From a virus: a stretch of DNA of 45,600 bases. Shown here piece by piece: positions 1 through 45,600 of this stretch; position 1 is the first letter of the stretch; each line of letters begins with the position of its first letter. The notes beneath the pieces are model-generated. The model was not told the DNA's origin. It made no database searches and was given only the letters and a program-made list of their open reading frames with translations. Where the stretch lies: positions 1-45,600 of the IMG/VR virus record IMGVR_UViG_3300005663_000081. One strand, 5' to 3'. The position numbers and the translations under genes are program-made.

Positions 1-1
1 T

Positions 2-658
2 GGGTGGGAATCGCTGGATCAGTACGGTTCCTTTGACCCATCGCCGTATGTTGTCAATCACGAACTTGAGGGTTTGTTTATGATGGGCGGTGCCCACGAA
101 TTGACCTTGGATCAAATCGTCAAGGCAGGTCTATACATAAATCCGCCCATGGTTCCGACTTGCAAAACCCATATGACCCAATACCATCGGTCTCACGATG
201 CCGACTGTTGGCGTGGTGCAAAGCCGGTTGAATTCCCCCAAATAGCAGGTATGGATCTACAACCTTTCCCCTGTGAGTTCTGTGAAAGGGTACTGCCAAC
301 CATGGAGGCGAAGGAACAACACCAGTCGGTCTTTCACAAAGAGGAAAAAGGGAATATCCAGCAAGGCCAGAGCCTGGGCACCAGTTTGGCTGATGCACTG
401 AGGAATACGAACCTTCTCCCCGCCCAGGTCAGTGAAGAATCCCTGCTGAAGCGCATAGAGGAATTGAAGGCAGAACTGGCCGAGAAAGACGCTTCCGAAA
501 CGATGTCTGCCACGGTTGCAGAAGCCACGACCGTAACGATAGAAGAACCTGTAGGTGGCCACCCTCATAGTTACCCCAAGGCGATGGGGTCAAAGTGCAG
601 AACTCCGGGGTGTACGGCAACTCGTGGGACGGCCTTCCAGGCCCGGTCTAAACCTTAG
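2..658 (+). CDS. 3' part of conserved phage zinc-finger protein (gene starts at 45461)
   Basis: The frame is open from base 2, so the gene enters from the left edge. It joins in frame to the ORF starting at 45461, giving about 265 aa in total. The visible part has a conserved-looking GGAHEL segment, Cys/His residues around CKTHMTQYH, a C2H2 finger (CEFC then H-x4-H near CEFCERVLPTMEAKEQH), a coiled-coil stretch (RIEELKAELAEKD) and a C-terminal H-x-H plus CRTPGC zinc motif. It follows the capsid gene in the late operon, so a virion or head-associated role is plausible but unproven. An internal TTG at 74 is probably not the true start. Confidence 0.85.
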   Translation, partial: GWESLDQYGSFDPSPYVVNHELEGLFMMGGAHELTLDQIVKAGLYINPPMVPTCKTHMTQYHRSHDADCWRGAKPVEFPQIAGMDLQPFPCEFCERVLPTMEAKEQHQSVFHKEEKGNIQQGQSLGTSLADALRNTNLLPAQVSEESLLKRIEELKAELAEKDASETMSATVAEATTVTIEEPVGGHPHSYPKAMGSKCRTPGCTATRGTAFQARSKP

Positions 659-698
659 TGGTCCACGAAAGTGGGATTCCACCTAAAGGAGAGATTCA

Positions 699-1526
699 AT
701 GGCGATAAAACGTAGACTAGCAACCCAAACCCGGTTCGCAAACGGGTTAATCCGAGTAATGAGCCAAAGCCGTTTGTTCCCTGCCATGGAATACCAGTCG
801 TTGGATGTGGTCAGACAAGAAGACGAGTTCATGGGTGACACCTTGAACACCTTTAAGTGGGGTGTTTCCAATGGGACCGGTAACGCCGCTGCGGACCCCG
901 TTATTCCAGGTACTCTTGTCGTGAATGGTGTCTGTGATTTTGTTACTGGTGACGCTGGGGGGTCCACGGCTAGTTCTGAACTAACTGGTGGGTTGACGTT
1001 CCGTGGCGACCACGGCGCGGTTATCGTAGCCTGCCTGACAGTAGACATCGTTACGGGTGTAAAGATTGAATTTGGATTTACCGACGCTCTGGCTGATCCT
1101 GGTGCGGTAGCTACCAAGGCTACTCCCTCATTTAATGCCACTGACTGTGCTTTGTGGGTCTTTGACACCGACGATTCTGGGACTGGCTGGGAAGGTCTGG
1201 CGGCTAATAACGGAACTACCAACCCAATGACGACCCTTACTCCCAGCACTGGTGCGATTTCACCAGTTGCGGCCACCTACGAGTGGTTAATGATTGAACT
1301 CATAGAAAATGACGACGGAAATAGCCAGTGCGCCGTGGAGTACAGCTTGTTCACCGCAGACGGGCGGAGGATTTTCAATGAAGTTGCCGGTCAAGTGGAT
1401 GACCAAGGGCCGAACTCGAACGTGCTTCTGACTCCTTGGCTTTACGTTGAAGACCGTAACGGCAACAGCAAAACAATGAGCGTCGATTATTTCGGGGCTT
1501 ACCAATACCGCACTGCGGTGCAATAA
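699..1526 (+). CDS. putative virion structural protein, 275 aa
   Basis: It starts 14 nt after AAAGGAGAG, a strong ribosome binding site. The basic N-terminus (MAIKRRLATQTR) is followed by a beta-rich, Thr/Gly/Asp-rich body without Cys-rich motifs or membrane segments, typical of jelly-roll capsid-decoration or fibre proteins. It lies between the zinc-finger head protein and a tandem family of virion-like proteins and is clearly part of the rightward late operon. I recognise no specific family; the structural assignment rests on composition and position. Confidence 0.7.
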   Translation: MAIKRRLATQTRFANGLIRVMSQSRLFPAMEYQSLDVVRQEDEFMGDTLNTFKWGVSNGTGNAAADPVIPGTLVVNGVCDFVTGDAGGSTASSELTGGLTFRGDHGAVIVACLTVDIVTGVKIEFGFTDALADPGAVATKATPSFNATDCALWVFDTDDSGTGWEGLAANNGTTNPMTTLTPSTGAISPVAATYEWLMIELIENDDGNSQCAVEYSLFTADGRRIFNEVAGQVDDQGPNSNVLLTPWLYVEDRNGNSKTMSVDYFGAYQYRTAVQ

Positions 1527-1535
1527 GGAGAAATC

Positions 1536-2135
1536 ATGGCGATTGACCTTGATCCCGCGAATGAACTGCAATGGGTCAAAGAAGGGAGAGTTTTCCAGGC
1601 ACGCCATGGAGAACTAACTACTCCTGCGGCTTTCGAGACTGACATTGTCCGCCAAACCCCTGACTTGATGGTACGGGTTCCGCCAGGCACCGTTATTGTT
1701 CCCCTCCGGGTTACGGTTGACACAGAAGCAACTGGTGCTGCTGTGTTCCAGTGCTTGATTAGTGCTGCGGACAATGATCCAGGGGTAAGCAATATCACTT
1801 TAGCGGTGCCTCGCAATCAGAACACCCGGTTTGCTGCTCAAGGTTCCAAAGTTCTTGCCTACATAACGGCCACCGGCAGTACAGGAACCGCTCCGACGAA
1901 TACGACCGACCTTTTGAGAGTCTATGTTCAAGTTGACATCGATTCCATCACGGCATCGGGCACGTTTGAGCAGGTTGTTTATGACCCCTTGAGAGGCCGT
2001 GGCGTTCCTGCGGTCATTGGTTCAAACATCAACGTGAATGCTTTCATGGTCCACCCTGCAAATGGAACGTCCAGCACAGGTTTCATCATCGCGTCGTGGG
2101 CGGAATTTACATATGACGAATTTTACGCGGCTTAA
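1536..2135 (+). CDS. virion-like protein, tandem paralogue A
   Basis: 199 aa with a good Shine-Dalgarno (AAGGAGAAATC-ATG). It is strikingly similar end to end to the next gene: both start MAIDL-x-P-x-NELQW, share RQTPDL and GTVIVPLRVTV, and end in a IIASWAEFT-type motif. No enzymatic motif is visible. The beta-rich sequence and late-operon location suggest a head-decoration or tail-surface protein. Function is inferred from context only. Confidence 0.75.
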   Translation: MAIDLDPANELQWVKEGRVFQARHGELTTPAAFETDIVRQTPDLMVRVPPGTVIVPLRVTVDTEATGAAVFQCLISAADNDPGVSNITLAVPRNQNTRFAAQGSKVLAYITATGSTGTAPTNTTDLLRVYVQVDIDSITASGTFEQVVYDPLRGRGVPAVIGSNINVNAFMVHPANGTSSTGFIIASWAEFTYDEFYAA

Positions 2136-2146
2136 AGGAGACAAAG

Positions 2147-2755
2147 ATGGCCATCGATCTCCATCCTAAAAATGAACTCCAGTGGTTCAAAGAAGGTCGG
2201 GTATTCCAGGCTCTACACGGAACTCTGTCTTCTCCTGTCGCCTTTGAGACAGACCTAGTACGGCAAACCCCAGACTTACTGGTGCGGGTGCCTGGTGGGA
2301 CTGTCATAGTACCCCTGAGGGTCACTGTGGCATGGGAAGCCACCCATGCCGGTGCCGTGGCTCAGTGTCTAATCAGTAGCTGTGACAATGATCCGGGCAA
2401 TGCCAACATGACTCAGTTTACGCCCGTCAATCTCAATACTCGGTTCGCCGACGAGACAGGTTCTAAGGTTACGGCTTACGTCACTAATACCGGAGTCACC
2501 GGAACGGCTCCGACCAACGTATGTGACCTGTATCGCATGTACGTTCAACCCGACATAGATGCGATCACTGGGTTTGCTCATTTTGATCAGGCCGTGTATT
2601 CGCCGCTGCATGGCAAGGGTCTGCCTGCGGTCATTGGGGTTTCAGGGAGCCAAATAAATGCTTTCATGGTCCATCCAGCAAATGCAACGTCCAGCACTGG
2701 GTACATCATAGCCAGTTGGGCCGAATTCACATTCGAAGAATTTTACGCAGAGTAA
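2147..2755 (+). CDS. virion-like protein, tandem paralogue B
   Basis: 202 aa, preceded by AAAGGAGACAAAG-ATG. By eye it is well over half identical to the 1536 gene throughout, including GRVFQA, TPDLLVRVPGG, the NAFMVHPAN segment and the WAEFTFEEFYAE tail. The duplication is old enough for the DNA to have diverged. A tandem pair like this often makes a hetero-oligomer or supplies variants of an exposed virion protein; that is inference. Confidence 0.75.
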   Translation: MAIDLHPKNELQWFKEGRVFQALHGTLSSPVAFETDLVRQTPDLLVRVPGGTVIVPLRVTVAWEATHAGAVAQCLISSCDNDPGNANMTQFTPVNLNTRFADETGSKVTAYVTNTGVTGTAPTNVCDLYRMYVQPDIDAITGFAHFDQAVYSPLHGKGLPAVIGVSGSQINAFMVHPANATSSTGYIIASWAEFTFEEFYAE

Positions 2756-2795
2756 CCGAACGGGCGACGGATAAAAACCCGACAAGGAGATAATC

Positions 2796-3458
2796 ATGGC
2801 AGTAATGTTTGGCACAGTTAGGCAGGATTCTTACACCGTACAGGGTGAGGGCCAGCCCCACGTAGTACGAATGAACCCACGGGGCGAGATTGTCGTTCCC
2901 GACTGGATGACTCAGTTGGTCATGGACGGGGTGGTTTACAACATCTCCCCACTTATCCAAGAAGCTGGCGACTTGGTTGGTGAAACTGCGCCTGGCACGG
3001 ATAACGTAAATCCGTCCTTCCTTATCGACGTGCCTACTGCGACTACCATCATTCCGTTAGAAGTCTCTCTTGCCCCCGAGGGAACAGGTACTTCTGGTGA
3101 CTGGATGGTTCGCATGATGAAAGATTCTGTCGTGCGATATTCGTCAGGCGGCGGTGCTAACACGATTGTTAACATGCGAGGGGCAGCGTCTGGAATCTCG
3201 TCTTGCTCCGCTTTCAACGGCGGGACGCAGATTGTAGCGATTGCCAATGTAGACGATGACGCCATTTGGGCGGCTGGTCGTGATGATAGCGCAGGCGTTG
3301 GTGCACTCGGTGGTCTGTACTGGAGTGCCAAGACGCACATCCCGCCTACCATTATCGGCCCAGGTTCTTGGCTGATTTATCTAAAGCCTTCCAACGTAGA
3401 CGAAGAGGTCAACTACTCCATCAAGTGGGCAGAATTCACTTCTACTGACGTAACTTAA
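2796..3458 (+). CDS. virion-like protein, divergent third paralogue
   Basis: 220 aa with RBS AAGGAGATAATC-ATG. It keeps the family landmarks in the same order: a VPTATTIIPLEVSLAPEGTG segment matching VPGGTVIVPLRVTV, and a C-terminal KWAEFTSTDV matching SWAEFT-x-EEF. The middle is Gly/Ser-rich and differs from the two upstream copies. It is probably a third, older member of the same virion protein family. Confidence 0.7.
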   Translation: MAVMFGTVRQDSYTVQGEGQPHVVRMNPRGEIVVPDWMTQLVMDGVVYNISPLIQEAGDLVGETAPGTDNVNPSFLIDVPTATTIIPLEVSLAPEGTGTSGDWMVRMMKDSVVRYSSGGGANTIVNMRGAASGISSCSAFNGGTQIVAIANVDDDAIWAAGRDDSAGVGALGGLYWSAKTHIPPTIIGPGSWLIYLKPSNVDEEVNYSIKWAEFTSTDVT

Positions 3459-3497
3459 AACTAAAGGGGTAGCGTCTCCCTTAAAGGACTGTTTCTC

Positions 3498-3872
3498 ATG
3501 GCATTAATTCGTCTCAGCGATGAACGCGGAGTTCCTGGCGACTTCGTCACAGAACTCTCCCCATTCCCTACTCGGGATGTGCCCCTCCGGAGAATCCCAC
3601 TCTCCGGGGGGCAATTGGGTCTGGTAGTCAGCACCAATGTTGTTGCGCTCACCGTGCCTGATGCCGCCACTTCGGCTGAGATGTACGTCCGTACCGCAAG
3701 TGTCACCTTCATCCGAACAAGCGGACTGATACCTAGTGCCACGGCTGGTTTCCAAGCTGACGCTACCGATATCATTGTTCTACGGTCTCGGGATGAGTGC
3801 TTGGAGTTTAAGGCAATTCGGGTAAGTGCCGACGCTACGCTCGACGCAGAGTATTTTGGCGAGGCTGCGTAA
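3498..3872 (+). CDS. small putative virion protein, 124 aa
   Basis: A beta-rich small protein (start MALIRLSDERG) with repeated V/T/A strands and no recognisable motif. The start follows TAAAGGACTG at a workable distance. Its stop (TAA) overlaps the ATG of the next gene as TAATG, implying translational coupling to the LamG protein. Probably a structural or assembly component; family not recognised. Confidence 0.65.
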   Translation: MALIRLSDERGVPGDFVTELSPFPTRDVPLRRIPLSGGQLGLVVSTNVVALTVPDAATSAEMYVRTASVTFIRTSGLIPSATAGFQADATDIIVLRSRDECLEFKAIRVSADATLDAEYFGEAA

Positions 3873-4744
3873 TGATCTTACCTGACGGGCCACTGATTCG
3901 GTCTCAATTCTCAGTCCACCGGTTCAACACCGACACCAAGGCACTCTGGAACGCCATCTACCACAACCGCCAGACCCAACTTGGGAACACAGCTACGCTT
4001 GTGAACTTCGGCGATGAGTCTAATGCTGGGTTAGTAACTGCTTCTACCTTTACGGGTATGAAATATCACGCCTCGGGGTTGTCTCCTATATGGACACCAA
4101 GTAGTGCTCTGAGCGCATTCGCTACTCCCTTCCTCTTAGGAGCCAGTTCTAATTGGAAACAGCACATACCCGTTCTTACCATGGACGGTGTAACTGATGA
4201 GATGGACACGCCGGACAATGCGTTTTGGTCGGATGCTGGGGCGTTCAGTGTCGGGGCGTGGATATATCTGAATACGATTGCCAGCAACGTAATTCTAGCC
4301 AAGTGGGATGAAACCACCTCATCTGAAGATAGGGAATTCCATTTCAGCGTCGATTCCAACGGAGACATTGGGTTCACCATCTACGACGAAACGAATAACG
4401 CTGCGGTAGGTCGTAAAGACGATGTGGCTCTTACTGTAAACACTTGGTATTTCGTAGTTGGGACTTTTAGTGGTGGGACTGATGCGGCTGACGTATCCAT
4501 CTATATAGATGGTGTGGCTACAGATGATGCAGACATAGTTGATGATGCTGGATTTGCCAACGAAGTTGCGGGCGCGACCATCACGTCCCTTGGTTATTTA
4601 CTAGGCACAAGCACTGCCAAGGAACAGCTATTTGACGGAATAATCGCTGGTGGCCCGTGTGGTCCGTTCTTTGTCCTTGCTGAGTTGACTGCGGAACAGA
4701 TTGCCAACCTTTATCGGCTGGAAAGATTGGCCCTGGACGTTTAA
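3872..4744 (+). CDS. LamG / concanavalin A-like lectin domain protein
   Basis: 290 aa. Residues about 110-260 show the LamG/ConA-like pattern: F-S-V-G-A-W-I-Y, then V-x-G-T-F-S-G-G, then V-S-I-Y-I-D-G-V, then a Y-L-L-G strand. Such domains bind glycans and are common on phage tail surfaces. The C-terminal AGGPCGPFF followed by AEQIANLYRL recurs as AGGPLGPVF in the last domain of the 5582 gene, so the two are paralogous. It overlaps both neighbours by a stop-start junction. A receptor-binding or decoration role is inferred. Confidence 0.75.
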   Translation: MILPDGPLIRSQFSVHRFNTDTKALWNAIYHNRQTQLGNTATLVNFGDESNAGLVTASTFTGMKYHASGLSPIWTPSSALSAFATPFLLGASSNWKQHIPVLTMDGVTDEMDTPDNAFWSDAGAFSVGAWIYLNTIASNVILAKWDETTSSEDREFHFSVDSNGDIGFTIYDETNNAAVGRKDDVALTVNTWYFVVGTFSGGTDAADVSIYIDGVATDDADIVDDAGFANEVAGATITSLGYLLGTSTAKEQLFDGIIAGGPCGPFFVLAELTAEQIANLYRLERLALDV

Positions 4745-5589
4745 TGGAATCTCTAAACACTAAAAATTGTCCCATTTGCAAAGACCTATTCAAGGCCGGG
4801 GAGCGGTTGGCTCAACAAGTAGCTACCGACTCTCACGGTAATGCGAATATGGTCGAGTGGGTCCATGGTAAGTGTGCCAAGGAAGGTAGTGGTAAAGCTG
4901 GCCCTCCCGGTCCTAAGGGTGGTCCTCCTGGCCCAAAAGGAGACCCTGGCAAGGCTGGAGCGCGTGGTGAAAAGGGAAATCCAGGTAATGACGGGATAAA
5001 CGGACAAGACGGCTCGAATGGTTCCAATGGGTCTAATGGTCGAGACGGAGCCACTGGAAGTCCTGGGGAAGAAGGCAAGGTTGGACCTGATGGACCTCGC
5101 GGTGAACATGGCGACAAGGGAGATTCAGGACCAACAGGAGAACCTGGAGTACAGGGTGATGATGGCCCGATAGGTCTGACTGGTAGAGAGGTTAGAGGAC
5201 CGCGTGGCGAGAAAGGCAACAAGGGCGACGACGGACCTATTGGGCATCGTGGCACGGTAGGTGCTGAGGGGCCTCTGGGGGCTGCTGGTCAAAAAGGCGA
5301 CCTTGGTGCTGTAGGTCCGGAAGGACCTGCTGGGGCTGATGGTAAGGATGGACGGGACGGGAGAGACATCTCAACCACGGAAGTCCTTTCTGAGTTGGCA
5401 CGGCTGCGTAATATCGTGAGCAAGATGCCTTTGGTTGGGGTCATCGTCTGTCCTGAGTGCGGAAGGTTGTGGGACACCGTAGACGATTTGCACGCTGGTA
5501 TGAGCAACCGGGTGATTTTTACTTGCGAGTGCAATACTGACCTTGTCTTGACTGCGTCGGGTGTCCAGCGAAGGACATCCAGTGTCTAA
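4744..5589 (+). CDS. collagen-like protein with terminal zinc motifs
   Basis: 281 aa. Roughly residues 50-205 are Gly-X-Y collagen repeats (for example GPPGPKG), broken once around GREVRGPRG. The N-terminus has CPICKDLF with a later HGKC, and the C-terminus has CPECGRLWD with a CEC pair, so two putative zinc knuckles bracket the collagen rod. Phage collagen repeats form trimeric fibres or spacers in tails. The start is ATG overlapping the previous TAA (TAATG). The gene ends 7 nt into the next coding region. Confidence 0.85.
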   Translation: MESLNTKNCPICKDLFKAGERLAQQVATDSHGNANMVEWVHGKCAKEGSGKAGPPGPKGGPPGPKGDPGKAGARGEKGNPGNDGINGQDGSNGSNGSNGRDGATGSPGEEGKVGPDGPRGEHGDKGDSGPTGEPGVQGDDGPIGLTGREVRGPRGEKGNKGDDGPIGHRGTVGAEGPLGAAGQKGDLGAVGPEGPAGADGKDGRDGRDISTTEVLSELARLRNIVSKMPLVGVIVCPECGRLWDTVDDLHAGMSNRVIFTCECNTDLVLTASGVQRRTSSV

Positions 5590-7792
5590 TAAACATGGTT
5601 CGCTGTCTTTCGAGCAACACTACGCCACCAGAAGCGACACTCCCAGCGGCAGCGATGTAAAGATAGGCGTCGTGTGGGTGGATACCGACGACGGGACAGT
5701 CTACGTCTGCACCAGTCTCGGTCCGATAGTCTTTACGCAGATAAGCGGGGTCGGTGATGTAGTAGGCCCGTCATCGGCTACTGATAACGCTATCGTTCGG
5801 TTTGACGGCACCACCGGGAAACTGATTCAAGACTACTCTTCCACTGCGCCTACCGTTTCAGATGACGGCAAGGTAGGGATTGGGAATACTAGTCCTCAAG
5901 AATTGTTGCATGTGGGAGCAGGAACAAATGCATCTGATATATCGGCAACTGATTTATTAGTAACCAAAGCTGGGCCAAGTAATTTATCAGTTAGAGACAG
6001 TACAAATGGTGTTGAGACATTTCTTTTTGCTTCCTCTGCCGGTGGCATTCTGGGGACCATTACAAATGACCCATTAGATATTAAGACTAACAATAGTAGT
6101 GCTATTTTTATTGATGCCTCTCAGAATGTAGGAATCGGAACTACGACACCTAATGCTGAACTAGAGATAGTAGGGGATATAAGGGTTAAAACTATCCATG
6201 AGGTTACTGATGAGGGTCTGGTTCTATCTACAAACTTCAATACAGAAAGCATAAACGGAAACACTGTCTTAGATTCCTCAACGTTCAATAATCATGGTAC
6301 TAATAACGGAGCAACACACAATCCTTCTGGTGGATTCAACAGTGGTGGAGATTATGCTTTCAATGGATCTTCTGATTTCATTAACATCGATACGGCTTTA
6401 ACCAACTCACTTGCTTCAACCACAAAAGGTACATGGACAGCTTGGGTAAAGCCTGTTGATGCTACACCATTAGATTCAGAAACTTTTATTGCGTTTGGAG
6501 ACGTAAATGCAAATGAATTTATATATATCACTATTCTTCCTGCGGGTAAATTTAATGCTTTTTCAAGAAGTGCTGCTAGCTTAAAATTTACTTTACAGAC
6601 TGATTCAGTAGTCTTTTCAGACAATACTTGGACACATGTTGCTTTAGCTCAAGATGGTGTTTCCCCTGTAATATATATTGATGGGGTTGCCGTTGCCCAG
6701 GCATTTATAACGGAGATAGATAAAACATATTGGTTTAATGACGCTCCTAATCTGGACAATGGAAGAATCGGGACTGTAAATAGGAATAGTGAGGGTGAAG
6801 TATTACATTTCAACGGAGACATAGATGAAGTAAAAATCTACAATAGAGCTTTATCAGCAGACGAAGTGAGAGCTTTGTATGAACAAAGAACAGAAGGAAA
6901 TAATAGCTATGTAAGCCAGAGAGATATGGAGATTGATATAAATGGTAATGCAAAATTGGGCACTCTGGCTCTATCTGGGGCTCTGACGCTCAAGGTGAGT
7001 GACAATCAAGCTCGGTGGGCTGCGCTTTATGAGGCTCGATTAGACCTGCTTGGATTGGACTGTCTCCTTGTTCCGATGGGAGATACGAATCATGAAGCGG
7101 GCGACCGGACCACGGTAACGACCGTTGGTGACGAGCAGGTAGTTTTCACTTACACCGAAGCAGTAACCTCATGGGATACGCCACCTACAGTAAAAGGTCC
7201 ATTATCTATACCGGTTATCAATTTTAACCAGAGTGATGAATGGTTGGAAACGCCTGATGCCGCTTTCTGGAACGATAGTGCAGGGTCGAGTGAGCCAAGT
7301 TATTGTTGGGCATTCTGGGTAAACGTGGTAGCGGGAGCCTCTGGGCAGTCCCTGATGATGAAATCTACCGCTAACAATAACCAGGGCCAGAACTGGGTAA
7401 CTATTGTAGATAGCGATGAAACATTTAGGTGTCGGATAATTGATGATACTGCAAATGCCTTCATCGGTGCCAGGTCAGGGGTACTCTCAGCTGGATGGCA
7501 TCACTTAGCAGCCACCAAACACGATGACGCCATAACCAGTGCTTCGATCATCACTTATATAGATGGTGAAGTGGACCGTACTGATAATACCAATGGTACA
7601 TATGCTGACCAACAGGATGGGACTCAAGTAGTGCGAATAGGAGCAGAAACAGACGGGGGAAATCCATTGGGTTCCCCGGTTGCTGGTGGTCCGCTTGGTC
7701 CCGTTTTCCGTCCAGTTGGTACCGGAGCAGTCTGGACGCCCGATGCGATACGCCGGGATTTTCAACTTGGTCGGGCGGTTTTGGGAGTTTAA
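5582..7792 (+). CDS. tail fibre-like protein with two LamG domains
   Basis: About 736 aa from GTG 5582, chosen because GAAGGA lies 6 nt upstream; the in-frame GTG at 5561 has no such site. The N-terminal half has a repeat typical of fibre or adhesin proteins (VGIGNTSPQELLHV, later VGIGTTTPNAELEI). A first LamG domain follows (WTAWVKP, VIYIDGVAV, FNGDIDEVKIYNRALS), then a second near the C-terminus (WAFWVNV, ITYIDGEV, AGGPLGPVF) related to the 3872 protein. The stretch about 5900-6960 is visibly richer in A+T than its flanks, suggesting an inserted module. Likely host-receptor binding. Confidence 0.8.
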   Translation: MSNKHGSLSFEQHYATRSDTPSGSDVKIGVVWVDTDDGTVYVCTSLGPIVFTQISGVGDVVGPSSATDNAIVRFDGTTGKLIQDYSSTAPTVSDDGKVGIGNTSPQELLHVGAGTNASDISATDLLVTKAGPSNLSVRDSTNGVETFLFASSAGGILGTITNDPLDIKTNNSSAIFIDASQNVGIGTTTPNAELEIVGDIRVKTIHEVTDEGLVLSTNFNTESINGNTVLDSSTFNNHGTNNGATHNPSGGFNSGGDYAFNGSSDFINIDTALTNSLASTTKGTWTAWVKPVDATPLDSETFIAFGDVNANEFIYITILPAGKFNAFSRSAASLKFTLQTDSVVFSDNTWTHVALAQDGVSPVIYIDGVAVAQAFITEIDKTYWFNDAPNLDNGRIGTVNRNSEGEVLHFNGDIDEVKIYNRALSADEVRALYEQRTEGNNSYVSQRDMEIDINGNAKLGTLALSGALTLKVSDNQARWAALYEARLDLLGLDCLLVPMGDTNHEAGDRTTVTTVGDEQVVFTYTEAVTSWDTPPTVKGPLSIPVINFNQSDEWLETPDAAFWNDSAGSSEPSYCWAFWVNVVAGASGQSLMMKSTANNNQGQNWVTIVDSDETFRCRIIDDTANAFIGARSGVLSAGWHHLAATKHDDAITSASIITYIDGEVDRTDNTNGTYADQQDGTQVVRIGAETDGGNPLGSPVAGGPLGPVFRPVGTGAVWTPDAIRRDFQLGRAVLGV

Positions 7793-7794
7793 TC

Positions 7795-7890
7795 ATGATT
7801 CAAGTAACTTACACATTTAGTATCCCAAATGCATTTGTTACACCTTTAGTAGAGGCTGTCCGTGAAGTTTTAGATGTTGCAGGTATTTAG
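7795..7890 (+). CDS. possible micro-gene, 31 aa
   Basis: A 31-codon ORF (MIQVTYTFSIPNAF...) begins 2 nt after the fibre stop and ends before a 59-nt gap to the next gene. Its ribosome binding site is weak (GGGAGTTT). The I-x-V-T-Y-T-F-x-I-P-N opening loosely resembles the opening strand of the 65-aa protein at 9212, so it could be a truncated relative. Low certainty. Confidence 0.35.
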   Translation: MIQVTYTFSIPNAFVTPLVEAVREVLDVAGI

Positions 7891-7915
7891 ATGATTCTTG
7901 GCGAGAACCCAGACG

Positions 7916-7934
7916 CTAGGGCATTTTTCCCTAG
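7916..7934 (+). other. short hairpin between genes
   Basis: CTAGGG and CCCTAG form a 6-bp stem around a T-rich 7-nt loop, between the fibre module and the 419-aa gene. No U-run follows, so it is not a convincing terminator. It might be an RNA processing or attenuation site. Confidence 0.3.
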
Positions 7935-7949
7935 AGTAATGATTTACTG

Positions 7950-9209
7950 ATGACGCTTGTGAGTCAATTTGGAACCCGGAAGACTATCAGGCAGGCCGTG
8001 GGAATAAACAGTGGGAAGATGGTGTTGATTTCCGCTTCCGCCAACGGCTCGACTACTACGTTTGTGACAACAGATTTATTCGGGGCTTCAACTAATACCT
8101 ATAAAGGTAGAAGGTGGCTGGGGACAGATTCTCCGAACGACGAGGTGAAGTCCAGAGTGATTTCAACAGCGGTCACGACTGACGTTTACACGCTCACCCT
8201 TTCTCCAGCAGTTACTTCGACGTTATCAGGAGACACGGCTGAGTTGTGGGAGATGGACCCAGAGGAAATAGGAAGCGGGGCGTCTGGTGGGAGGGGGTTT
8301 ATCAACCAAGCGATAAGAGAGATATCGGATAAGGCGTTCGACCCGGAAGAGAGCCTAGCTCTGCACGGGGACGGGAGAGAAACGCGTCTAGATATTCCTT
8401 CGGAGTTTGCGGAGATCCACCGGATAGATTACCGGACCTCTGTTGAAACGGAGATTATCGACGAAGCAACAGCTATCTGGGATGAACTAGCAGAACCGTC
8501 TAACGTGACTCACAGTCAGCAAACTGAAGATGCCAAACTTGGCAGTTCTTTCAGGATGGTGGTGGCGACGGGTTTCTCAACTGGTTTACTAGCAACGAAA
8601 GCGTTCACCACCAAAGACCTATCCGGGATGGACTTCGCGGAATTCTGGATAAAGTGCAGCATCGCTACCTCGGCAGCGGACTTACAACTGATGTTGGATG
8701 ATACGGCTGAGTGTGCGTCTCCACTTGAGACCCTAGACGTACCAGCCCTTGTAGCGGACACTTGGACGTATGTGAGGGTAGCGTTAGCCAACCCTGAAAC
8801 AGATACCGCAATCATCTCCGTGGGGCTGAATTACACTGTTGATATCGGGGCGGCAACTATCTGGATAAACGATGTCAAGACGGTTTTGAATTCCACGGCT
8901 AAGTGGGTGGCCTTACAGAAGCATCTTTGGGGCGTTGATGTTAACGCCAGGGATTTGATTCTTACCTCAGTTGGTCGAGCCAGAGTTGGATATTCCCTCT
9001 TAAAACTTGTTGGAGGAGACAAGCCTGTTCTATTAGATGCTGACGCGACCGCATCTGAAGTTGACGACTGGTACGTGATTTGCCGGGCTACCGCTTTGAC
9101 TTTGAGAGCCCATCCACAGGAAGGGAAAGACCCTAATTATTGGGACTTGCAGGCTGAACGAGCCAAAATGAAACATCATCTTCCAGCGAATACGAGAAAG
9201 GTAGGGTAA
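7950..9209 (+). CDS. putative neck/head-tail connector protein with inserted beta domain
   Basis: 419 aa. The region around residues 110-150 (GRGFINQAIREISDKAFDP) and the helical C-terminus (YWDLQAERAKMKHHL) look like the helical parts of phage adaptor proteins. Residues about 180-330 form a separate beta-rich, carbohydrate-binding-module-like insert. Its position before a beta-propeller gene and near fibre genes matches an adaptor or gatekeeper of a short tail (compare T7 gp11, by position only). The overlapping TGATGA just upstream marks the start. Function is inferred. Confidence 0.55.
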   Translation: MTLVSQFGTRKTIRQAVGINSGKMVLISASANGSTTTFVTTDLFGASTNTYKGRRWLGTDSPNDEVKSRVISTAVTTDVYTLTLSPAVTSTLSGDTAELWEMDPEEIGSGASGGRGFINQAIREISDKAFDPEESLALHGDGRETRLDIPSEFAEIHRIDYRTSVETEIIDEATAIWDELAEPSNVTHSQQTEDAKLGSSFRMVVATGFSTGLLATKAFTTKDLSGMDFAEFWIKCSIATSAADLQLMLDDTAECASPLETLDVPALVADTWTYVRVALANPETDTAIISVGLNYTVDIGAATIWINDVKTVLNSTAKWVALQKHLWGVDVNARDLILTSVGRARVGYSLLKLVGGDKPVLLDADATASEVDDWYVICRATALTLRAHPQEGKDPNYWDLQAERAKMKHHLPANTRKVG

Positions 9210-9211
9210 TC

Positions 9212-9409
9212 ATGGCTGTTTTATGGACAATCACAATCACCATGGAAGACGGGGGTTTGCCTTTGACGACTCCGTTAGCTTCCAAGATGGTTGACCCGAT
9301 CATGAAGTTTGTCAGGACGTTCGGCGAGACTGAAGTTACCGCTACTAGGGCGGCAGCAGTAACGGTTGACTATGACGCGACCGACTCCGCGACCATCAAG
9401 ATTACATGA
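9212..9409 (+). CDS. small late protein, 65 aa
   Basis: Starts 2 nt after the previous stop, with GAAAGGTAGGG upstream. The sequence is beta-rich (MAVLWTITITMEDGG) with no recognised motif. Its stop overlaps the next start as ATGA, so it is co-translated with the beta-propeller protein and may be a tail accessory. Confidence 0.65.
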   Translation: MAVLWTITITMEDGGLPLTTPLASKMVDPIMKFVRTFGETEVTATRAAAVTVDYDATDSATIKIT

Positions 9410-11307
9410 CACAAAGGGTCGTGGAAGAGGGGAGACTTTTCCTGAATGACACCTTATTCCCCTTGGCTCCCAGTGATAATGGGGGGCCGGGAAAGGTGCG
9501 GGTTACTGATGCGACTCAGCAACACCAGCCCTTCAAGATTGTGTGGAACGATGGTAGCGGAGGGATGGGACGGCACCGGATAGGGCCTGATGGTCCCTTC
9601 AATGTCAGCTTCGACACTTCTTGGGATGGTAGATTCGGGCCGGGACATTTGATTCCCAGTGGGTTCATCAATGAGACTGAGCCTTCTTTAAGTACGGGTG
9701 GCGGGTCGGGCATCGCTTTGGTCAACGAATTGGACGGCTTATTGGTCAGCACCGCTGGCGTGGAGATTTACTCGTATGCGGACGGCGGAGGTGGATGGAC
9801 GAACCGTTTACCAGATACCACAGCAGCCCCGGTGGACACAAGGAACGGCAACTTAAACGGAACTGAGTATCTGGTTATTGCTTGGACCTCTGGATATGCC
9901 TACGCCGACGCGATAGCTACGTGGACCAATCATACGCCGGTCAATATAGACGGAATAACCCGTGGGTGCGTCAACATTGAATTTCACGACTACAAATTAT
10001 TTGGCATCGACGCCACAGGTCAATGTTGGTTCAACGAAACCATTAACGGAGCGGTAAGAGACATCGCCAAGATAAACCTCTCTCACGGTGAGGTCATAAC
10101 AGGATTGTTCGAGGCGCGGACCAAGAGCGACAACAACGCGGAAATCTTGTACGCCACCACGTCCAAAAGACTTTATGCTCTGAATTTCGGGCAGAACAAG
10201 TTTGACTTGATAACCGACATCTCGATAGGAGATAACAACGAAGTAGCCCACGAGCGGCCTTATGCAGTTTACAAGGGCAAGATTTATCTAGCTTCGGGAA
10301 GGTCAATCATCGAGTGGGACCCAGTTAATCTAACGATAGACTTTATTGGGTTTGACCGTGGGGATGGCTTACCCCCAGGGTTGGACGGACGAATAACTTG
10401 CATGGCGTCGAATACCCATGAGTTGTTTGTTGGGACTAAGGCGGTGAAATCTGGAACCGATACCGCAGTGGTGATGGCTTGGAACAGTGTTGGTTGGAGA
10501 AGGTTATGGACCGACCCGGATACGACAGAGGTTGTTGATTCGCTCCACGTGGCAAGAGTCCCAACCACAGTCATGTCAGCCGACGCTGGCGGAGACGTTG
10601 AATACCTTTTCATCGGCACCACGAGCCGGGTTCATCACGTACTGATAAACAACTCCCAAACTAGGTCTCCGAATATAGATGGGTGGCTGTCTGGGGCGGG
10701 TACGAGTGAGTTTGTTTTCCGTCAACATATCCTGCCCATATTTTCCGTTCCTGGGGAGACGACCATCGCTTTGCGGACACTTGTGGAGGTAGCAGGAGCT
10801 TCTTCCACGGTGGGGATTAAGGTTTACGTGGACTTTGACGAGGCTGGTCAGACTCAGATGACCAATCCTCAATTCACCACTGATTCGATTTTCGACGCCA
10901 CAGACGACCGTATAGAGGGAGCAGGCACCGTCACATTTACCTTTCCTACGGGGGCGGATGATAAGTCAGGACAGCAATTTAGGAGCATACAGATAGCTGT
11001 GGAGTCGGATACACAGGTAACGACTAAAGGTGCAGACGTTTTGTCCATCTCATTGGAGGGTTTGGTTGTTGAGGAAATCAAGGAGTCGTTCGAGTTCGTG
11101 CTTGATTTCCGAGAGGGGGCTTCGGCGTTGCCGGTGGAAGAATTGAGAGCGGCTTACGAGACCGCCAAAGCCAAAAAAACTTTGGTTGAATTGTCTTTTA
11201 GAGACGAGGGCAGCAACCCCTACGTGAAGATACGAGAGGTCGAGGGAGACGAAGAGACTGGATATTTGGAAGAGGGGTTGGTTAGGGTCCGGGCAGAGGT
11301 CATCTGA
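9406..11307 (+). CDS. beta-propeller-like tail protein
   Basis: 633 aa of repeated beta-blades with recurring Y-x-L-x-x-x-x-K-x-Y and G-x-I/V-x-x-W-x-P elements (for example KIYLASGRSIIEWD, LFVGTKAV, YLFIGTTSRVHHV). The C-terminal domain after about residue 440 is also beta-rich. A protein of this size and style directly after a putative adaptor is what short-tailed phages use as a tail nozzle (T7 gp12 and P22 gp10 are beta-propeller tail proteins). I infer a tail-tube/nozzle or stabilisation role. It overlaps both neighbours by 4 or 1 nt. Confidence 0.6.
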   Translation: MTQRVVEEGRLFLNDTLFPLAPSDNGGPGKVRVTDATQQHQPFKIVWNDGSGGMGRHRIGPDGPFNVSFDTSWDGRFGPGHLIPSGFINETEPSLSTGGGSGIALVNELDGLLVSTAGVEIYSYADGGGGWTNRLPDTTAAPVDTRNGNLNGTEYLVIAWTSGYAYADAIATWTNHTPVNIDGITRGCVNIEFHDYKLFGIDATGQCWFNETINGAVRDIAKINLSHGEVITGLFEARTKSDNNAEILYATTSKRLYALNFGQNKFDLITDISIGDNNEVAHERPYAVYKGKIYLASGRSIIEWDPVNLTIDFIGFDRGDGLPPGLDGRITCMASNTHELFVGTKAVKSGTDTAVVMAWNSVGWRRLWTDPDTTEVVDSLHVARVPTTVMSADAGGDVEYLFIGTTSRVHHVLINNSQTRSPNIDGWLSGAGTSEFVFRQHILPIFSVPGETTIALRTLVEVAGASSTVGIKVYVDFDEAGQTQMTNPQFTTDSIFDATDDRIEGAGTVTFTFPTGADDKSGQQFRSIQIAVESDTQVTTKGADVLSISLEGLVVEEIKESFEFVLDFREGASALPVEELRAAYETAKAKKTLVELSFRDEGSNPYVKIREVEGDEETGYLEEGLVRVRAEVI

Positions 11308-11633
11308 TGGCGCAATTGATTTCAAATACCCTGAAATTATCTCTTGCTGGGGAAAAGCAGCAATTCGACTCAACCGCTAATCGGAATCTTTTGGCGGGTC
11401 TTTTCACAGCAGGGCCAAACAACACTGGGGAATTGCGGGTTGGTGTTTCCACTGTGAACGCAGCAAGCGATCCACCCATAGGTAAGAGATTGATGCCGGG
11501 AGAAGTATTGGATATGGACCCAGCAAAGTTCGCTCAGAATGATGGTCGCCCTCATTCAGTGCCGCTTTCCAGTCTTTGGTTTGATGGGACGGTGACAGGG
11601 GACATCATTGAGATTTGGGGATTGATTAGCTGA
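11307..11633 (+). CDS. small putative virion protein, 108 aa
   Basis: The ATG overlaps the previous TGA (TGATG). The sequence (MAQLISNTLKLSLAGEKQQ...) is beta-rich with no known motif. Its TGA overlaps the next gene start the same way. Embedded in the tail gene string, so probably structural. Confidence 0.65.
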   Translation: MAQLISNTLKLSLAGEKQQFDSTANRNLLAGLFTAGPNNTGELRVGVSTVNAASDPPIGKRLMPGEVLDMDPAKFAQNDGRPHSVPLSSLWFDGTVTGDIIEIWGLIS

Positions 11634-12100
11634 TGGTGGGGTTCCAGTACGGCAACGGCATCCAATCGATGGACTTCTGGTCTGAGATTGATAACCTTGT
11701 CACTGTTACCTCTACCGCAGCCAACCAAGCTCTGCCTGCCATCACCGTGTCTGATATCCCCGTAGGAGCCAGCGTCAAAATAGTCAAAATGATGCTGAAG
11801 TTCCGAGAGATTGAAGACACCTCAAACGCTGAAAATAGTTTGGTTCTTGCTGGGTCAGAACATATTCAAATAGACAAGACCGGTGGGACGTATATTGACG
11901 CCATCAAACTTGTAGCAGGCATGGCGCTGACAGCCGCAAAAGCTATCGTGCCAGGGGATGTGTGGGTTGGAGATATCAACATCAGTTCTGAAGTGGACGG
12001 CAACGACACCTACGAGACCCGGTGGGAAGGTGCCGATTGCACTGCTAATAACCTGCTTTTTCGTGACGTTCAAGTTGGCGTTCGGGTTTGGTTTGTCTGA
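11633..12100 (+). CDS. putative virion protein, 155 aa
   Basis: Starts at the TGATG junction with its neighbour. Contains a basic K-I-V-K-M-M-L-K-F-R-E strand and Asp-rich loops but no catalytic signature. Its position suggests a tail surface or decoration role. Family not recognised. Confidence 0.65.
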   Translation: MVGFQYGNGIQSMDFWSEIDNLVTVTSTAANQALPAITVSDIPVGASVKIVKMMLKFREIEDTSNAENSLVLAGSEHIQIDKTGGTYIDAIKLVAGMALTAAKAIVPGDVWVGDINISSEVDGNDTYETRWEGADCTANNLLFRDVQVGVRVWFV

Positions 12101-13338
12101 TGAAGCAGAGAATTTGGGGAAACGCAGGTGATAATTATCATGCTTCTACGGTTGAATATGCCAGCGTTGAACGCTTTACTGGCCTGAGATCTACCGAATC
12201 CCACCGTTACACCGTTTGCCCTGCAAGTGGAACGATGTCGGGGCTGAACGTACAGCTCGGAGGAGCACCAGGTGCTGGTAAATCAATCACTTTCGTTTTA
12301 ATGGTGAATGGCTCCCCTTCGACTCTAACAGTCACCATATCAGGAGACACAGACACTTTTGGGGCTGATTCAGCTAACGAGGTTAGCATAACTGCTGGCG
12401 ACCTTTTATCCATCCGCACTACACCTTCAGGCACTCCGACCGTTTCGCCAGCCGACTGGAACATGACTTTCACTGGGAGTACAGATAAAGAGTCCATTTT
12501 GATGGGGCTCACTGCCCAGATTGGGTTCAGCGCATCGGCGACTGAATTTAGTGGTCTTTCTGGTTGGACTGGGCAGGGGCCGGACGCAACCGAGGCGAAC
12601 ACTCAGCAGTTGTGTGCTGGGGCTGGGACGATTAAAAGTCTGTATGTAAAATTGGTGATGGATCCTGGTACAGCACCGGATGCCTACCGTTTTACCGTTA
12701 GATTAAATGGTTCAAGCACTGTGTTGACGACCACGATCACGGCGGATGATACCACTGGCAGTGACCTAGTTAACAGTTTTACTGTTGCTCCAGGTGACCT
12801 GTTAACTATAATGAGTGAGCCCCTAAATACGCCTAGTGTTGAGCCCTTCGCAACGTGGGGCGTGGTCTTTCTAGCAGACACGGACGGGGAATCATTGGTC
12901 TTGGCTGGGACCGCCAATACGCTTCACCAGAGCAACACAGAATTCATGGCTCTGCGCCCCAACCAGATGGGGTCTCTCTGGGTCACTGCCTCAAACAGCC
13001 ATAACAACTATATGGGCCCTGGCGTCTTGCGCAAGATGTACGTCAGATTATCCGTTGCCCCAGGTTCAGGAGGGGATAGTTACACTTTCAGCCCTCGGCA
13101 TATAGACGTCGAAGCTGGGAATCAATCAGTGACCATCACCGACGCTGAGACTACGGGTTCAGATACGGTTAATAAAGATGCAATTGATGAAGCCGACGTA
13201 TGGAACATAGGTTGCGTACCTGCAAACGGCCCTACCAACGCTCCCCAGGCTTGGTGGGGGTTTGTGATGTTCATCGGTGTAGATAAAGGCGCAAAAGGTA
13301 GTATGGGCCGGGCCATGGTGGCAGCGGGGTATATCTAG
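12100..13338 (+). CDS. virion protein made of three repeated beta domains
   Basis: 412 aa from the ATG at 12100, which overlaps the previous TGA; an in-frame TTG at 12088 is less likely. Three consecutive units of about 130 aa each carry the series V-x-L-x-x-x-P-G-x-G, T-V-T-I-x-x-x-x-T, S-x-x-V-x-D/N, then G-D-L-L-x-I and W-G-x-x-F. Seen examples are SITAGDLLSI in unit 1 and TVAPGDLLTI in unit 2. Repeated jelly-roll-like units suggest an elongated fibre or decoration protein. Confidence 0.7.
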   Translation: MKQRIWGNAGDNYHASTVEYASVERFTGLRSTESHRYTVCPASGTMSGLNVQLGGAPGAGKSITFVLMVNGSPSTLTVTISGDTDTFGADSANEVSITAGDLLSIRTTPSGTPTVSPADWNMTFTGSTDKESILMGLTAQIGFSASATEFSGLSGWTGQGPDATEANTQQLCAGAGTIKSLYVKLVMDPGTAPDAYRFTVRLNGSSTVLTTTITADDTTGSDLVNSFTVAPGDLLTIMSEPLNTPSVEPFATWGVVFLADTDGESLVLAGTANTLHQSNTEFMALRPNQMGSLWVTASNSHNNYMGPGVLRKMYVRLSVAPGSGGDSYTFSPRHIDVEAGNQSVTITDAETTGSDTVNKDAIDEADVWNIGCVPANGPTNAPQAWWGFVMFIGVDKGAKGSMGRAMVAAGYI

Positions 13339-13568
13339 TGGCTAAGAAGAATCATGCTCTGGCTCATGCTTTGGTCCAGGGTGCGCTGAACCGGTATACA
13401 GCAGAGCCACGTCAAGACCACGAGGGAGACGCCCAGCTTATCGTCCTAGGGGCCATTCTGGAGGAAGTCGGAGCTAAAGGGTGGATGGATCGTTTGATGG
13501 GGTTTCTGCCCCTGCTGACGGTCCTGACGGCTGCTACTGCGGTGTGGATGATTCTGGAGAAGGTTTAG
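13338..13568 (+). CDS. small membrane protein, holin candidate
   Basis: 76 aa from GTG 13338, which overlaps the previous TAG. The N-terminal half is soluble and charged. Residues about 54-72 (FLPLLTVLTAATAVWMIL) are one hydrophobic helix at the C-terminal end. A lone tail-anchored protein at the end of the late operon is a plausible holin or pinholin, but I see no endolysin beside it. It converges on, and overlaps, the leftward gene at 13534. Confidence 0.5.
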   Translation: MAKKNHALAHALVQGALNRYTAEPRQDHEGDAQLIVLGAILEEVGAKGWMDRLMGFLPLLTVLTAATAVWMILEKV

Positions 13569-13716
13569 CCTCCTTGCTGGCTGCGATGGCGTCCTGCGTT
13601 CTCCAAAACAATGCCCGCGCTATGGCAAACGGGAGAATAAACACAACAATGAAGAGTGCTATAAATAATAGTTCCCGGTCGGAGGGGAACATGGGGCGAG
13701 GTTGCTTATTCATCAC
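13534..13716 (-). CDS. small membrane protein
   Basis: 60 aa. Residues about 17-36 (LLFIALFIVVFILPFAIARA) form a clear membrane helix followed by a charged tail. Its ATG overlaps the stop of the 13713 gene (ATGA), so it ends the leftward operon. The segment AIAASKE is encoded by a 21-bp sequence also present at the 3' end of the upstream gene. The 3' end runs 35 nt into the convergent gene. A lysis-related or superinfection role is possible but unsupported. Confidence 0.55.
   Translation of the reverse strand: MMNKQPRPMFPSDRELLFIALFIVVFILPFAIARALFWRTQDAIAASKEAKPSPESSTPQ
13571..13591. repeat. 21-bp direct repeat, copy 1 (copy 2 at 13720-13740)
   Basis: The 20 bp from CCTTGCTGGC to the following TGCGATGGCG, with the T just before them, occur here and again at 13720-13740 in the same orientation. 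They encode AIAASKE in two successive leftward genes. The pattern suggests a small duplication or the trace of a deletion between them. Confidence 0.8.
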
Positions 13717-14531
13717 TTTTCCTTGCTGGCTGCGATGGCGGTGTCTTTGGCCTCATCCCACGCTTTGACAGCGTCAACCAACCGGTACTCAGTCGCCGCC
13801 TCATCCCGCAGCACTTTCCCCGCCTCCACCAGTGCCCGTTCGCGCTCACGGGCGGCGTCACGTTCACCTTCTAGCTCATCCTGTATGGCACGTTTATCAC
13901 CGACTGCCAATTTAATTTCAGTAATCGCGGCGGCCAACTGCTCCTGGAGCGCGACCACCTCGGCATCCCTGCTATGTCGTCCAGCATCATAGCCACCAGC
14001 AACTGGACTATTTATCCGGGTCCGGTCGTCACTTAACTCCCACCCTGGATGCTTGTTTTTCAAGTGGGTTGCCATACCACTTTTGGTAATAAATGTCCAA
14101 TTACAACCTGCCGGACAATCCGTTCTAGTTATGTGTCCTGGGGCCAAATAGATGTCGGTGGGCGTGCAGAAACGACACTGATCCCATCCTTGTTCACGGC
14201 GAATGTTTTCACACATAGCCCGGTGTTGAATCAGGTCAAACTCTTTCTGGTGAGAGCCACATCGGCAACAGTGCTGGTTGTGACCAGGGCCGCTGATGAT
14301 TCTCGGTGCGGTGTCGGGCGCGGGCCAGAGACAGGGACAGTTAACCGATTTGTGGCCCTGAACTTCCCCTAAGTCATCTACTCTTCCCTCGATATGGCAT
14401 CTGCAAGAGCACACGGCACCCTCCCCTTCAGCGGCGGGCAGATTGTGCATTGCTAGTGGGTTGGTAGTATGGTCGCTCAGATGATGGGTGTGATGCGTTT
14501 CCCCGTCGTTATGCGAATGCTGTTGACTCAT
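13713..14531 (-). CDS. His/Cys-rich zinc-binding and coiled-coil protein
   Basis: 272 aa. The N-terminus is His-rich (MSQQHSHNDGETHHTHH). Then come CSCRCH, CPC, CCRCGSHQ with a later H-x5-C, a CRFC pair and a C2H2-type finger (CPAGC then HLKNKH). Residues about 190-260 are a Glu/Arg/Ala-rich coiled coil. Probably a DNA- or RNA-binding structural zinc protein; no family recognised. It is coupled to its upstream mini-ORF by ATGA. Confidence 0.65.
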   Translation of the reverse strand: MSQQHSHNDGETHHTHHLSDHTTNPLAMHNLPAAEGEGAVCSCRCHIEGRVDDLGEVQGHKSVNCPCLWPAPDTAPRIISGPGHNQHCCRCGSHQKEFDLIQHRAMCENIRREQGWDQCRFCTPTDIYLAPGHITRTDCPAGCNWTFITKSGMATHLKNKHPGWELSDDRTRINSPVAGGYDAGRHSRDAEVVALQEQLAAAITEIKLAVGDKRAIQDELEGERDAARERERALVEAGKVLRDEAATEYRLVDAVKAWDEAKDTAIAASKEK

Positions 14532-14572
14532 AATAGTTCCTCGGCGCGGCGGTCTGGGTTATCTTCATTCAT
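14528..14572 (-). CDS. 14-codon ORF following the HNH gene
   Basis: MNEDNPDRRAEELL begins at an ATG overlapping the HNH stop and ends overlapping the next start (ATGA). If the HNH gene were absent, this ATG would sit just behind AAGGAGAGTTGGTG, a good ribosome binding site now used by the HNH gene. It may be a real micro-gene or a leftover of the insertion target. Confidence 0.3.
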   Translation of the reverse strand: MNEDNPDRRAEELL

Positions 14573-14985
14573 GTAATAGCCTCTTGTTGCTTCCTTCGAG
14601 CGTTATATTTGCGGTTGTAGCCTCTTTGGCAAATCATGCATCGACGCCTACGATGTGCTACCTTGACGTTTTCTATGGAGTGACCGTTGATACAGTGGGT
14701 TTTAGACGGGCATGTTCTAATTCCACGCCTGAGATTTTCTATATGAGTTACTGCTTCTAGGTGCCCTGGATTAACACAATGCTTGACCCGACAGAGATGG
14801 TCTAATTCCAATTCACTGGGGATTGGGCCTCGGAGCAATTTGTAAGTCAGCCGATGCGCGGCCTTAACTTTGCCTTCAATCTTGAACTGCCCATAGCCAA
14901 AACGAATAGCACCGGTCCAAAGCCAACAAGGGGTTCCTTCGTATAGAGGTCCGTGTTTATCAACTTTCGACCAGAATCGCTTCAT
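14569..14985 (-). CDS. HNH homing-type endonuclease
   Basis: 138 aa from the ATG at 14985, which overlaps the upstream TGA (TGATG). FW-x-KVDK and GTPCWLW are the N-terminal hallmarks of a common phage HNH group. The catalytic segment is HRLTYKLL, then LELDHLCRVKHCVNPGHLE, followed by a C-terminal Cys/His DNA-binding knuckle (HCINGH, CMICQRG). Such enzymes nick or cut DNA to drive their own spread. It is a close relative of the genes at 21488 and 33834 and lacks its own promoter here. Confidence 0.9.
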   Translation of the reverse strand: MKRFWSKVDKHGPLYEGTPCWLWTGAIRFGYGQFKIEGKVKAAHRLTYKLLRGPIPSELELDHLCRVKHCVNPGHLEAVTHIENLRRGIRTCPSKTHCINGHSIENVKVAHRRRRCMICQRGYNRKYNARRKQQEAIT

Positions 14986-15446
14986 CACCAACTCTCCTTC
15001 GCCTTCCAGAGCACCATTTCCAGGGCGGCTTGGCCCCGGAGACCCAAACCATAATCAACAAAGCCAAGAATATTCTTGTTCCCAATTACTGTTACATCAT
15101 CGCCAGGTTGGTTATCGTTACAGAGACCAGTAGCTACCACAACCTTCCACCCTTTGGCCCTCACCGCCTCCCACAGAGCGTCGGCAGAGGGGTTGAAGCT
15201 GAAACCGTTTACGCAATGGGTACAATCCTCTTGGTGAACTGGTTTTGGATGTAGGTGGAATCCTTCATCGTCGCAGGTTTCGGGGCAAGCGGTGAGTACC
15301 ATTTTGGAATAGCGACATGGCAGCCGTAGCGGGTAACGGATATTCGTCATATCGCAAGGGCAAGTCTCGTCACACTCCTGCGCTGAAACCGGGTCAACGT
15401 GGTACGGCACGGGGAAGTCCATCAAGCTGGTCTGGATGTCATTCAT
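14985..15446 (-). CDS. hypothetical Cys-rich protein, 153 aa
   Basis: Contains paired cysteines (CDETCPCD, CPETCDDEG, CTHCVNG), suggesting zinc binding in the first half. The acidic/hydrophobic second half ends in GQAALEMVLWKA. Starts MNDIQTSL; its ATG overlaps the end of the 15439 gene. Family not recognised; it sits among small early genes. Confidence 0.65.
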   Translation of the reverse strand: MNDIQTSLMDFPVPYHVDPVSAQECDETCPCDMTNIRYPLRLPCRYSKMVLTACPETCDDEGFHLHPKPVHQEDCTHCVNGFSFNPSADALWEAVRAKGWKVVVATGLCNDNQPGDDVTVIGNKNILGFVDYGLGLRGQAALEMVLWKAKESW

Positions 15447-15642
15447 GGGGGTCTCCCATCGCGTCTTTAAGGGCCTTAGTTATGTTTTGGGAGTACATCA
15501 GGGCAATCTCGATGTGTGCGCTGTTATCGGGCAGAGTGTCGGTTTGATACCCGCCCCACCTTTGATAGAACGACAGTCCATCTACAACTTTAACCAGGTC
15601 AATCAAATTATCGCTTAGAGCTTTCATGTCTATCCGTTTCAT
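15439..15642 (-). CDS. small early protein, 67 aa
   Basis: The start at 15642 (MKRIDMKALSDNL) is chosen because GGAGG lies 7 nt upstream and because the ATG overlaps the TGA that closes the upstream frame (TGATG). An earlier in-frame ATG at 15711 would add 23 residues with no site of its own. Helical with a K-A-L-K-D-A-M tail. No family recognised. Confidence 0.6.
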   Translation of the reverse strand: MKRIDMKALSDNLIDLVKVVDGLSFYQRWGGYQTDTLPDNSAHIEIALMYSQNITKALKDAMGDPHE

Positions 15643-15821
15643 CAGTCCACCTCCAGGATTACCGTGCCAGTTCCGGTGCAACAACGCCGTGGGGCTATTG
15701 TCCATGCTCATACTGGCAAGCAGGCTCTCCCCTTCGAATGCTCTACTATTTCTTCGAAAGATTTCGCCGTGAACACGCATTGACGACCCGTGGCGGCATC
15801 CCTACCCAAGCACTCAATCAT
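15642..15821 (-). pseudogene. small gene interrupted by one in-frame TGA
   Basis: From the ATG at 15821 (overlapping the RusA stop) a frame runs 37 codons, MIECLGRDAATG... to ...RACLPV, then meets TGA at 15708-15710. It continues without shift through AWTIAPRRCCTGTGTVILEV to a TGA that overlaps the next start. Normal junctions at both ends imply that the whole 59-codon frame was the gene. It is either a nonsense mutant, a site of TGA read-through, or a sequencing error. Confidence 0.5.
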
Positions 15822-16176
15822 CAGCTACTCCCTGAACTTGGATAATGGTCTTCTTGATACCCTTTTCGAACACGACAGGAGGATAGACTTCCTCAATGGC
15901 TGCCCAGTTGTCGTCCACGATTACAAGTCCCACGAGTCCGTCCAGGTAAGCTTTGGCACTTGCAATTAGATTCCCTTTATCGCGGCGCCTCCGGTCGGGG
16001 ACAACGAACGTCACGGTCACCGTAGCACGGTCTAAAAGCTTCTGACGCTCCTGTTCCAACACTGCCACGATAACCTGCTCCTTTGCCTCCCTGGTGGCTC
16101 TCGCACGTACTTGGTAGTGGACCCTGGCATTGGGGCTTAGTCGCCTGTCTGGGAAGGGCAATTCGATTCTTAACAT
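15814..16176 (-). CDS. rusA: RusA-like Holliday junction resolvase
   Basis: 120 aa, the usual RusA length. The opening I-x-L-P-F-P...LSPNAR with a following aromatic is typical, as is the metal-binding Asp pattern: D66 in DKGNL, D79 in YLDGL and D88/D89 in VIVDDNW. RusA enzymes resolve Holliday junctions and branched DNA during phage recombination and packaging. It ends in ATGA overlap with the interrupted small gene and follows the cytosine methyltransferase. Confidence 0.85.
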   Translation of the reverse strand: MLRIELPFPDRRLSPNARVHYQVRARATREAKEQVIVAVLEQERQKLLDRATVTVTFVVPDRRRRDKGNLIASAKAYLDGLVGLVIVDDNWAAIEEVYPPVVFEKGIKKTIIQVQGVADD

Positions 16177-16189
16177 CCCTGGAAGTCCA

Positions 16190-16795
16190 TCAGTGTCCCA
16201 CCTGAGCCAGCAACGCCTTGCCGATGTACTCGGTGTACGCCGGGGGAATAGCTTGGCTGAGTTCAGTTCTAGTCATCCAGTCGATACCAAACTTCTCGGA
16301 TACGATGGTGCGGCGCCCCCCACCAGGACCAAACATCCTTCCAGGTCTGAATACAATGTTGTGTCTTGGATGCCCTGGTTGCATCCAGAAAAAGGATGTT
16401 TCAAATGCACGATGGTTGTAGACTCCAAGGCCGAACATCATGCCACAAAGCCAACCCGCAGGCAGGTGAGCTCCCATAACATTCTCGATGGCCCAAGGCT
16501 TGCCATTGAGTTCCAGCAGTTCTCTTACTGGGTCTATCAACAGAGGATATTCTTTATCTTTATTCCAGGGTAGGTTTCGCATGATGGAATATCCCTGGCA
16601 CGGCGGACTCGCATGAATGGCCTCGAACTCGTGCCCATGCTCGGCCAGGTACTCCAACGCGTTGGCCTGGATGAACTCGAATGGGTAGTTTTTCTGCGGC
16701 CGGTTATCAACACCCGTTATCTCGGTGAAGCCAGCACGGGAGTACCCCATGGCTGCACCACCGGCTCCGCAAAAAAGGTCAAGCAATCGTGGCAT
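16190..16795 (-). CDS. DNA (cytosine-5) methyltransferase, compact phage type
   Basis: 201 aa. Motif I is LDLFCGAGGAAMGY (5-18), motif IV is ASPPCQGYS with catalytic C66, motif VI is ENV (104-106), and motif X-like residues QAIPPAYTEYIG close the protein. It transfers a methyl group from SAM to cytosine C5. The target-recognition region is very short, as in small phage enzymes, so specificity is unpredictable. The start overlaps the radical SAM stop (ATGA). Likely protects phage DNA from host restriction. Confidence 0.92.
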   Translation of the reverse strand: MPRLLDLFCGAGGAAMGYSRAGFTEITGVDNRPQKNYPFEFIQANALEYLAEHGHEFEAIHASPPCQGYSIMRNLPWNKDKEYPLLIDPVRELLELNGKPWAIENVMGAHLPAGWLCGMMFGLGVYNHRAFETSFFWMQPGHPRHNIVFRPGRMFGPGGGRRTIVSEKFGIDWMTRTELSQAIPPAYTEYIGKALLAQVGH

Positions 16796-17787
16796 CAGAA
16801 CCCCACCAAGGGGAGCGGGACGCCGGACTTAACAGGAACCGCTTTGTTGAAGTCTTCCCAGGCGATGAACTCGTGATATCGGCGAATCACCCATCTTTGG
16901 AACCGCTTCAACTCTGGGTTCAAGTTGTTGAAGACCATCGGATATGCCTTGCACCCAACTTCTGTTAACCGTTGGTAGCGATACAGAATCTCTTCCATCG
17001 TCTCTCCCGGCTTATATCCAATGAGCATGTAGACCATCAGATGGGACGGCGGGATTCCCGCGTCACGTAACATATCGACTCCATTAAAGAACACTTTCTC
17101 TTGACCTAAGTTGTCCCATGCGGTGTAGAGCCTTCGGGTTTTGAATTGGTCGTCGTAATAGGGCACAGAGGCTATCGCGGCAGCAGCTTCAGGTGTGACC
17201 ATCCTGATATTGATACCTTGATTGAAACTGACTTTGAACCCACCTTCTTTAATCTCTTGGAACCGTGCTTGCCATTCTGATTCTGGTTGACCAAAGAAGT
17301 CGTTGTCCAACAAAACAACTCGGCGCTCAGTTTCAGGTCGCCAGATGTCCCAGATGGTATTGGTTGAACGGGGCTTACCCTCTTTCTTTGGCACAACGCA
17401 AAACCCGCAGTTCAGACGGCATCCACGCTGAGTAAATCCAAGGCTGAATTCGTATTCTGGGTAGATGGAGTAGTCATAATGCTCGTAGGTTTCCAATTCC
17501 AGTAGAGACTCGACGGTTAGGCTCATATCTCCAACGCCTGTACCTCCGATAATGGCGTCCGGGAAGGCATCTTGTAGCCGCTGCGCCACCGGTTTAGACC
17601 ATCCGAAGATGGCAGACCCGTACACTCGGTCATACTGTGGCTCAAACATCGACGGTGACGGGGTCCGCGCTAACGTAACTTGGTCGCCTTGGGACTGGTG
17701 CCAATGGGCCAGTTTCATCAAGGCTAAGTTGGGCAGTTTGCCGTCGATGTGTGTAAGTCTGATGTTCACTACGTCCCCTCTGTTCAT
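16795..17787 (-). CDS. radical SAM protein
   Basis: 330 aa. C123-x3-C127-x2-C130 (CRLNCGFC) is the 4Fe-4S/SAM motif. A Rossmann-like N-terminal region (residues 1-110, ending GGTGVGD) resembles B12-binding radical SAM organisation but without an obvious cobalamin DxHxxG. Later strands include VLLDNDFFG and MVYMLIGYKPGET. It is locked between two DNA methyltransferase genes by 4-nt overlaps, so a DNA-base modification role is attractive but purely contextual. It is not a QueE-like short protein. Confidence 0.85.
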   Translation of the reverse strand: MNRGDVVNIRLTHIDGKLPNLALMKLAHWHQSQGDQVTLARTPSPSMFEPQYDRVYGSAIFGWSKPVAQRLQDAFPDAIIGGTGVGDMSLTVESLLELETYEHYDYSIYPEYEFSLGFTQRGCRLNCGFCVVPKKEGKPRSTNTIWDIWRPETERRVVLLDNDFFGQPESEWQARFQEIKEGGFKVSFNQGINIRMVTPEAAAAIASVPYYDDQFKTRRLYTAWDNLGQEKVFFNGVDMLRDAGIPPSHLMVYMLIGYKPGETMEEILYRYQRLTEVGCKAYPMVFNNLNPELKRFQRWVIRRYHEFIAWEDFNKAVPVKSGVPLPLVGF

Positions 17788-18554
17788 AATGACAAGACCT
17801 CTTGCGCCAGCCGGTTGGCGGCAATCTCGCAGTAGCGTTCCTCAATCTCGATGCCGATGGCCTTGCGTCCTAAGTCCTTGGCAGCTTTGAGTGTTGTGCC
17901 GCTGCCCATGAAGGGGTCAAGAACCGTTTCGCCTTCATTTGAGTACGTCAGAGTAAGATACTTAAACAAAGCTAATGGCTTTCGAGTGGGATGGCTCCCA
18001 CCAGTCTCAGTATTAAAATATTGCACCGACGATGGAACTCTTTCATCAGAAATCAATGCCGACTCGCGGCCTTTGAACTTTCGGTAATTGTCTGATGCTG
18101 TGCTGTCCTTAACAACATACTTCGCCCTCTCCCCTCCAGTCCCGTTTCGATTCTGAGATTGAGGATTATAAGTCCACTTTCCATCACTAAATACCAGCAC
18201 AGTTTCATGCTCTTTCATCGGCTCGCGTACCGTGTTGGCAAAGTTACTGCCTCGGTTCTTGACCCACACCCATTCGTGACGAAACCTCTTTAAGTCAGCA
18301 CAAATCATCTGTGCGGCAAAAGGTTGACCCGTTGTCATTACAACTGTATGGAATATGGAAAGTAGTTTGGATGCAGGCAGCGCATTGTCCCAAGCGTTAG
18401 ATGTAATCCCATACGGTGGGTCTGTCAACACCAAGTCTATTGGTCTGGCACTACCGTGTCCCAGCGTCGGCAATATCTCCCGGCAATCGCCCAAAAATAT
18501 GGCTATCCCAGCGGTTTCGTCATGGTAATACGGTTTTATTCCACCGGGCAGCAA
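17784..18554 (-). CDS. DNA adenine/N4-cytosine methyltransferase
   Basis: About 256 aa if translation begins at TTG 18554. LTDPPYGI (motif IV, residues 44-51) precedes DPFMGSGTT (motif I) near the C-terminus, an order typical of beta-class N6A/N4C enzymes. SHPTRKPLAL between them is the usual pre-motif-X segment. The natural N-terminus seems to be KPYYHDETAGIAI, but the codon where ATG is expected is ATA at 18537-18539. The HNH gene overlaps the 5' end, so the real start is uncertain. It modifies DNA, presumably against host restriction. Confidence 0.88.
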   Translation of the reverse strand: MLPGGIKPYYHDETAGIAIFLGDCREILPTLGHGSARPIDLVLTDPPYGITSNAWDNALPASKLLSIFHTVVMTTGQPFAAQMICADLKRFRHEWVWVKNRGSNFANTVREPMKEHETVLVFSDGKWTYNPQSQNRNGTGGERAKYVVKDSTASDNYRKFKGRESALISDERVPSSVQYFNTETGGSHPTRKPLALFKYLTLTYSNEGETVLDPFMGSGTTLKAAKDLGRKAIGIEIEERYCEIAANRLAQEVLSL

Positions 18555-18957
18555 TAGCTTTTGATTGATTACGTTTGGCAAGTTCTTTGAATTGTTCAAG
18601 CCGTCCATCTGCGAGCATGTGGCATCGGCGGCAGATGATGGCGATGTTGCTGGCATCATTGTTGGCTGTATTCCCGTCGATATGGTGCCGTTCGGCTTTG
18701 CCTCTCCAACATGAGGTGCATTCCCCTGCATCGAATCGGCGTAACGCTCTAGCCCTTCCTCCGCGTTCACTTACATCATCTCCAGTCCAAGCATAATGCT
18801 CAGATCCCCAGCGCACACGCCTTGCGATATGTTCTGGTGATTGCTTGTATCCTGGCTTTGGACCAGGGTTGCGTTTCGGAACATCCTCTCCTCGTTGTCT
18901 AGCACGAATCCGAGCAGCGGCCTCTCTTGATAATTGACGCTTCCTTTCAATGTCCAT
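18520..18957 (-). CDS. HNH endonuclease inserted at the methyltransferase 5' end
   Basis: 145 aa. The basic N-terminus contains YKQSPEHIARRV, a NUMOD-like DNA-binding element. The nuclease core is CTSC...AERHHIDGNTANND...IICRRCHM, with zinc-binding Cys pairs. It has its own TGATATAAT promoter placed so that the mRNA would start at the ATG. It overlaps the methyltransferase frame at its 3' end and is preceded by a relic methyltransferase start (18975-19019), marking it as a recent mobile intruder. Confidence 0.88.
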   Translation of the reverse strand: MDIERKRQLSREAAARIRARQRGEDVPKRNPGPKPGYKQSPEHIARRVRWGSEHYAWTGDDVSERGGRARALRRFDAGECTSCWRGKAERHHIDGNTANNDASNIAIICRRCHMLADGRLEQFKELAKRNQSKAIAARWNKTVLP

Positions 18958-18963
18958 AGTTGT

Positions 18964-18972
18964 ATTATATCA
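18964..18972 (-). promoter_or_regulatory. extended -10 promoter of HNH gene, leaderless spacing
   Basis: On the minus strand TGATATAAT is followed by exactly 6 nt (ACAACT) and the HNH ATG at 18957. Transcription would start at or beside the ATG, giving a leaderless mRNA. No good -35 is visible, consistent with an extended -10 element. Confidence 0.65.
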
Positions 18973-18974
18973 CG

Positions 18975-19019
18975 TACCGCTCGAATCACGATACCGTCTT
19001 TCTCGTAGTAGGGCTTCAT
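18975..19019 (-). pseudogene. relic N-terminus of a DNA methyltransferase
   Basis: The ATG at 19019 overlaps the previous TGA (TGATG) and opens MKPYYEKDGIVI, the usual start of this methyltransferase family. The similarity then stops and the frame drifts into non-homologous sequence. The complete methyltransferase downstream of the HNH gene begins KPYYHDETAGIAI. The target start is thus present twice, in diverged form, on either side of the HNH gene. Confidence 0.6.
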
Positions 19020-19249
19020 CAATTCTCCAGTGCGTAAGGCAGGCCGATGTTCTCTGATTTGTACGCTCTCTTAGATTTGAGGGTTTCTACTTGCAATTCC
19101 TTTTCCTCGTCAGTCGTGTTTGAATGAAACCAACTCTGGTCGCCAGGGATGGAGTTCTTGAATTCCCGCACTTGGCCGCAAACCTGGCAAACTCCCCAAC
19201 TTGTAGGTCCGCTTGGAGTTTCAATGGTCCAATTGTGGATGCAGGTCAT
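19019..19249 (-). CDS. small zinc-ribbon protein, 76 aa
   Basis: Start at 19249 behind GGAGAAG. The N-terminus MTCIHNW...GVCQVCGQVREF is a C-x-H plus C-x2-C zinc motif seen in many phage and bacterial small proteins. The rest is charged and helical. Overlaps both neighbours by stop-start junctions. Function unknown; nucleic-acid binding is a guess. Confidence 0.7.
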   Translation of the reverse strand: MTCIHNWTIETPSGPTSWGVCQVCGQVREFKNSIPGDQSWFHSNTTDEEKELQVETLKSKRAYKSENIGLPYALEN

Positions 19250-19494
19250 GTCTTCTCCATTCGCTTCAGTTTCCCTTTGGCGCACCAAGCCTCGACACAA
19301 AACTTGCCGCAGTAGTCATAAGGAGGCTCACTTCCGAAGCAATTTGGTTGAACACGGAGGTCACCGTCATCGCCGAACATCTTCCACATGACAACATTGG
19401 CCCAGCAAATATTTGAATGTTTATCAACCCAACCCAGAACTTTCCAAGGGACTAGATACCTGAGCCATAGCGGCATAACCATGAAGCGTTCCAT
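19246..19494 (-). CDS. Trp/Cys-rich small protein, 82 aa
   Basis: Starts MERFMVMPLWLRY. Rich in Trp, with a C-terminal cluster CFGSEPPYDYCGKFCVEAWC that should bind zinc. Ends by ATGA overlap with the next gene. No family recognised. Confidence 0.65.
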   Translation of the reverse strand: MERFMVMPLWLRYLVPWKVLGWVDKHSNICWANVVMWKMFGDDGDLRVQPNCFGSEPPYDYCGKFCVEAWCAKGKLKRMEKT

Positions 19495-19767
19495 CTAGTC
19501 CTCCAGGGCGGGCTCTTCACAGCACTCTGCTATGAATGCTAAGGCCATCGCACCTACCTGAATCGCTTCGCTGAGCATCGCCATCTTGGATGCGTCTTTC
19601 TTGAACACTTCTGCCTTCAATTCCTCGAACTCTTCCCAAAGGACAGCCAGTCCTTCATGGGCACTGTTGAATGGCGGGAACTTGTCTCGTGCCCTCCGAT
19701 ATTCATTCTCAATCAAGCGAATGCCAGTCTTGGCTCCGTCAACTTTGTAATTTGCTTCGTGTCCCAT
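19495..19767 (-). CDS. MazG-like nucleotide pyrophosphohydrolase candidate
   Basis: 90 aa from the ATG at 19767 (TAGGAGA upstream). HEGLAVLWEEFEELKAEVF followed by EAIQVGAMALAFI is the EExxE plus E-A-x-Q-V-A-A-M-A layout of small MazG-like all-alpha proteins. Such enzymes hydrolyse (d)NTPs and in phages may adjust nucleotide pools or ppGpp. The final DxxD-type motif is not obvious, so activity is uncertain. Confidence 0.65.
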   Translation of the reverse strand: MGHEANYKVDGAKTGIRLIENEYRRARDKFPPFNSAHEGLAVLWEEFEELKAEVFKKDASKMAMLSEAIQVGAMALAFIAECCEEPALED

Positions 19768-19777
19768 GCTCTGTCTC

Positions 19778-19936
19778 CTATCTTCTTTGTCTATTTTTCT
19801 TCGCCTTGAGTTTCCCGCAATCTCTCTCCCATAAATATTGGAACTCTTGGAGCGCAGCAATGCGGTTAAACAATGCCGGAATCTGTTTCTTGCCGCTGGC
19901 TAAAAATCCTTCAGCCGTGGCCTGGGCTTCTTCCTT
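19778..19936 (-). pseudogene. orphan C-terminal gene fragment after HNH insertion
   Basis: Directly after the HNH TGA at 19937 the same frame stays open for 52 codons without an ATG (KEEAQATAEGFLASGKKQIP...). The part AEGFLASGKK matches EQDGWLASGKK at the end of the gene upstream of the HNH, as if the C-terminus of one small HNH protein occurred on both sides of the insertion. Probably untranslated, or started at an internal TTG. Confidence 0.5.
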
Positions 19937-20491
19937 TCATTTCTTTGGTGCTCCCACGGGGAAAGGTGGCAAACCTTCTCGTTTCAACATTCTTTCGACA
20001 GCACCACGACCTACACCAAGCCATTGAGCGATACGATTAACACGCATGCCATTGTGATACCACGCTAATGCTGTAGCTTCATCGAATCGTGTGCGGTTTC
20101 TTTCTCCTTGCACTACTACCGTCTGCGACCTTTTCAAGGAACGCGAGAGTGCCCCCATATCCCACCCGGTGCGTTGATGAATAGCAGGAATCGAGAGACC
20201 CGAAGCATACATGGTCGCTATTTCAGAGTCATTGATGCGGCGATGAGTCTTTCCGTGTGCCGTTGAGGTTAATATCTCTAGGTTTTCCAAGCGATTGTCT
20301 GACTTGTCGTGGTTCCGATGATGCACTTGCATTCTCGGGCCTGCGCCCGTCACAACGCGGTGTTCATAGGCTTCAATATAATTACCATCCTTCGTGCTCC
20401 ATCGTAGGCGTATGTAGCCTGCTGCATTTTTATAGCGACGGGGCTCCCCCTTAGGGATAGGTTCGTTGGGTTGTAGTTGGCGTATCGACAT
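19937..20491 (-). CDS. HNH endonuclease with helix-turn-helix tail
   Basis: 184 aa. The nuclease core is EHRVVTGAGPRMQVHHRNHDKSDN followed by LENLEILT and a zinc-free H. Two C-terminal helix-turn-helix-like units follow (MYASGLSIPAIHQRTGW and HNGMRVNRIAQWLGVGRGAV), a usual DNA-recognition arrangement in homing endonucleases. It has its own promoter with leaderless spacing and splits a small HNH gene whose pieces lie on both sides. Confidence 0.88.
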   Translation of the reverse strand: MSIRQLQPNEPIPKGEPRRYKNAAGYIRLRWSTKDGNYIEAYEHRVVTGAGPRMQVHHRNHDKSDNRLENLEILTSTAHGKTHRRINDSEIATMYASGLSIPAIHQRTGWDMGALSRSLKRSQTVVVQGERNRTRFDEATALAWYHNGMRVNRIAQWLGVGRGAVERMLKREGLPPFPVGAPKK

Positions 20492-20497
20492 AAAGGA

Positions 20498-20526
20498 ATT
20501 ATATTCTATTATGCGGTGCCATGTCT
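20498..20526 (-). promoter_or_regulatory. promoter of the 19937 HNH gene, leaderless spacing
   Basis: On the minus strand TAGACA, an 18-nt spacer and TATAAT precede the ATG by exactly 6 nt (TCCTTT). The TAG of the -35 box is also the stop codon of the upstream gene frame. Strong by eye; predicts a leaderless mRNA. Confidence 0.7.
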
Positions 20527-20845
20527 ACTCTTCTGAGACTCCAGTTTGAAATTTCTTTTTCCCACTGGCCAACCAACCGTCTTGCTCCGCTTGTGCAGGC
20601 GACGCATGCACTTCCATGTGTCAAGGACGGCACAACGCCCGACAATTCTCTGGGTCGAGAATGTCACCACCTCTTGCTCGGCTCACTACCTCGTGGACCT
20701 CTGTGGCTCGGTTTCCTACGCTGCGTCCAGGCGGAATACCACACCTCTGACACCACGGGTGCTTCTCCAAGAACTCTGCCACGAATGGCCGCCGTTTGCG
20801 ATACAGGGCTTCTTGCTTCTTGCTGCGCTGGCGGATTCTAGGCAT
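20525..20845 (-). pseudogene. small HNH endonuclease gene broken by in-frame TGA
   Basis: MPRIRQRSKKQEALY starts a compact phage HNH protein: WCQRCG, then TEVHEVVSRARGGD, then NCRALCRP. The next codon should be the last zinc-ligand Cys (CRPCH) but is TGA at 20621-20623. The frame continues HMEVHASPAQAEQDGWLASGKK, the usual end of such proteins, to TAG at 20525. Translated conventionally the product is 74 aa (20621-20845) and lacks one zinc ligand. Such HNH proteins can assist packaging in other phages. Confidence 0.7.
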
Positions 20846-20857
20846 CCAGCTTCTCCA

Positions 20858-21223
20858 TCATTCGCAGAAGCACATGATGTGCCCGCATGTCCGGCAGAAT
20901 GACATCGCTTCGATGTTTTGACGCCATTCCTCAGGAAAAACAGCGTCGTGCCGGGCGGCGTGTCTGGATTCGAACAACCAAAAGGTTTCCCTTAGGTGAT
21001 ACAGCGACAAAGTTGTTTCCGGGCACGGTATCTGCTTATTGACGTACTCTGAGCGGTCAATGAGTGCCCTCAATACTTCCTGTATCTGGGTCCCCGGATG
21101 GGCATTGTAATTCCCAGGGTATTTTTCTGGCGGGTCGCATCTCTTAACGAAGGTCAAACGGACAGACCCACCGCCGTCAAAACTCGTCAATAAGTAATTA
21201 TGTCCGGGGTCTATAACGTCCAT
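20858..21223 (-). CDS. conserved phage hypothetical protein, 121 aa
   Basis: MDVIDPGHNYLL, LTFVKR, YPGN and HPGTQIQEVLRALIDR form a pattern I recognise from many tailed-phage hypothetical proteins of unknown role. Here it carries an extra C-terminal CRTCGHIMCFC zinc motif. It follows the HTH protein with a 1-nt gap in the leftward operon. Confidence 0.75.
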   Translation of the reverse strand: MDVIDPGHNYLLTSFDGGGSVRLTFVKRCDPPEKYPGNYNAHPGTQIQEVLRALIDRSEYVNKQIPCPETTLSLYHLRETFWLFESRHAARHDAVFPEEWRQNIEAMSFCRTCGHIMCFCE

Positions 21224-21224
21224 T

Positions 21225-21488
21225 TTAGCTCCGGGCTAAGATTCTCCGTATCGTCCGCACGGTCACCCCGTAGTCTTTGGCCACCTTTCGTATCGCTTCC
21301 AGTCTGGTCATGGTTTGTTCTGCTAGAAGCACCGCATTCGCCCTCTCAGCGTCAAGTTTGGCCTGTTCCTGTTGTTGCTTAGTGACATCATGGATGCAGG
21401 CAGGAAGTGGGCACTTTAGGCAAGTCTCTGATTCTTCGCAACCGGTGTCTTGGTAGATAACTTCTTGCAGCCTTCCAGCTTCAAGCAT
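21225..21488 (-). CDS. Cys-cluster helix-turn-helix protein
   Basis: 87 aa. DTGCEESETCLKCPLPACIHD is a compact four-Cys cluster. The C-terminus KVAKDYGVTVRTIRRILARS is a clear helix-turn-helix. This layout suggests a small DNA-binding regulator. The ATG overlaps the HNH stop (TAATG). Comparison with the fragment on the other side of the HNH gene (DGELEQAVF versus AGRLQEVIY) suggests that its original N-terminus lies there and that the present start is secondary. Confidence 0.7.
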   Translation of the reverse strand: MLEAGRLQEVIYQDTGCEESETCLKCPLPACIHDVTKQQQEQAKLDAERANAVLLAEQTMTRLEAIRKVAKDYGVTVRTIRRILARS

Positions 21489-21958
21489 TAAATGGCTCTC
21501 TTGAGTGCCGCTCGGTAATTAACACATGGGCGACATTGCCGTCCCCCTGCGGGCGAGATATAAGTATTCAATGAGTTGAACTCGTGGCCACGATTGCAGT
21601 GGGTTTGTAGTTGCCCTCGCAATCCCCTTTTTACATTTGTTGAATGAGTTACCGCCTCTAGATGGGCAGGCTTGACACATGGAGGGTTCCTACACAAGTG
21701 GTCTATCTCTAACCCTTCAGGTATCGGGCCAACAAGTTGTTCATAGGCCCAGCGGTGGGCACGTACTGCTTCCAGCCGTGCATTAACCTTGAAACGCCCA
21801 TAGCCAAGGGAATATTTTGCGGCAAGCCACAGCCAGCAGGGTGTTCCGTTCCAAAGAGGACCATTCTTATCGACCTTGGCCCAAAAGCGTTCTTCTGGAG
21901 GGATAAGGGGAGGACCTTTGGTTTGACCAGGGGTTCGGGTGTAAACTCCGGTAGGCAT
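21488..21958 (-). CDS. HNH homing-type endonuclease
   Basis: 156 aa, same group as 14569 and 33834: FWAKVDKNGPL, GTPCWLW, HRWAYEQL, LEIDHLCRNPPCVKPAHLE, and a C-terminal HCNRGH/CRPC knuckle. Free-standing and probably mobile. Located between a zinc/basic protein and the HTH gene it seems to have displaced, with a TGATATAAT promoter upstream. Confidence 0.9.
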   Translation of the reverse strand: MPTGVYTRTPGQTKGPPLIPPEERFWAKVDKNGPLWNGTPCWLWLAAKYSLGYGRFKVNARLEAVRAHRWAYEQLVGPIPEGLEIDHLCRNPPCVKPAHLEAVTHSTNVKRGLRGQLQTHCNRGHEFNSLNTYISPAGGRQCRPCVNYRAALKRAI

Positions 21959-22020
21959 AAAAATACCGCCTGTTCCAACTCACCATCTTGCTCATAGTGA
22001 GCCGGAGCAAGCGGCGTAGA
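21957..22020 (-). pseudogene. possible relic of the HTH gene N-terminus
   Basis: The minus-strand frame TPLAPAHYEQDGELEQAVF reads like coding sequence and aligns with the start of the downstream HTH protein (EAGRLQEVIY). It ends exactly where the HNH ATG begins. I interpret it as the remaining 5' segment of the interrupted gene. Confidence 0.4.
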
Positions 22021-22023
22021 TAT

Positions 22024-22032
22024 ATTATATCA
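22024..22032 (-). promoter_or_regulatory. extended -10 promoter upstream of HNH 21488
   Basis: TGATATAAT on the minus strand, identical to the box before the 18520 HNH gene. The TGA is also the stop codon of the 22030 gene. Unlike the other HNH promoters, the HNH ATG is about 65 nt downstream. Confidence 0.6.
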
Positions 22033-22221
22033 CTCTAGCTTTGAGAGAGTGTGTCCAACGTGGAAATGATTCCCGAACAGACATTGGTAAGCTTCAGGAA
22101 TCATCTTGTCGTAGATAACCTCCCGTTGCATCTCTAAGGCTCTTTGCTGGGCCTCTTTGAGTTCACGGTACACGATCTTCCTGAGACAGCCCCGCTGGTG
22201 TCTGTAGGCTTTAGTTGTCAA
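22030..22221 (-). CDS. small basic protein with His/Cys tail
   Basis: 63 aa from TTG 22221 (AAAGG 9 nt upstream); an upstream in-frame TTG at 22245 would overlap the previous gene more. RKIVYRELKEAQQRALEMQREV is helical and basic. AYQCLFGNHFHVGHT looks like a partial zinc motif common in small phage proteins. Function unknown. Confidence 0.6.
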   Translation of the reverse strand: MTTKAYRHQRGCLRKIVYRELKEAQQRALEMQREVIYDKMIPEAYQCLFGNHFHVGHTLSKLE

Positions 22222-22690
22222 CCAGTTTGCCTTTCTTTGCGCCAAGGGAAGTTGCGTTCTCCAAGATGTCCAAGGCTTCCTTGCCCAGAGTCTTGGCGTG
22301 CTTCTTTACTTTTACGATATCCCATTTGGTATCAACCCAGACTTCTTGGAACCCAGCTTCCCGGTAGCATTCGGTCTTAGCTTTGGCGTGGCTTGGGTTC
22401 TCAGGGTCGAACAGTTCTAGTAATGGAAACAGCTTGTCTCTCTCGTAGTCATTGGCTTGAGAGATGACGAAGTTATTGTCTTTGCCGAAGATGGTATTGG
22501 CTCCACGTTCCTCGGCCCGGCGCATGGCTTCCATATGGAGCCTTCCTACTACGTCATGGGCGGCGTTGACGCAGCGTTCGGCATACGCAATTTCATCTAT
22601 GAGTTTTTCGTCGGTGAAGTCTATGTGATCTGAGTTGGGAGCAAGTATCTCTCCCGTGCTGGTATCGATATGGCGGGTGTCAGTTTCCAT
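22211..22690 (-). CDS. hypothetical early protein, 159 aa
   Basis: METDTRHIDTSTGEIL... starts the protein. A long helical part follows (YAERCVNAAHDVVGRLHMEAMRRAEERG), then NNFVISQANDYERDKL and a C-terminal basic end. It resembles recombination- or replication-associated phage proteins only in style. Its neighbour at 22848 could be single-strand binding. Family not recognised. Confidence 0.65.
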   Translation of the reverse strand: METDTRHIDTSTGEILAPNSDHIDFTDEKLIDEIAYAERCVNAAHDVVGRLHMEAMRRAEERGANTIFGKDNNFVISQANDYERDKLFPLLELFDPENPSHAKAKTECYREAGFQEVWVDTKWDIVKVKKHAKTLGKEALDILENATSLGAKKGKLVDN

Positions 22691-22847
22691 CGGTTGGCTC
22701 CTTTATCTCTTTCAAACCGTCGAATGTGAGGAAGTGATAGCCAGTGGGACTATCAGGGCAGGCCCCTGGTTCAATAACTTGGTCGAAGTCCAAGAGTCTT
22801 TCTTTGCAATATGCACAGGGATAGCCAGGGGGTTCAGTTGTTACCAT
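22680..22847 (-). CDS. small zinc-knuckle protein, 55 aa
   Basis: MVTTEPPGYPCAYCKERLLDF has one C-x2-C and a later Cys and His (CPDSPTGYHFL). The start lies directly after the TAG of the 22848 gene. The TGA overlaps the following gene start by 11 nt. Too short for routine gene finders but in a normal operon position. Confidence 0.6.
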   Translation of the reverse strand: MVTTEPPGYPCAYCKERLLDFDQVIEPGACPDSPTGYHFLTFDGLKEIKEPTDGN

Positions 22848-23642
22848 CTAGCCCTCCACCAGATTGCCTAGACCGTCCACGATTCCATTTGGCGTGCAAA
22901 ATAGAGCTTGCTCGTCTATCGTGATTCGGTGGGCGTAGGTGCCGCCTTTGACTGGGCTCCATGGGGTCTCGTGGGTGTAGCAGAAGTGTTCAGGCTCCAT
23001 GACAGTGGCGTGGTGGGAGTAGAACATTCGGGCACTGCACTCTCTCACCCAACTGAGTGGACTCCTGCCTTCCGGTATTCCCCAGACGCCCATCTCGATG
23101 AGTATCATGGCGTCCCTGCGGGCAGCGGACAGTTGATACTTGTCTTGCTCTGCGACTGGCCTCTCAGCGCGCCCCTTGAGGTTTTCTATGAAGGGATGGT
23201 CTGGCTTGCCGGTGAATAGTTCGTCTACATCCGAGACACCACCAGTGGGCGTGAAGTCTTGTTCCATGGACCGGTCGGCATCGTCCAGGTCGTTCGGTGG
23301 GTACTCGTTCCCGTCCGTGTCTTTGTAGACTGTCGGAGAATTGCGGGATTGGCTTGCACCACTGTCGTCTTTGTCCCAGTCCCAGAAGTAGTCAGTGGGG
23401 TATCGCCCAGTCTTGGTGGTTCCATCTTTGTCTTTCCCGAGCCCCCCGCGTGTGATAGACCAATGGAGCCTTTCCCCGACATTGAGTATTTGGGCGTCGT
23501 CTGGGTCAAGGTAGAGGTTGATTTCATACTTCGCGCTAGGCAGTTTCCAATCCAGCTTAATCATTGTTTTCTGCCCTCGGACCTCTTTGCCCAAGATTGC
23601 GGCATCGAATCTGTACCTTGTTGTTTCAGTTGGTTGTGTCAT
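22848..23642 (-). CDS. possible OB-fold/single-strand DNA-binding-like protein
   Basis: 264 aa from the ATG at 23642 (GAGGAAAG upstream). The N-terminal 110 residues are beta-rich (YRFDAAILGKEV, QKTMIKLDWKL, YEINLYL, GERLHWSITRG), compatible with an OB-like fold. A long acidic, disordered linker follows, then a C-terminal domain containing HPFIENLKGRAERPV and CSARMFYSHHATV. Among recombination-type early genes, a ssDNA-binding role is a reasonable but unproven guess. Confidence 0.5.
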   Translation of the reverse strand: MTQPTETTRYRFDAAILGKEVRGQKTMIKLDWKLPSAKYEINLYLDPDDAQILNVGERLHWSITRGGLGKDKDGTTKTGRYPTDYFWDWDKDDSGASQSRNSPTVYKDTDGNEYPPNDLDDADRSMEQDFTPTGGVSDVDELFTGKPDHPFIENLKGRAERPVAEQDKYQLSAARRDAMILIEMGVWGIPEGRSPLSWVRECSARMFYSHHATVMEPEHFCYTHETPWSPVKGGTYAHRITIDEQALFCTPNGIVDGLGNLVEG

Positions 23643-23838
23643 CTTTCCTCGCTTCGGCATGTGCATCACTAATCATGCGTTCAATCGTGTCGGCTACCCA
23701 CAGCCCATTCACGGTGTCCGCTTGCCTGCACTCACGAGCCAGTCCTTTCATTTTGTGGATTAGTAGAGTCTCGTTTCGTTTGAGTAGTTCATAGAGCCCA
23801 CGGGGAGCAGGCGTTGTCTCGGTTTTGTGCCGCGTCAT
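23626..23838 (-). CDS. small helical protein, 70 aa
   Basis: MTRHKTETTPAPRGLYELLKR... is mostly helical and charged, with one Cys and no motif. ATGA overlap upstream and a 17-nt overlap downstream place it firmly in the operon. Confidence 0.6.
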   Translation of the reverse strand: MTRHKTETTPAPRGLYELLKRNETLLIHKMKGLARECRQADTVNGLWVADTIERMISDAHAEARKDDTTN

Positions 23839-23921
23839 TTGTCCCTCTCACATTGGCAAGTAACGGCGAACCCGTTTCTCACGGGCCACTCTTTCCCGCA
23901 AACTGGACAAATGTAGGTCAT
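23835..23921 (-). CDS. zinc-ribbon micro-protein, 28 aa
   Basis: MTYICPVCGKEWPVRN...CQC is a minimal zinc ribbon (C-x2-C...C-x-C). Its start and stop overlap its neighbours by ATGA on both sides, which argues strongly that it is translated. Confidence 0.6.
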   Translation of the reverse strand: MTYICPVCGKEWPVRNGFAVTCQCERDK

Positions 23922-24106
23922 GGTCGCACCACCGCTATTGAGAAATAACCACCGTCCTCTTTTGGGAATTCGCGTCGGCCAACATTAGAGGAATGGTGAC
24001 GAAGTTGGTCTGCAATAGATTCAATTATCTTCAACGCTTCATCTTCTGTCGCTTCGACCATTGTCCACGGCTGTTTGTCTGAGTCCTTAAAGTTGGTAAC
24101 TTTCAT
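23918..24106 (-). CDS. small early protein, 62 aa
   Basis: Start at 24106 (MKVTNFKDSDK) behind GGAGGCAAA. Helix EDEALKIIESIADQL followed by beta-rich GGYFSIAVVRP. No family recognised. ATGA overlaps both sides. Confidence 0.6.
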   Translation of the reverse strand: MKVTNFKDSDKQPWTMVEATEDEALKIIESIADQLRHHSSNVGRREFPKEDGGYFSIAVVRP

Positions 24107-24444
24107 TTTGCCTCCAGTGCTTTGGCACGGGCCATGGTTCCAATGGGGTGGTAGCTGCCGAAGGGAGACCGTTCCCAACCAGAGATACCAAACTTCACGG
24201 ACATTCTGTCGAGTAAGCTAATCCGCAAATTTTCCTTTTGCTCCCTTGGTCTTGGAACGGAAGTGCCACCGACTTCGTGGTTGACGCCGTGTTGTTTGAT
24301 AGACCACCGGGCGTACTCCGCCAACGTGCCGTTAGTCGCTGGGAAGTATTTCAGGTAGACTTTGGGTTCGTCTTGGAGTTTTGCAAGATACCACTCGTTG
24401 AAGATGCGCCGGTCTCGGAGTTGGTTCTTGGTTAGTCGGGTCAT
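24103..24444 (-). CDS. hypothetical early protein, 113 aa
   Basis: Starts MTRLTKNQLRDRR; rich in Arg/Lys/Tyr, no Cys-pair motif, ends ARAKALEAK. The basic composition suggests nucleic-acid or membrane-surface contact. Family not recognised; coupled to both neighbours by ATGA. Confidence 0.6.
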   Translation of the reverse strand: MTRLTKNQLRDRRIFNEWYLAKLQDEPKVYLKYFPATNGTLAEYARWSIKQHGVNHEVGGTSVPRPREQKENLRISLLDRMSVKFGISGWERSPFGSYHPIGTMARAKALEAK

Positions 24445-24698
24445 GGGGTGACCTCAGCGATGGACTGGACGTTTTGAGTTTCAAGCACCGCAGTCGGTAT
24501 GCCCGCACAGGCGTTGACACAGGCTATGATTCGACGTGCGTTGGCCCGGCGTTTAGCTGTATACTTCGTTCCGATCAGCACCGCATCCATGAAAGCGATT
24601 CCTTCATTGCCAAACTCGCCTTCCTTGTCGTGCAAAACAGCAATGTGGCCTCCACCCGGTTGTACATAAAGGTGCCAAGGCTCTGGTGTGTGTTCCAT
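24441..24698 (-). CDS. conserved small phage protein, 85 aa
   Basis: The start at 24698 (MEHTPEPWHLYV) has AGGAGG 4 nt upstream. The combination TPEPWH...ANARRIIACVNACAGIPT is a pattern common to phage hypothetical proteins of unknown function. ATGA overlap at both ends. Confidence 0.7.
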   Translation of the reverse strand: MEHTPEPWHLYVQPGGGHIAVLHDKEGEFGNEGIAFMDAVLIGTKYTAKRRANARRIIACVNACAGIPTAVLETQNVQSIAEVTP

Positions 24699-24883
24699 CA
24701 TTCCTCCTGGCATTGACACTCAGTCTGATCGTCATAGACTTGCGGCGGTAATCCCGGAGGCAAACCACCACATTCTCCGCACACATTCTGGAACGCTTCT
24801 GCGATGTCTAGTAGGACGTGGTGAATCTTTGTTGCTTCGATGCTTTTCTCGGCCATCTTTCGGAGTTCTGTGTGGCGGGTCAT
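24698..24883 (-). CDS. small zinc-binding protein, 61 aa
   Basis: An N-terminal helix is followed by CGECGGLPPGLPP and a terminal CQC pair, a plausible zinc knuckle. ATGA junctions on both sides. Function unknown. Confidence 0.6.
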   Translation of the reverse strand: MTRHTELRKMAEKSIEATKIHHVLLDIAEAFQNVCGECGGLPPGLPPQVYDDQTECQCQEE

Positions 24884-25089
24884 GAAACGTCCAAATTAGA
24901 CTGTGCCCCTCGTTTTGGGTTTACCATCGCATACTCGCCTGTTCCGAGATGCTGATAGTAAAACCGCGACCCACGTTTGCCTATCAGTCTGTAATCGTTG
25001 ATGTCTTGATTCCAAAGGCGCAATGCGTCCCAAGCACTACCTTGGGCATTGTCTGGGACAGGGGTTATCTTGATTCCGTTAATATCCAT
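24880..25089 (-). CDS. small early protein, 69 aa
   Basis: MDINGIKITPVPDN... is a beta-rich protein with YRLIGKRGSRFYYQHLG and no motif known to me. Its stop overlaps the next start. Confidence 0.6.
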   Translation of the reverse strand: MDINGIKITPVPDNAQGSAWDALRLWNQDINDYRLIGKRGSRFYYQHLGTGEYAMVNPKRGAQSNLDVS

Positions 25090-25094
25090 CTTCT

Positions 25095-25400
25095 CTATCC
25101 TTTTAGCCCGTAGATGCGCTCTAGGACTTCACGGGGGCGGAACATGCAGGCGTGGTTGTACCCATCGTTGTCACTGTACCCCAAGGCTTCGGCAACCTCC
25201 CGAAGCACCTGATGTTGATAGTGTTTCCCCCCATCGTGACTTTCAAGGCCGCGCACGTCGGCCACAATCTGGGCTGGTCAACGCTTACCTTGGTATTTAA
25301 AACGAATGTTGAATGGATTGTCTACGCCGACGTTTTCGTAGGTATTTATCATCAGGTCGTCGGCTTCCAGGATTGCTTGCTTCTCTTCGTCAGTTAACAT
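25095..25400 (-). pseudogene. 101-codon gene interrupted by one in-frame TGA
   Basis: From ATG 25400 (GGAGGGAAG upstream) 40 codons run to TGA at 25278-25280. The same frame continues 60 more codons (PAQIVADVRGLESHDGG..., ...FRPREVLERIYGLKG) to TAG at 25095. Both halves look like coding sequence and no start codon with a ribosome binding site precedes the second half. It is a nonsense mutation, a recoded TGA or a base-calling error. Function unknown. Confidence 0.55.
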
Positions 25401-25408
25401 CTTCCCTC

Positions 25409-25492
25409 CTAGTGCCCTAGCGGCTGGCCCCTACTCACAGGCTCGGTCATTGCAGCATTTAACCCATAGTCAAAATAGGCACCTGATTTCAT
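25409..25492 (-). CDS. possible micro-protein, 27 aa
   Basis: MKSGAYFDYGLNAAMTEPVS... ends 8 nt before the next start region, where the GGAGG for the 25400 gene begins. Weak ribosome binding site of its own. Plausible only because the operon is otherwise gap-free. Confidence 0.35.
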   Translation of the reverse strand: MKSGAYFDYGLNAAMTEPVSRGQPLGH

Positions 25493-25504
25493 AGAGACCA
25501 GCCG

Positions 25505-25687
25505 TTAAGGTACTAGGAATCGACTTAGAACCTTTCTTACGCCTAGTTTCTTGGTTCCGTGCGTCTCTGAGTGCTTGAACAAGTCTCGCCAGTCTTTGAA
25601 CCAAGCAGGACAGAGAGTACAAGTTACGGTTAGCGGGGGCGTCACATCTGATCCGCACATCACCTGGCCCCCGCTGTCAGTTGGCAT
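25505..25687 (-). CDS. C2H2 zinc-finger small protein, 60 aa
   Basis: CTLCPAWFKDWRDLFKHSETH is a good C2H2 finger (C-x2-C-x12-H-x3-H). The start could be 25687 or the internal ATG at 25660 (MCGSDV), which has GGGGG and AGG upstream. Shares CGSD with the next gene. Confidence 0.6.
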   Translation of the reverse strand: MPTDSGGQVMCGSDVTPPLTVTCTLCPAWFKDWRDLFKHSETHGTKKLGVRKVLSRFLVP

Positions 25688-25690
25688 ACT

Positions 25691-25894
25691 TTAGTATTGA
25701 TTGGCGCGTCTCGTGTTTCTTGCTTGTATCTGAGATTCCAAGTGTTGCTTTGGATGAGATTGGCGACGATGGTTGTTCAAGTCTGCACGGTCTCGAATAG
25801 TTCTTAGGATTGTTGGGTCATCAGGGTATCTGATGGTATTCCCGATGCCTTTGACCGGTCGAACTTGGTCTGATCCGCATATTCCGCACTTCAT
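25691..25894 (-). CDS. zinc-binding small protein, 67 aa
   Basis: MKCGICGSDQVRPV gives one C-x2-C pair. RADLNNHRRQSH resembles the helix and His pair of a C2H2 finger. The tail is Arg/Gln-rich. ATGA overlap with the upstream zinc ribbon. Confidence 0.6.
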   Translation of the reverse strand: MKCGICGSDQVRPVKGIGNTIRYPDDPTILRTIRDRADLNNHRRQSHPKQHLESQIQARNTRRANQY

Positions 25895-26052
25895 GATTGC
25901 TCGCTCCTGCGTTCCTTGGGCGTTGGTTGAAGTCTAGTATGACAATCTGGGCATTGCTTGGGGAATTTGACTGATGGTTGCCATTCGTAGCCACAGTGGT
26001 CACAGACCAGCATGACTACCTCTCTAATTACCTTGCGGCTTCTTGGTATCAT
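25891..26052 (-). CDS. zinc-ribbon protein, 53 aa, leaderless
   Basis: MIPRSRKVIREV...CDHCGYEWQPSVKFPKQCPDCHTRL is a classical two-knuckle zinc ribbon. Its ATG lies 6 nt after a TATAAT box and has no ribosome binding site, so the mRNA is predicted to be leaderless. First gene of this leftward transcription segment. Confidence 0.7.
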   Translation of the reverse strand: MIPRSRKVIREVVMLVCDHCGYEWQPSVKFPKQCPDCHTRLQPTPKERRSEQS

Positions 26053-26058
26053 GTCGTC

Positions 26059-26088
26059 ATTATACACCTATTGGACTAAGAGAGTCAA
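26059..26088 (-). promoter_or_regulatory. strong sigma70-type promoter, leaderless spacing
   Basis: On the minus strand TTGACT, an 18-nt spacer and TATAAT are followed by 6 nt (GACGAC) and the ATG at 26052. It drives the leftward small-gene operon from the first base of that coding region. Confidence 0.75.
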
Positions 26089-26231
26089 TCACCCTTAGCG
26101 ATGCGGACCCACTCGGCGCGGTCGAACGGGCTACCGGCTTCGTGCCGCTTGTCAGGGGCTAGCCCCTTGCTTTCTGACGTGCTTCCCAGAGTTTCCGGTA
26201 ATTCTTGGCCCTTTCCACAAGACTGTTCCAT
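26085..26231 (-). CDS. possible overlapping small gene, 48 aa
   Basis: A second frame overlaps the 26159 gene and then continues alone as APDKRHEAGSPFDRAEWVRIAKGD, which looks like real coding sequence. Starts MEQSCGKGQ; no strong ribosome binding site. The stop lies inside the -35 box of the downstream promoter. Confidence 0.4.
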   Translation of the reverse strand: MEQSCGKGQELPETLGSTSESKGLAPDKRHEAGSPFDRAEWVRIAKGD

Positions 26232-26308
26232 TGTGAATCTTTAGGTGTGTCAACAAACTTGGCGTATGCTGCGGTCAAATCCCGCCGAGCCGAGAGTAGT
26301 CCAGGCAT
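26159..26308 (-). CDS. small helical protein, 49 aa
   Basis: MPGLLSARRDLTAAYAKFVD... with TTAGGAGGACAG upstream, a very strong ribosome binding site. Helical with a basic end. No family recognised. Confidence 0.55.
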   Translation of the reverse strand: MPGLLSARRDLTAAYAKFVDTPKDSQWNSLVERAKNYRKLWEARQKARG

Positions 26309-26341
26309 TCTGTCCTCCTAAGTTTAGGGTGAGCCGTGGGG

Positions 26342-26659
26342 CTAGTATGGGCAGACACGTTCTTCTGGTCCGCGTCCATCCTCTCTGATGGGCTCTGGAC
26401 TGATGATAATGGGCCAGCCGCGCGGATCGCCTTGCTCTGCTACGTAGAGACCATTACGACCCGCGATTGCCTCAACATCGCGCCAGAGTGTACGCTCTCT
26501 TGACTCTTGGCGTGAAGTCAACCCGTAGTTGCAGTCGTTCTCGTAGGACCGGTGTAGAGACTTGGCACGCTTTTGGATTGCTATTGCCTCATAGATTGTC
26601 AGCCCAAGATTGACCAACATGCTTTGATTGACGGCCTTGGCTGTTGCTTTGCTTTCCAT
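26342..26659 (-). CDS. hypothetical early protein, 105 aa
   Basis: MESKATAKAVNQSMLVNLGL..., GGAGAAATC upstream. Contains a helix-rich first half and GLYVAEQGDPRGWPIII. No motif recognised. A GC-rich inverted repeat (AGCCGG/CCGGCT) lies in the gap upstream. Confidence 0.6.
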   Translation of the reverse strand: MESKATAKAVNQSMLVNLGLTIYEAIAIQKRAKSLHRSYENDCNYGLTSRQESRERTLWRDVEAIAGRNGLYVAEQGDPRGWPIIISPEPIREDGRGPEERVCPY

Positions 26660-26726
26660 GATTTCTCCTCTCTTGGCCTAACCCGGCCAGGCTAGCCGGT
26701 TCACACTCCGGCTGGCAATAGGTGGG

Positions 26727-26912
26727 CTAGGATTCCCATCCAACATCTTTGCAATTCTTCTCAACCAGATCGAACACAGCCCAGGGGGTTAGATGACTGT
26801 ATCCATCCAGAGTGGATAACTCAGCGATGGCTTGGCAAAGCACCGCCTCCATGTGGCTTTTGTCCTCCTTCCGCATTAGTTGGTCAAAGGTTGATTCTCT
26901 TACTTCGCCCAT
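26727..26912 (-). CDS. small early protein, 61 aa
   Basis: The start at 26912 (MGEVRESTFDQLMRK) has GGAGAAG upstream; a TTG at 26939 is less likely. Helical throughout, ends KNCKDVGWES. Function unknown. Confidence 0.55.
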   Translation of the reverse strand: MGEVRESTFDQLMRKEDKSHMEAVLCQAIAELSTLDGYSHLTPWAVFDLVEKNCKDVGWES

Positions 26913-26945
26913 TCTCTCTTCTCCATCGGGTTGGTTCAAGGCTGG

Positions 26946-27056
26946 TTAGCTAGTCGGTCTATAGCCACAGTTCATGCAATGACCGCCAAAGTTCATATGC
27001 CAAGCTGCGCAAGGGACTGTCAGCTTTTTAGTCTTGCTGTATTCTACGTGGGTCAT
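26946..27056 (-). CDS. zinc-binding micro-protein, 36 aa
   Basis: MTHVEYSKTKKLTVPC...HCMNCGY gives C, H, C-x2-C, enough for one zinc site. AAGGAG lies 8 nt before the ATG. Not similar to a family I know. Confidence 0.55.
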   Translation of the reverse strand: MTHVEYSKTKKLTVPCAAWHMNFGGHCMNCGYRPTS

Positions 27057-27083
27057 GGTATCCGCTCCTTATAGTTTAGACTT

Positions 27084-27164
27084 TCACTTACTTGGCTTAT
27101 TTCTAGTTATGACCAGCCCCATCGTGATAGCTTCTTCAACAAACGTGATTTGGTCGTCGGTCAT
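27084..27164 (-). CDS. micro-protein, 26 aa
   Basis: MTDDQITFVEEAITMGLVI... starts behind TGGAG. A short amphipathic helix with no motif. The longer in-frame ORF from 27281 would overlap the upstream gene heavily. Confidence 0.4.
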   Translation of the reverse strand: MTDDQITFVEEAITMGLVITRNKPSK

Positions 27165-27192
27165 GGTGTCTACTCCATCGGGTTGATTAGGG

Positions 27193-27369
27193 TTAGAGTC
27201 CAAAGTATTCAGCGTGTCTTTGGTAGCCATAAGCAAGAGCTTCGGCCTTGGAATTGTGCCGTGGTCCAAGTACCGCTCCATCTTCAGTCTCTACTAGATA
27301 CCACCACCGGCCATGTTTGGTTATTCCGAATCCGGGCAGTGCTCCAATTTTCGTAAAGGTGTTTTGCAT
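27193..27369 (-). CDS. small early protein, 58 aa
   Basis: The start at 27369 (MQNTFTKIGALPG) has GGAGGCAACC upstream. KHGRWWYLVETEDGAV is a short beta-hairpin-like stretch and AEALAYGYQRHAEYFG a helix. First gene of the leftward region; function unknown. Confidence 0.55.
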   Translation of the reverse strand: MQNTFTKIGALPGFGITKHGRWWYLVETEDGAVLGPRHNSKAEALAYGYQRHAEYFGL

Positions 27370-27533
27370 GGTTGCCTCCATCTGAATCTGATATGGCTAC
27401 TAGGTTAAGTTGTGTGAATTAGAACTAACGGACCATTCCCGCTGGCTTCTCATTCAATGGTTTAATCTGCTTAATGATTCATACTCCAATTGTTTCTTAC
27501 CTGTTAAGGGAAGTTTAAGGGGTAGAACCCACG
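27370..27533. other. divergent control region between leftward and rightward genes
   Basis: No coding sequence. It separates the leftward early genes from the rightward promoter at 27534. It is A+T-richer than the flanks and contains a direct repeat TTAAGGG...TTTAAGGGG near 27504-27523, which could be an operator. No clear leftward promoter is visible by eye. Confidence 0.4.
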
Positions 27534-27562
27534 TTGTCAAGCATTGGTTTTTCAGGTAAGAT
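27534..27562 (+). promoter_or_regulatory. rightward promoter, leaderless spacing
   Basis: TTGTCA, a 17-nt spacer and TAAGAT are followed by 6 nt (AGCAGA) and the ATG of the zinc-ribbon gene at 27569. Same geometry as the minus-strand promoters. Confidence 0.65.
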
Positions 27563-27568
27563 AGCAGA

Positions 27569-27709
27569 ATGATAGAGATAACGACACAGGGCTGGGAATG
27601 TCAAAGGTGCCAGCACAAATGGATACCGAAGAAAGCCACAAAGCCGCTAATATGTCCAAGATGCAAGTCTCCGTACTGGGACAGACCACGTAAGAGTGTG
27701 CTAAGATAA
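27569..27709 (+). CDS. zinc-ribbon protein, 46 aa
   Basis: GWECQRCQHKWIPKKATKPL followed by CPRCKSPYWDRPRK is a small zinc-ribbon type found widely in bacteria and often near regulators or toxin-antitoxin genes. There it is presumed to bind nucleic acid or partner proteins. Leaderless start, then a pseudoknotted terminator-like RNA directly after the stop. Confidence 0.75.
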   Translation: MIEITTQGWECQRCQHKWIPKKATKPLICPRCKSPYWDRPRKSVLR

Positions 27710-27717
27710 CTTCATTA

Positions 27718-27792
27718 GCCGCTTGTCTGGCTGCTAGGTAATCGGAATCGACCCTGATTACAGACAAGCTAGCAGCCAGCCGGGCGGCTTTT
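27718..27792 (+). terminator. terminator with pseudoknot or alternative-pairing potential
   Basis: TGGCTGCTAG (27728-27737) pairs with CTAGCAGCCA (27769-27778), and GCCGC (27718-27722) with GCGGC (27784-27788), followed by TTTT: an intrinsic terminator. GCTTGTCTG (27721-27729) also pairs with CAGACAAGC (27761-27769), and GTAATC with GATTAC inside. The order A-B-A'-B' is that of a pseudoknot or a switch between two folds. Confidence 0.65.
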
Positions 27793-27794
27793 AC

Positions 27795-28100
27795 TTGTGG
27801 GGAGCCTCTGCAATTGGGTAAACTCCCCTCCTAGTTTCAGGGGAGAGCCTCTTGCACGCTGTAGAAGGGAGTTGTGTGCTTGTAGGTGCGGATCCTACCG
27901 TGTGTAGCTACCAAGAGACTTTCCACCTGAGCCTAGGAATAGGTTCACTGTAGAAGCCACGTAGAGCCTAAATAGGGCATGTGGCAGGCTACTTGGTCAG
28001 CGGAGTCCGGCCACGGCGTAAGCGGGCTGGGATACCTTTGGGATCGGAAAGCTCCGCTGACCAACCACCGTATTAGGTGATGTGGTTAAACTCACCTGGA
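27795..28100 (+). ncRNA. structured RNA of unknown family, copy 1
   Basis: No good ORF. The 5' part has GGGGAG/CTCCCC, where CTCCCCT can instead pair with a later AGGGGAG, and a GCCAC...GTGGC hairpin at about 27956-27985. The 3' part has a perfect 13-bp stem, 27993-28005 with 28052-28064, enclosing the conserved GGGATCGGAAAG. An H-type pseudoknot follows: AACCAC 28063-28068 with GTGGTT 28082-28087, and AGGTGA 28075-28080 with TCACCT 28092-28097. A second copy lies at 28381. I know no family with this core. Confidence 0.6.
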
Positions 28101-28106
28101 CCCCCT

Positions 28107-28211
28107 ATGAAGAAACACCGACGAATCAATTGTGAGAATTGCAAGATGCGTCATTTAGACCTAATGCTCCGGCCAGACAGACGGGGCACCTATACGGGTC
28201 AACCAAGATGA
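28107..28211 (+). CDS. small basic Cys protein, 34 aa
   Basis: MKKHRRINCENCKMRH has one C-x2-C and a basic N-terminus. Ends RGTYTGQPR, overlapping the next ATG (ATGA). Located just after the RNA copy 1 pseudoknot, which could control its translation. Confidence 0.5.
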   Translation: MKKHRRINCENCKMRHLDLMLRPDRRGTYTGQPR

Positions 28212-28354
28212 ACAAACTAAATCTAAAGACACCGCGGTTCCCGCATCACAGTCGTAAAGCTCCTGTAAGCAAGGAAAAGCGACTGCGAATTATTGAGGAC
28301 CGTAACTGGGCTGCTCGGAATGGCCCAGTGGTGGTGATAAAGCCTGCCGACTAG
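28208..28354 (+). CDS. small basic protein, 48 aa
   Basis: MNKLNLKTPRFPHHSRKAPV... starts by ATGA overlap. Basic with a RRIIEDRN-like helix and a GPVVVIKPAD end. No motif. Lies between the two structured RNA copies. Confidence 0.5.
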   Translation: MNKLNLKTPRFPHHSRKAPVSKEKRLRIIEDRNWAARNGPVVVIKPAD

Positions 28355-28380
28355 AGATATGTGAAAGAATGGACGTTCTC

Positions 28381-28530
28381 TTGGTCGCCAGCTGCGGGTG
28401 GAGAGACCTTATACCCGGTAGTGTCGGGATCAGAAAGGTACTCGTCAGGCTATCTAATCGAGTGTAAAGCTCCGGCGAACCAGCGCCGTTAATACGTGAG
28501 GGGTTGTGGGGACCAGGACTGGCGTAATAG
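28381..28530 (+). ncRNA. structured RNA of unknown family, copy 2
   Basis: TTGGTCGCCAGCT (28381-28393) pairs with AGCTCCGGCGAACCA (28468-28482) as a bulged stem. It encloses GGGATCAGAAAG (28426-28437), which matches copy 1 at 11 of 12 positions. The stem sequence differs from copy 1 while pairing is kept. CCGTTAATACGTGA...TTGTGG downstream parallels CCGTATTAGGTGA...TGTGG in copy 1. The loop is longer here. A 32-codon ORF from the ATG at 28371 overlaps it but lacks support. The following 100 bases show nothing I can assign. Confidence 0.55.
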
Positions 28531-28638
28531 CTTGATTGAAAGATATATTACCTTGAAGTCAAACTACTAGACAGGACGAACCTACCGAGTAACCAAGTCA
28601 TACCTACCGGAGGCAACCAACCTTGAAGGGAGTGAGAC

Positions 28639-28725
28639 ATGCTTTCAATACTAGCCATTATCGGTCTTGCAGTGATATTCCTACTTCCTGGCATTATCCT
28701 AGGTTGGTCTAGAAGAAAACTCTGA
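28639..28725 (+). CDS. single-helix membrane micro-protein, 28 aa
   Basis: MLSILAIIGLAVIFLLPGII is one membrane helix, followed by a basic end WSRRKL. AAGGGAG precedes the ATG. Could be a lysis, toxin-like or membrane-remodelling peptide; unknown. Confidence 0.5.
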   Translation: MLSILAIIGLAVIFLLPGIILGWSRRKL

Positions 28726-28783
28726 ATGCAGAGCTCATATCGTATACCGAAACCTGGCGTACTCAGTCCACTAGGAGACCAAG

Positions 28784-28838
28784 ATGATATTGCGTTGTAG
28801 ATGGTGTCCGGATAAAGAAGTTACAGAGGATGATTATT
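28784..28838 (+). pseudogene. 5' part of a Cys-rich small gene cut by the IS
   Basis: MILRCRWCPDKEVTEDDY starts behind TAGGAGACC and runs into the left inverted repeat of the IS at 28839. A C-x2-C pair is visible. No matching 3' part is evident after 30712. Confidence 0.4.
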
Positions 28839-28864
28839 GCGGGATTATATACTTCATGCTAGGC
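28839..28864 (+). repeat. IS left inverted repeat
   Basis: Starts GCGGGATTATATACTT. It matches the reverse complement of 30687-30712 at 22 of 26 positions by eye. Confidence 0.85.
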
Positions 28865-28881
28865 CGTGATAGAATTGGGGC

Positions 28882-29607
28882 ATGTTTAGGCGTCTATCTA
28901 AAATTGGTGGCCCGTTGATTGGCGCAATCGGTTTCATCACGTTGCCGAGTGATTTAGGGACTTGGGGCACTCGCCTCAAGGATATTGCGCAGATTGGCAT
29001 TGACAATCCGCTGTCAGTGTTGGCTATTTGCCTTGGCGTTGTACTTCTTGGGTATGGGTACTGGGATAGCCTGCGGCTCAAGGTGCTGGGGTCAAAGCGT
29101 TGGCGTTCAGACAAAGAGATGGGGGATGAATTACATGGGTGGTTGCGTCAAGCGCATTTCCAACTACAAGACCAGCCTACCCCGAATAGTGATTTTGTTT
29201 TCGTTGCAACTGAACCCATGGCAAATCGCCCCGTCACCATAGCAAAGTTGAGTAATGAGCCAGGCGTTCGATTACAAGGACGGGTAATCCTTAGCGATGA
29301 GCAAAAGACGTTGTTTCAGGCTATGCTTGCGAATGAACAACATATCGTCTTAAGTGATGTTGCTATCGAGTTGGCAAGATTAGATATTGGGTTTGATGGG
29401 CGGGACCTTGTGAATGAGGGTTTCTCTGTCATCGCTGGATTTATACCCAGCGAGACCATGACTCAGTCCCAGTTCTTACAGCGTGTGGGCGCAGTGAGCC
29501 GCGCTATTCTCATGGTACAAGCCTCACTAAACCGTTATCTTCTTACCCCAGATATTGTGGCGACCATGCAAGCACAGTTACCCCCTGACTTAACTGCTAA
29601 TCAGTGA
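28882..29607 (+). CDS. IS passenger: membrane-anchored protein, 241 aa
   Basis: The N-terminus has two hydrophobic stretches (GGPLIGAIGFITLP and PLSVLAICLGVVLLGYGYW). A soluble domain of about 180 aa follows (VTIAKLSNEPGVRLQGRVIL, LSDVAIELARLDIGF), then a C-terminal helix with LLTPDIVATM. No catalytic motif is recognised. Promoter TGATAGAAT lies 6 nt before the ATG, giving a leaderless mRNA. It lies inside the IS ends, so it is probably host-derived cargo. Confidence 0.7.
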   Translation: MFRRLSKIGGPLIGAIGFITLPSDLGTWGTRLKDIAQIGIDNPLSVLAICLGVVLLGYGYWDSLRLKVLGSKRWRSDKEMGDELHGWLRQAHFQLQDQPTPNSDFVFVATEPMANRPVTIAKLSNEPGVRLQGRVILSDEQKTLFQAMLANEQHIVLSDVAIELARLDIGFDGRDLVNEGFSVIAGFIPSETMTQSQFLQRVGAVSRAILMVQASLNRYLLTPDIVATMQAQLPPDLTANQ

Positions 29608-29618
29608 GTCAAGAAACA

Positions 29619-30515
29619 CTATGCCGTTAGTTCTTTGTACTCCAAATTCTCAGACTGCAAAAGCCGAACGAGCGTATCCCGGAATAAGAAAGGGTTGTCC
29701 CGGTTATTGAACCGCCATTCGAGTTCATCCAGATAGGCATCCAAATGTTTGATAGAGACCTTATGAAAAGAACCGATGATAGACCGCTTCAAGAGACTCC
29801 ATACACCCTCGACGGAGTTCGTGTGAACATCGCCACGGACATATTCTTTGATGGAGTGGTTGACCGTCTCATGCCGGGTATCTTCGTCTCCAATTCCCCG
29901 GTACGGTCGCCAGTCGTCGGTGTGGATAGCTTCGGCTTCGTCGGCAACGGCTTCCTCAGCGAAAGCGTGGAGAGTCTTGCGAGTCCGGTCTGGAACCACT
30001 TGGAGGATAATCTTGCCTTCCCTCTGGACGGCTCCAACAACGATGGCTTTGTTGCCCTTGTAGCCATGACCTTTGCCCCGAACTTCGCCACCAACAAAAG
30101 TCTCGTCAATCTCTACGATGCCCTTGAGTTTGATGGGAGAAGCGTCTTGGACAGCGGCCCGGATTCGGTGGGAGAGATACCAAGCGGTCTTGTAGGAAAT
30201 ACCGAGCGTCCGCGACAATTGATTCGCGGATATACCCTTTTTGGATTCAATCATCAGGTAAGCGGCCATGAACCATTTGTTAAGGGGCAAGTGAGTGTCA
30301 TGGAGGATTGTCCCGGCAGTAACCGAGAAGTTGTATTTGCAATCTTCACAGATGAACTGGTTGCGCTTGTAGCTCCGGGAGATCTTGACGCTCCCGCACC
30401 GGAGACAGGCAATTCCATCAGGCCAGCGGAGGGTTTCCAAGTATTCCCGGCACCTATCTTCGGAATGGAATTGGTCCACCAATTTAATTAGATTCATATC
30501 CTGAGTTTTAGTCAT
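29619..30515 (-). CDS. IS1595-family transposase
   Basis: 298 aa. An N-terminal zinc ribbon (CLRCG, CEDCKYNFS, residues 37-64), a helix-turn-helix-like segment (GISANQLSRTLGISYKTAWY), and a DDE core: D137 in EIDETFVGG, D200 in IHTDDWRPY, E236 in NSVEGVWSLLKR. Full length and apparently intact. The start at 30515 has AAGGAG on the minus strand. Catalyses movement of the element. Confidence 0.93.
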   Translation of the reverse strand: MTKTQDMNLIKLVDQFHSEDRCREYLETLRWPDGIACLRCGSVKISRSYKRNQFICEDCKYNFSVTAGTILHDTHLPLNKWFMAAYLMIESKKGISANQLSRTLGISYKTAWYLSHRIRAAVQDASPIKLKGIVEIDETFVGGEVRGKGHGYKGNKAIVVGAVQREGKIILQVVPDRTRKTLHAFAEEAVADEAEAIHTDDWRPYRGIGDEDTRHETVNHSIKEYVRGDVHTNSVEGVWSLLKRSIIGSFHKVSIKHLDAYLDELEWRFNNRDNPFLFRDTLVRLLQSENLEYKELTA

Positions 30516-30530
30516 CGGAGGCTCCTTGTG
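30513..30530. promoter_or_regulatory. shared back-to-back ribosome binding sites
   Basis: GGAGGCTCC (30517-30525) is nearly self-compl­ementary. It gives GGAGG to the rightward GTG at 30528 and AAGGAG to the leftward ATG at 30515, so two divergent genes share one short site. Confidence 0.5.
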
Positions 30531-30692
30531 CCACGAGCGAAGAAAAAGCCGTCTGAACTGACAAAAGATGAAGCCATGAAGAAATTGTTCCCGAAAAAGG
30601 TACGGGAAGAATTACATCGAGTGGCCCATGAAAAGGATAAATCTGAGGCTGAATCTTCATCACAAGAAGATGATATCAAAGAATCAACCTAG
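30528..30692 (+). CDS. IS accessory small protein, 54 aa
   Basis: Starts at GTG behind GGAGG: PRAKKKPSELTKDEAMKKLF..., then an acidic tail DDIKEST. The stop lies inside the right inverted repeat. Small Lys-rich proteins like this are often found beside IS1595 transposases; their role is unknown. Confidence 0.6.
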   Translation: MPRAKKKPSELTKDEAMKKLFPKKVREELHRVAHEKDKSEAESSSQEDDIKEST

Positions 30693-30712
30693 TGTCAAGT
30701 ATATAATCCCGC
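30687..30712 (-). repeat. IS right inverted repeat
   Basis: Ends AAGTATATAATCCCGC, the complement of the left end. It overlaps the last codons of the 54-aa gene. Confidence 0.85.
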
Positions 30713-30761
30713 TTTAAACAATTGCTCTCACTAGACGCTACAACCATGCTAAACTTCGACC

Positions 30762-30989
30762 ATGGCTACTGAAACCAAACAAGCTAGGTGGGCAAAAGCT
30801 CATCCAGAAGAGAGACGCAAGATCCACCGTGAAGGTCAGCGTAGACGTAGAAAGAAAAAGCCCGCCATTGCTGACGAGCTTGATGCTGGGAGTGTGGAGG
30901 TTATTTCTTTGGAGTGCACTCGTGAATCGGGAACATCAGTGAGACAATGTTGCCACACCTTGGGCAGCGTCCAATCTTTGCCATGTTAG
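30762..30989 (+). CDS. small basic protein, leaderless
   Basis: 75 aa. MATETKQARWAKAHPEERRK followed by a very basic GQRRRRKKKP resembles small nucleic-acid-binding proteins. TGCTAAACT stands 6 nt before the ATG. Its 3' half overlaps two convergent minus-strand zinc genes, so the true end may matter less than the basic head. Confidence 0.5.
   Translation: MATETKQARWAKAHPEERRKIHREGQRRRRKKKPAIADELDAGSVEVISLECTRESGTSVRQCCHTLGSVQSLPC
30901..30984 (-). CDS. zinc-ribbon micro-protein, 27 aa
   Basis: MAKIGRCPRCGNIVSLMFPI followed by HEC: C-x2-C...H-x-C, a minimal zinc site. Overlaps the 30936 gene in another frame. Confidence 0.5.
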   Translation of the reverse strand: MAKIGRCPRCGNIVSLMFPIHECTPKK

Positions 30990-31115
30990 TAAACCTCCGC
31001 ACAAACAGTCGGGGCAGAGCCTAGGTGGTTGTTTCAGATTACGTTCACCGTTTGAGTGTAGGTTGAATTGAAATCCAACGCGTTCACCGTCTATGTTGAT
31101 GTAGTCTGTAGCCAT
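30936..31115 (-). CDS. small Cys-rich protein, 59 aa
   Basis: MATDYINIDGERVGFQFNLH...LCPDCLCGG. The start overlaps the upstream stop as TAATG. The C-terminal part beyond CGG overlaps the next zinc gene and may be less conserved. Confidence 0.5.
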   Translation of the reverse strand: MATDYINIDGERVGFQFNLHSNGERNLKQPPRLCPDCLCGGLLTWQRLDAAQGVATLSH

Positions 31116-31294
31116 TATCCAATACTTCCTCGTGTATTTTCTTTGAATGGGTGTGGTTCATCTATGCTACCTTCACAAATGACAGATTTGATGAATTGGT
31201 GACGATGTATCCGAATCACTAGATCGCTGCGAAGGGCGAACCATCTACGGCATACGTTGCAACGGCCCTCCCCGTACTTCAGTTTTCGTTTCAT
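31115..31294 (-). CDS. zinc-finger-like small protein, 59 aa
   Basis: MKRKLKYGEGRCNVCRRWFA...VIRIHRHQFIK has C-x2-C and two His, close to a treble-clef or C2H2 finger. GGAGG lies 10 nt upstream of the ATG. Part of a four-gene leftward unit placed against the rightward late genes. Confidence 0.6.
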   Translation of the reverse strand: MKRKLKYGEGRCNVCRRWFALRSDLVIRIHRHQFIKSVICEGSIDEPHPFKENTRGSIG

Positions 31295-31328
31295 TTAGTT
31301 GGCCTCCGTCGAAAAATTGGATGCCAGG

Positions 31329-31511
31329 TTAATCTTGGACTCGAATGGTAACTGTCAAACCCGCTTCTTTCAGATCATGGGTGACTGCATCGCAAGCAAG
31401 GTCTAAGGCTACTGTGATGGCGTCATTGATAGGCCAGAATAGCTTCTCCATGATCTCATCAGATGGCATCTCCTCCACTTCAACAATGAATGTCCTGCTA
31501 TCAAGTATCAT
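31329..31511 (-). CDS. small protein, 60 aa
   Basis: The start at 31511 (MILDSRTFIVEVEEMPSDE) has GGAGGCGAAG upstream; an ATG at 31547 is possible. Mixed alpha/beta with no motif. A TTGACA at 31569-31574 on the minus strand with a weak -10 could be its promoter. Confidence 0.55.
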   Translation of the reverse strand: MILDSRTFIVEVEEMPSDEIMEKLFWPINDAITVALDLACDAVTHDLKEAGLTVTIRVQD

Positions 31512-31598
31512 GGCTTCGCCTCCAATCAAATAAGGTTGTCTAGTCATGGTAATGTCACAAGCCAGCAATGTCAACCCCCAATCTGGTAGACTGGCACC

Positions 31599-32138
31599 AT
31601 GCTAGAGATTGAACCAACCGGTTCGCCGCAAGACTACGGTTTCCCAGAGAAACCTACTGCCCAGCAAATAACTACTTGGACGTTGCAAGAGAAGTTTCTA
31701 GCCGAGTACCGTGGTATTGGGGCTGTGATGCTGGCGTGCGAGACTGCTGGGCATACGTATCAAGCGTTTAAACAGTGGGTTGATTTAAACAAGTTTAACT
31801 TTCAAAAGAGGTACGAGGACGCCCAAGCGTATGTCCTAGAGCGAATGATAGTCTCAATCGACCGCAGAGCATTTGAAGGCTACGATCACCCGGTTATCTT
31901 CAAGGGTAAGGTTACTGACACGTACAAAGCCTGGGACAGCAACCTAGCCATGTTCAGAGTCAAGAAGCTGGACCCCAGCTACCGGGACAACTCCAAGGAA
32001 GTCGAGGACCTTTCAGCCATCCGTGAATCTCTTGAAGCACTGCGTAGCCTTGGCACTCCACGGCTTGAGGCCCCAAAGGTGGTTGATTCCACGTCCCATG
32101 TGGTCTCTGACACGGAAGATGAGAAACAAGGGCCTTAA
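31599..32138 (+). CDS. terS: terminase small subunit-like protein
   Basis: 179 aa. FLAEYRGIGAVMLACETAG, then YQAFKQWVDLN, then FEGYDHPVIFKGKVTDTYKAWDSNLAMFRVKKLDPSYRDN follows the order seen in small terminase subunits with an N-terminal HTH (arrest of the gap in TerS families of tailed phages). TerS recognises phage DNA for packaging. Leaderless start: TGGTAGACT, 6 nt, ATG. TerL lies 4 kb downstream with micro-genes and tRNAs between. Confidence 0.75.
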   Translation: MLEIEPTGSPQDYGFPEKPTAQQITTWTLQEKFLAEYRGIGAVMLACETAGHTYQAFKQWVDLNKFNFQKRYEDAQAYVLERMIVSIDRRAFEGYDHPVIFKGKVTDTYKAWDSNLAMFRVKKLDPSYRDNSKEVEDLSAIRESLEALRSLGTPRLEAPKVVDSTSHVVSDTEDEKQGP

Positions 32139-32156
32139 ACAGGCTTAGGTGAAGGC

Positions 32157-32237
32157 ATGTGGTACTGTAGTTTCCATCGCAGGTTCCATAACCAAGGGAT
32201 GAAACCAACGAGTGATTGCACGGCATGTGCGGCTTAG
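32157..32237 (+). CDS. zinc-binding micro-protein, 26 aa
   Basis: MWYCSFHRRFHNQGMKPTSD followed by CTACAA: C, H, H, C-x2-C. GAAGG precedes the ATG. Very short but patterned like the other micro-ribbons. Confidence 0.45.
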   Translation: MWYCSFHRRFHNQGMKPTSDCTACAA

Positions 32238-32246
32238 GTGGCGGCA

Positions 32247-32417
32247 ATGCGTACGGTTCTGCACTGGTTATTCAAATGCCCTCATCGCATCTATGTCCCA
32301 GGCCGTCTATTTGGTGGCCGGGGTTGTGCTTGCGACGATAAGTTACACATCAGCACCATCGCAGACCACGATATCCGTAACCAAGCAGACGATAACAGTA
32401 GTGCTAGGCGTGACTAA
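32247..32417 (+). CDS. small protein, 56 aa
   Basis: AGGTGG precedes MRTVLHWLFKCPHRIYVPGR...CACDD. Cys/His pattern similar to the 32547 protein. An alternative frame at 32293-32463 (MSQAVYLVAGVVLATISYT) would encode a membrane peptide; only one of the two is likely real. Confidence 0.45.
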   Translation: MRTVLHWLFKCPHRIYVPGRLFGGRGCACDDKLHISTIADHDIRNQADDNSSARRD

Positions 32418-32546
32418 GGCTTACATAAGCGATGTTGTGCGAACCACAGCTAATAGCACATGATGCCCGAGGGGTATGGCTTAGGTCTGACTGTGGGAGA
32501 GGATAATGGAAGGTCTGCCAGAATTATTCCTACAAAAGGACTTCCG

Positions 32547-32681
32547 ATGCTAGTTGGTTGGTTCCTAGAAAGTTTGGTACGCTGGTGGCCTTGGCACCGT
32601 TGTGGGTGTAACACACACGGTCACCCAAGAAATCAGGTTTGCTACTGTAATGGAAGTATCTGGCGTTACCGGGACGAATAA
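32547..32681 (+). CDS. Trp/Cys-rich micro-protein, 44 aa
   Basis: MLVGWFLESLVRWWPWHRCG... then VCYCNGSIW. AAAGGA lies 8 nt before the ATG. Four Cys and two His suggest zinc. An in-frame extension to 32460 is possible. Confidence 0.5.
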   Translation: MLVGWFLESLVRWWPWHRCGCNTHGHPRNQVCYCNGSIWRYRDE

Positions 32682-32729
32682 TAGTGAGAGAACACTGATG
32701 TGGAATCGTTTTGATGCAGACGGATATTC

Positions 32730-33080
32730 GTGGATAGCGATTCGGCTATGGCCCACACGTCGATGGCTGGTGTTCACGATGCCATTTACGGCAGTCAGAT
32801 CGCATACCAAGCGGCCTTTGATGATGCCAAAGGAAATGGATTACATGTCGCCCCGATTACTTGGAAGAAAGAAATGACAGTTCGCGTAAAGCAGTTCACG
32901 GTATCTAAATCTGGTAACCTGATGAAGAAACCTAACTTCTGTGCATCATCGGACGCTAGGTTCTCCATCTTCGTGCCCCGAGAGATGATTGGCAAGATTT
33001 GGGTACAGTATTTTGGAGAATGGAGACGGTTGCTGGCTGCGTCTCTCCCTGGTGGGACTTTTAGTTGGTGGGAAGAATGA
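32730..33080 (+). CDS. hypothetical protein, 116 aa
   Basis: From GTG 32730 (or ATG 32748, MAHTSMAGVHDAIYGSQ). GSQIAYQAAFDDAKG is helical; MTVRVKQFTVSKSGN...FSIFVPREMIGKIW is beta-rich. The TGA overlaps the next ATG. No family recognised. Confidence 0.5.
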   Translation: MDSDSAMAHTSMAGVHDAIYGSQIAYQAAFDDAKGNGLHVAPITWKKEMTVRVKQFTVSKSGNLMKKPNFCASSDARFSIFVPREMIGKIWVQYFGEWRRLLAASLPGGTFSWWEE

Positions 33081-33205
33081 CAAAGCGTGATTGGTTAGTC
33101 CTAGGAACGCAGGTAATCGTTGGCTACGGCGGAATCATGGTTGCTGTTTGGTTTCTTTCGTTGGGGTTGATTGATGATTGCTGGCCGCCACGATGCTGGA
33201 GGTAG
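33077..33205 (+). CDS. single-helix membrane micro-protein, 42 aa
   Basis: MTKRDWLVLGTQVIVGYGGI continues into MVAVWFLSLGLI, one membrane helix, then a Cys/Trp/Arg tail. ATGA overlap with the previous gene. Possible lysis-associated or membrane peptide. Confidence 0.5.
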   Translation: MTKRDWLVLGTQVIVGYGGIMVAVWFLSLGLIDDCWPPRCWR

Positions 33206-33210
33206 ATAAT

Positions 33211-33417
33211 ATGGAAGTCAAGGACGGAGCCGTGCATCAGATTCGTGCTACTGAGGCTGGTGTCGTTGTAGCGGTAGTCACTCCCCAGAGGTGGGAGGTT
33301 GTTCACAGGGCGGGGTCTGACCATCAGGACTTACTAGACGATGGCTGGGAGCCTTATTCGGAATACGTCTTAGCGAACGTTCTCCATTCTAGCTTCAAGC
33401 GTCCTCTGGATGTCTGA
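33211..33417 (+). CDS. small protein, 68 aa
   Basis: The start at 33211 (MEVKDGAVHQIRATEAG) has GGAGG 8 nt upstream. Beta-rich first half (VVVAVVTPQRW), acidic second half. No motif. Confidence 0.55.
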   Translation: MEVKDGAVHQIRATEAGVVVAVVTPQRWEVVHRAGSDHQDLLDDGWEPYSEYVLANVLHSSFKRPLDV

Positions 33418-33466
33418 CCTAGCTTGGTGTAAACGATGCCGGAAATACATTCTTGTTCCACAATAA
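33410..33466 (+). CDS. possible zinc micro-ORF, 18 aa
   Basis: MSDLAWCKRCRKYILVPQ has C-x2-C and overlaps the end of the previous gene. Too short to be sure. Confidence 0.3.
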   Translation: MSDLAWCKRCRKYILVPQ

Positions 33467-33596
33467 AGCGTTTGGGAATCCTCCGCTGATACCTAAGGAA
33501 AGTATTCGTGCTGAGTTACATCCTGCCCAGAAGCAAATCAAAGGAAGGGTCGTCTTGATGCCCAGACTTCCTAGGATGAAGATGCCAAGGTGGTAA
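33453..33596 (+). CDS. possible small basic gene, 47 aa
   Basis: TTG-started frame FHNKAFGNPPLIPKESIRAE... ending RLPRMKMPRW. Basic; no strong ribosome binding site. Fills an otherwise empty gap in the gene string. Confidence 0.35.
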   Translation: MFHNKAFGNPPLIPKESIRAELHPAQKQIKGRVVLMPRLPRMKMPRW

Positions 33597-33615
33597 CTTT
33601 CACACGGGGGTCAGT

Positions 33616-33825
33616 ATGATAACGCGCTCGGATATCCTATCTTCTACGTGGATGTTGGGGGGTCCTGCTGATGCGACTGTTACGTGGAAGCACACACGGG
33701 TTAACCGAGGCAGGATGTGGTTAGCCAAGAGAGTTTTCCTAGCACTCTCCCCGGCATTCAACCAACCTTATGAACCTCCCATCAGTAGTTCGACGTGGAC
33801 TTATACAGTGCCGCAGGAGGAATGA
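33616..33825 (+). CDS. small basic protein, 69 aa
   Basis: MITRSDILSSTWMLGG... with CGGGGG upstream. Contains WKHTRVNRGRMWLAKR. Function unknown. Ends 9 nt before the HNH insertion, at a GGAGGA-ATG sequence that has lost its gene. Confidence 0.5.
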   Translation: MITRSDILSSTWMLGGPADATVTWKHTRVNRGRMWLAKRVFLALSPAFNQPYEPPISSSTWTYTVPQEE

Positions 33826-33833
33826 TGCCAGGA

Positions 33834-34274
33834 CTATCTCTTCTGAGCAAACTTCCTAGAACGGGTACGAAGACATGTCCGACATTGCCTTCGCTTGTCT
33901 GGCGTAATGTAAAGGTTTTCTCCAGATAGTGGGTGTCCGTAGATGCAATCAGTCTGACGAGCCTTGTTAGCTATTGGGCTAATCCCTCGGAGAATATTTA
34001 CACGAAGAGTAACAAACTCTAGATGACTAGGATTAACACACCCACGATTTCGGCACAGGTGGTCTGGAACCAATCCCTTTGGACAAGGACCAACTAGTAA
34101 TCGGTAGGATACTCGGTGCGCTTGTTCCTTTTTTTGCTTGGGCGGCTTGCTCCCTAGAATATACGTACAAAAGCGTCCATATCTATCCCTTTCATGTTTA
34201 TATCCCAGCCATTCCCAGCAATCATCGGGGCCAAGTCTGTTAACCTTGTTCCAGAATCTTTCTTCATACGTCAT
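33834..34274 (-). CDS. HNH homing-type endonuclease, antisense insertion
   Basis: 146 aa from the ATG at 34274 (MTYEERFWNKVNRLG). Same group as 14569 and 21488: CWEWLGY, HRVSYRLLVGP, LVPDHLCRNRGCVNPSHLE and a C-terminal CIYGHP/CRTC knuckle. It is the only leftward gene among rightward late genes here. The sequence before it (GGAGGA-ATG-ATG-CCAGGAC) resembles the start of the gene after it (GAGGTGATATT-TTG-CCCGGAC). Confidence 0.9.
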   Translation of the reverse strand: MTYEERFWNKVNRLGPDDCWEWLGYKHERDRYGRFCTYILGSKPPKQKKEQAHRVSYRLLVGPCPKGLVPDHLCRNRGCVNPSHLEFVTLRVNILRGISPIANKARQTDCIYGHPLSGENLYITPDKRRQCRTCLRTRSRKFAQKR

Positions 34275-34275
34275 T

Positions 34276-34291
34276 CTGGTATAATGCCAAA
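34276..34291. promoter_or_regulatory. bidirectional -10 element beside the HNH gene
   Basis: On the plus strand TGGTATAAT reads as an extended -10 toward the 34328 gene. On the minus strand the same bases give TGGCATTAT, 6 nt before the HNH ATG. One short palindromic box could serve both directions. Confidence 0.5.
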
Positions 34292-34327
34292 TAAGGCAAC
34301 AAAACACAAACCATAAGAGGTGATATT

Positions 34328-34393
34328 TTGCCCGGACACGGTAAACCAGGGACCAAGCACGGTCCAAAGAAGCCCAAGAAAGGGAAGAAGTGA
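34328..34393 (+). CDS. Lys/Gly/Pro micro-protein, 21 aa
   Basis: TTG-started MPGHGKPGTKHGPKKPKKG, preceded by GAGGTGA. Tiny Lys-rich peptides like this are common in phage packaging regions. The stop overlaps the next start (TGATG). Confidence 0.5.
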   Translation: MPGHGKPGTKHGPKKPKKGKK

Positions 34394-34584
34394 TGCCCGT
34401 AGCACAAGAGGTACGTCGGTTCTTTGACCCCAATCAACGAAATGGATGGACTGTGGCTTGGCAGAAACCAATCCCAAAGCCACCTGAATTCTCGGGTTTC
34501 CAGGCATTTGTGGAATCACGTTCTCCAAATTTCTTTGACGGCCAACCGAGCGGTTTTTTCAGACTAGGAAAGAGGAGAAAATAG
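34393..34584 (+). CDS. small basic protein, 63 aa
   Basis: MPVAQEVRRFFDPNQRNGW... rich in Phe, Pro and basic residues, ends FRLGKRRK. No motif recognised. Overlaps the previous TGA. Confidence 0.55.
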   Translation: MPVAQEVRRFFDPNQRNGWTVAWQKPIPKPPEFSGFQAFVESRSPNFFDGQPSGFFRLGKRRK

Positions 34585-34686
34585 ATGTTTCTCTGTTGGT
34601 TTGCTCATAGATGGCGGTGGTCTTTAACTGAGGGCTCTCACGCAGTTTGTATCCGCTGCGGGCTTTCAAGGTTCAGACATGCGTAA
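34585..34686 (+). CDS. zinc-binding micro-protein, 33 aa
   Basis: MFLCWFAHRWRWSLTEGSHA followed by CIRCGLSRF: a C...H...C-x2-C site. Starts directly after the previous TAG; GAGGAG upstream. Confidence 0.5.
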   Translation: MFLCWFAHRWRWSLTEGSHAVCIRCGLSRFRHA

Positions 34687-34804
34687 GTTCTGGCATAAAG
34701 TTTTTGGGCATTGCCATCATTGCTTGAGACTTCGGAATGAGCATGTCGCTACGTGCGGCCTCGGCGCTGTTCATTGGTGCCAGTGCGGTGTCCGGCTCCA
34801 GTGA
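34679..34804 (+). CDS. zinc-binding micro-protein, 41 aa
   Basis: MRKFWHKVFGHCHHCLRLRN, then ATCG...WCQCG: two Cys pairs plus His. Overlaps both neighbours. Looks like a second zinc micro-protein in tandem with 34585. Confidence 0.5.
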   Translation: MRKFWHKVFGHCHHCLRLRNEHVATCGLGAVHWCQCGVRLQ

Positions 34805-34932
34805 AACGTCTCCTAGCGTTACTTGGCCGAGTATCAGAGGCAGCTTTGATAGCTGTGGTTATCGGAGCTACGGTCTCTGGCGTAGCCATTGGAGCAGCAT
34901 TCTTGGCTAAATATATGGGATGGTGGGAATGA
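34801..34932 (+). CDS. single-helix membrane protein, 43 aa
   Basis: GTG start in GTGA overlap. MKRLLALLGRVSEAAL then IAVVIGATVSGVAIGAAFLA, one Gly/Ala-rich membrane helix, ending MGWWE. A holin-like or membrane peptide; unproven. Confidence 0.5.
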   Translation: MKRLLALLGRVSEAALIAVVIGATVSGVAIGAAFLAKYMGWWE

Positions 34933-35213
34933 CCTCTTTCATCTGCCAGCGGTGCGGTGAATCTTGGCGTGCCGAAGAACCACTTGGAGAATGCCCTAAT
35001 AGACTCTGTAGGTCAGTGAAATGGGACGAAATGCGGGGAGCGGAGAAGGTGTGTGCGAGTTGCAACAATATCTTCCCAGCGGATGCAGGGTTTCCAAGGG
35101 CCGGGAATGAAGGACCATATTGCACGAATTCCTGTAAAGATAAGGTCCGTAGAGTGATTAACAAACACCGGAGAGTTCTGAACGTTTGGAACGGAGGATT
35201 TCCTAGAGGATGA
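34929..35213 (+). CDS. double zinc-ribbon protein, 94 aa
   Basis: Start at 34929 (ATGA overlap). CQRCGESWR...CPNRLC is one ribbon; CASCNNIF...CTNSCKDKVRR is the second. The C-terminus is basic. Nucleic-acid binding is likely but target unknown. Confidence 0.65.
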   Translation: MTSFICQRCGESWRAEEPLGECPNRLCRSVKWDEMRGAEKVCASCNNIFPADAGFPRAGNEGPYCTNSCKDKVRRVINKHRRVLNVWNGGFPRG

Positions 35214-35368
35214 CAGACCCAGAACTCTGGAAGATGCTCCAGCAAATGAAAGTTGGGTTGGTATCTCTTGAGACAACTTTGAAGCATTTCGGTGTTTCCA
35301 GGGAAGATGTCCGACAAGCAATCCAGAATATCGAACTGCTAGGCCGGATTCATGCAGCTAAGAACTAG
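35210..35368 (+). CDS. small helical protein, 52 aa
   Basis: MTDPELWKMLQQMKVGLVS... then FGVSREDVRQAIQNIELLG: a helix-turn-helix-like second half. Overlaps the previous stop (GGATGA). Confidence 0.55.
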   Translation: MTDPELWKMLQQMKVGLVSLETTLKHFGVSREDVRQAIQNIELLGRIHAAKN

Positions 35369-35375
35369 GATAAAT

Positions 35376-35621
35376 ATGCTGAAATTCTTCAAGCGAAGTG
35401 AGAAAACTAGGCGCATCAATGCCTGTCTCAACAAGCTTTCGGGCTGGTCTATTGACGATTTAGAAAATCCGAATATGCAAATTGGCAAATTAGAGCTAAT
35501 TCCGCCCGACGATATCCAAATTATCAACTTGACATGGATGGAAATCCCTATAGGCGTCCCATTGCCGCTTGGTGCAGTATTCAACGCCAGTGTAGAAGAA
35601 TTAGGAGAGGTGAATGTGTAA
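35376..35621 (+). CDS. hypothetical protein, 81 aa
   Basis: Start at 35376 (MLKFFKRSEKTRRINACLNK) behind AGGAT. Basic helical head, beta-rich tail with IPIGVPLPLGAVF. No family recognised. Confidence 0.55.
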   Translation: MLKFFKRSEKTRRINACLNKLSGWSIDDLENPNMQIGKLELIPPDDIQIINLTWMEIPIGVPLPLGAVFNASVEELGEVNV

Positions 35622-35751
35622 ACCGGGGAACCAGACTGTCAGGCAAGAATGCCGCCATGCTATTATGAAGACGCTGAAAAAGCTGAATCCGTCCAACCAG
35701 GAGATGCAGGCCGAACTGAAAAAGAATGATGGTTGCATGAAGCCCTTATAG
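35614..35751 (+). CDS. small basic protein overlapping a tRNA, 45 aa
   Basis: MCKPGNQTVRQECRHAIMKT...; AGGAGAGGTG precedes the ATG. The last three codons and the stop lie inside the 5' arm of tRNA-Thr, so processing of that tRNA would cut this message near its stop. Confidence 0.5.
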   Translation: MCKPGNQTVRQECRHAIMKTLKKLNPSNQEMQAELKKNDGCMKPL

Positions 35752-35816
35752 CTCAATTGGCAGAGCGGTAGTTTTGTAAACTACTGACCGGGGTTCGATT
35801 CCTCGTGGGGGCTCCA
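35742..35816 (+). tRNA. tRNA-Thr (anticodon TGT)
   Basis: The 7-bp acceptor GCCCTTA/TGGGGGC (with G-U pairs), anticodon arm GTAGT-TTTGTAA-ACTAC with TGT, T-arm GGTTCGATT and an encoded CCA at 35814-35816 are all present. Reads ACA codons. Confidence 0.88.
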
Positions 35817-35819
35817 AGA

Positions 35820-35893
35820 GCATTTGTCGTTTAATGGTAGGACCTCTGCCTTCCAAGCAGATGATGTGGGTTCGATTCCCGCCAGATGTTCCA
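35820..35893 (+). tRNA. tRNA-Gly (anticodon TCC)
   Basis: Anticodon arm TCTGC-CTTCCAA-GCAGA with TCC, T-arm GGGTTCGATTCCC, encoded CCA at 35891-35893. The acceptor has one terminal G-U pair, so the first base assignment may shift by one. Reads GGA codons. Confidence 0.85.
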
Positions 35894-35922
35894 AAATACT
35901 GTACCCAGTATGGTCTAAGCGG

Positions 35923-35953
35923 CCTAGGGAGCTAATCTCCTAGGTCGTTTTTC
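35923..35953 (+). terminator. rho-independent terminator after the tRNAs
   Basis: CCTAGGGAG (35923-35931) pairs with CTCCTAGG (35937-35944) with one bulge, followed by TCGTTTTTCTT. It separates the micro-gene/tRNA segment from the packaging genes. The stem and loop faintly resemble a tRNA-Ser anticodon arm. Confidence 0.65.
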
Positions 35954-35955
35954 TT

Positions 35956-36087
35956 ATGCCTCTAAAAGATGGTTCAAGCGACAAGGTTATCAGCGATAAC
36001 GTCCGTGAACTGATGAAGTCTGGAAAAAGAACCAGAGACCAGGCGGTTGCAATCGCCCTGCGTAAAGCTGGAAAGCCTAAAAAGTGA
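35956..36087 (+). CDS. conserved small phage protein beside terminase, 43 aa
   Basis: [20 protein letters not shown]...[20 protein letters not shown] matches a widespread phage small-protein pattern (G-S-S-x-K-x-I-S-x-N...[11 protein letters not shown]). The TGA overlaps the terminase GTG. Role unknown; the DNA-binding look suggests packaging. Confidence 0.75.
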
Positions 36088-37601
36088 CTACCGCAGTAGA
36101 TGTATACGAAGGAATATCTCCCGCTGCGGCTGCGCTCTATAAACAGATAGGGTTTGAGCCGACCGGCCCAGAGCAAAGAACCATTCTTGCGTCTAAGAAG
36201 AGGAAGATAGGACTCTCAGGCGGAGAAGGCGCAGGGAAGTCGGTTCTCGCTTCCAAGATATGGATGGGCAGGTGGCCTGACGACATGGCGGCTAATCCGA
36301 CTTACGGTGACGGTGTCGGAGACCCCCTGCTTTATTGGCTAGTTGGAGAGGATTACTCTCAAGTAGAGGCAGAATTCCACTATATCAAGCAAGACCTGGA
36401 GGAATTGGGTTATCCAATCGATTCTTCCAACATCGTGGACCCAGGCCATATCAAACTCCAACTTCCAAAAGAACGTAACCCTAGATTACTCATTGAGACT
36501 AAAAGCGCCCGTGATCCTTCGAGATTAACCCGTCAACGCCCCCATGGGATACTTCATTGTGAGCCTGGCCTTTCCACGGTCGCTACTTACGAACGCCTGA
36601 ACGGTCGTATCGCTGGCGTTAGAGGGTGGCTGGCTCTGGTAGGGACGTTAGAGGGGTCAATGGGGTATTATCCCCAGTTACTGCAAGCGTGGGCCTCTGG
36701 CGCAGGGGATGAGCAGAGTTTTGAACTTCCTTCTTGGACCAATACACATTATTACCCTGGAGGACGCCAAGACCCTGAGATATTACGCCTGGAAAGAGAA
36801 AGTTCCGACGCGTATTTCATGGAAAGAATCGCTGGGAAGGTCGTTCCGCCGAAGGGATTGGTAATAAACGAGTTCAGGGCTGATATCCATGTCAAAGACG
36901 TGCAATACGACCCCAATTACCCCGTTTATATGTGTGAAGACCCCGGATATGGGGCTCATTCAGCCCACGCATTGCCGGTTTACCAGAATATCGACCACCA
37001 AATCAGGGTTTTTGACCTTATCTACGAACGAGGGCTGATAACGTCCGAGATTATCCGAATCGCCCAAAGAAGGGATTGGTGGAAGGGTCAGAAACAGTTG
37101 GTCATCGACCCGCATTACAAGGACCAACACCACGCCAACCACTCAGTTTCGGAGATTTGGCGGCGAGAGGCGGGAATAACTCCGGAAGCCAACGAACGCG
37201 TTCCGTCTGGACCTGGTATCGAGCGGTTGAAAGGATATTTTAAGGTTGATGCCTTTGGAGTGCCAGGGATAGTTATCTCACCTCATTTACAAGGATTGTT
37301 GAGTGAATTGGGCGCGGCGTTGGACCCGTTTGACAACAAGTCCTACCACCCGTGGAAGTGGAAAGAGGACCGTATGGGTCAGGTTGTCGGCATGGAGCCT
37401 TTGGACGAATACAACCATGCCTGCAAGGCCCTGATTTACTCGATAGTCCATAATTTCGGGTTTGCCTACGGTCAGGAAAGACGGGTTGGAAAGGTCACTC
37501 GGAGAGGTCAAAATATCCAAGGTATCAACCCATTGGCTAAAGCCGGAACCAACCAAACCAACTATGGAGACAACCTTACTACCACCGTGCGGAGACGCTG
37601 A
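36084..37601 (+). CDS. terL: terminase large subunit
   Basis: 505 aa from GTG in GTGA overlap. Walker A is GGEGAGKS (46-53); the Walker B-like strand ends ILHCEPG, with E160 the likely catalytic acid; motif III is [11 protein letters not shown]. The C-terminal nuclease has ED in [10 protein letters not shown] and D in VIDPHYKDQ. It pumps DNA into the prohead and cuts it. The Walker B Asp is replaced by Cys, which is unusual. Followed immediately by the portal gene. Confidence 0.93.
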
Positions 37602-39523
37602 TGCCCACGATAGCTGAATACATGGCGATAGTGGATAAACGGGAAACAGACCGTTCGGCGTTGCACAACCGTCAAGACGGAGACTTGGACCGGTATTTCC
37701 TAGCCAAATATCGAGGTGAGACGAACGAGAATGGTCAAAACCCGCTGGATAACTTCAAGAAGTTCACCTCCAACGATGCCGCGACTTCGCTCGATCTGGC
37801 GGCTCACCTTATGGGCACGGCTCCGGTATTAATTCGAGTCCGTAAACCCAAAGGTAAAAAGCAACAGCAGGAGATTGACAACCTGAAAGAACTGGCAGGC
37901 ATCGGCTGGCTCTCAGAAGCGGACACCAGAAGGGCTGGACTTGATATGCCGTCCCTCCAAGATGCGCTTGATGGCCAGTCTCTACTCAGAGGCCAGACTT
38001 CCCAGCGGGTTTTGTTGGTCAAGGAAAATATCGACACTCCGCCAGGTAGTTTGGGGCTGGAACCCGGCTTGGAAGATTTGAACGTAGGACCGGACGGTCA
38101 AACAGCGTTGGCAACTCAGCCACAGATCCAGAGAACTAGGACGTTCGTTGACATCCAAGACTGGGACCCCCGTAATACTTACGTATTCATGGGTCCCAAC
38201 GGAAAAGTCGCCGTTTGCCATAAGGCGATGAAAACAGCAGAGCAGATTCTGGCTGAATGGGGAATTACATTAGAAGACGGAACAAAAAATACCGATAAAG
38301 AACACGCAACCTACGAGTTTTTCGACGAACAGATAGGTTGGGTCTCCATGAAGGGTAGGGAGTTAAAACCTGAGACTTCACATGGGATGGGGACTGTACC
38401 TGTGGATGTTCACACCGTGGGATGGATGCCGTTCTTCCAAGCCGAGGGAAAAGATTACGAAGCTCATTATGGGGAGAGTTTCTATCATTCTGTAAGAGAG
38501 ATTTATGACCAGCAGAACTTTATGTTGTCTATCCTAGCTGAGATTTCCTCCCGGTCTATCAACCAAGGATTATTGGTTAAGTCCCGTGATGGATCTTGGA
38601 CTCTGGACGGAGATATCCGGGAGACAGGGGCGGAACTATCGGTAGCAACTGGTGATGACCAAGATGTCGTGCCCATGCCGCCGATTGAGATGGTACAGGC
38701 GTCGGCGACTTTCATGGGGGTAGTTGCGGGGATGGCTCAGAGAGGGACATTCCCTTCCTCCGCTTTCGGTGAATTAGCTTTCCAACTATCAGGGTTTGCG
38801 ATAACGCAGTTGAGACAGGGTATGGAAGCCCCGATTGGCCCCCCTGTGAAAACTGTCACATTGGCCTTCAAGGGGATTCTAAATATCCTCGGGACTGCTT
38901 ATGCGACGGGGAATTTCGATGAGATGACCCTTACCGGACGGATGCAGGATGTTGGAAGAACGGACTTTGAAGAGAAGATTCCCATCCAAGTTTTGCAACA
39001 AGGCGGGAACTTCGATGTCGAGATAGTCCCGCAACTTCCTCAAGACGACGCCAACAAGGTTGCTCTGGCTAATCTTTACGTCCAAGGGGATATTCCTCTG
39101 GCGGATCATAGATTCGTTAGAGAGAAGATTCTGATGATGCAGGACGTGGAACAAGTCGAACGTGCGGTTCAGGAACAATTAGCTAAGACTGGCTCTCCAG
39201 CGGCGTTGGCTTTCTCGAATATGTTGGCGGCAGCGGAGCAGGAGAACTTCGAATTAGCCGAAATATGGTTTACCGAATGGAAGCTAGTTATGACCGAAAG
39301 ATTGATCGCGGTAGCCCAGATAAACGCAATCGCAGCGCAGGTCGGAGTACAGGGTCCGGGAACTCCATCGAATGGAAGCGGGGCTGGTCCAGATCCGAGG
39401 GCGGTGCCTCAACCACTTTTGGGTGGTGGCCCACCTGAGCCTACTCCACAAGCTGGTTCTTTACAGCCAGCAGGCGCAACAAGACCAGGGGCACTAGCAG
39501 GAGCAACGGATAGGGGGTTGTAA
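37601..39523 (+). CDS. portal protein
   Basis: 640 aa, starting at the TGATG junction with TerL. Helix-rich with a Pro/Gly-rich C-terminal tail after about residue 580. Segments such as MGTAPVLIRVRKP, WDPRNTYVFMGPNG and SSRSINQGLLVKSRDG fit the wing and stem parts of large portals. Size, order (TerL-portal-scaffold-capsid) and lack of other candidates support the call. Forms the dodecameric DNA gate. Confidence 0.85.
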   Translation: MPTIAEYMAIVDKRETDRSALHNRQDGDLDRYFLAKYRGETNENGQNPLDNFKKFTSNDAATSLDLAAHLMGTAPVLIRVRKPKGKKQQQEIDNLKELAGIGWLSEADTRRAGLDMPSLQDALDGQSLLRGQTSQRVLLVKENIDTPPGSLGLEPGLEDLNVGPDGQTALATQPQIQRTRTFVDIQDWDPRNTYVFMGPNGKVAVCHKAMKTAEQILAEWGITLEDGTKNTDKEHATYEFFDEQIGWVSMKGRELKPETSHGMGTVPVDVHTVGWMPFFQAEGKDYEAHYGESFYHSVREIYDQQNFMLSILAEISSRSINQGLLVKSRDGSWTLDGDIRETGAELSVATGDDQDVVPMPPIEMVQASATFMGVVAGMAQRGTFPSSAFGELAFQLSGFAITQLRQGMEAPIGPPVKTVTLAFKGILNILGTAYATGNFDEMTLTGRMQDVGRTDFEEKIPIQVLQQGGNFDVEIVPQLPQDDANKVALANLYVQGDIPLADHRFVREKILMMQDVEQVERAVQEQLAKTGSPAALAFSNMLAAAEQENFELAEIWFTEWKLVMTERLIAVAQINAIAAQVGVQGPGTPSNGSGAGPDPRAVPQPLLGGGPPEPTPQAGSLQPAGATRPGALAGATDRGL

Positions 39524-40320
39524 TGACACGCGAAGAGATATTAGAGCGATTTCGTCAGGGGCAAAGCTTGGAAGAGACTCTTCAGCAATTGGCTGACTGG
39601 TGGATTACCAACCATAACGTAGATCCTGCCAAAGCTGCGAGTTTCGCCCAGCAGGATATTGACGAAGTAGGGCAAGCGGCTGAAATAACTGAGGCACCGC
39701 TACCTTTTGAAGGTCCAGTCCCTCGTCCTATAGTCCAACCAGAGGATATTCCGACTAGCATTGCTCCTGGATTTGACCGTTTGAGGTTGGAGGACGAAAT
39801 CTCTGGCCCTACTGAGACTCCATTCGGAGCTACGCGTAGCCTCCAGAATATAGCCTTCGGAGATATTCTGGGGGATAGATTCCCGAATGTTGGGAATAGA
39901 GTCACCTCGGCTCTAGGGAGACAGTTTGATGTCATCCAACCATCCTTTGAAGCATTGCAAGGACTAGGACAACTGGGCGGAGCAAACTTTCGTGATTTTG
40001 CCAACGAAAACTTGGGAAGGGGCGGAATAGACCCCAGGCTTGTTGCTGCTGAAGTCGGTAATCTCTTTGGTAGAGAGGGTTTGAGTGATACTCAGAGCGA
40101 TTTTAGGGATACATTGAGAGCCAATCAAAATACTCAATTAGAACTCGCAACCCAATCTGCGCTGCAAGGAGTCCCAACAAGATTCGCTCCAGCCACTCGG
40201 AGACGTGTACGACGGCAGTTTGACCAGTTCTTATCTGATTCTCCAATCAATCCAGAGACTGGACTCCCGGATTTTGGGCAAAGGAACTTCCTACCAGCCT
40301 TTAATAGAGGCTTGAGGTAA
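39523..40320 (+). CDS. virion-associated protein, 265 aa
   Basis: The start overlaps the portal stop (TAATG). Helical head (EEILERFRQGQSLEETLQQL), Pro-rich linker, then FDVIQPSFEALQGLGQLGG and an Arg-rich end (RRRVRRQFDQFL). Together with the next two genes it resembles internal or ejected proteins of short-tailed phages. No specific family recognised. Confidence 0.6.
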   Translation: MTREEILERFRQGQSLEETLQQLADWWITNHNVDPAKAASFAQQDIDEVGQAAEITEAPLPFEGPVPRPIVQPEDIPTSIAPGFDRLRLEDEISGPTETPFGATRSLQNIAFGDILGDRFPNVGNRVTSALGRQFDVIQPSFEALQGLGQLGGANFRDFANENLGRGGIDPRLVAAEVGNLFGREGLSDTQSDFRDTLRANQNTQLELATQSALQGVPTRFAPATRRRVRRQFDQFLSDSPINPETGLPDFGQRNFLPAFNRGLR

Positions 40321-40817
40321 TGCCTAATATATTTTCTGGCAGAGGTTCCTCCTTTCAACCCTTTGCTAGTCCACGTCAAAGGCTGGGTGCCCAGTCTAGT
40401 TTTGCTGATTTTGATTTACGTACTGATAACCCATCTCGGAGCATTTCAAGAGGACTTCCGCCTGCTTCTATAGGATTACCTCCGGCGTCTAGGGGCTTAC
40501 CTCCAAGCCGCCCGTTCGATGAAAGTTTTAGACGTGGATTATTCCAAGATGACCCTGGATTGGCCTTTCAAACTTCGGTCTCTCAGGCTGGGCTAGACAC
40601 GAACTTAACTGACTTCTTTCGAGGAAAATCGGCTAGATTCCTTCAGCAGTTCCAGGGAGCGTTGGGGAGTCAGATAGACGAATTCGGTCGAAGCGATTTG
40701 AATCCCTTGGACTTTTTCCGAGACCTTGATTTTGAAAGTGAGTTCCTACGGCTCTCTCCTAACGAAAGAGGTGCAAATGACGCTGGATTAAATAGAGCAT
40801 CGAGGTTCCTTTTCTAA
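40320..40817 (+). CDS. virion-associated disordered protein, 165 aa
   Basis: TAATG start. N-terminal low-complexity part with repeated GLPPAS units, then LTDFFRGKSARFLQQFQGAL and a helical end. The FRDF/FRGKSARF style echoes the preceding protein. Probably an internal head or ejection component; inference. Confidence 0.6.
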   Translation: MPNIFSGRGSSFQPFASPRQRLGAQSSFADFDLRTDNPSRSISRGLPPASIGLPPASRGLPPSRPFDESFRRGLFQDDPGLAFQTSVSQAGLDTNLTDFFRGKSARFLQQFQGALGSQIDEFGRSDLNPLDFFRDLDFESEFLRLSPNERGANDAGLNRASRFLF

Positions 40818-43196
40818 GTGGTCACTCAAAACGACATAGACGAACGCCGTCGTCTTCTAGAAGGTCCAGAGGATGAGCGGAAACGTCTCTTGGGCGGGGA
40901 CGAGCGCAAGGCTCTTTTGGGCCAAACGCCGATTGAGTTAGCGGATGAAGTTATTGCCCAACAGGGGGCTGCGCCTCCAGAAGTTGACCTAGCTCCGACT
41001 GGTCAGCCTAGTCTTTTGGACCGTGCGGGGAATCTTGCCGCAAGGTTGGGAACCAGAGGCATCGAAGTCCCTGGCGTAACTCCATTTTTGCGAAATGCCA
41101 CGAATGAGGTATTCCAAGGATTAGAGGCATTTGGGGAAAGTACATTTCGTGGACTGACTTTTCAAGACCCCGTGGGTTCTGGTGGTTCACTGAATCCGGC
41201 CGAGATTATCAACCGTCAGTCGGATGCCTTCCGAGAACGACCCTTAGCGGCACAACTCGGTATCGGGTTGATTGACCCTGGGTTACTTGCCACTCGGCTT
41301 CCAAGTGCAGCGGGAAGAGTTGTCAGCAGCGCCAATGTACGGAACCAAGCATTAGAGAGAGCCGCCCGCCGTCCGCGTGCAACGGGACCATTGGAGACGG
41401 TGGCAGAAATCCAGCAACGTCCACCAGTTCGTCCTCCGGTCGATGAAGTTATTGAGGATGTGGTCGAAGAAGTTGTGCGTCCGGGAGCGATTCCTCGTGG
41501 AACCACTCTGGGGATACTGAAACCCTTGAGTTCTGGAGTTGAGACGACTTTAGCCAAGATGACGGGTCTTATAAAAGAGGCTCGTCCGTTGCAGAGGTCG
41601 GCTATTCGAGCGGGAAGGGCAGCCCAGACGGCAGAACGTGGCACTCGTATCGCTAGGTCTGAGGCTTTAGAACGCAGATTGATAAACCAAGGGATCCCAG
41701 CCCAGGAAGCGAATCGACAGGCAACTTCCCAATTGGGCGGTGATTTACCAGTCCCAGAGTTCGCTCCTTTGGAGATGGGCGCTGCTGAAGTACGGCCATT
41801 ATTTGACCATATCTCGGACGCGTTACCAGTAACTCAAGAGCAATTCTTCAACCGAACAAATACGAGAGTCGCGTTGGAAAGAGTCATCGCTGGTGAACTG
41901 CCGTCGCCATCGGAAACTGAATTACTTCGGAAGATGTTCGGCCAGCAGTTTGTGGAAGCTATCAGAGGCAAGAGAGCATTGAGCGCGCGCTCAGGCGAAG
42001 CCGCGCTGGATGTCTTGAACGCCCCCCGACAAATAATTACTGCCTATGATGTTTCAGCACCTCTAAGACAGGGAGTTGTTCTTGGTCCAGGGCACCCTGG
42101 TCGGTGGAGTGAAAGCACCGTAACGATGTTCAAGGCTTTGGCTCGTGAGGGAGCCGCTGAGGCCGTAGACGTTGGTATTAGGAGCGATAGAAATTTTGTC
42201 CGCTTTGCTGGTAGGCATCCAGCCGGGAACAGCAAAAACCTGTTCATCGCTGATTTGTCTCGCGGAGCTAGGGGTATCTCTGGGCAAGAAGAACAGTTCA
42301 TGTCCAGGCTAGCGAATAAGATTCCTGGGATACGCCAGTCTCAACGCGCTTACGTCACATTCTTGAACAAACTCCGGTTCGATGTTATGTCAGATGTTGT
42401 TGAGGGATGGGAGAGAGCAGGAGTTCAGATAACCGACAATGATTTGGACGAATTGGCTTTGTTCATAAATAGAGCGACAGGCCGAGGAAGTCTTGGACCC
42501 TTGAATGACTTTGCACCGATTTTAAATACGACCTTCTTTGCGCCACGACTATTAGCTTCTAGGATTCAGACACCATTGAGTCTCATAAGTTCTTCGTCTT
42601 TAGTGCGAAAACAAGCTGCGAAAGACTTGAGTAAATTCTTGGGTACTGGGATGACTGTTTTGAGTTTAGCTGCTTTAGCGGGAGCAGCAGTAGAGTTGAA
42701 TCCCAAGAGTAGTGATTTCGGCAAGATACGGATGGGAAACACTAGTATTGAGTTCTGGGGTGGCTTTCAACCTTTGGCTCGGTATGCGGCTCAGTTTACT
42801 TTTGGGGAACGGAAGATAGTGGCTGGGAAGAATCGTGGAGAGATAGTTTCCGTGCCCAGGACTGACTTGAGTACATTCCAAGACCCGATATTCCTCCGGT
42901 TCTTGCGTTCTAAACTGAGCCCGGCTGCGGCTTTCGGTGCAGACCAACTATTGTTTGGCCGAGAGAACTTTATCGGAGAGCCGACAGTCGGTAATGAAGA
43001 CTTTGATGCCAGTGTTTCCGTAGATACTGACTTCCCATTTTTACATGGTGGTATACCGAGAGAATTAGAGAGTCGTTTGGCACCACTATTCTTGCAAGAC
43101 TTGAAAGAAGCCTTCGATGATGAAGGTATAAGTGGTCTGTTCAAGGCGTTGCCTGCTGGATTCGGCGCAGGCTCAGTGACGTTTCCACGAGAATGA
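40818..43196 (+). CDS. large internal virion / polyvalent-type protein
   Basis: 792 aa from GTG directly after the previous stop. A Pro/Arg-rich, partly repetitive first third, a helical middle (RSAIRAGRAAQTAERGTRIA), and a C-terminal region with NTTFFAPRLLASRIQTP, a hydrophobic stretch VLSLAALAGAAVELNP, and SSDFGKIRMGNTSIEFWGGF. That last motif recurs in very long phage polyvalent and internal virion proteins. I infer an ejected internal protein. It is the longest ORF here and stands where a tape measure would not be. Confidence 0.65.
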   Translation: MVTQNDIDERRRLLEGPEDERKRLLGGDERKALLGQTPIELADEVIAQQGAAPPEVDLAPTGQPSLLDRAGNLAARLGTRGIEVPGVTPFLRNATNEVFQGLEAFGESTFRGLTFQDPVGSGGSLNPAEIINRQSDAFRERPLAAQLGIGLIDPGLLATRLPSAAGRVVSSANVRNQALERAARRPRATGPLETVAEIQQRPPVRPPVDEVIEDVVEEVVRPGAIPRGTTLGILKPLSSGVETTLAKMTGLIKEARPLQRSAIRAGRAAQTAERGTRIARSEALERRLINQGIPAQEANRQATSQLGGDLPVPEFAPLEMGAAEVRPLFDHISDALPVTQEQFFNRTNTRVALERVIAGELPSPSETELLRKMFGQQFVEAIRGKRALSARSGEAALDVLNAPRQIITAYDVSAPLRQGVVLGPGHPGRWSESTVTMFKALAREGAAEAVDVGIRSDRNFVRFAGRHPAGNSKNLFIADLSRGARGISGQEEQFMSRLANKIPGIRQSQRAYVTFLNKLRFDVMSDVVEGWERAGVQITDNDLDELALFINRATGRGSLGPLNDFAPILNTTFFAPRLLASRIQTPLSLISSSSLVRKQAAKDLSKFLGTGMTVLSLAALAGAAVELNPKSSDFGKIRMGNTSIEFWGGFQPLARYAAQFTFGERKIVAGKNRGEIVSVPRTDLSTFQDPIFLRFLRSKLSPAAAFGADQLLFGRENFIGEPTVGNEDFDASVSVDTDFPFLHGGIPRELESRLAPLFLQDLKEAFDDEGISGLFKALPAGFGAGSVTFPRE

Positions 43197-43351
43197 CCAC
43201 TGTAGATGACAGGGTATTGTGTCCGACTTGCGCCATCAAGTGGCCTATTCGAGTGCCTAAAGGTAGTACGGCTGACTTTTTCTGCCGGAGTATCCGCTGT
43301 GGAGGGGTATGGAGAACCATTGACAGGAGATTGCCAGTTCTGGTAGCTTAA
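43193..43351 (+). CDS. zinc-ribbon protein, 52 aa
   Basis: ATGA overlap start. CPTCAIKWPIRV...CRSIRCGGVW is a two-knuckle ribbon (C-x2-C, C-x4-C). Lies between the internal protein and a terminator. Confidence 0.6.
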   Translation: MTTVDDRVLCPTCAIKWPIRVPKGSTADFFCRSIRCGGVWRTIDRRLPVLVA

Positions 43352-43389
43352 GAACGAAATACATATCAAGTAGAGATAGAGCGCATGGT

Positions 43390-43420
43390 CGCATATCCCT
43401 TCGGGGAGTGCGGCTTTTTT
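43390..43420 (+). terminator. rho-independent terminator with TTCG loop
   Basis: CGCA-TA-TCCC, loop TTCG, GGGA-G-TGCG, then GGCTTTTTT. A very stable UUCG hairpin followed by a six-T run. Placed just before scaffold and capsid, it may lower read-through or mark a processed 5' end. Confidence 0.75.
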
Positions 43421-43441
43421 ATTGCCCAATTCTGGAGGATT

Positions 43442-44143
43442 ATGAGTCAGCAGAATATCACCGATGAAACGGAAGAGGTAACCACTGAAGCGACGGAGCA
43501 ATGGGCTTCTGACTCAGATAGGTTGGCTCAGGAGGGCGCACCAGAGGCGGATGCACCTCCCTCTACTGAAGCGGAACTCCCTCCTGAGCCCTCCCCTGAA
43601 CTAGTTGCGGCTCAAACACAGATAGCTGAACTCACCCGTGAACGGGAAGAACGAGCGCAAGAAGCCAACGCAGCGGCGATTGAGGGCAATTCGCGGGACA
43701 TGGCAGACCGGTATGCCCAGAACCTAGTTGCAAACGGTAACTACACCGAGGAACAAGCTAGGGCACAAGCTGAATCAGAGCGTTTACGTTGGGTGGCAGA
43801 AGAACGCTTGAAGCTGTCGGACGGACGTGTGGAATCTCTTCATCTAGCCTACGGAGCCAAGGACTTAGCCCGGACATACGGCATCTCAGAAGAATCCTTG
43901 CAAGGTTTCAGCACCATCGACCAGATGGAGAAATACGCGAGGGTGGCTGGTAGCCAAGATAAAAGAATCTCAGCGTTAGAGCAGGGAAAAAGAAATGAAG
44001 CTGCGCCAGTACAGCCATACGCTACACAGGCTAGTCCTGGGGCGAGTGGCGATGGTTCTTACGTAACCAAGCTAAAGAGCGGCGGAGCCCTGCCTTCCTC
44101 AAGCGAAATAGACCAGATAACTGCAAAGTTCCTACAACAGTAA
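43442..44143 (+). CDS. putative scaffolding protein
   Basis: 233 aa from the ATG at 43442 behind GGAGG. Acidic, Glu/Pro-rich head, then a coiled coil (QIAELTREREERAQEANAA), a long helix with RLRWVAEERLKLSDGR, and a basic C-terminal end. Size, charge pattern and position immediately before the capsid gene are typical of scaffolds that guide prohead assembly. Confidence 0.75.
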   Translation: MSQQNITDETEEVTTEATEQWASDSDRLAQEGAPEADAPPSTEAELPPEPSPELVAAQTQIAELTREREERAQEANAAAIEGNSRDMADRYAQNLVANGNYTEEQARAQAESERLRWVAEERLKLSDGRVESLHLAYGAKDLARTYGISEESLQGFSTIDQMEKYARVAGSQDKRISALEQGKRNEAAPVQPYATQASPGASGDGSYVTKLKSGGALPSSSEIDQITAKFLQQ

Positions 44144-44155
44144 GAAGGGGGCACC

Positions 44156-45034
44156 ATCGCACAAGTTACATCAACCACAGCGGCCAACTTCATAGACGAG
44201 ATTTGGTCAAACGAATTAAACAGGGCAATCGAGTTCCAATTGGTGATCGCTGCATTATTTACCGACTGGACCTCAAAGATGAACATGGGTGGTTCTGGCG
44301 ATATCCTCCACCTCCCAGCCCGGCACAACCTGACGACTAACACGAAGTCTTCGGGATCTGATGCTACTCCAGAGGCAATCACGGAAAGTGAGCAGACCTT
44401 CACGGTCAGTCTCCACCAGATCGTGGCCCAGGATATAGAGGACTTTGCCGAGGTGATGTCGAAGTACGACATACGGAACGAATACACCCTAGCGGCGTCC
44501 TACTCGCTCGGACGCTCCATGGATGTTACTGCTGCGGCTTTGCTCGACGACAACACTCTCCAGTCGGTTGGTGTCCTTGCAGCCGAGATGACGGACGACA
44601 ACATGATTCGGGCGTGGCAGTTCCTCCAGGATAGTTCCGGGATGCCACCGTATGTAGGCGTGGTAAGCCCAGCGACTTGGGGTGGGTTCTTGAAGATCGA
44701 GAAGTTCACTCAACAGCTTTACAACGGCGACACCCAGGGCCGAGCGTTACATGACGCTGAGATTGGGCGTGTTTATCAAGCGAAGATGCACATGAGCAAC
44801 CTTACTGTTGGGACCGCCCCGAACTCAACTGGCCATATGTGGGCTGGTGAGCATTTCTTCAAGATCATCAAAAAGGCACCGAAACAGGATACGTGGTTTT
44901 CTCCTTTGGCGAAATCTTGGATAGTTGCCACCGACCAGATTTATGGGATGTTCGAGCGCGAAGAGGCTGACGAAGTGGCGTCGGTGACCACCACGGCCAA
45001 ACTGCACGGCGTCAGACTCCGGGGGTTGAAGTAA
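44156..45034 (+). CDS. major capsid protein (HK97-like)
   Basis: About 292 aa. Capsid features include FIDEIWSNELNRAIE, TESEQTFTVSLHQIVAQDIED, YSLGRSMDVTAAALLDD, YVGVVSPATWGGFLK and a C-terminal TTAKLHGVRLRGLK. The homologous N-terminus is AQVTSTTAANF, preceded by ATC at 44156 with AAGGGGG upstream; no ATG, GTG or TTG occurs before TTG 44237. I therefore propose an ATC start (the GTG at 44240 would remove 28 conserved-looking residues). The frame is the same as the scaffold's and separated from it by one TAA. Confidence 0.85.
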   Translation: MAQVTSTTAANFIDEIWSNELNRAIEFQLVIAALFTDWTSKMNMGGSGDILHLPARHNLTTNTKSSGSDATPEAITESEQTFTVSLHQIVAQDIEDFAEVMSKYDIRNEYTLAASYSLGRSMDVTAAALLDDNTLQSVGVLAAEMTDDNMIRAWQFLQDSSGMPPYVGVVSPATWGGFLKIEKFTQQLYNGDTQGRALHDAEIGRVYQAKMHMSNLTVGTAPNSTGHMWAGEHFFKIIKKAPKQDTWFSPLAKSWIVATDQIYGMFEREEADEVASVTTTAKLHGVRLRGLK

Positions 45035-45038
45035 CTCG

Positions 45039-45464
45039 GTGGATAGCCCTTCGATATTCATCAGACCAGGGAGAGAGAAGAAGCCCTATCGGCTGAAGTG
45101 TCGGTTCAAGGTTGACCCAGATACGAGACCGAGTGACACAGAGAAAGTACGCGTGGCAGCACAATTCGTCGAAGACATGAGAAAGCAAGGTTGGATTCAT
45201 CAGGACGGGTCTGAGTGGTCAATGACTGGCCCCTATCCGGTTATAACTCCAATCACAATTCATGCACCTCGGACACCAACGGCTAAGGAAATGATGTACG
45301 GAGTGAGTCAAGGAGACCAGTTCCTGGCCCCAGAAGGCACGTTGGCCAGCGTAATGCCTACATTGGCGGAAAGCGAGGCGTGGGACTACGAACTTAAAGG
45401 GGTGTTCATCAGGGAAGAAATTTTAACGGAATACCCTGATCCACACGAAGAGGAACGAAGATGA
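45039..45464 (+). CDS. head-associated protein, 141 aa
   Basis: GTG start 5 nt after the capsid stop. Basic N-terminus (IRPGREKKPYRLKCRFKVD), then FVEDMRKQGWIHQDGSEW and an acidic tail. Its ATGA overlaps the next gene. Probably a capsid or head-completion protein; family not recognised. Confidence 0.65.
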   Translation: MDSPSIFIRPGREKKPYRLKCRFKVDPDTRPSDTEKVRVAAQFVEDMRKQGWIHQDGSEWSMTGPYPVITPITIHAPRTPTAKEMMYGVSQGDQFLAPEGTLASVMPTLAESEAWDYELKGVFIREEILTEYPDPHEEERR

Positions 45465-45600
45465 CGACAGAAATAGACCCGAGATTATCAGCGACTCTGG
45501 GGCAGAAGATTCGCCCAACCCATGGTTATTATCGGCAGCCGGACGGGTGGATCACTTTTTCTGTCATTACACGGCTGGAAAAACTTAAGTACACGGAGAG
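45461..45600 (+). CDS. 5' part of conserved phage zinc-finger protein (continues at base 1)
   Basis: Starts at ATGA overlap. The N-terminus contains HGYYRQPDGWITFS and reaches the window edge in an open frame with 2 bases of a codon left. Adding base 1 completes that codon, and the frame runs on through GWESLDQYG to the stop at 658. Together they make one coherent protein, so the two window ends are adjacent in the genome. Confidence 0.85.
   Translation, partial: MTTEIDPRLSATLGQKIRPTHGYYRQPDGWITFSVITRLEKLKYTE

Follow-up and report, generated by a model that had tools for sequence, protein, structure and literature searches.

What kind of RNA stands at the entry to the rightward genes of this phage, and does it occur there twice? 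The window analysed here, a 45.6-kb virus record taken as a whole, belongs to a tailed phage with TerS at 31599-32138, TerL at 36084-37601 and the major head protein at 44240-45034. The best relatives of its TerL were environmental virus contigs with a top identity of 76%, and cultured phages stayed below 60%. The rightward (plus-strand) genes, an operon that includes the terminase, portal and head genes, begin right after a divergent switch from leftward genes, and it is at this start that the first-pass annotation had placed copy 1 of a duplicated structured RNA, with copy 2 further downstream. The features of this start are as follows.

27534 to 27562, plus strand: sigma-70-like promoter TTGTCA-N17-TAAGAT, preceding the late-direction genes (consensus scan, 9/12 matches, which over this region is the chance level)
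27569 to 27709, plus strand: first small gene, a 46-aa zinc-ribbon-like protein with two CxxC pairs (translation)
27797 to 28106, plus strand: structured noncoding stretch of 310 nt, from the element W1 described below to the next small ORF (fold z -3.80, 0/100 shuffles)
27829 to 27938, plus strand: irregular hairpin, outer stem of 24 bp with two G-U pairs and single mismatches (mean pair probability 0.98)
27956 to 27985, plus strand: hairpin GCCACGT/ATGTGGC with inner GCCT/GGGC (mean pair probability 0.96-0.99)
27993 to 28064, plus strand: stem-loop of copy 1 with 13 perfect bp, a G-U pair and inner hairpins (fold z, pair probabilities and inverted-repeat count)
28065 to 28096, plus strand: possible H-type pseudoknot CCAC/GTGG plus GGTGA/TCACC (letters only; the nested hairpin alone has a mean pair probability of 0.84)
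28107 to 28211, plus strand: ORF of 34 aa with a CxxC, beginning 10 nt 3' of the copy 1 pseudoknot
28208 to 28354, plus strand: basic ORF of 48 aa, with relatives at 5627-5779 of the related contig L003 and 6013-6213 of contig L167
28355 to 28638, plus strand: noncoding stretch with the claimed copy 2 (28381-28530), without evidence of a special fold

The start codon of the 46-aa gene lies a few bases 3' of the promoter-like sequence, and the zinc-finger matches of its product were weak and below the cut-off. A small membrane ORF comes after the second noncoding stretch. The small basic protein of 28208-28354 matched no Pfam or PHROG family; it shares a W-A-x-R-x-G-P-V motif with its relatives and is encoded 5' of the terminase genes in both the window phage and L003.

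The claim of a 13-bp perfect stem in copy 1 was confirmed, since the arms are present at 27993-28005 and 28052-28064. No other perfect inverted repeat in the window has arms of 13 nt or more around a loop of 3-60 nt, and 30 whole-window shuffles together produced one. The stem folded with a z-score of -5.16, and 0/200 shuffles were as good. Copy 1 had also been said to fall into no known RNA class, which agrees with our search, as Rfam had no match to positions 26900-28900 up to E 10; at gathering thresholds the 4227 Rfam models found two tRNAs only in the window. The H-type pseudoknot proposed behind copy 1 is there in its letters but not beyond chance, for knots of the same stringency start at 42 plus-strand positions. 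From the claim of an unrecognised structured RNA in two covarying copies, a folded 310-nt leader without Rfam match is thus retained and the two copies are not. The best explanation is that the copy 1 stem belongs, as one domain, to a structured leader RNA with which the rightward operon begins.

Relatives of this domain were not found. The covariance model of copy 1, searched against 44 related phage loci (332 kb) and the window, recovered only copy 1 and its reverse complement, and no counterpart was detectable even in the close relative L003. The noncoding region of L003 was considered as a homologue of the copy 1/2 RNA and rejected (fold z +0.70, no alignment signal), and so was the upstream region of L167, which was reached through the small basic protein and is not specially folded (z -0.63). 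A strong imperfect hairpin on both strands at 43524-43622, within the gene 43385-44143, gave a weak match to the copy 1 model (E 0.25-0.4) that is probably due to chance.

The second copy did not hold. The two strings on which the comparison was based are both present (GGGATCGGAAAG at 28040 and GGGATCAGAAAG at 28426), short common strings occur in the same order, and copy 1 with its 310-nt surroundings folds far better than shuffles, all of which would fit a duplicated structured RNA that has its own function, such as that of a trans-acting phage RNA. The local alignment of the copies was matched by 41/2000 shuffles under strict scoring and by 7/2000 under gap-tolerant scoring, i.e., a p of about 0.004-0.02 for regions that had been picked beforehand; when both whole noncoding regions were compared the score was ordinary (184/500 and 220/500 shuffles). 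Against the duplication, copy 2 passed none of the tests by fold, model and stem. Its fold was unremarkable (z +0.17 for 28382-28530, +0.95 for 28355-28638). The covariance model and the search for further copies that the first-pass annotation had recommended gave no copy 2 match in the window and no further copy in 332 kb of related phage loci; given the copy 2 region alone, the model scored 3.6 bits in a different register. The supposed covariation consists of a copy 2 stem with 7/9 pairs in register, two of them changed on both sides relative to copy 1, in a hand-picked alignment, and a 7/9 partner for the copy 2 stem arm arises in 979/2000 shuffles. A pattern of the 24-mer common to both copies found no match in IMG/VR, and neither the other loci nor L003 held a detectable relative. 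Copy 2 and the pseudoknot are at chance level and a two-copy RNA is not upheld; as a pair the duplicated RNA is largely refuted, and we hold this reading to be very improbable.

In the copy 2 region, a hairpin GCGGGTGGAG..CCT..ACCCGGTA occurs at 28394-28419 and again at 5900-5920 of L003, in both cases just 3' of the homologous small basic ORF, and in IMG/VR the full pattern matched the L003 contig alone. As a shared element it was rejected, since the relaxed pattern gave many chance-like matches and the local alignment was equalled by 237/500 shuffles, and it is kept as a lead only. A similar GGGTGGAG...ACCCGGTA is seen at 1208-1257 of contig L021, 5' of TerS.

The covarying RNA of this locus lies elsewhere. 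A scan of the window by fold z-score gave strong signals at 27661-27840 (plus) and 21961-22080 (minus), among several others, and the hairpins at these two sites have one build, which was also found in L003, the closest long relative, which brings the element to three occurrences, in two related marine phages. The descriptor scan by itself gives 1-3 matches per shuffled window, and because of this noise the weight rests on the later tests of the three elements. Their parts are given below.

27717 to 27792, plus strand: W1, long hairpin of the order O-A-B-C-A'-B'-O' with a T4 tail (inverted repeat; MFE -44.4 kcal/mol for 27717-27789; covariation; 85.8 bits with model R2, as a training member)
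27722 to 27728, plus strand: A of W1, CTTGTCT, pairing with 27762-27768 as the 5' strand of the alternative (antiterminator-like) hairpin
27727 to 27737, plus strand: B of W1, CTGGCTGCTAG, 5' strand of the terminator stem (inverted repeat)
27738 to 27761, plus strand: C hairpin of W1, GTAATC/GATTAC; the same columns pair in L003
27762 to 27768, plus strand: A' of W1, AGACAAG, exact complement of A, bulged in the terminator fold (complementarity)
27769 to 27789, plus strand: B' and O' of W1, 3' strand of the terminator stem (inverted repeat)
21959 to 22015, minus strand: W2, compact, without the C hairpin, with a T5 tail that abuts the ATG of the HNH gene 21488-21958 (z -3.85 for 21959-22215)
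554 to 632 of L003, plus strand: L003 element with a T5 tail (descriptor scan)

All three elements follow the order O (GCCGC), A, B, an optional C hairpin, A', B', O' (GGCGG) and T4/5. The A and A' strands are exact complements in each (CTTGTCT/AGACAAG, CTTGCTC/GAGCAAG and CTCGTCC/GGACGAG), and in 3/3 elements the A' 7-mer, which lies in a loop or bulge, complements the 5' arm at arm position 5. In loop shuffles such complementarity arose with a chance of 0.030, 0.046 and 0.003 for the respective elements. They carry the features of intrinsic terminators: a GC-rich stem of 20-28 bp with -31.5 to -46.5 kcal/mol, and a T-run directly after the stem (T4 in W1, T5 in W2 and L003). The element regions of W2 and L003 had no credible Rfam match.

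The three-sequence alignment comprised 23 named pairs in four helices; every cell (100%) was a standard pair and 8 pairs had changed on both sides, though the elements in which pairs were counted are also those from which the alignment was built, and it leaves B/B' of the HNH copy out of register. Neither 100% pairing nor 8 double changes was reached by any of 500 shuffles, and alignments slid as controls gave 28-52% pairing with 0-1 double changes. Within the A/A' helix 7/7 pairs were kept in 3/3 sequences (21 cells) and 4/7 had changed on both sides. A model made solely from W1 and L003 ranked W2 as the top window element outside its training set (21.6 bits, E 0.003), and after W2 and the reverse strand of W1 the next match was at 9.8 bits (E 2.5). 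Model R2, made from all three elements, found no fourth copy in 332 kb of related loci or in 11 whole related records, which are mostly fragments in which the relevant regions may be missing. Matches of the element pattern in a collection of prokaryote genomes look like chance, the best ones being without A/A' pairing. The covarying RNA is therefore the upstream element 27717-27792 with its two counterparts, which is better supported than copies 1 and 2; the original claim is corrected in that the informative covariation lies about 200 nt 5' of copy 1, at W1.

Inverted repeats may also act as DNA, in the form of operator half-sites, cruciforms or the end of a mobile element. The perfect copy 1 stem pairs on both strands, and an IS1595-type transposase gene is 1.5 kb away, which would suit such a role; we nevertheless regard it as highly improbable, as the half-sites vary from copy to copy in a concerted way, which is not the behaviour of protein binding sites, and as G-U pairs (3-6 per element, with others in the leader hairpin 27829-27938) bias the fold of the three elements to the sense strand. 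The complementary strands folded less well, with -38.6, -29.6 and -20.7 kcal/mol as compared to -44.4, -46.5 and -31.5 for the sense strands. Together, the weaker complementary fold and the G-U pairs favour an RNA of this sense.

For the full element the most stable fold is a single long stem with A' as a 7-nt bulge or loop, and this terminator fold lies far below the one in which A/A' is enforced (-42.8 vs -25.6, -46.5 vs -34.0 and -33.3 vs -13.7 kcal/mol). The order of folding was predicted from the MFE of growing prefixes: the A/A' hairpin was the MFE structure of prefixes of 52-60, 52-56 and 32-40 nt in the respective elements, and in 3/3 it was the best fold of prefixes ending before B', whereas addition of B' and O' flipped the fold to the terminator. 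Since A overlaps the 5' arm of the terminator, it takes part in both folds. At its variable positions A has either T or C, letters that match A or G of A' and are also able to form G-C or G-U pairs with G of the 3' arm, and this dual constraint is as predicted for a terminator/antiterminator switch. A simultaneous pseudoknot of A/A' and B/B' was rejected, because the connecting loops would be 0-2 nt and the strands overlap; for the same reasons we infer that the two pairings should exclude each other.

The elements could be ordinary intrinsic terminators, in which the 7-bp complementarity is a by-product of shared ancestral sequence and plays no role in switching. The stability of the terminator fold in 3/3 elements and the visible sequence similarity of W1 and L003 speak for this. 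A by-product would not, however, keep pairing in 21/21 cells with double changes at 4/7 pairs, and the complementarity has a chance of 0.3-5% per loop, so that we consider ordinary terminators unlikely. What was computed for the elements is the presence of three copies, covarying alternative pairings, a predicted fold order and an RNA-sense bias. On these grounds the balance leans modestly towards bistable transcription attenuators that serve as a repeated operon-entry switch, with W1 gating the structured leader and the late genes; termination, switching and their trigger are inferred from the fold models.

According to the proposed attenuator mechanism, W1 would be an intrinsic terminator whose 5' arm first pairs with the 7-nt A' to give an antiterminator-like hairpin. 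When the polymerase copies the 3' arm, the long terminator stem would displace the A/A' hairpin, and the T-run follows. If A/A' were held, most likely by a phage or host factor or by the pace of polymerase and ribosome, transcription would continue past W1 into the structured leader and on to the late genes, and the copy 1 RNA would be made only by this read-through. In the window phage the same device would act directly before the start codon of the HNH gene, and in L003 before that of a DnaG-type primase gene; its recurrence before these genes suggests a repeated operon-entry switch. Several points weaken the attenuator reading: there are only three copies in two phages, W1 has only T4, the promoters are weak by consensus (a TATAAT without matching -35 at W2; TTGACA, a 19-nt spacer and GATAAT at L003), no antitermination factor was identified, and W1 sits behind a small gene, not at a start codon, so that the contexts differ.

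That the hairpins end 6-7 nt before ATG at the HNH and CHC2 (DnaG-type) primase genes, with ATGCC at once after the T-run, would also fit a translational switch, in which the hairpin by the start codon hides a ribosome entry site (GGCGG..ATG, without a good Shine-Dalgarno) that is opened by A/A'. By a simple pattern, many genes of the window lack a clear Shine-Dalgarno. But W1 folds alike with no start codon behind it, and T4-T5 right after the GC-rich stem in 3/3 elements is the mark of an intrinsic terminator; a translational switch is improbable in our judgement.

If transcription attenuation is right, uncultivated phages would set the timing of whole operons by reusing a short self-competing terminator at several operon starts, and the three-member set with its natural compensatory changes makes this directly testable. 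A wider reading, possible if rather doubtful, is that a phage lineage known from environmental DNA alone uses compact bistable RNA gates that respond to some ligand or factor, with no known aptamer, as a common entry switch of replication, endonuclease and late operons, and that the leader 27797-28106 joins in the read-through.

As compared to known attenuators, such as riboswitch expression platforms and leader attenuators, the elements are alike in their leader position, in the T-run followed by a gene and in an early alternative hairpin sharing its 5' strand with an intrinsic terminator. They differ in that no aptamer, uORF, T-box or protein-leader motif was recognised, that A' is placed within the loop or bulge of the terminator, and that they stand in a phage at operon starts. 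Based on covariation and structure prediction, we call them a putative variant of the leader attenuator. Lambdoid phages have promoter-proximal terminators, namely lambda tR' with Q and the nut-controlled early terminators, which likewise follow a promoter, by some tens of nt up to about 220 nt, and precede a long read-through operon. To our knowledge these have no conserved competing hairpin, and here no Q or N homologue was identified. Terminators stand before lambdoid early genes, and the HK022 put RNAs, two related structured RNAs 3' of phage promoters, govern termination as antiterminators of about 70 nt with two hairpins that act on the polymerase in cis (PMC9378689). Compared by architecture, they are the opposite device in a similar place, our element being a predicted terminator. 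T7-type RNase III processing hairpins occur in phage polycistronic mRNA, and the irregular 24-bp leader hairpin 27829-27938 looks like one of these. The Xp10 antitermination protein p7 is of 7 kDa (PMC4513864); that the 46-aa zinc-ribbon protein encoded before W1 could be an antitermination protein of this size class is only a thought, by analogy.

Within the rightward operon, tRNA-Thr and tRNA-Gly at 35742-35950 are followed by an intrinsic-terminator-like T5 hairpin just 5' of TerL, so that late transcription must pass this hairpin or restart. The transposase gene (IS1595, ISXO2-like; 29619-30515, minus strand) also lies in this operon, between the leader and TerS. The 28882-29607 protein matches DUF2299 (E 2.5e-6, above the curated cut-off), and 4744-5589 encodes a collagen-like Gly-X-Y repeat protein with cysteine-rich ends.
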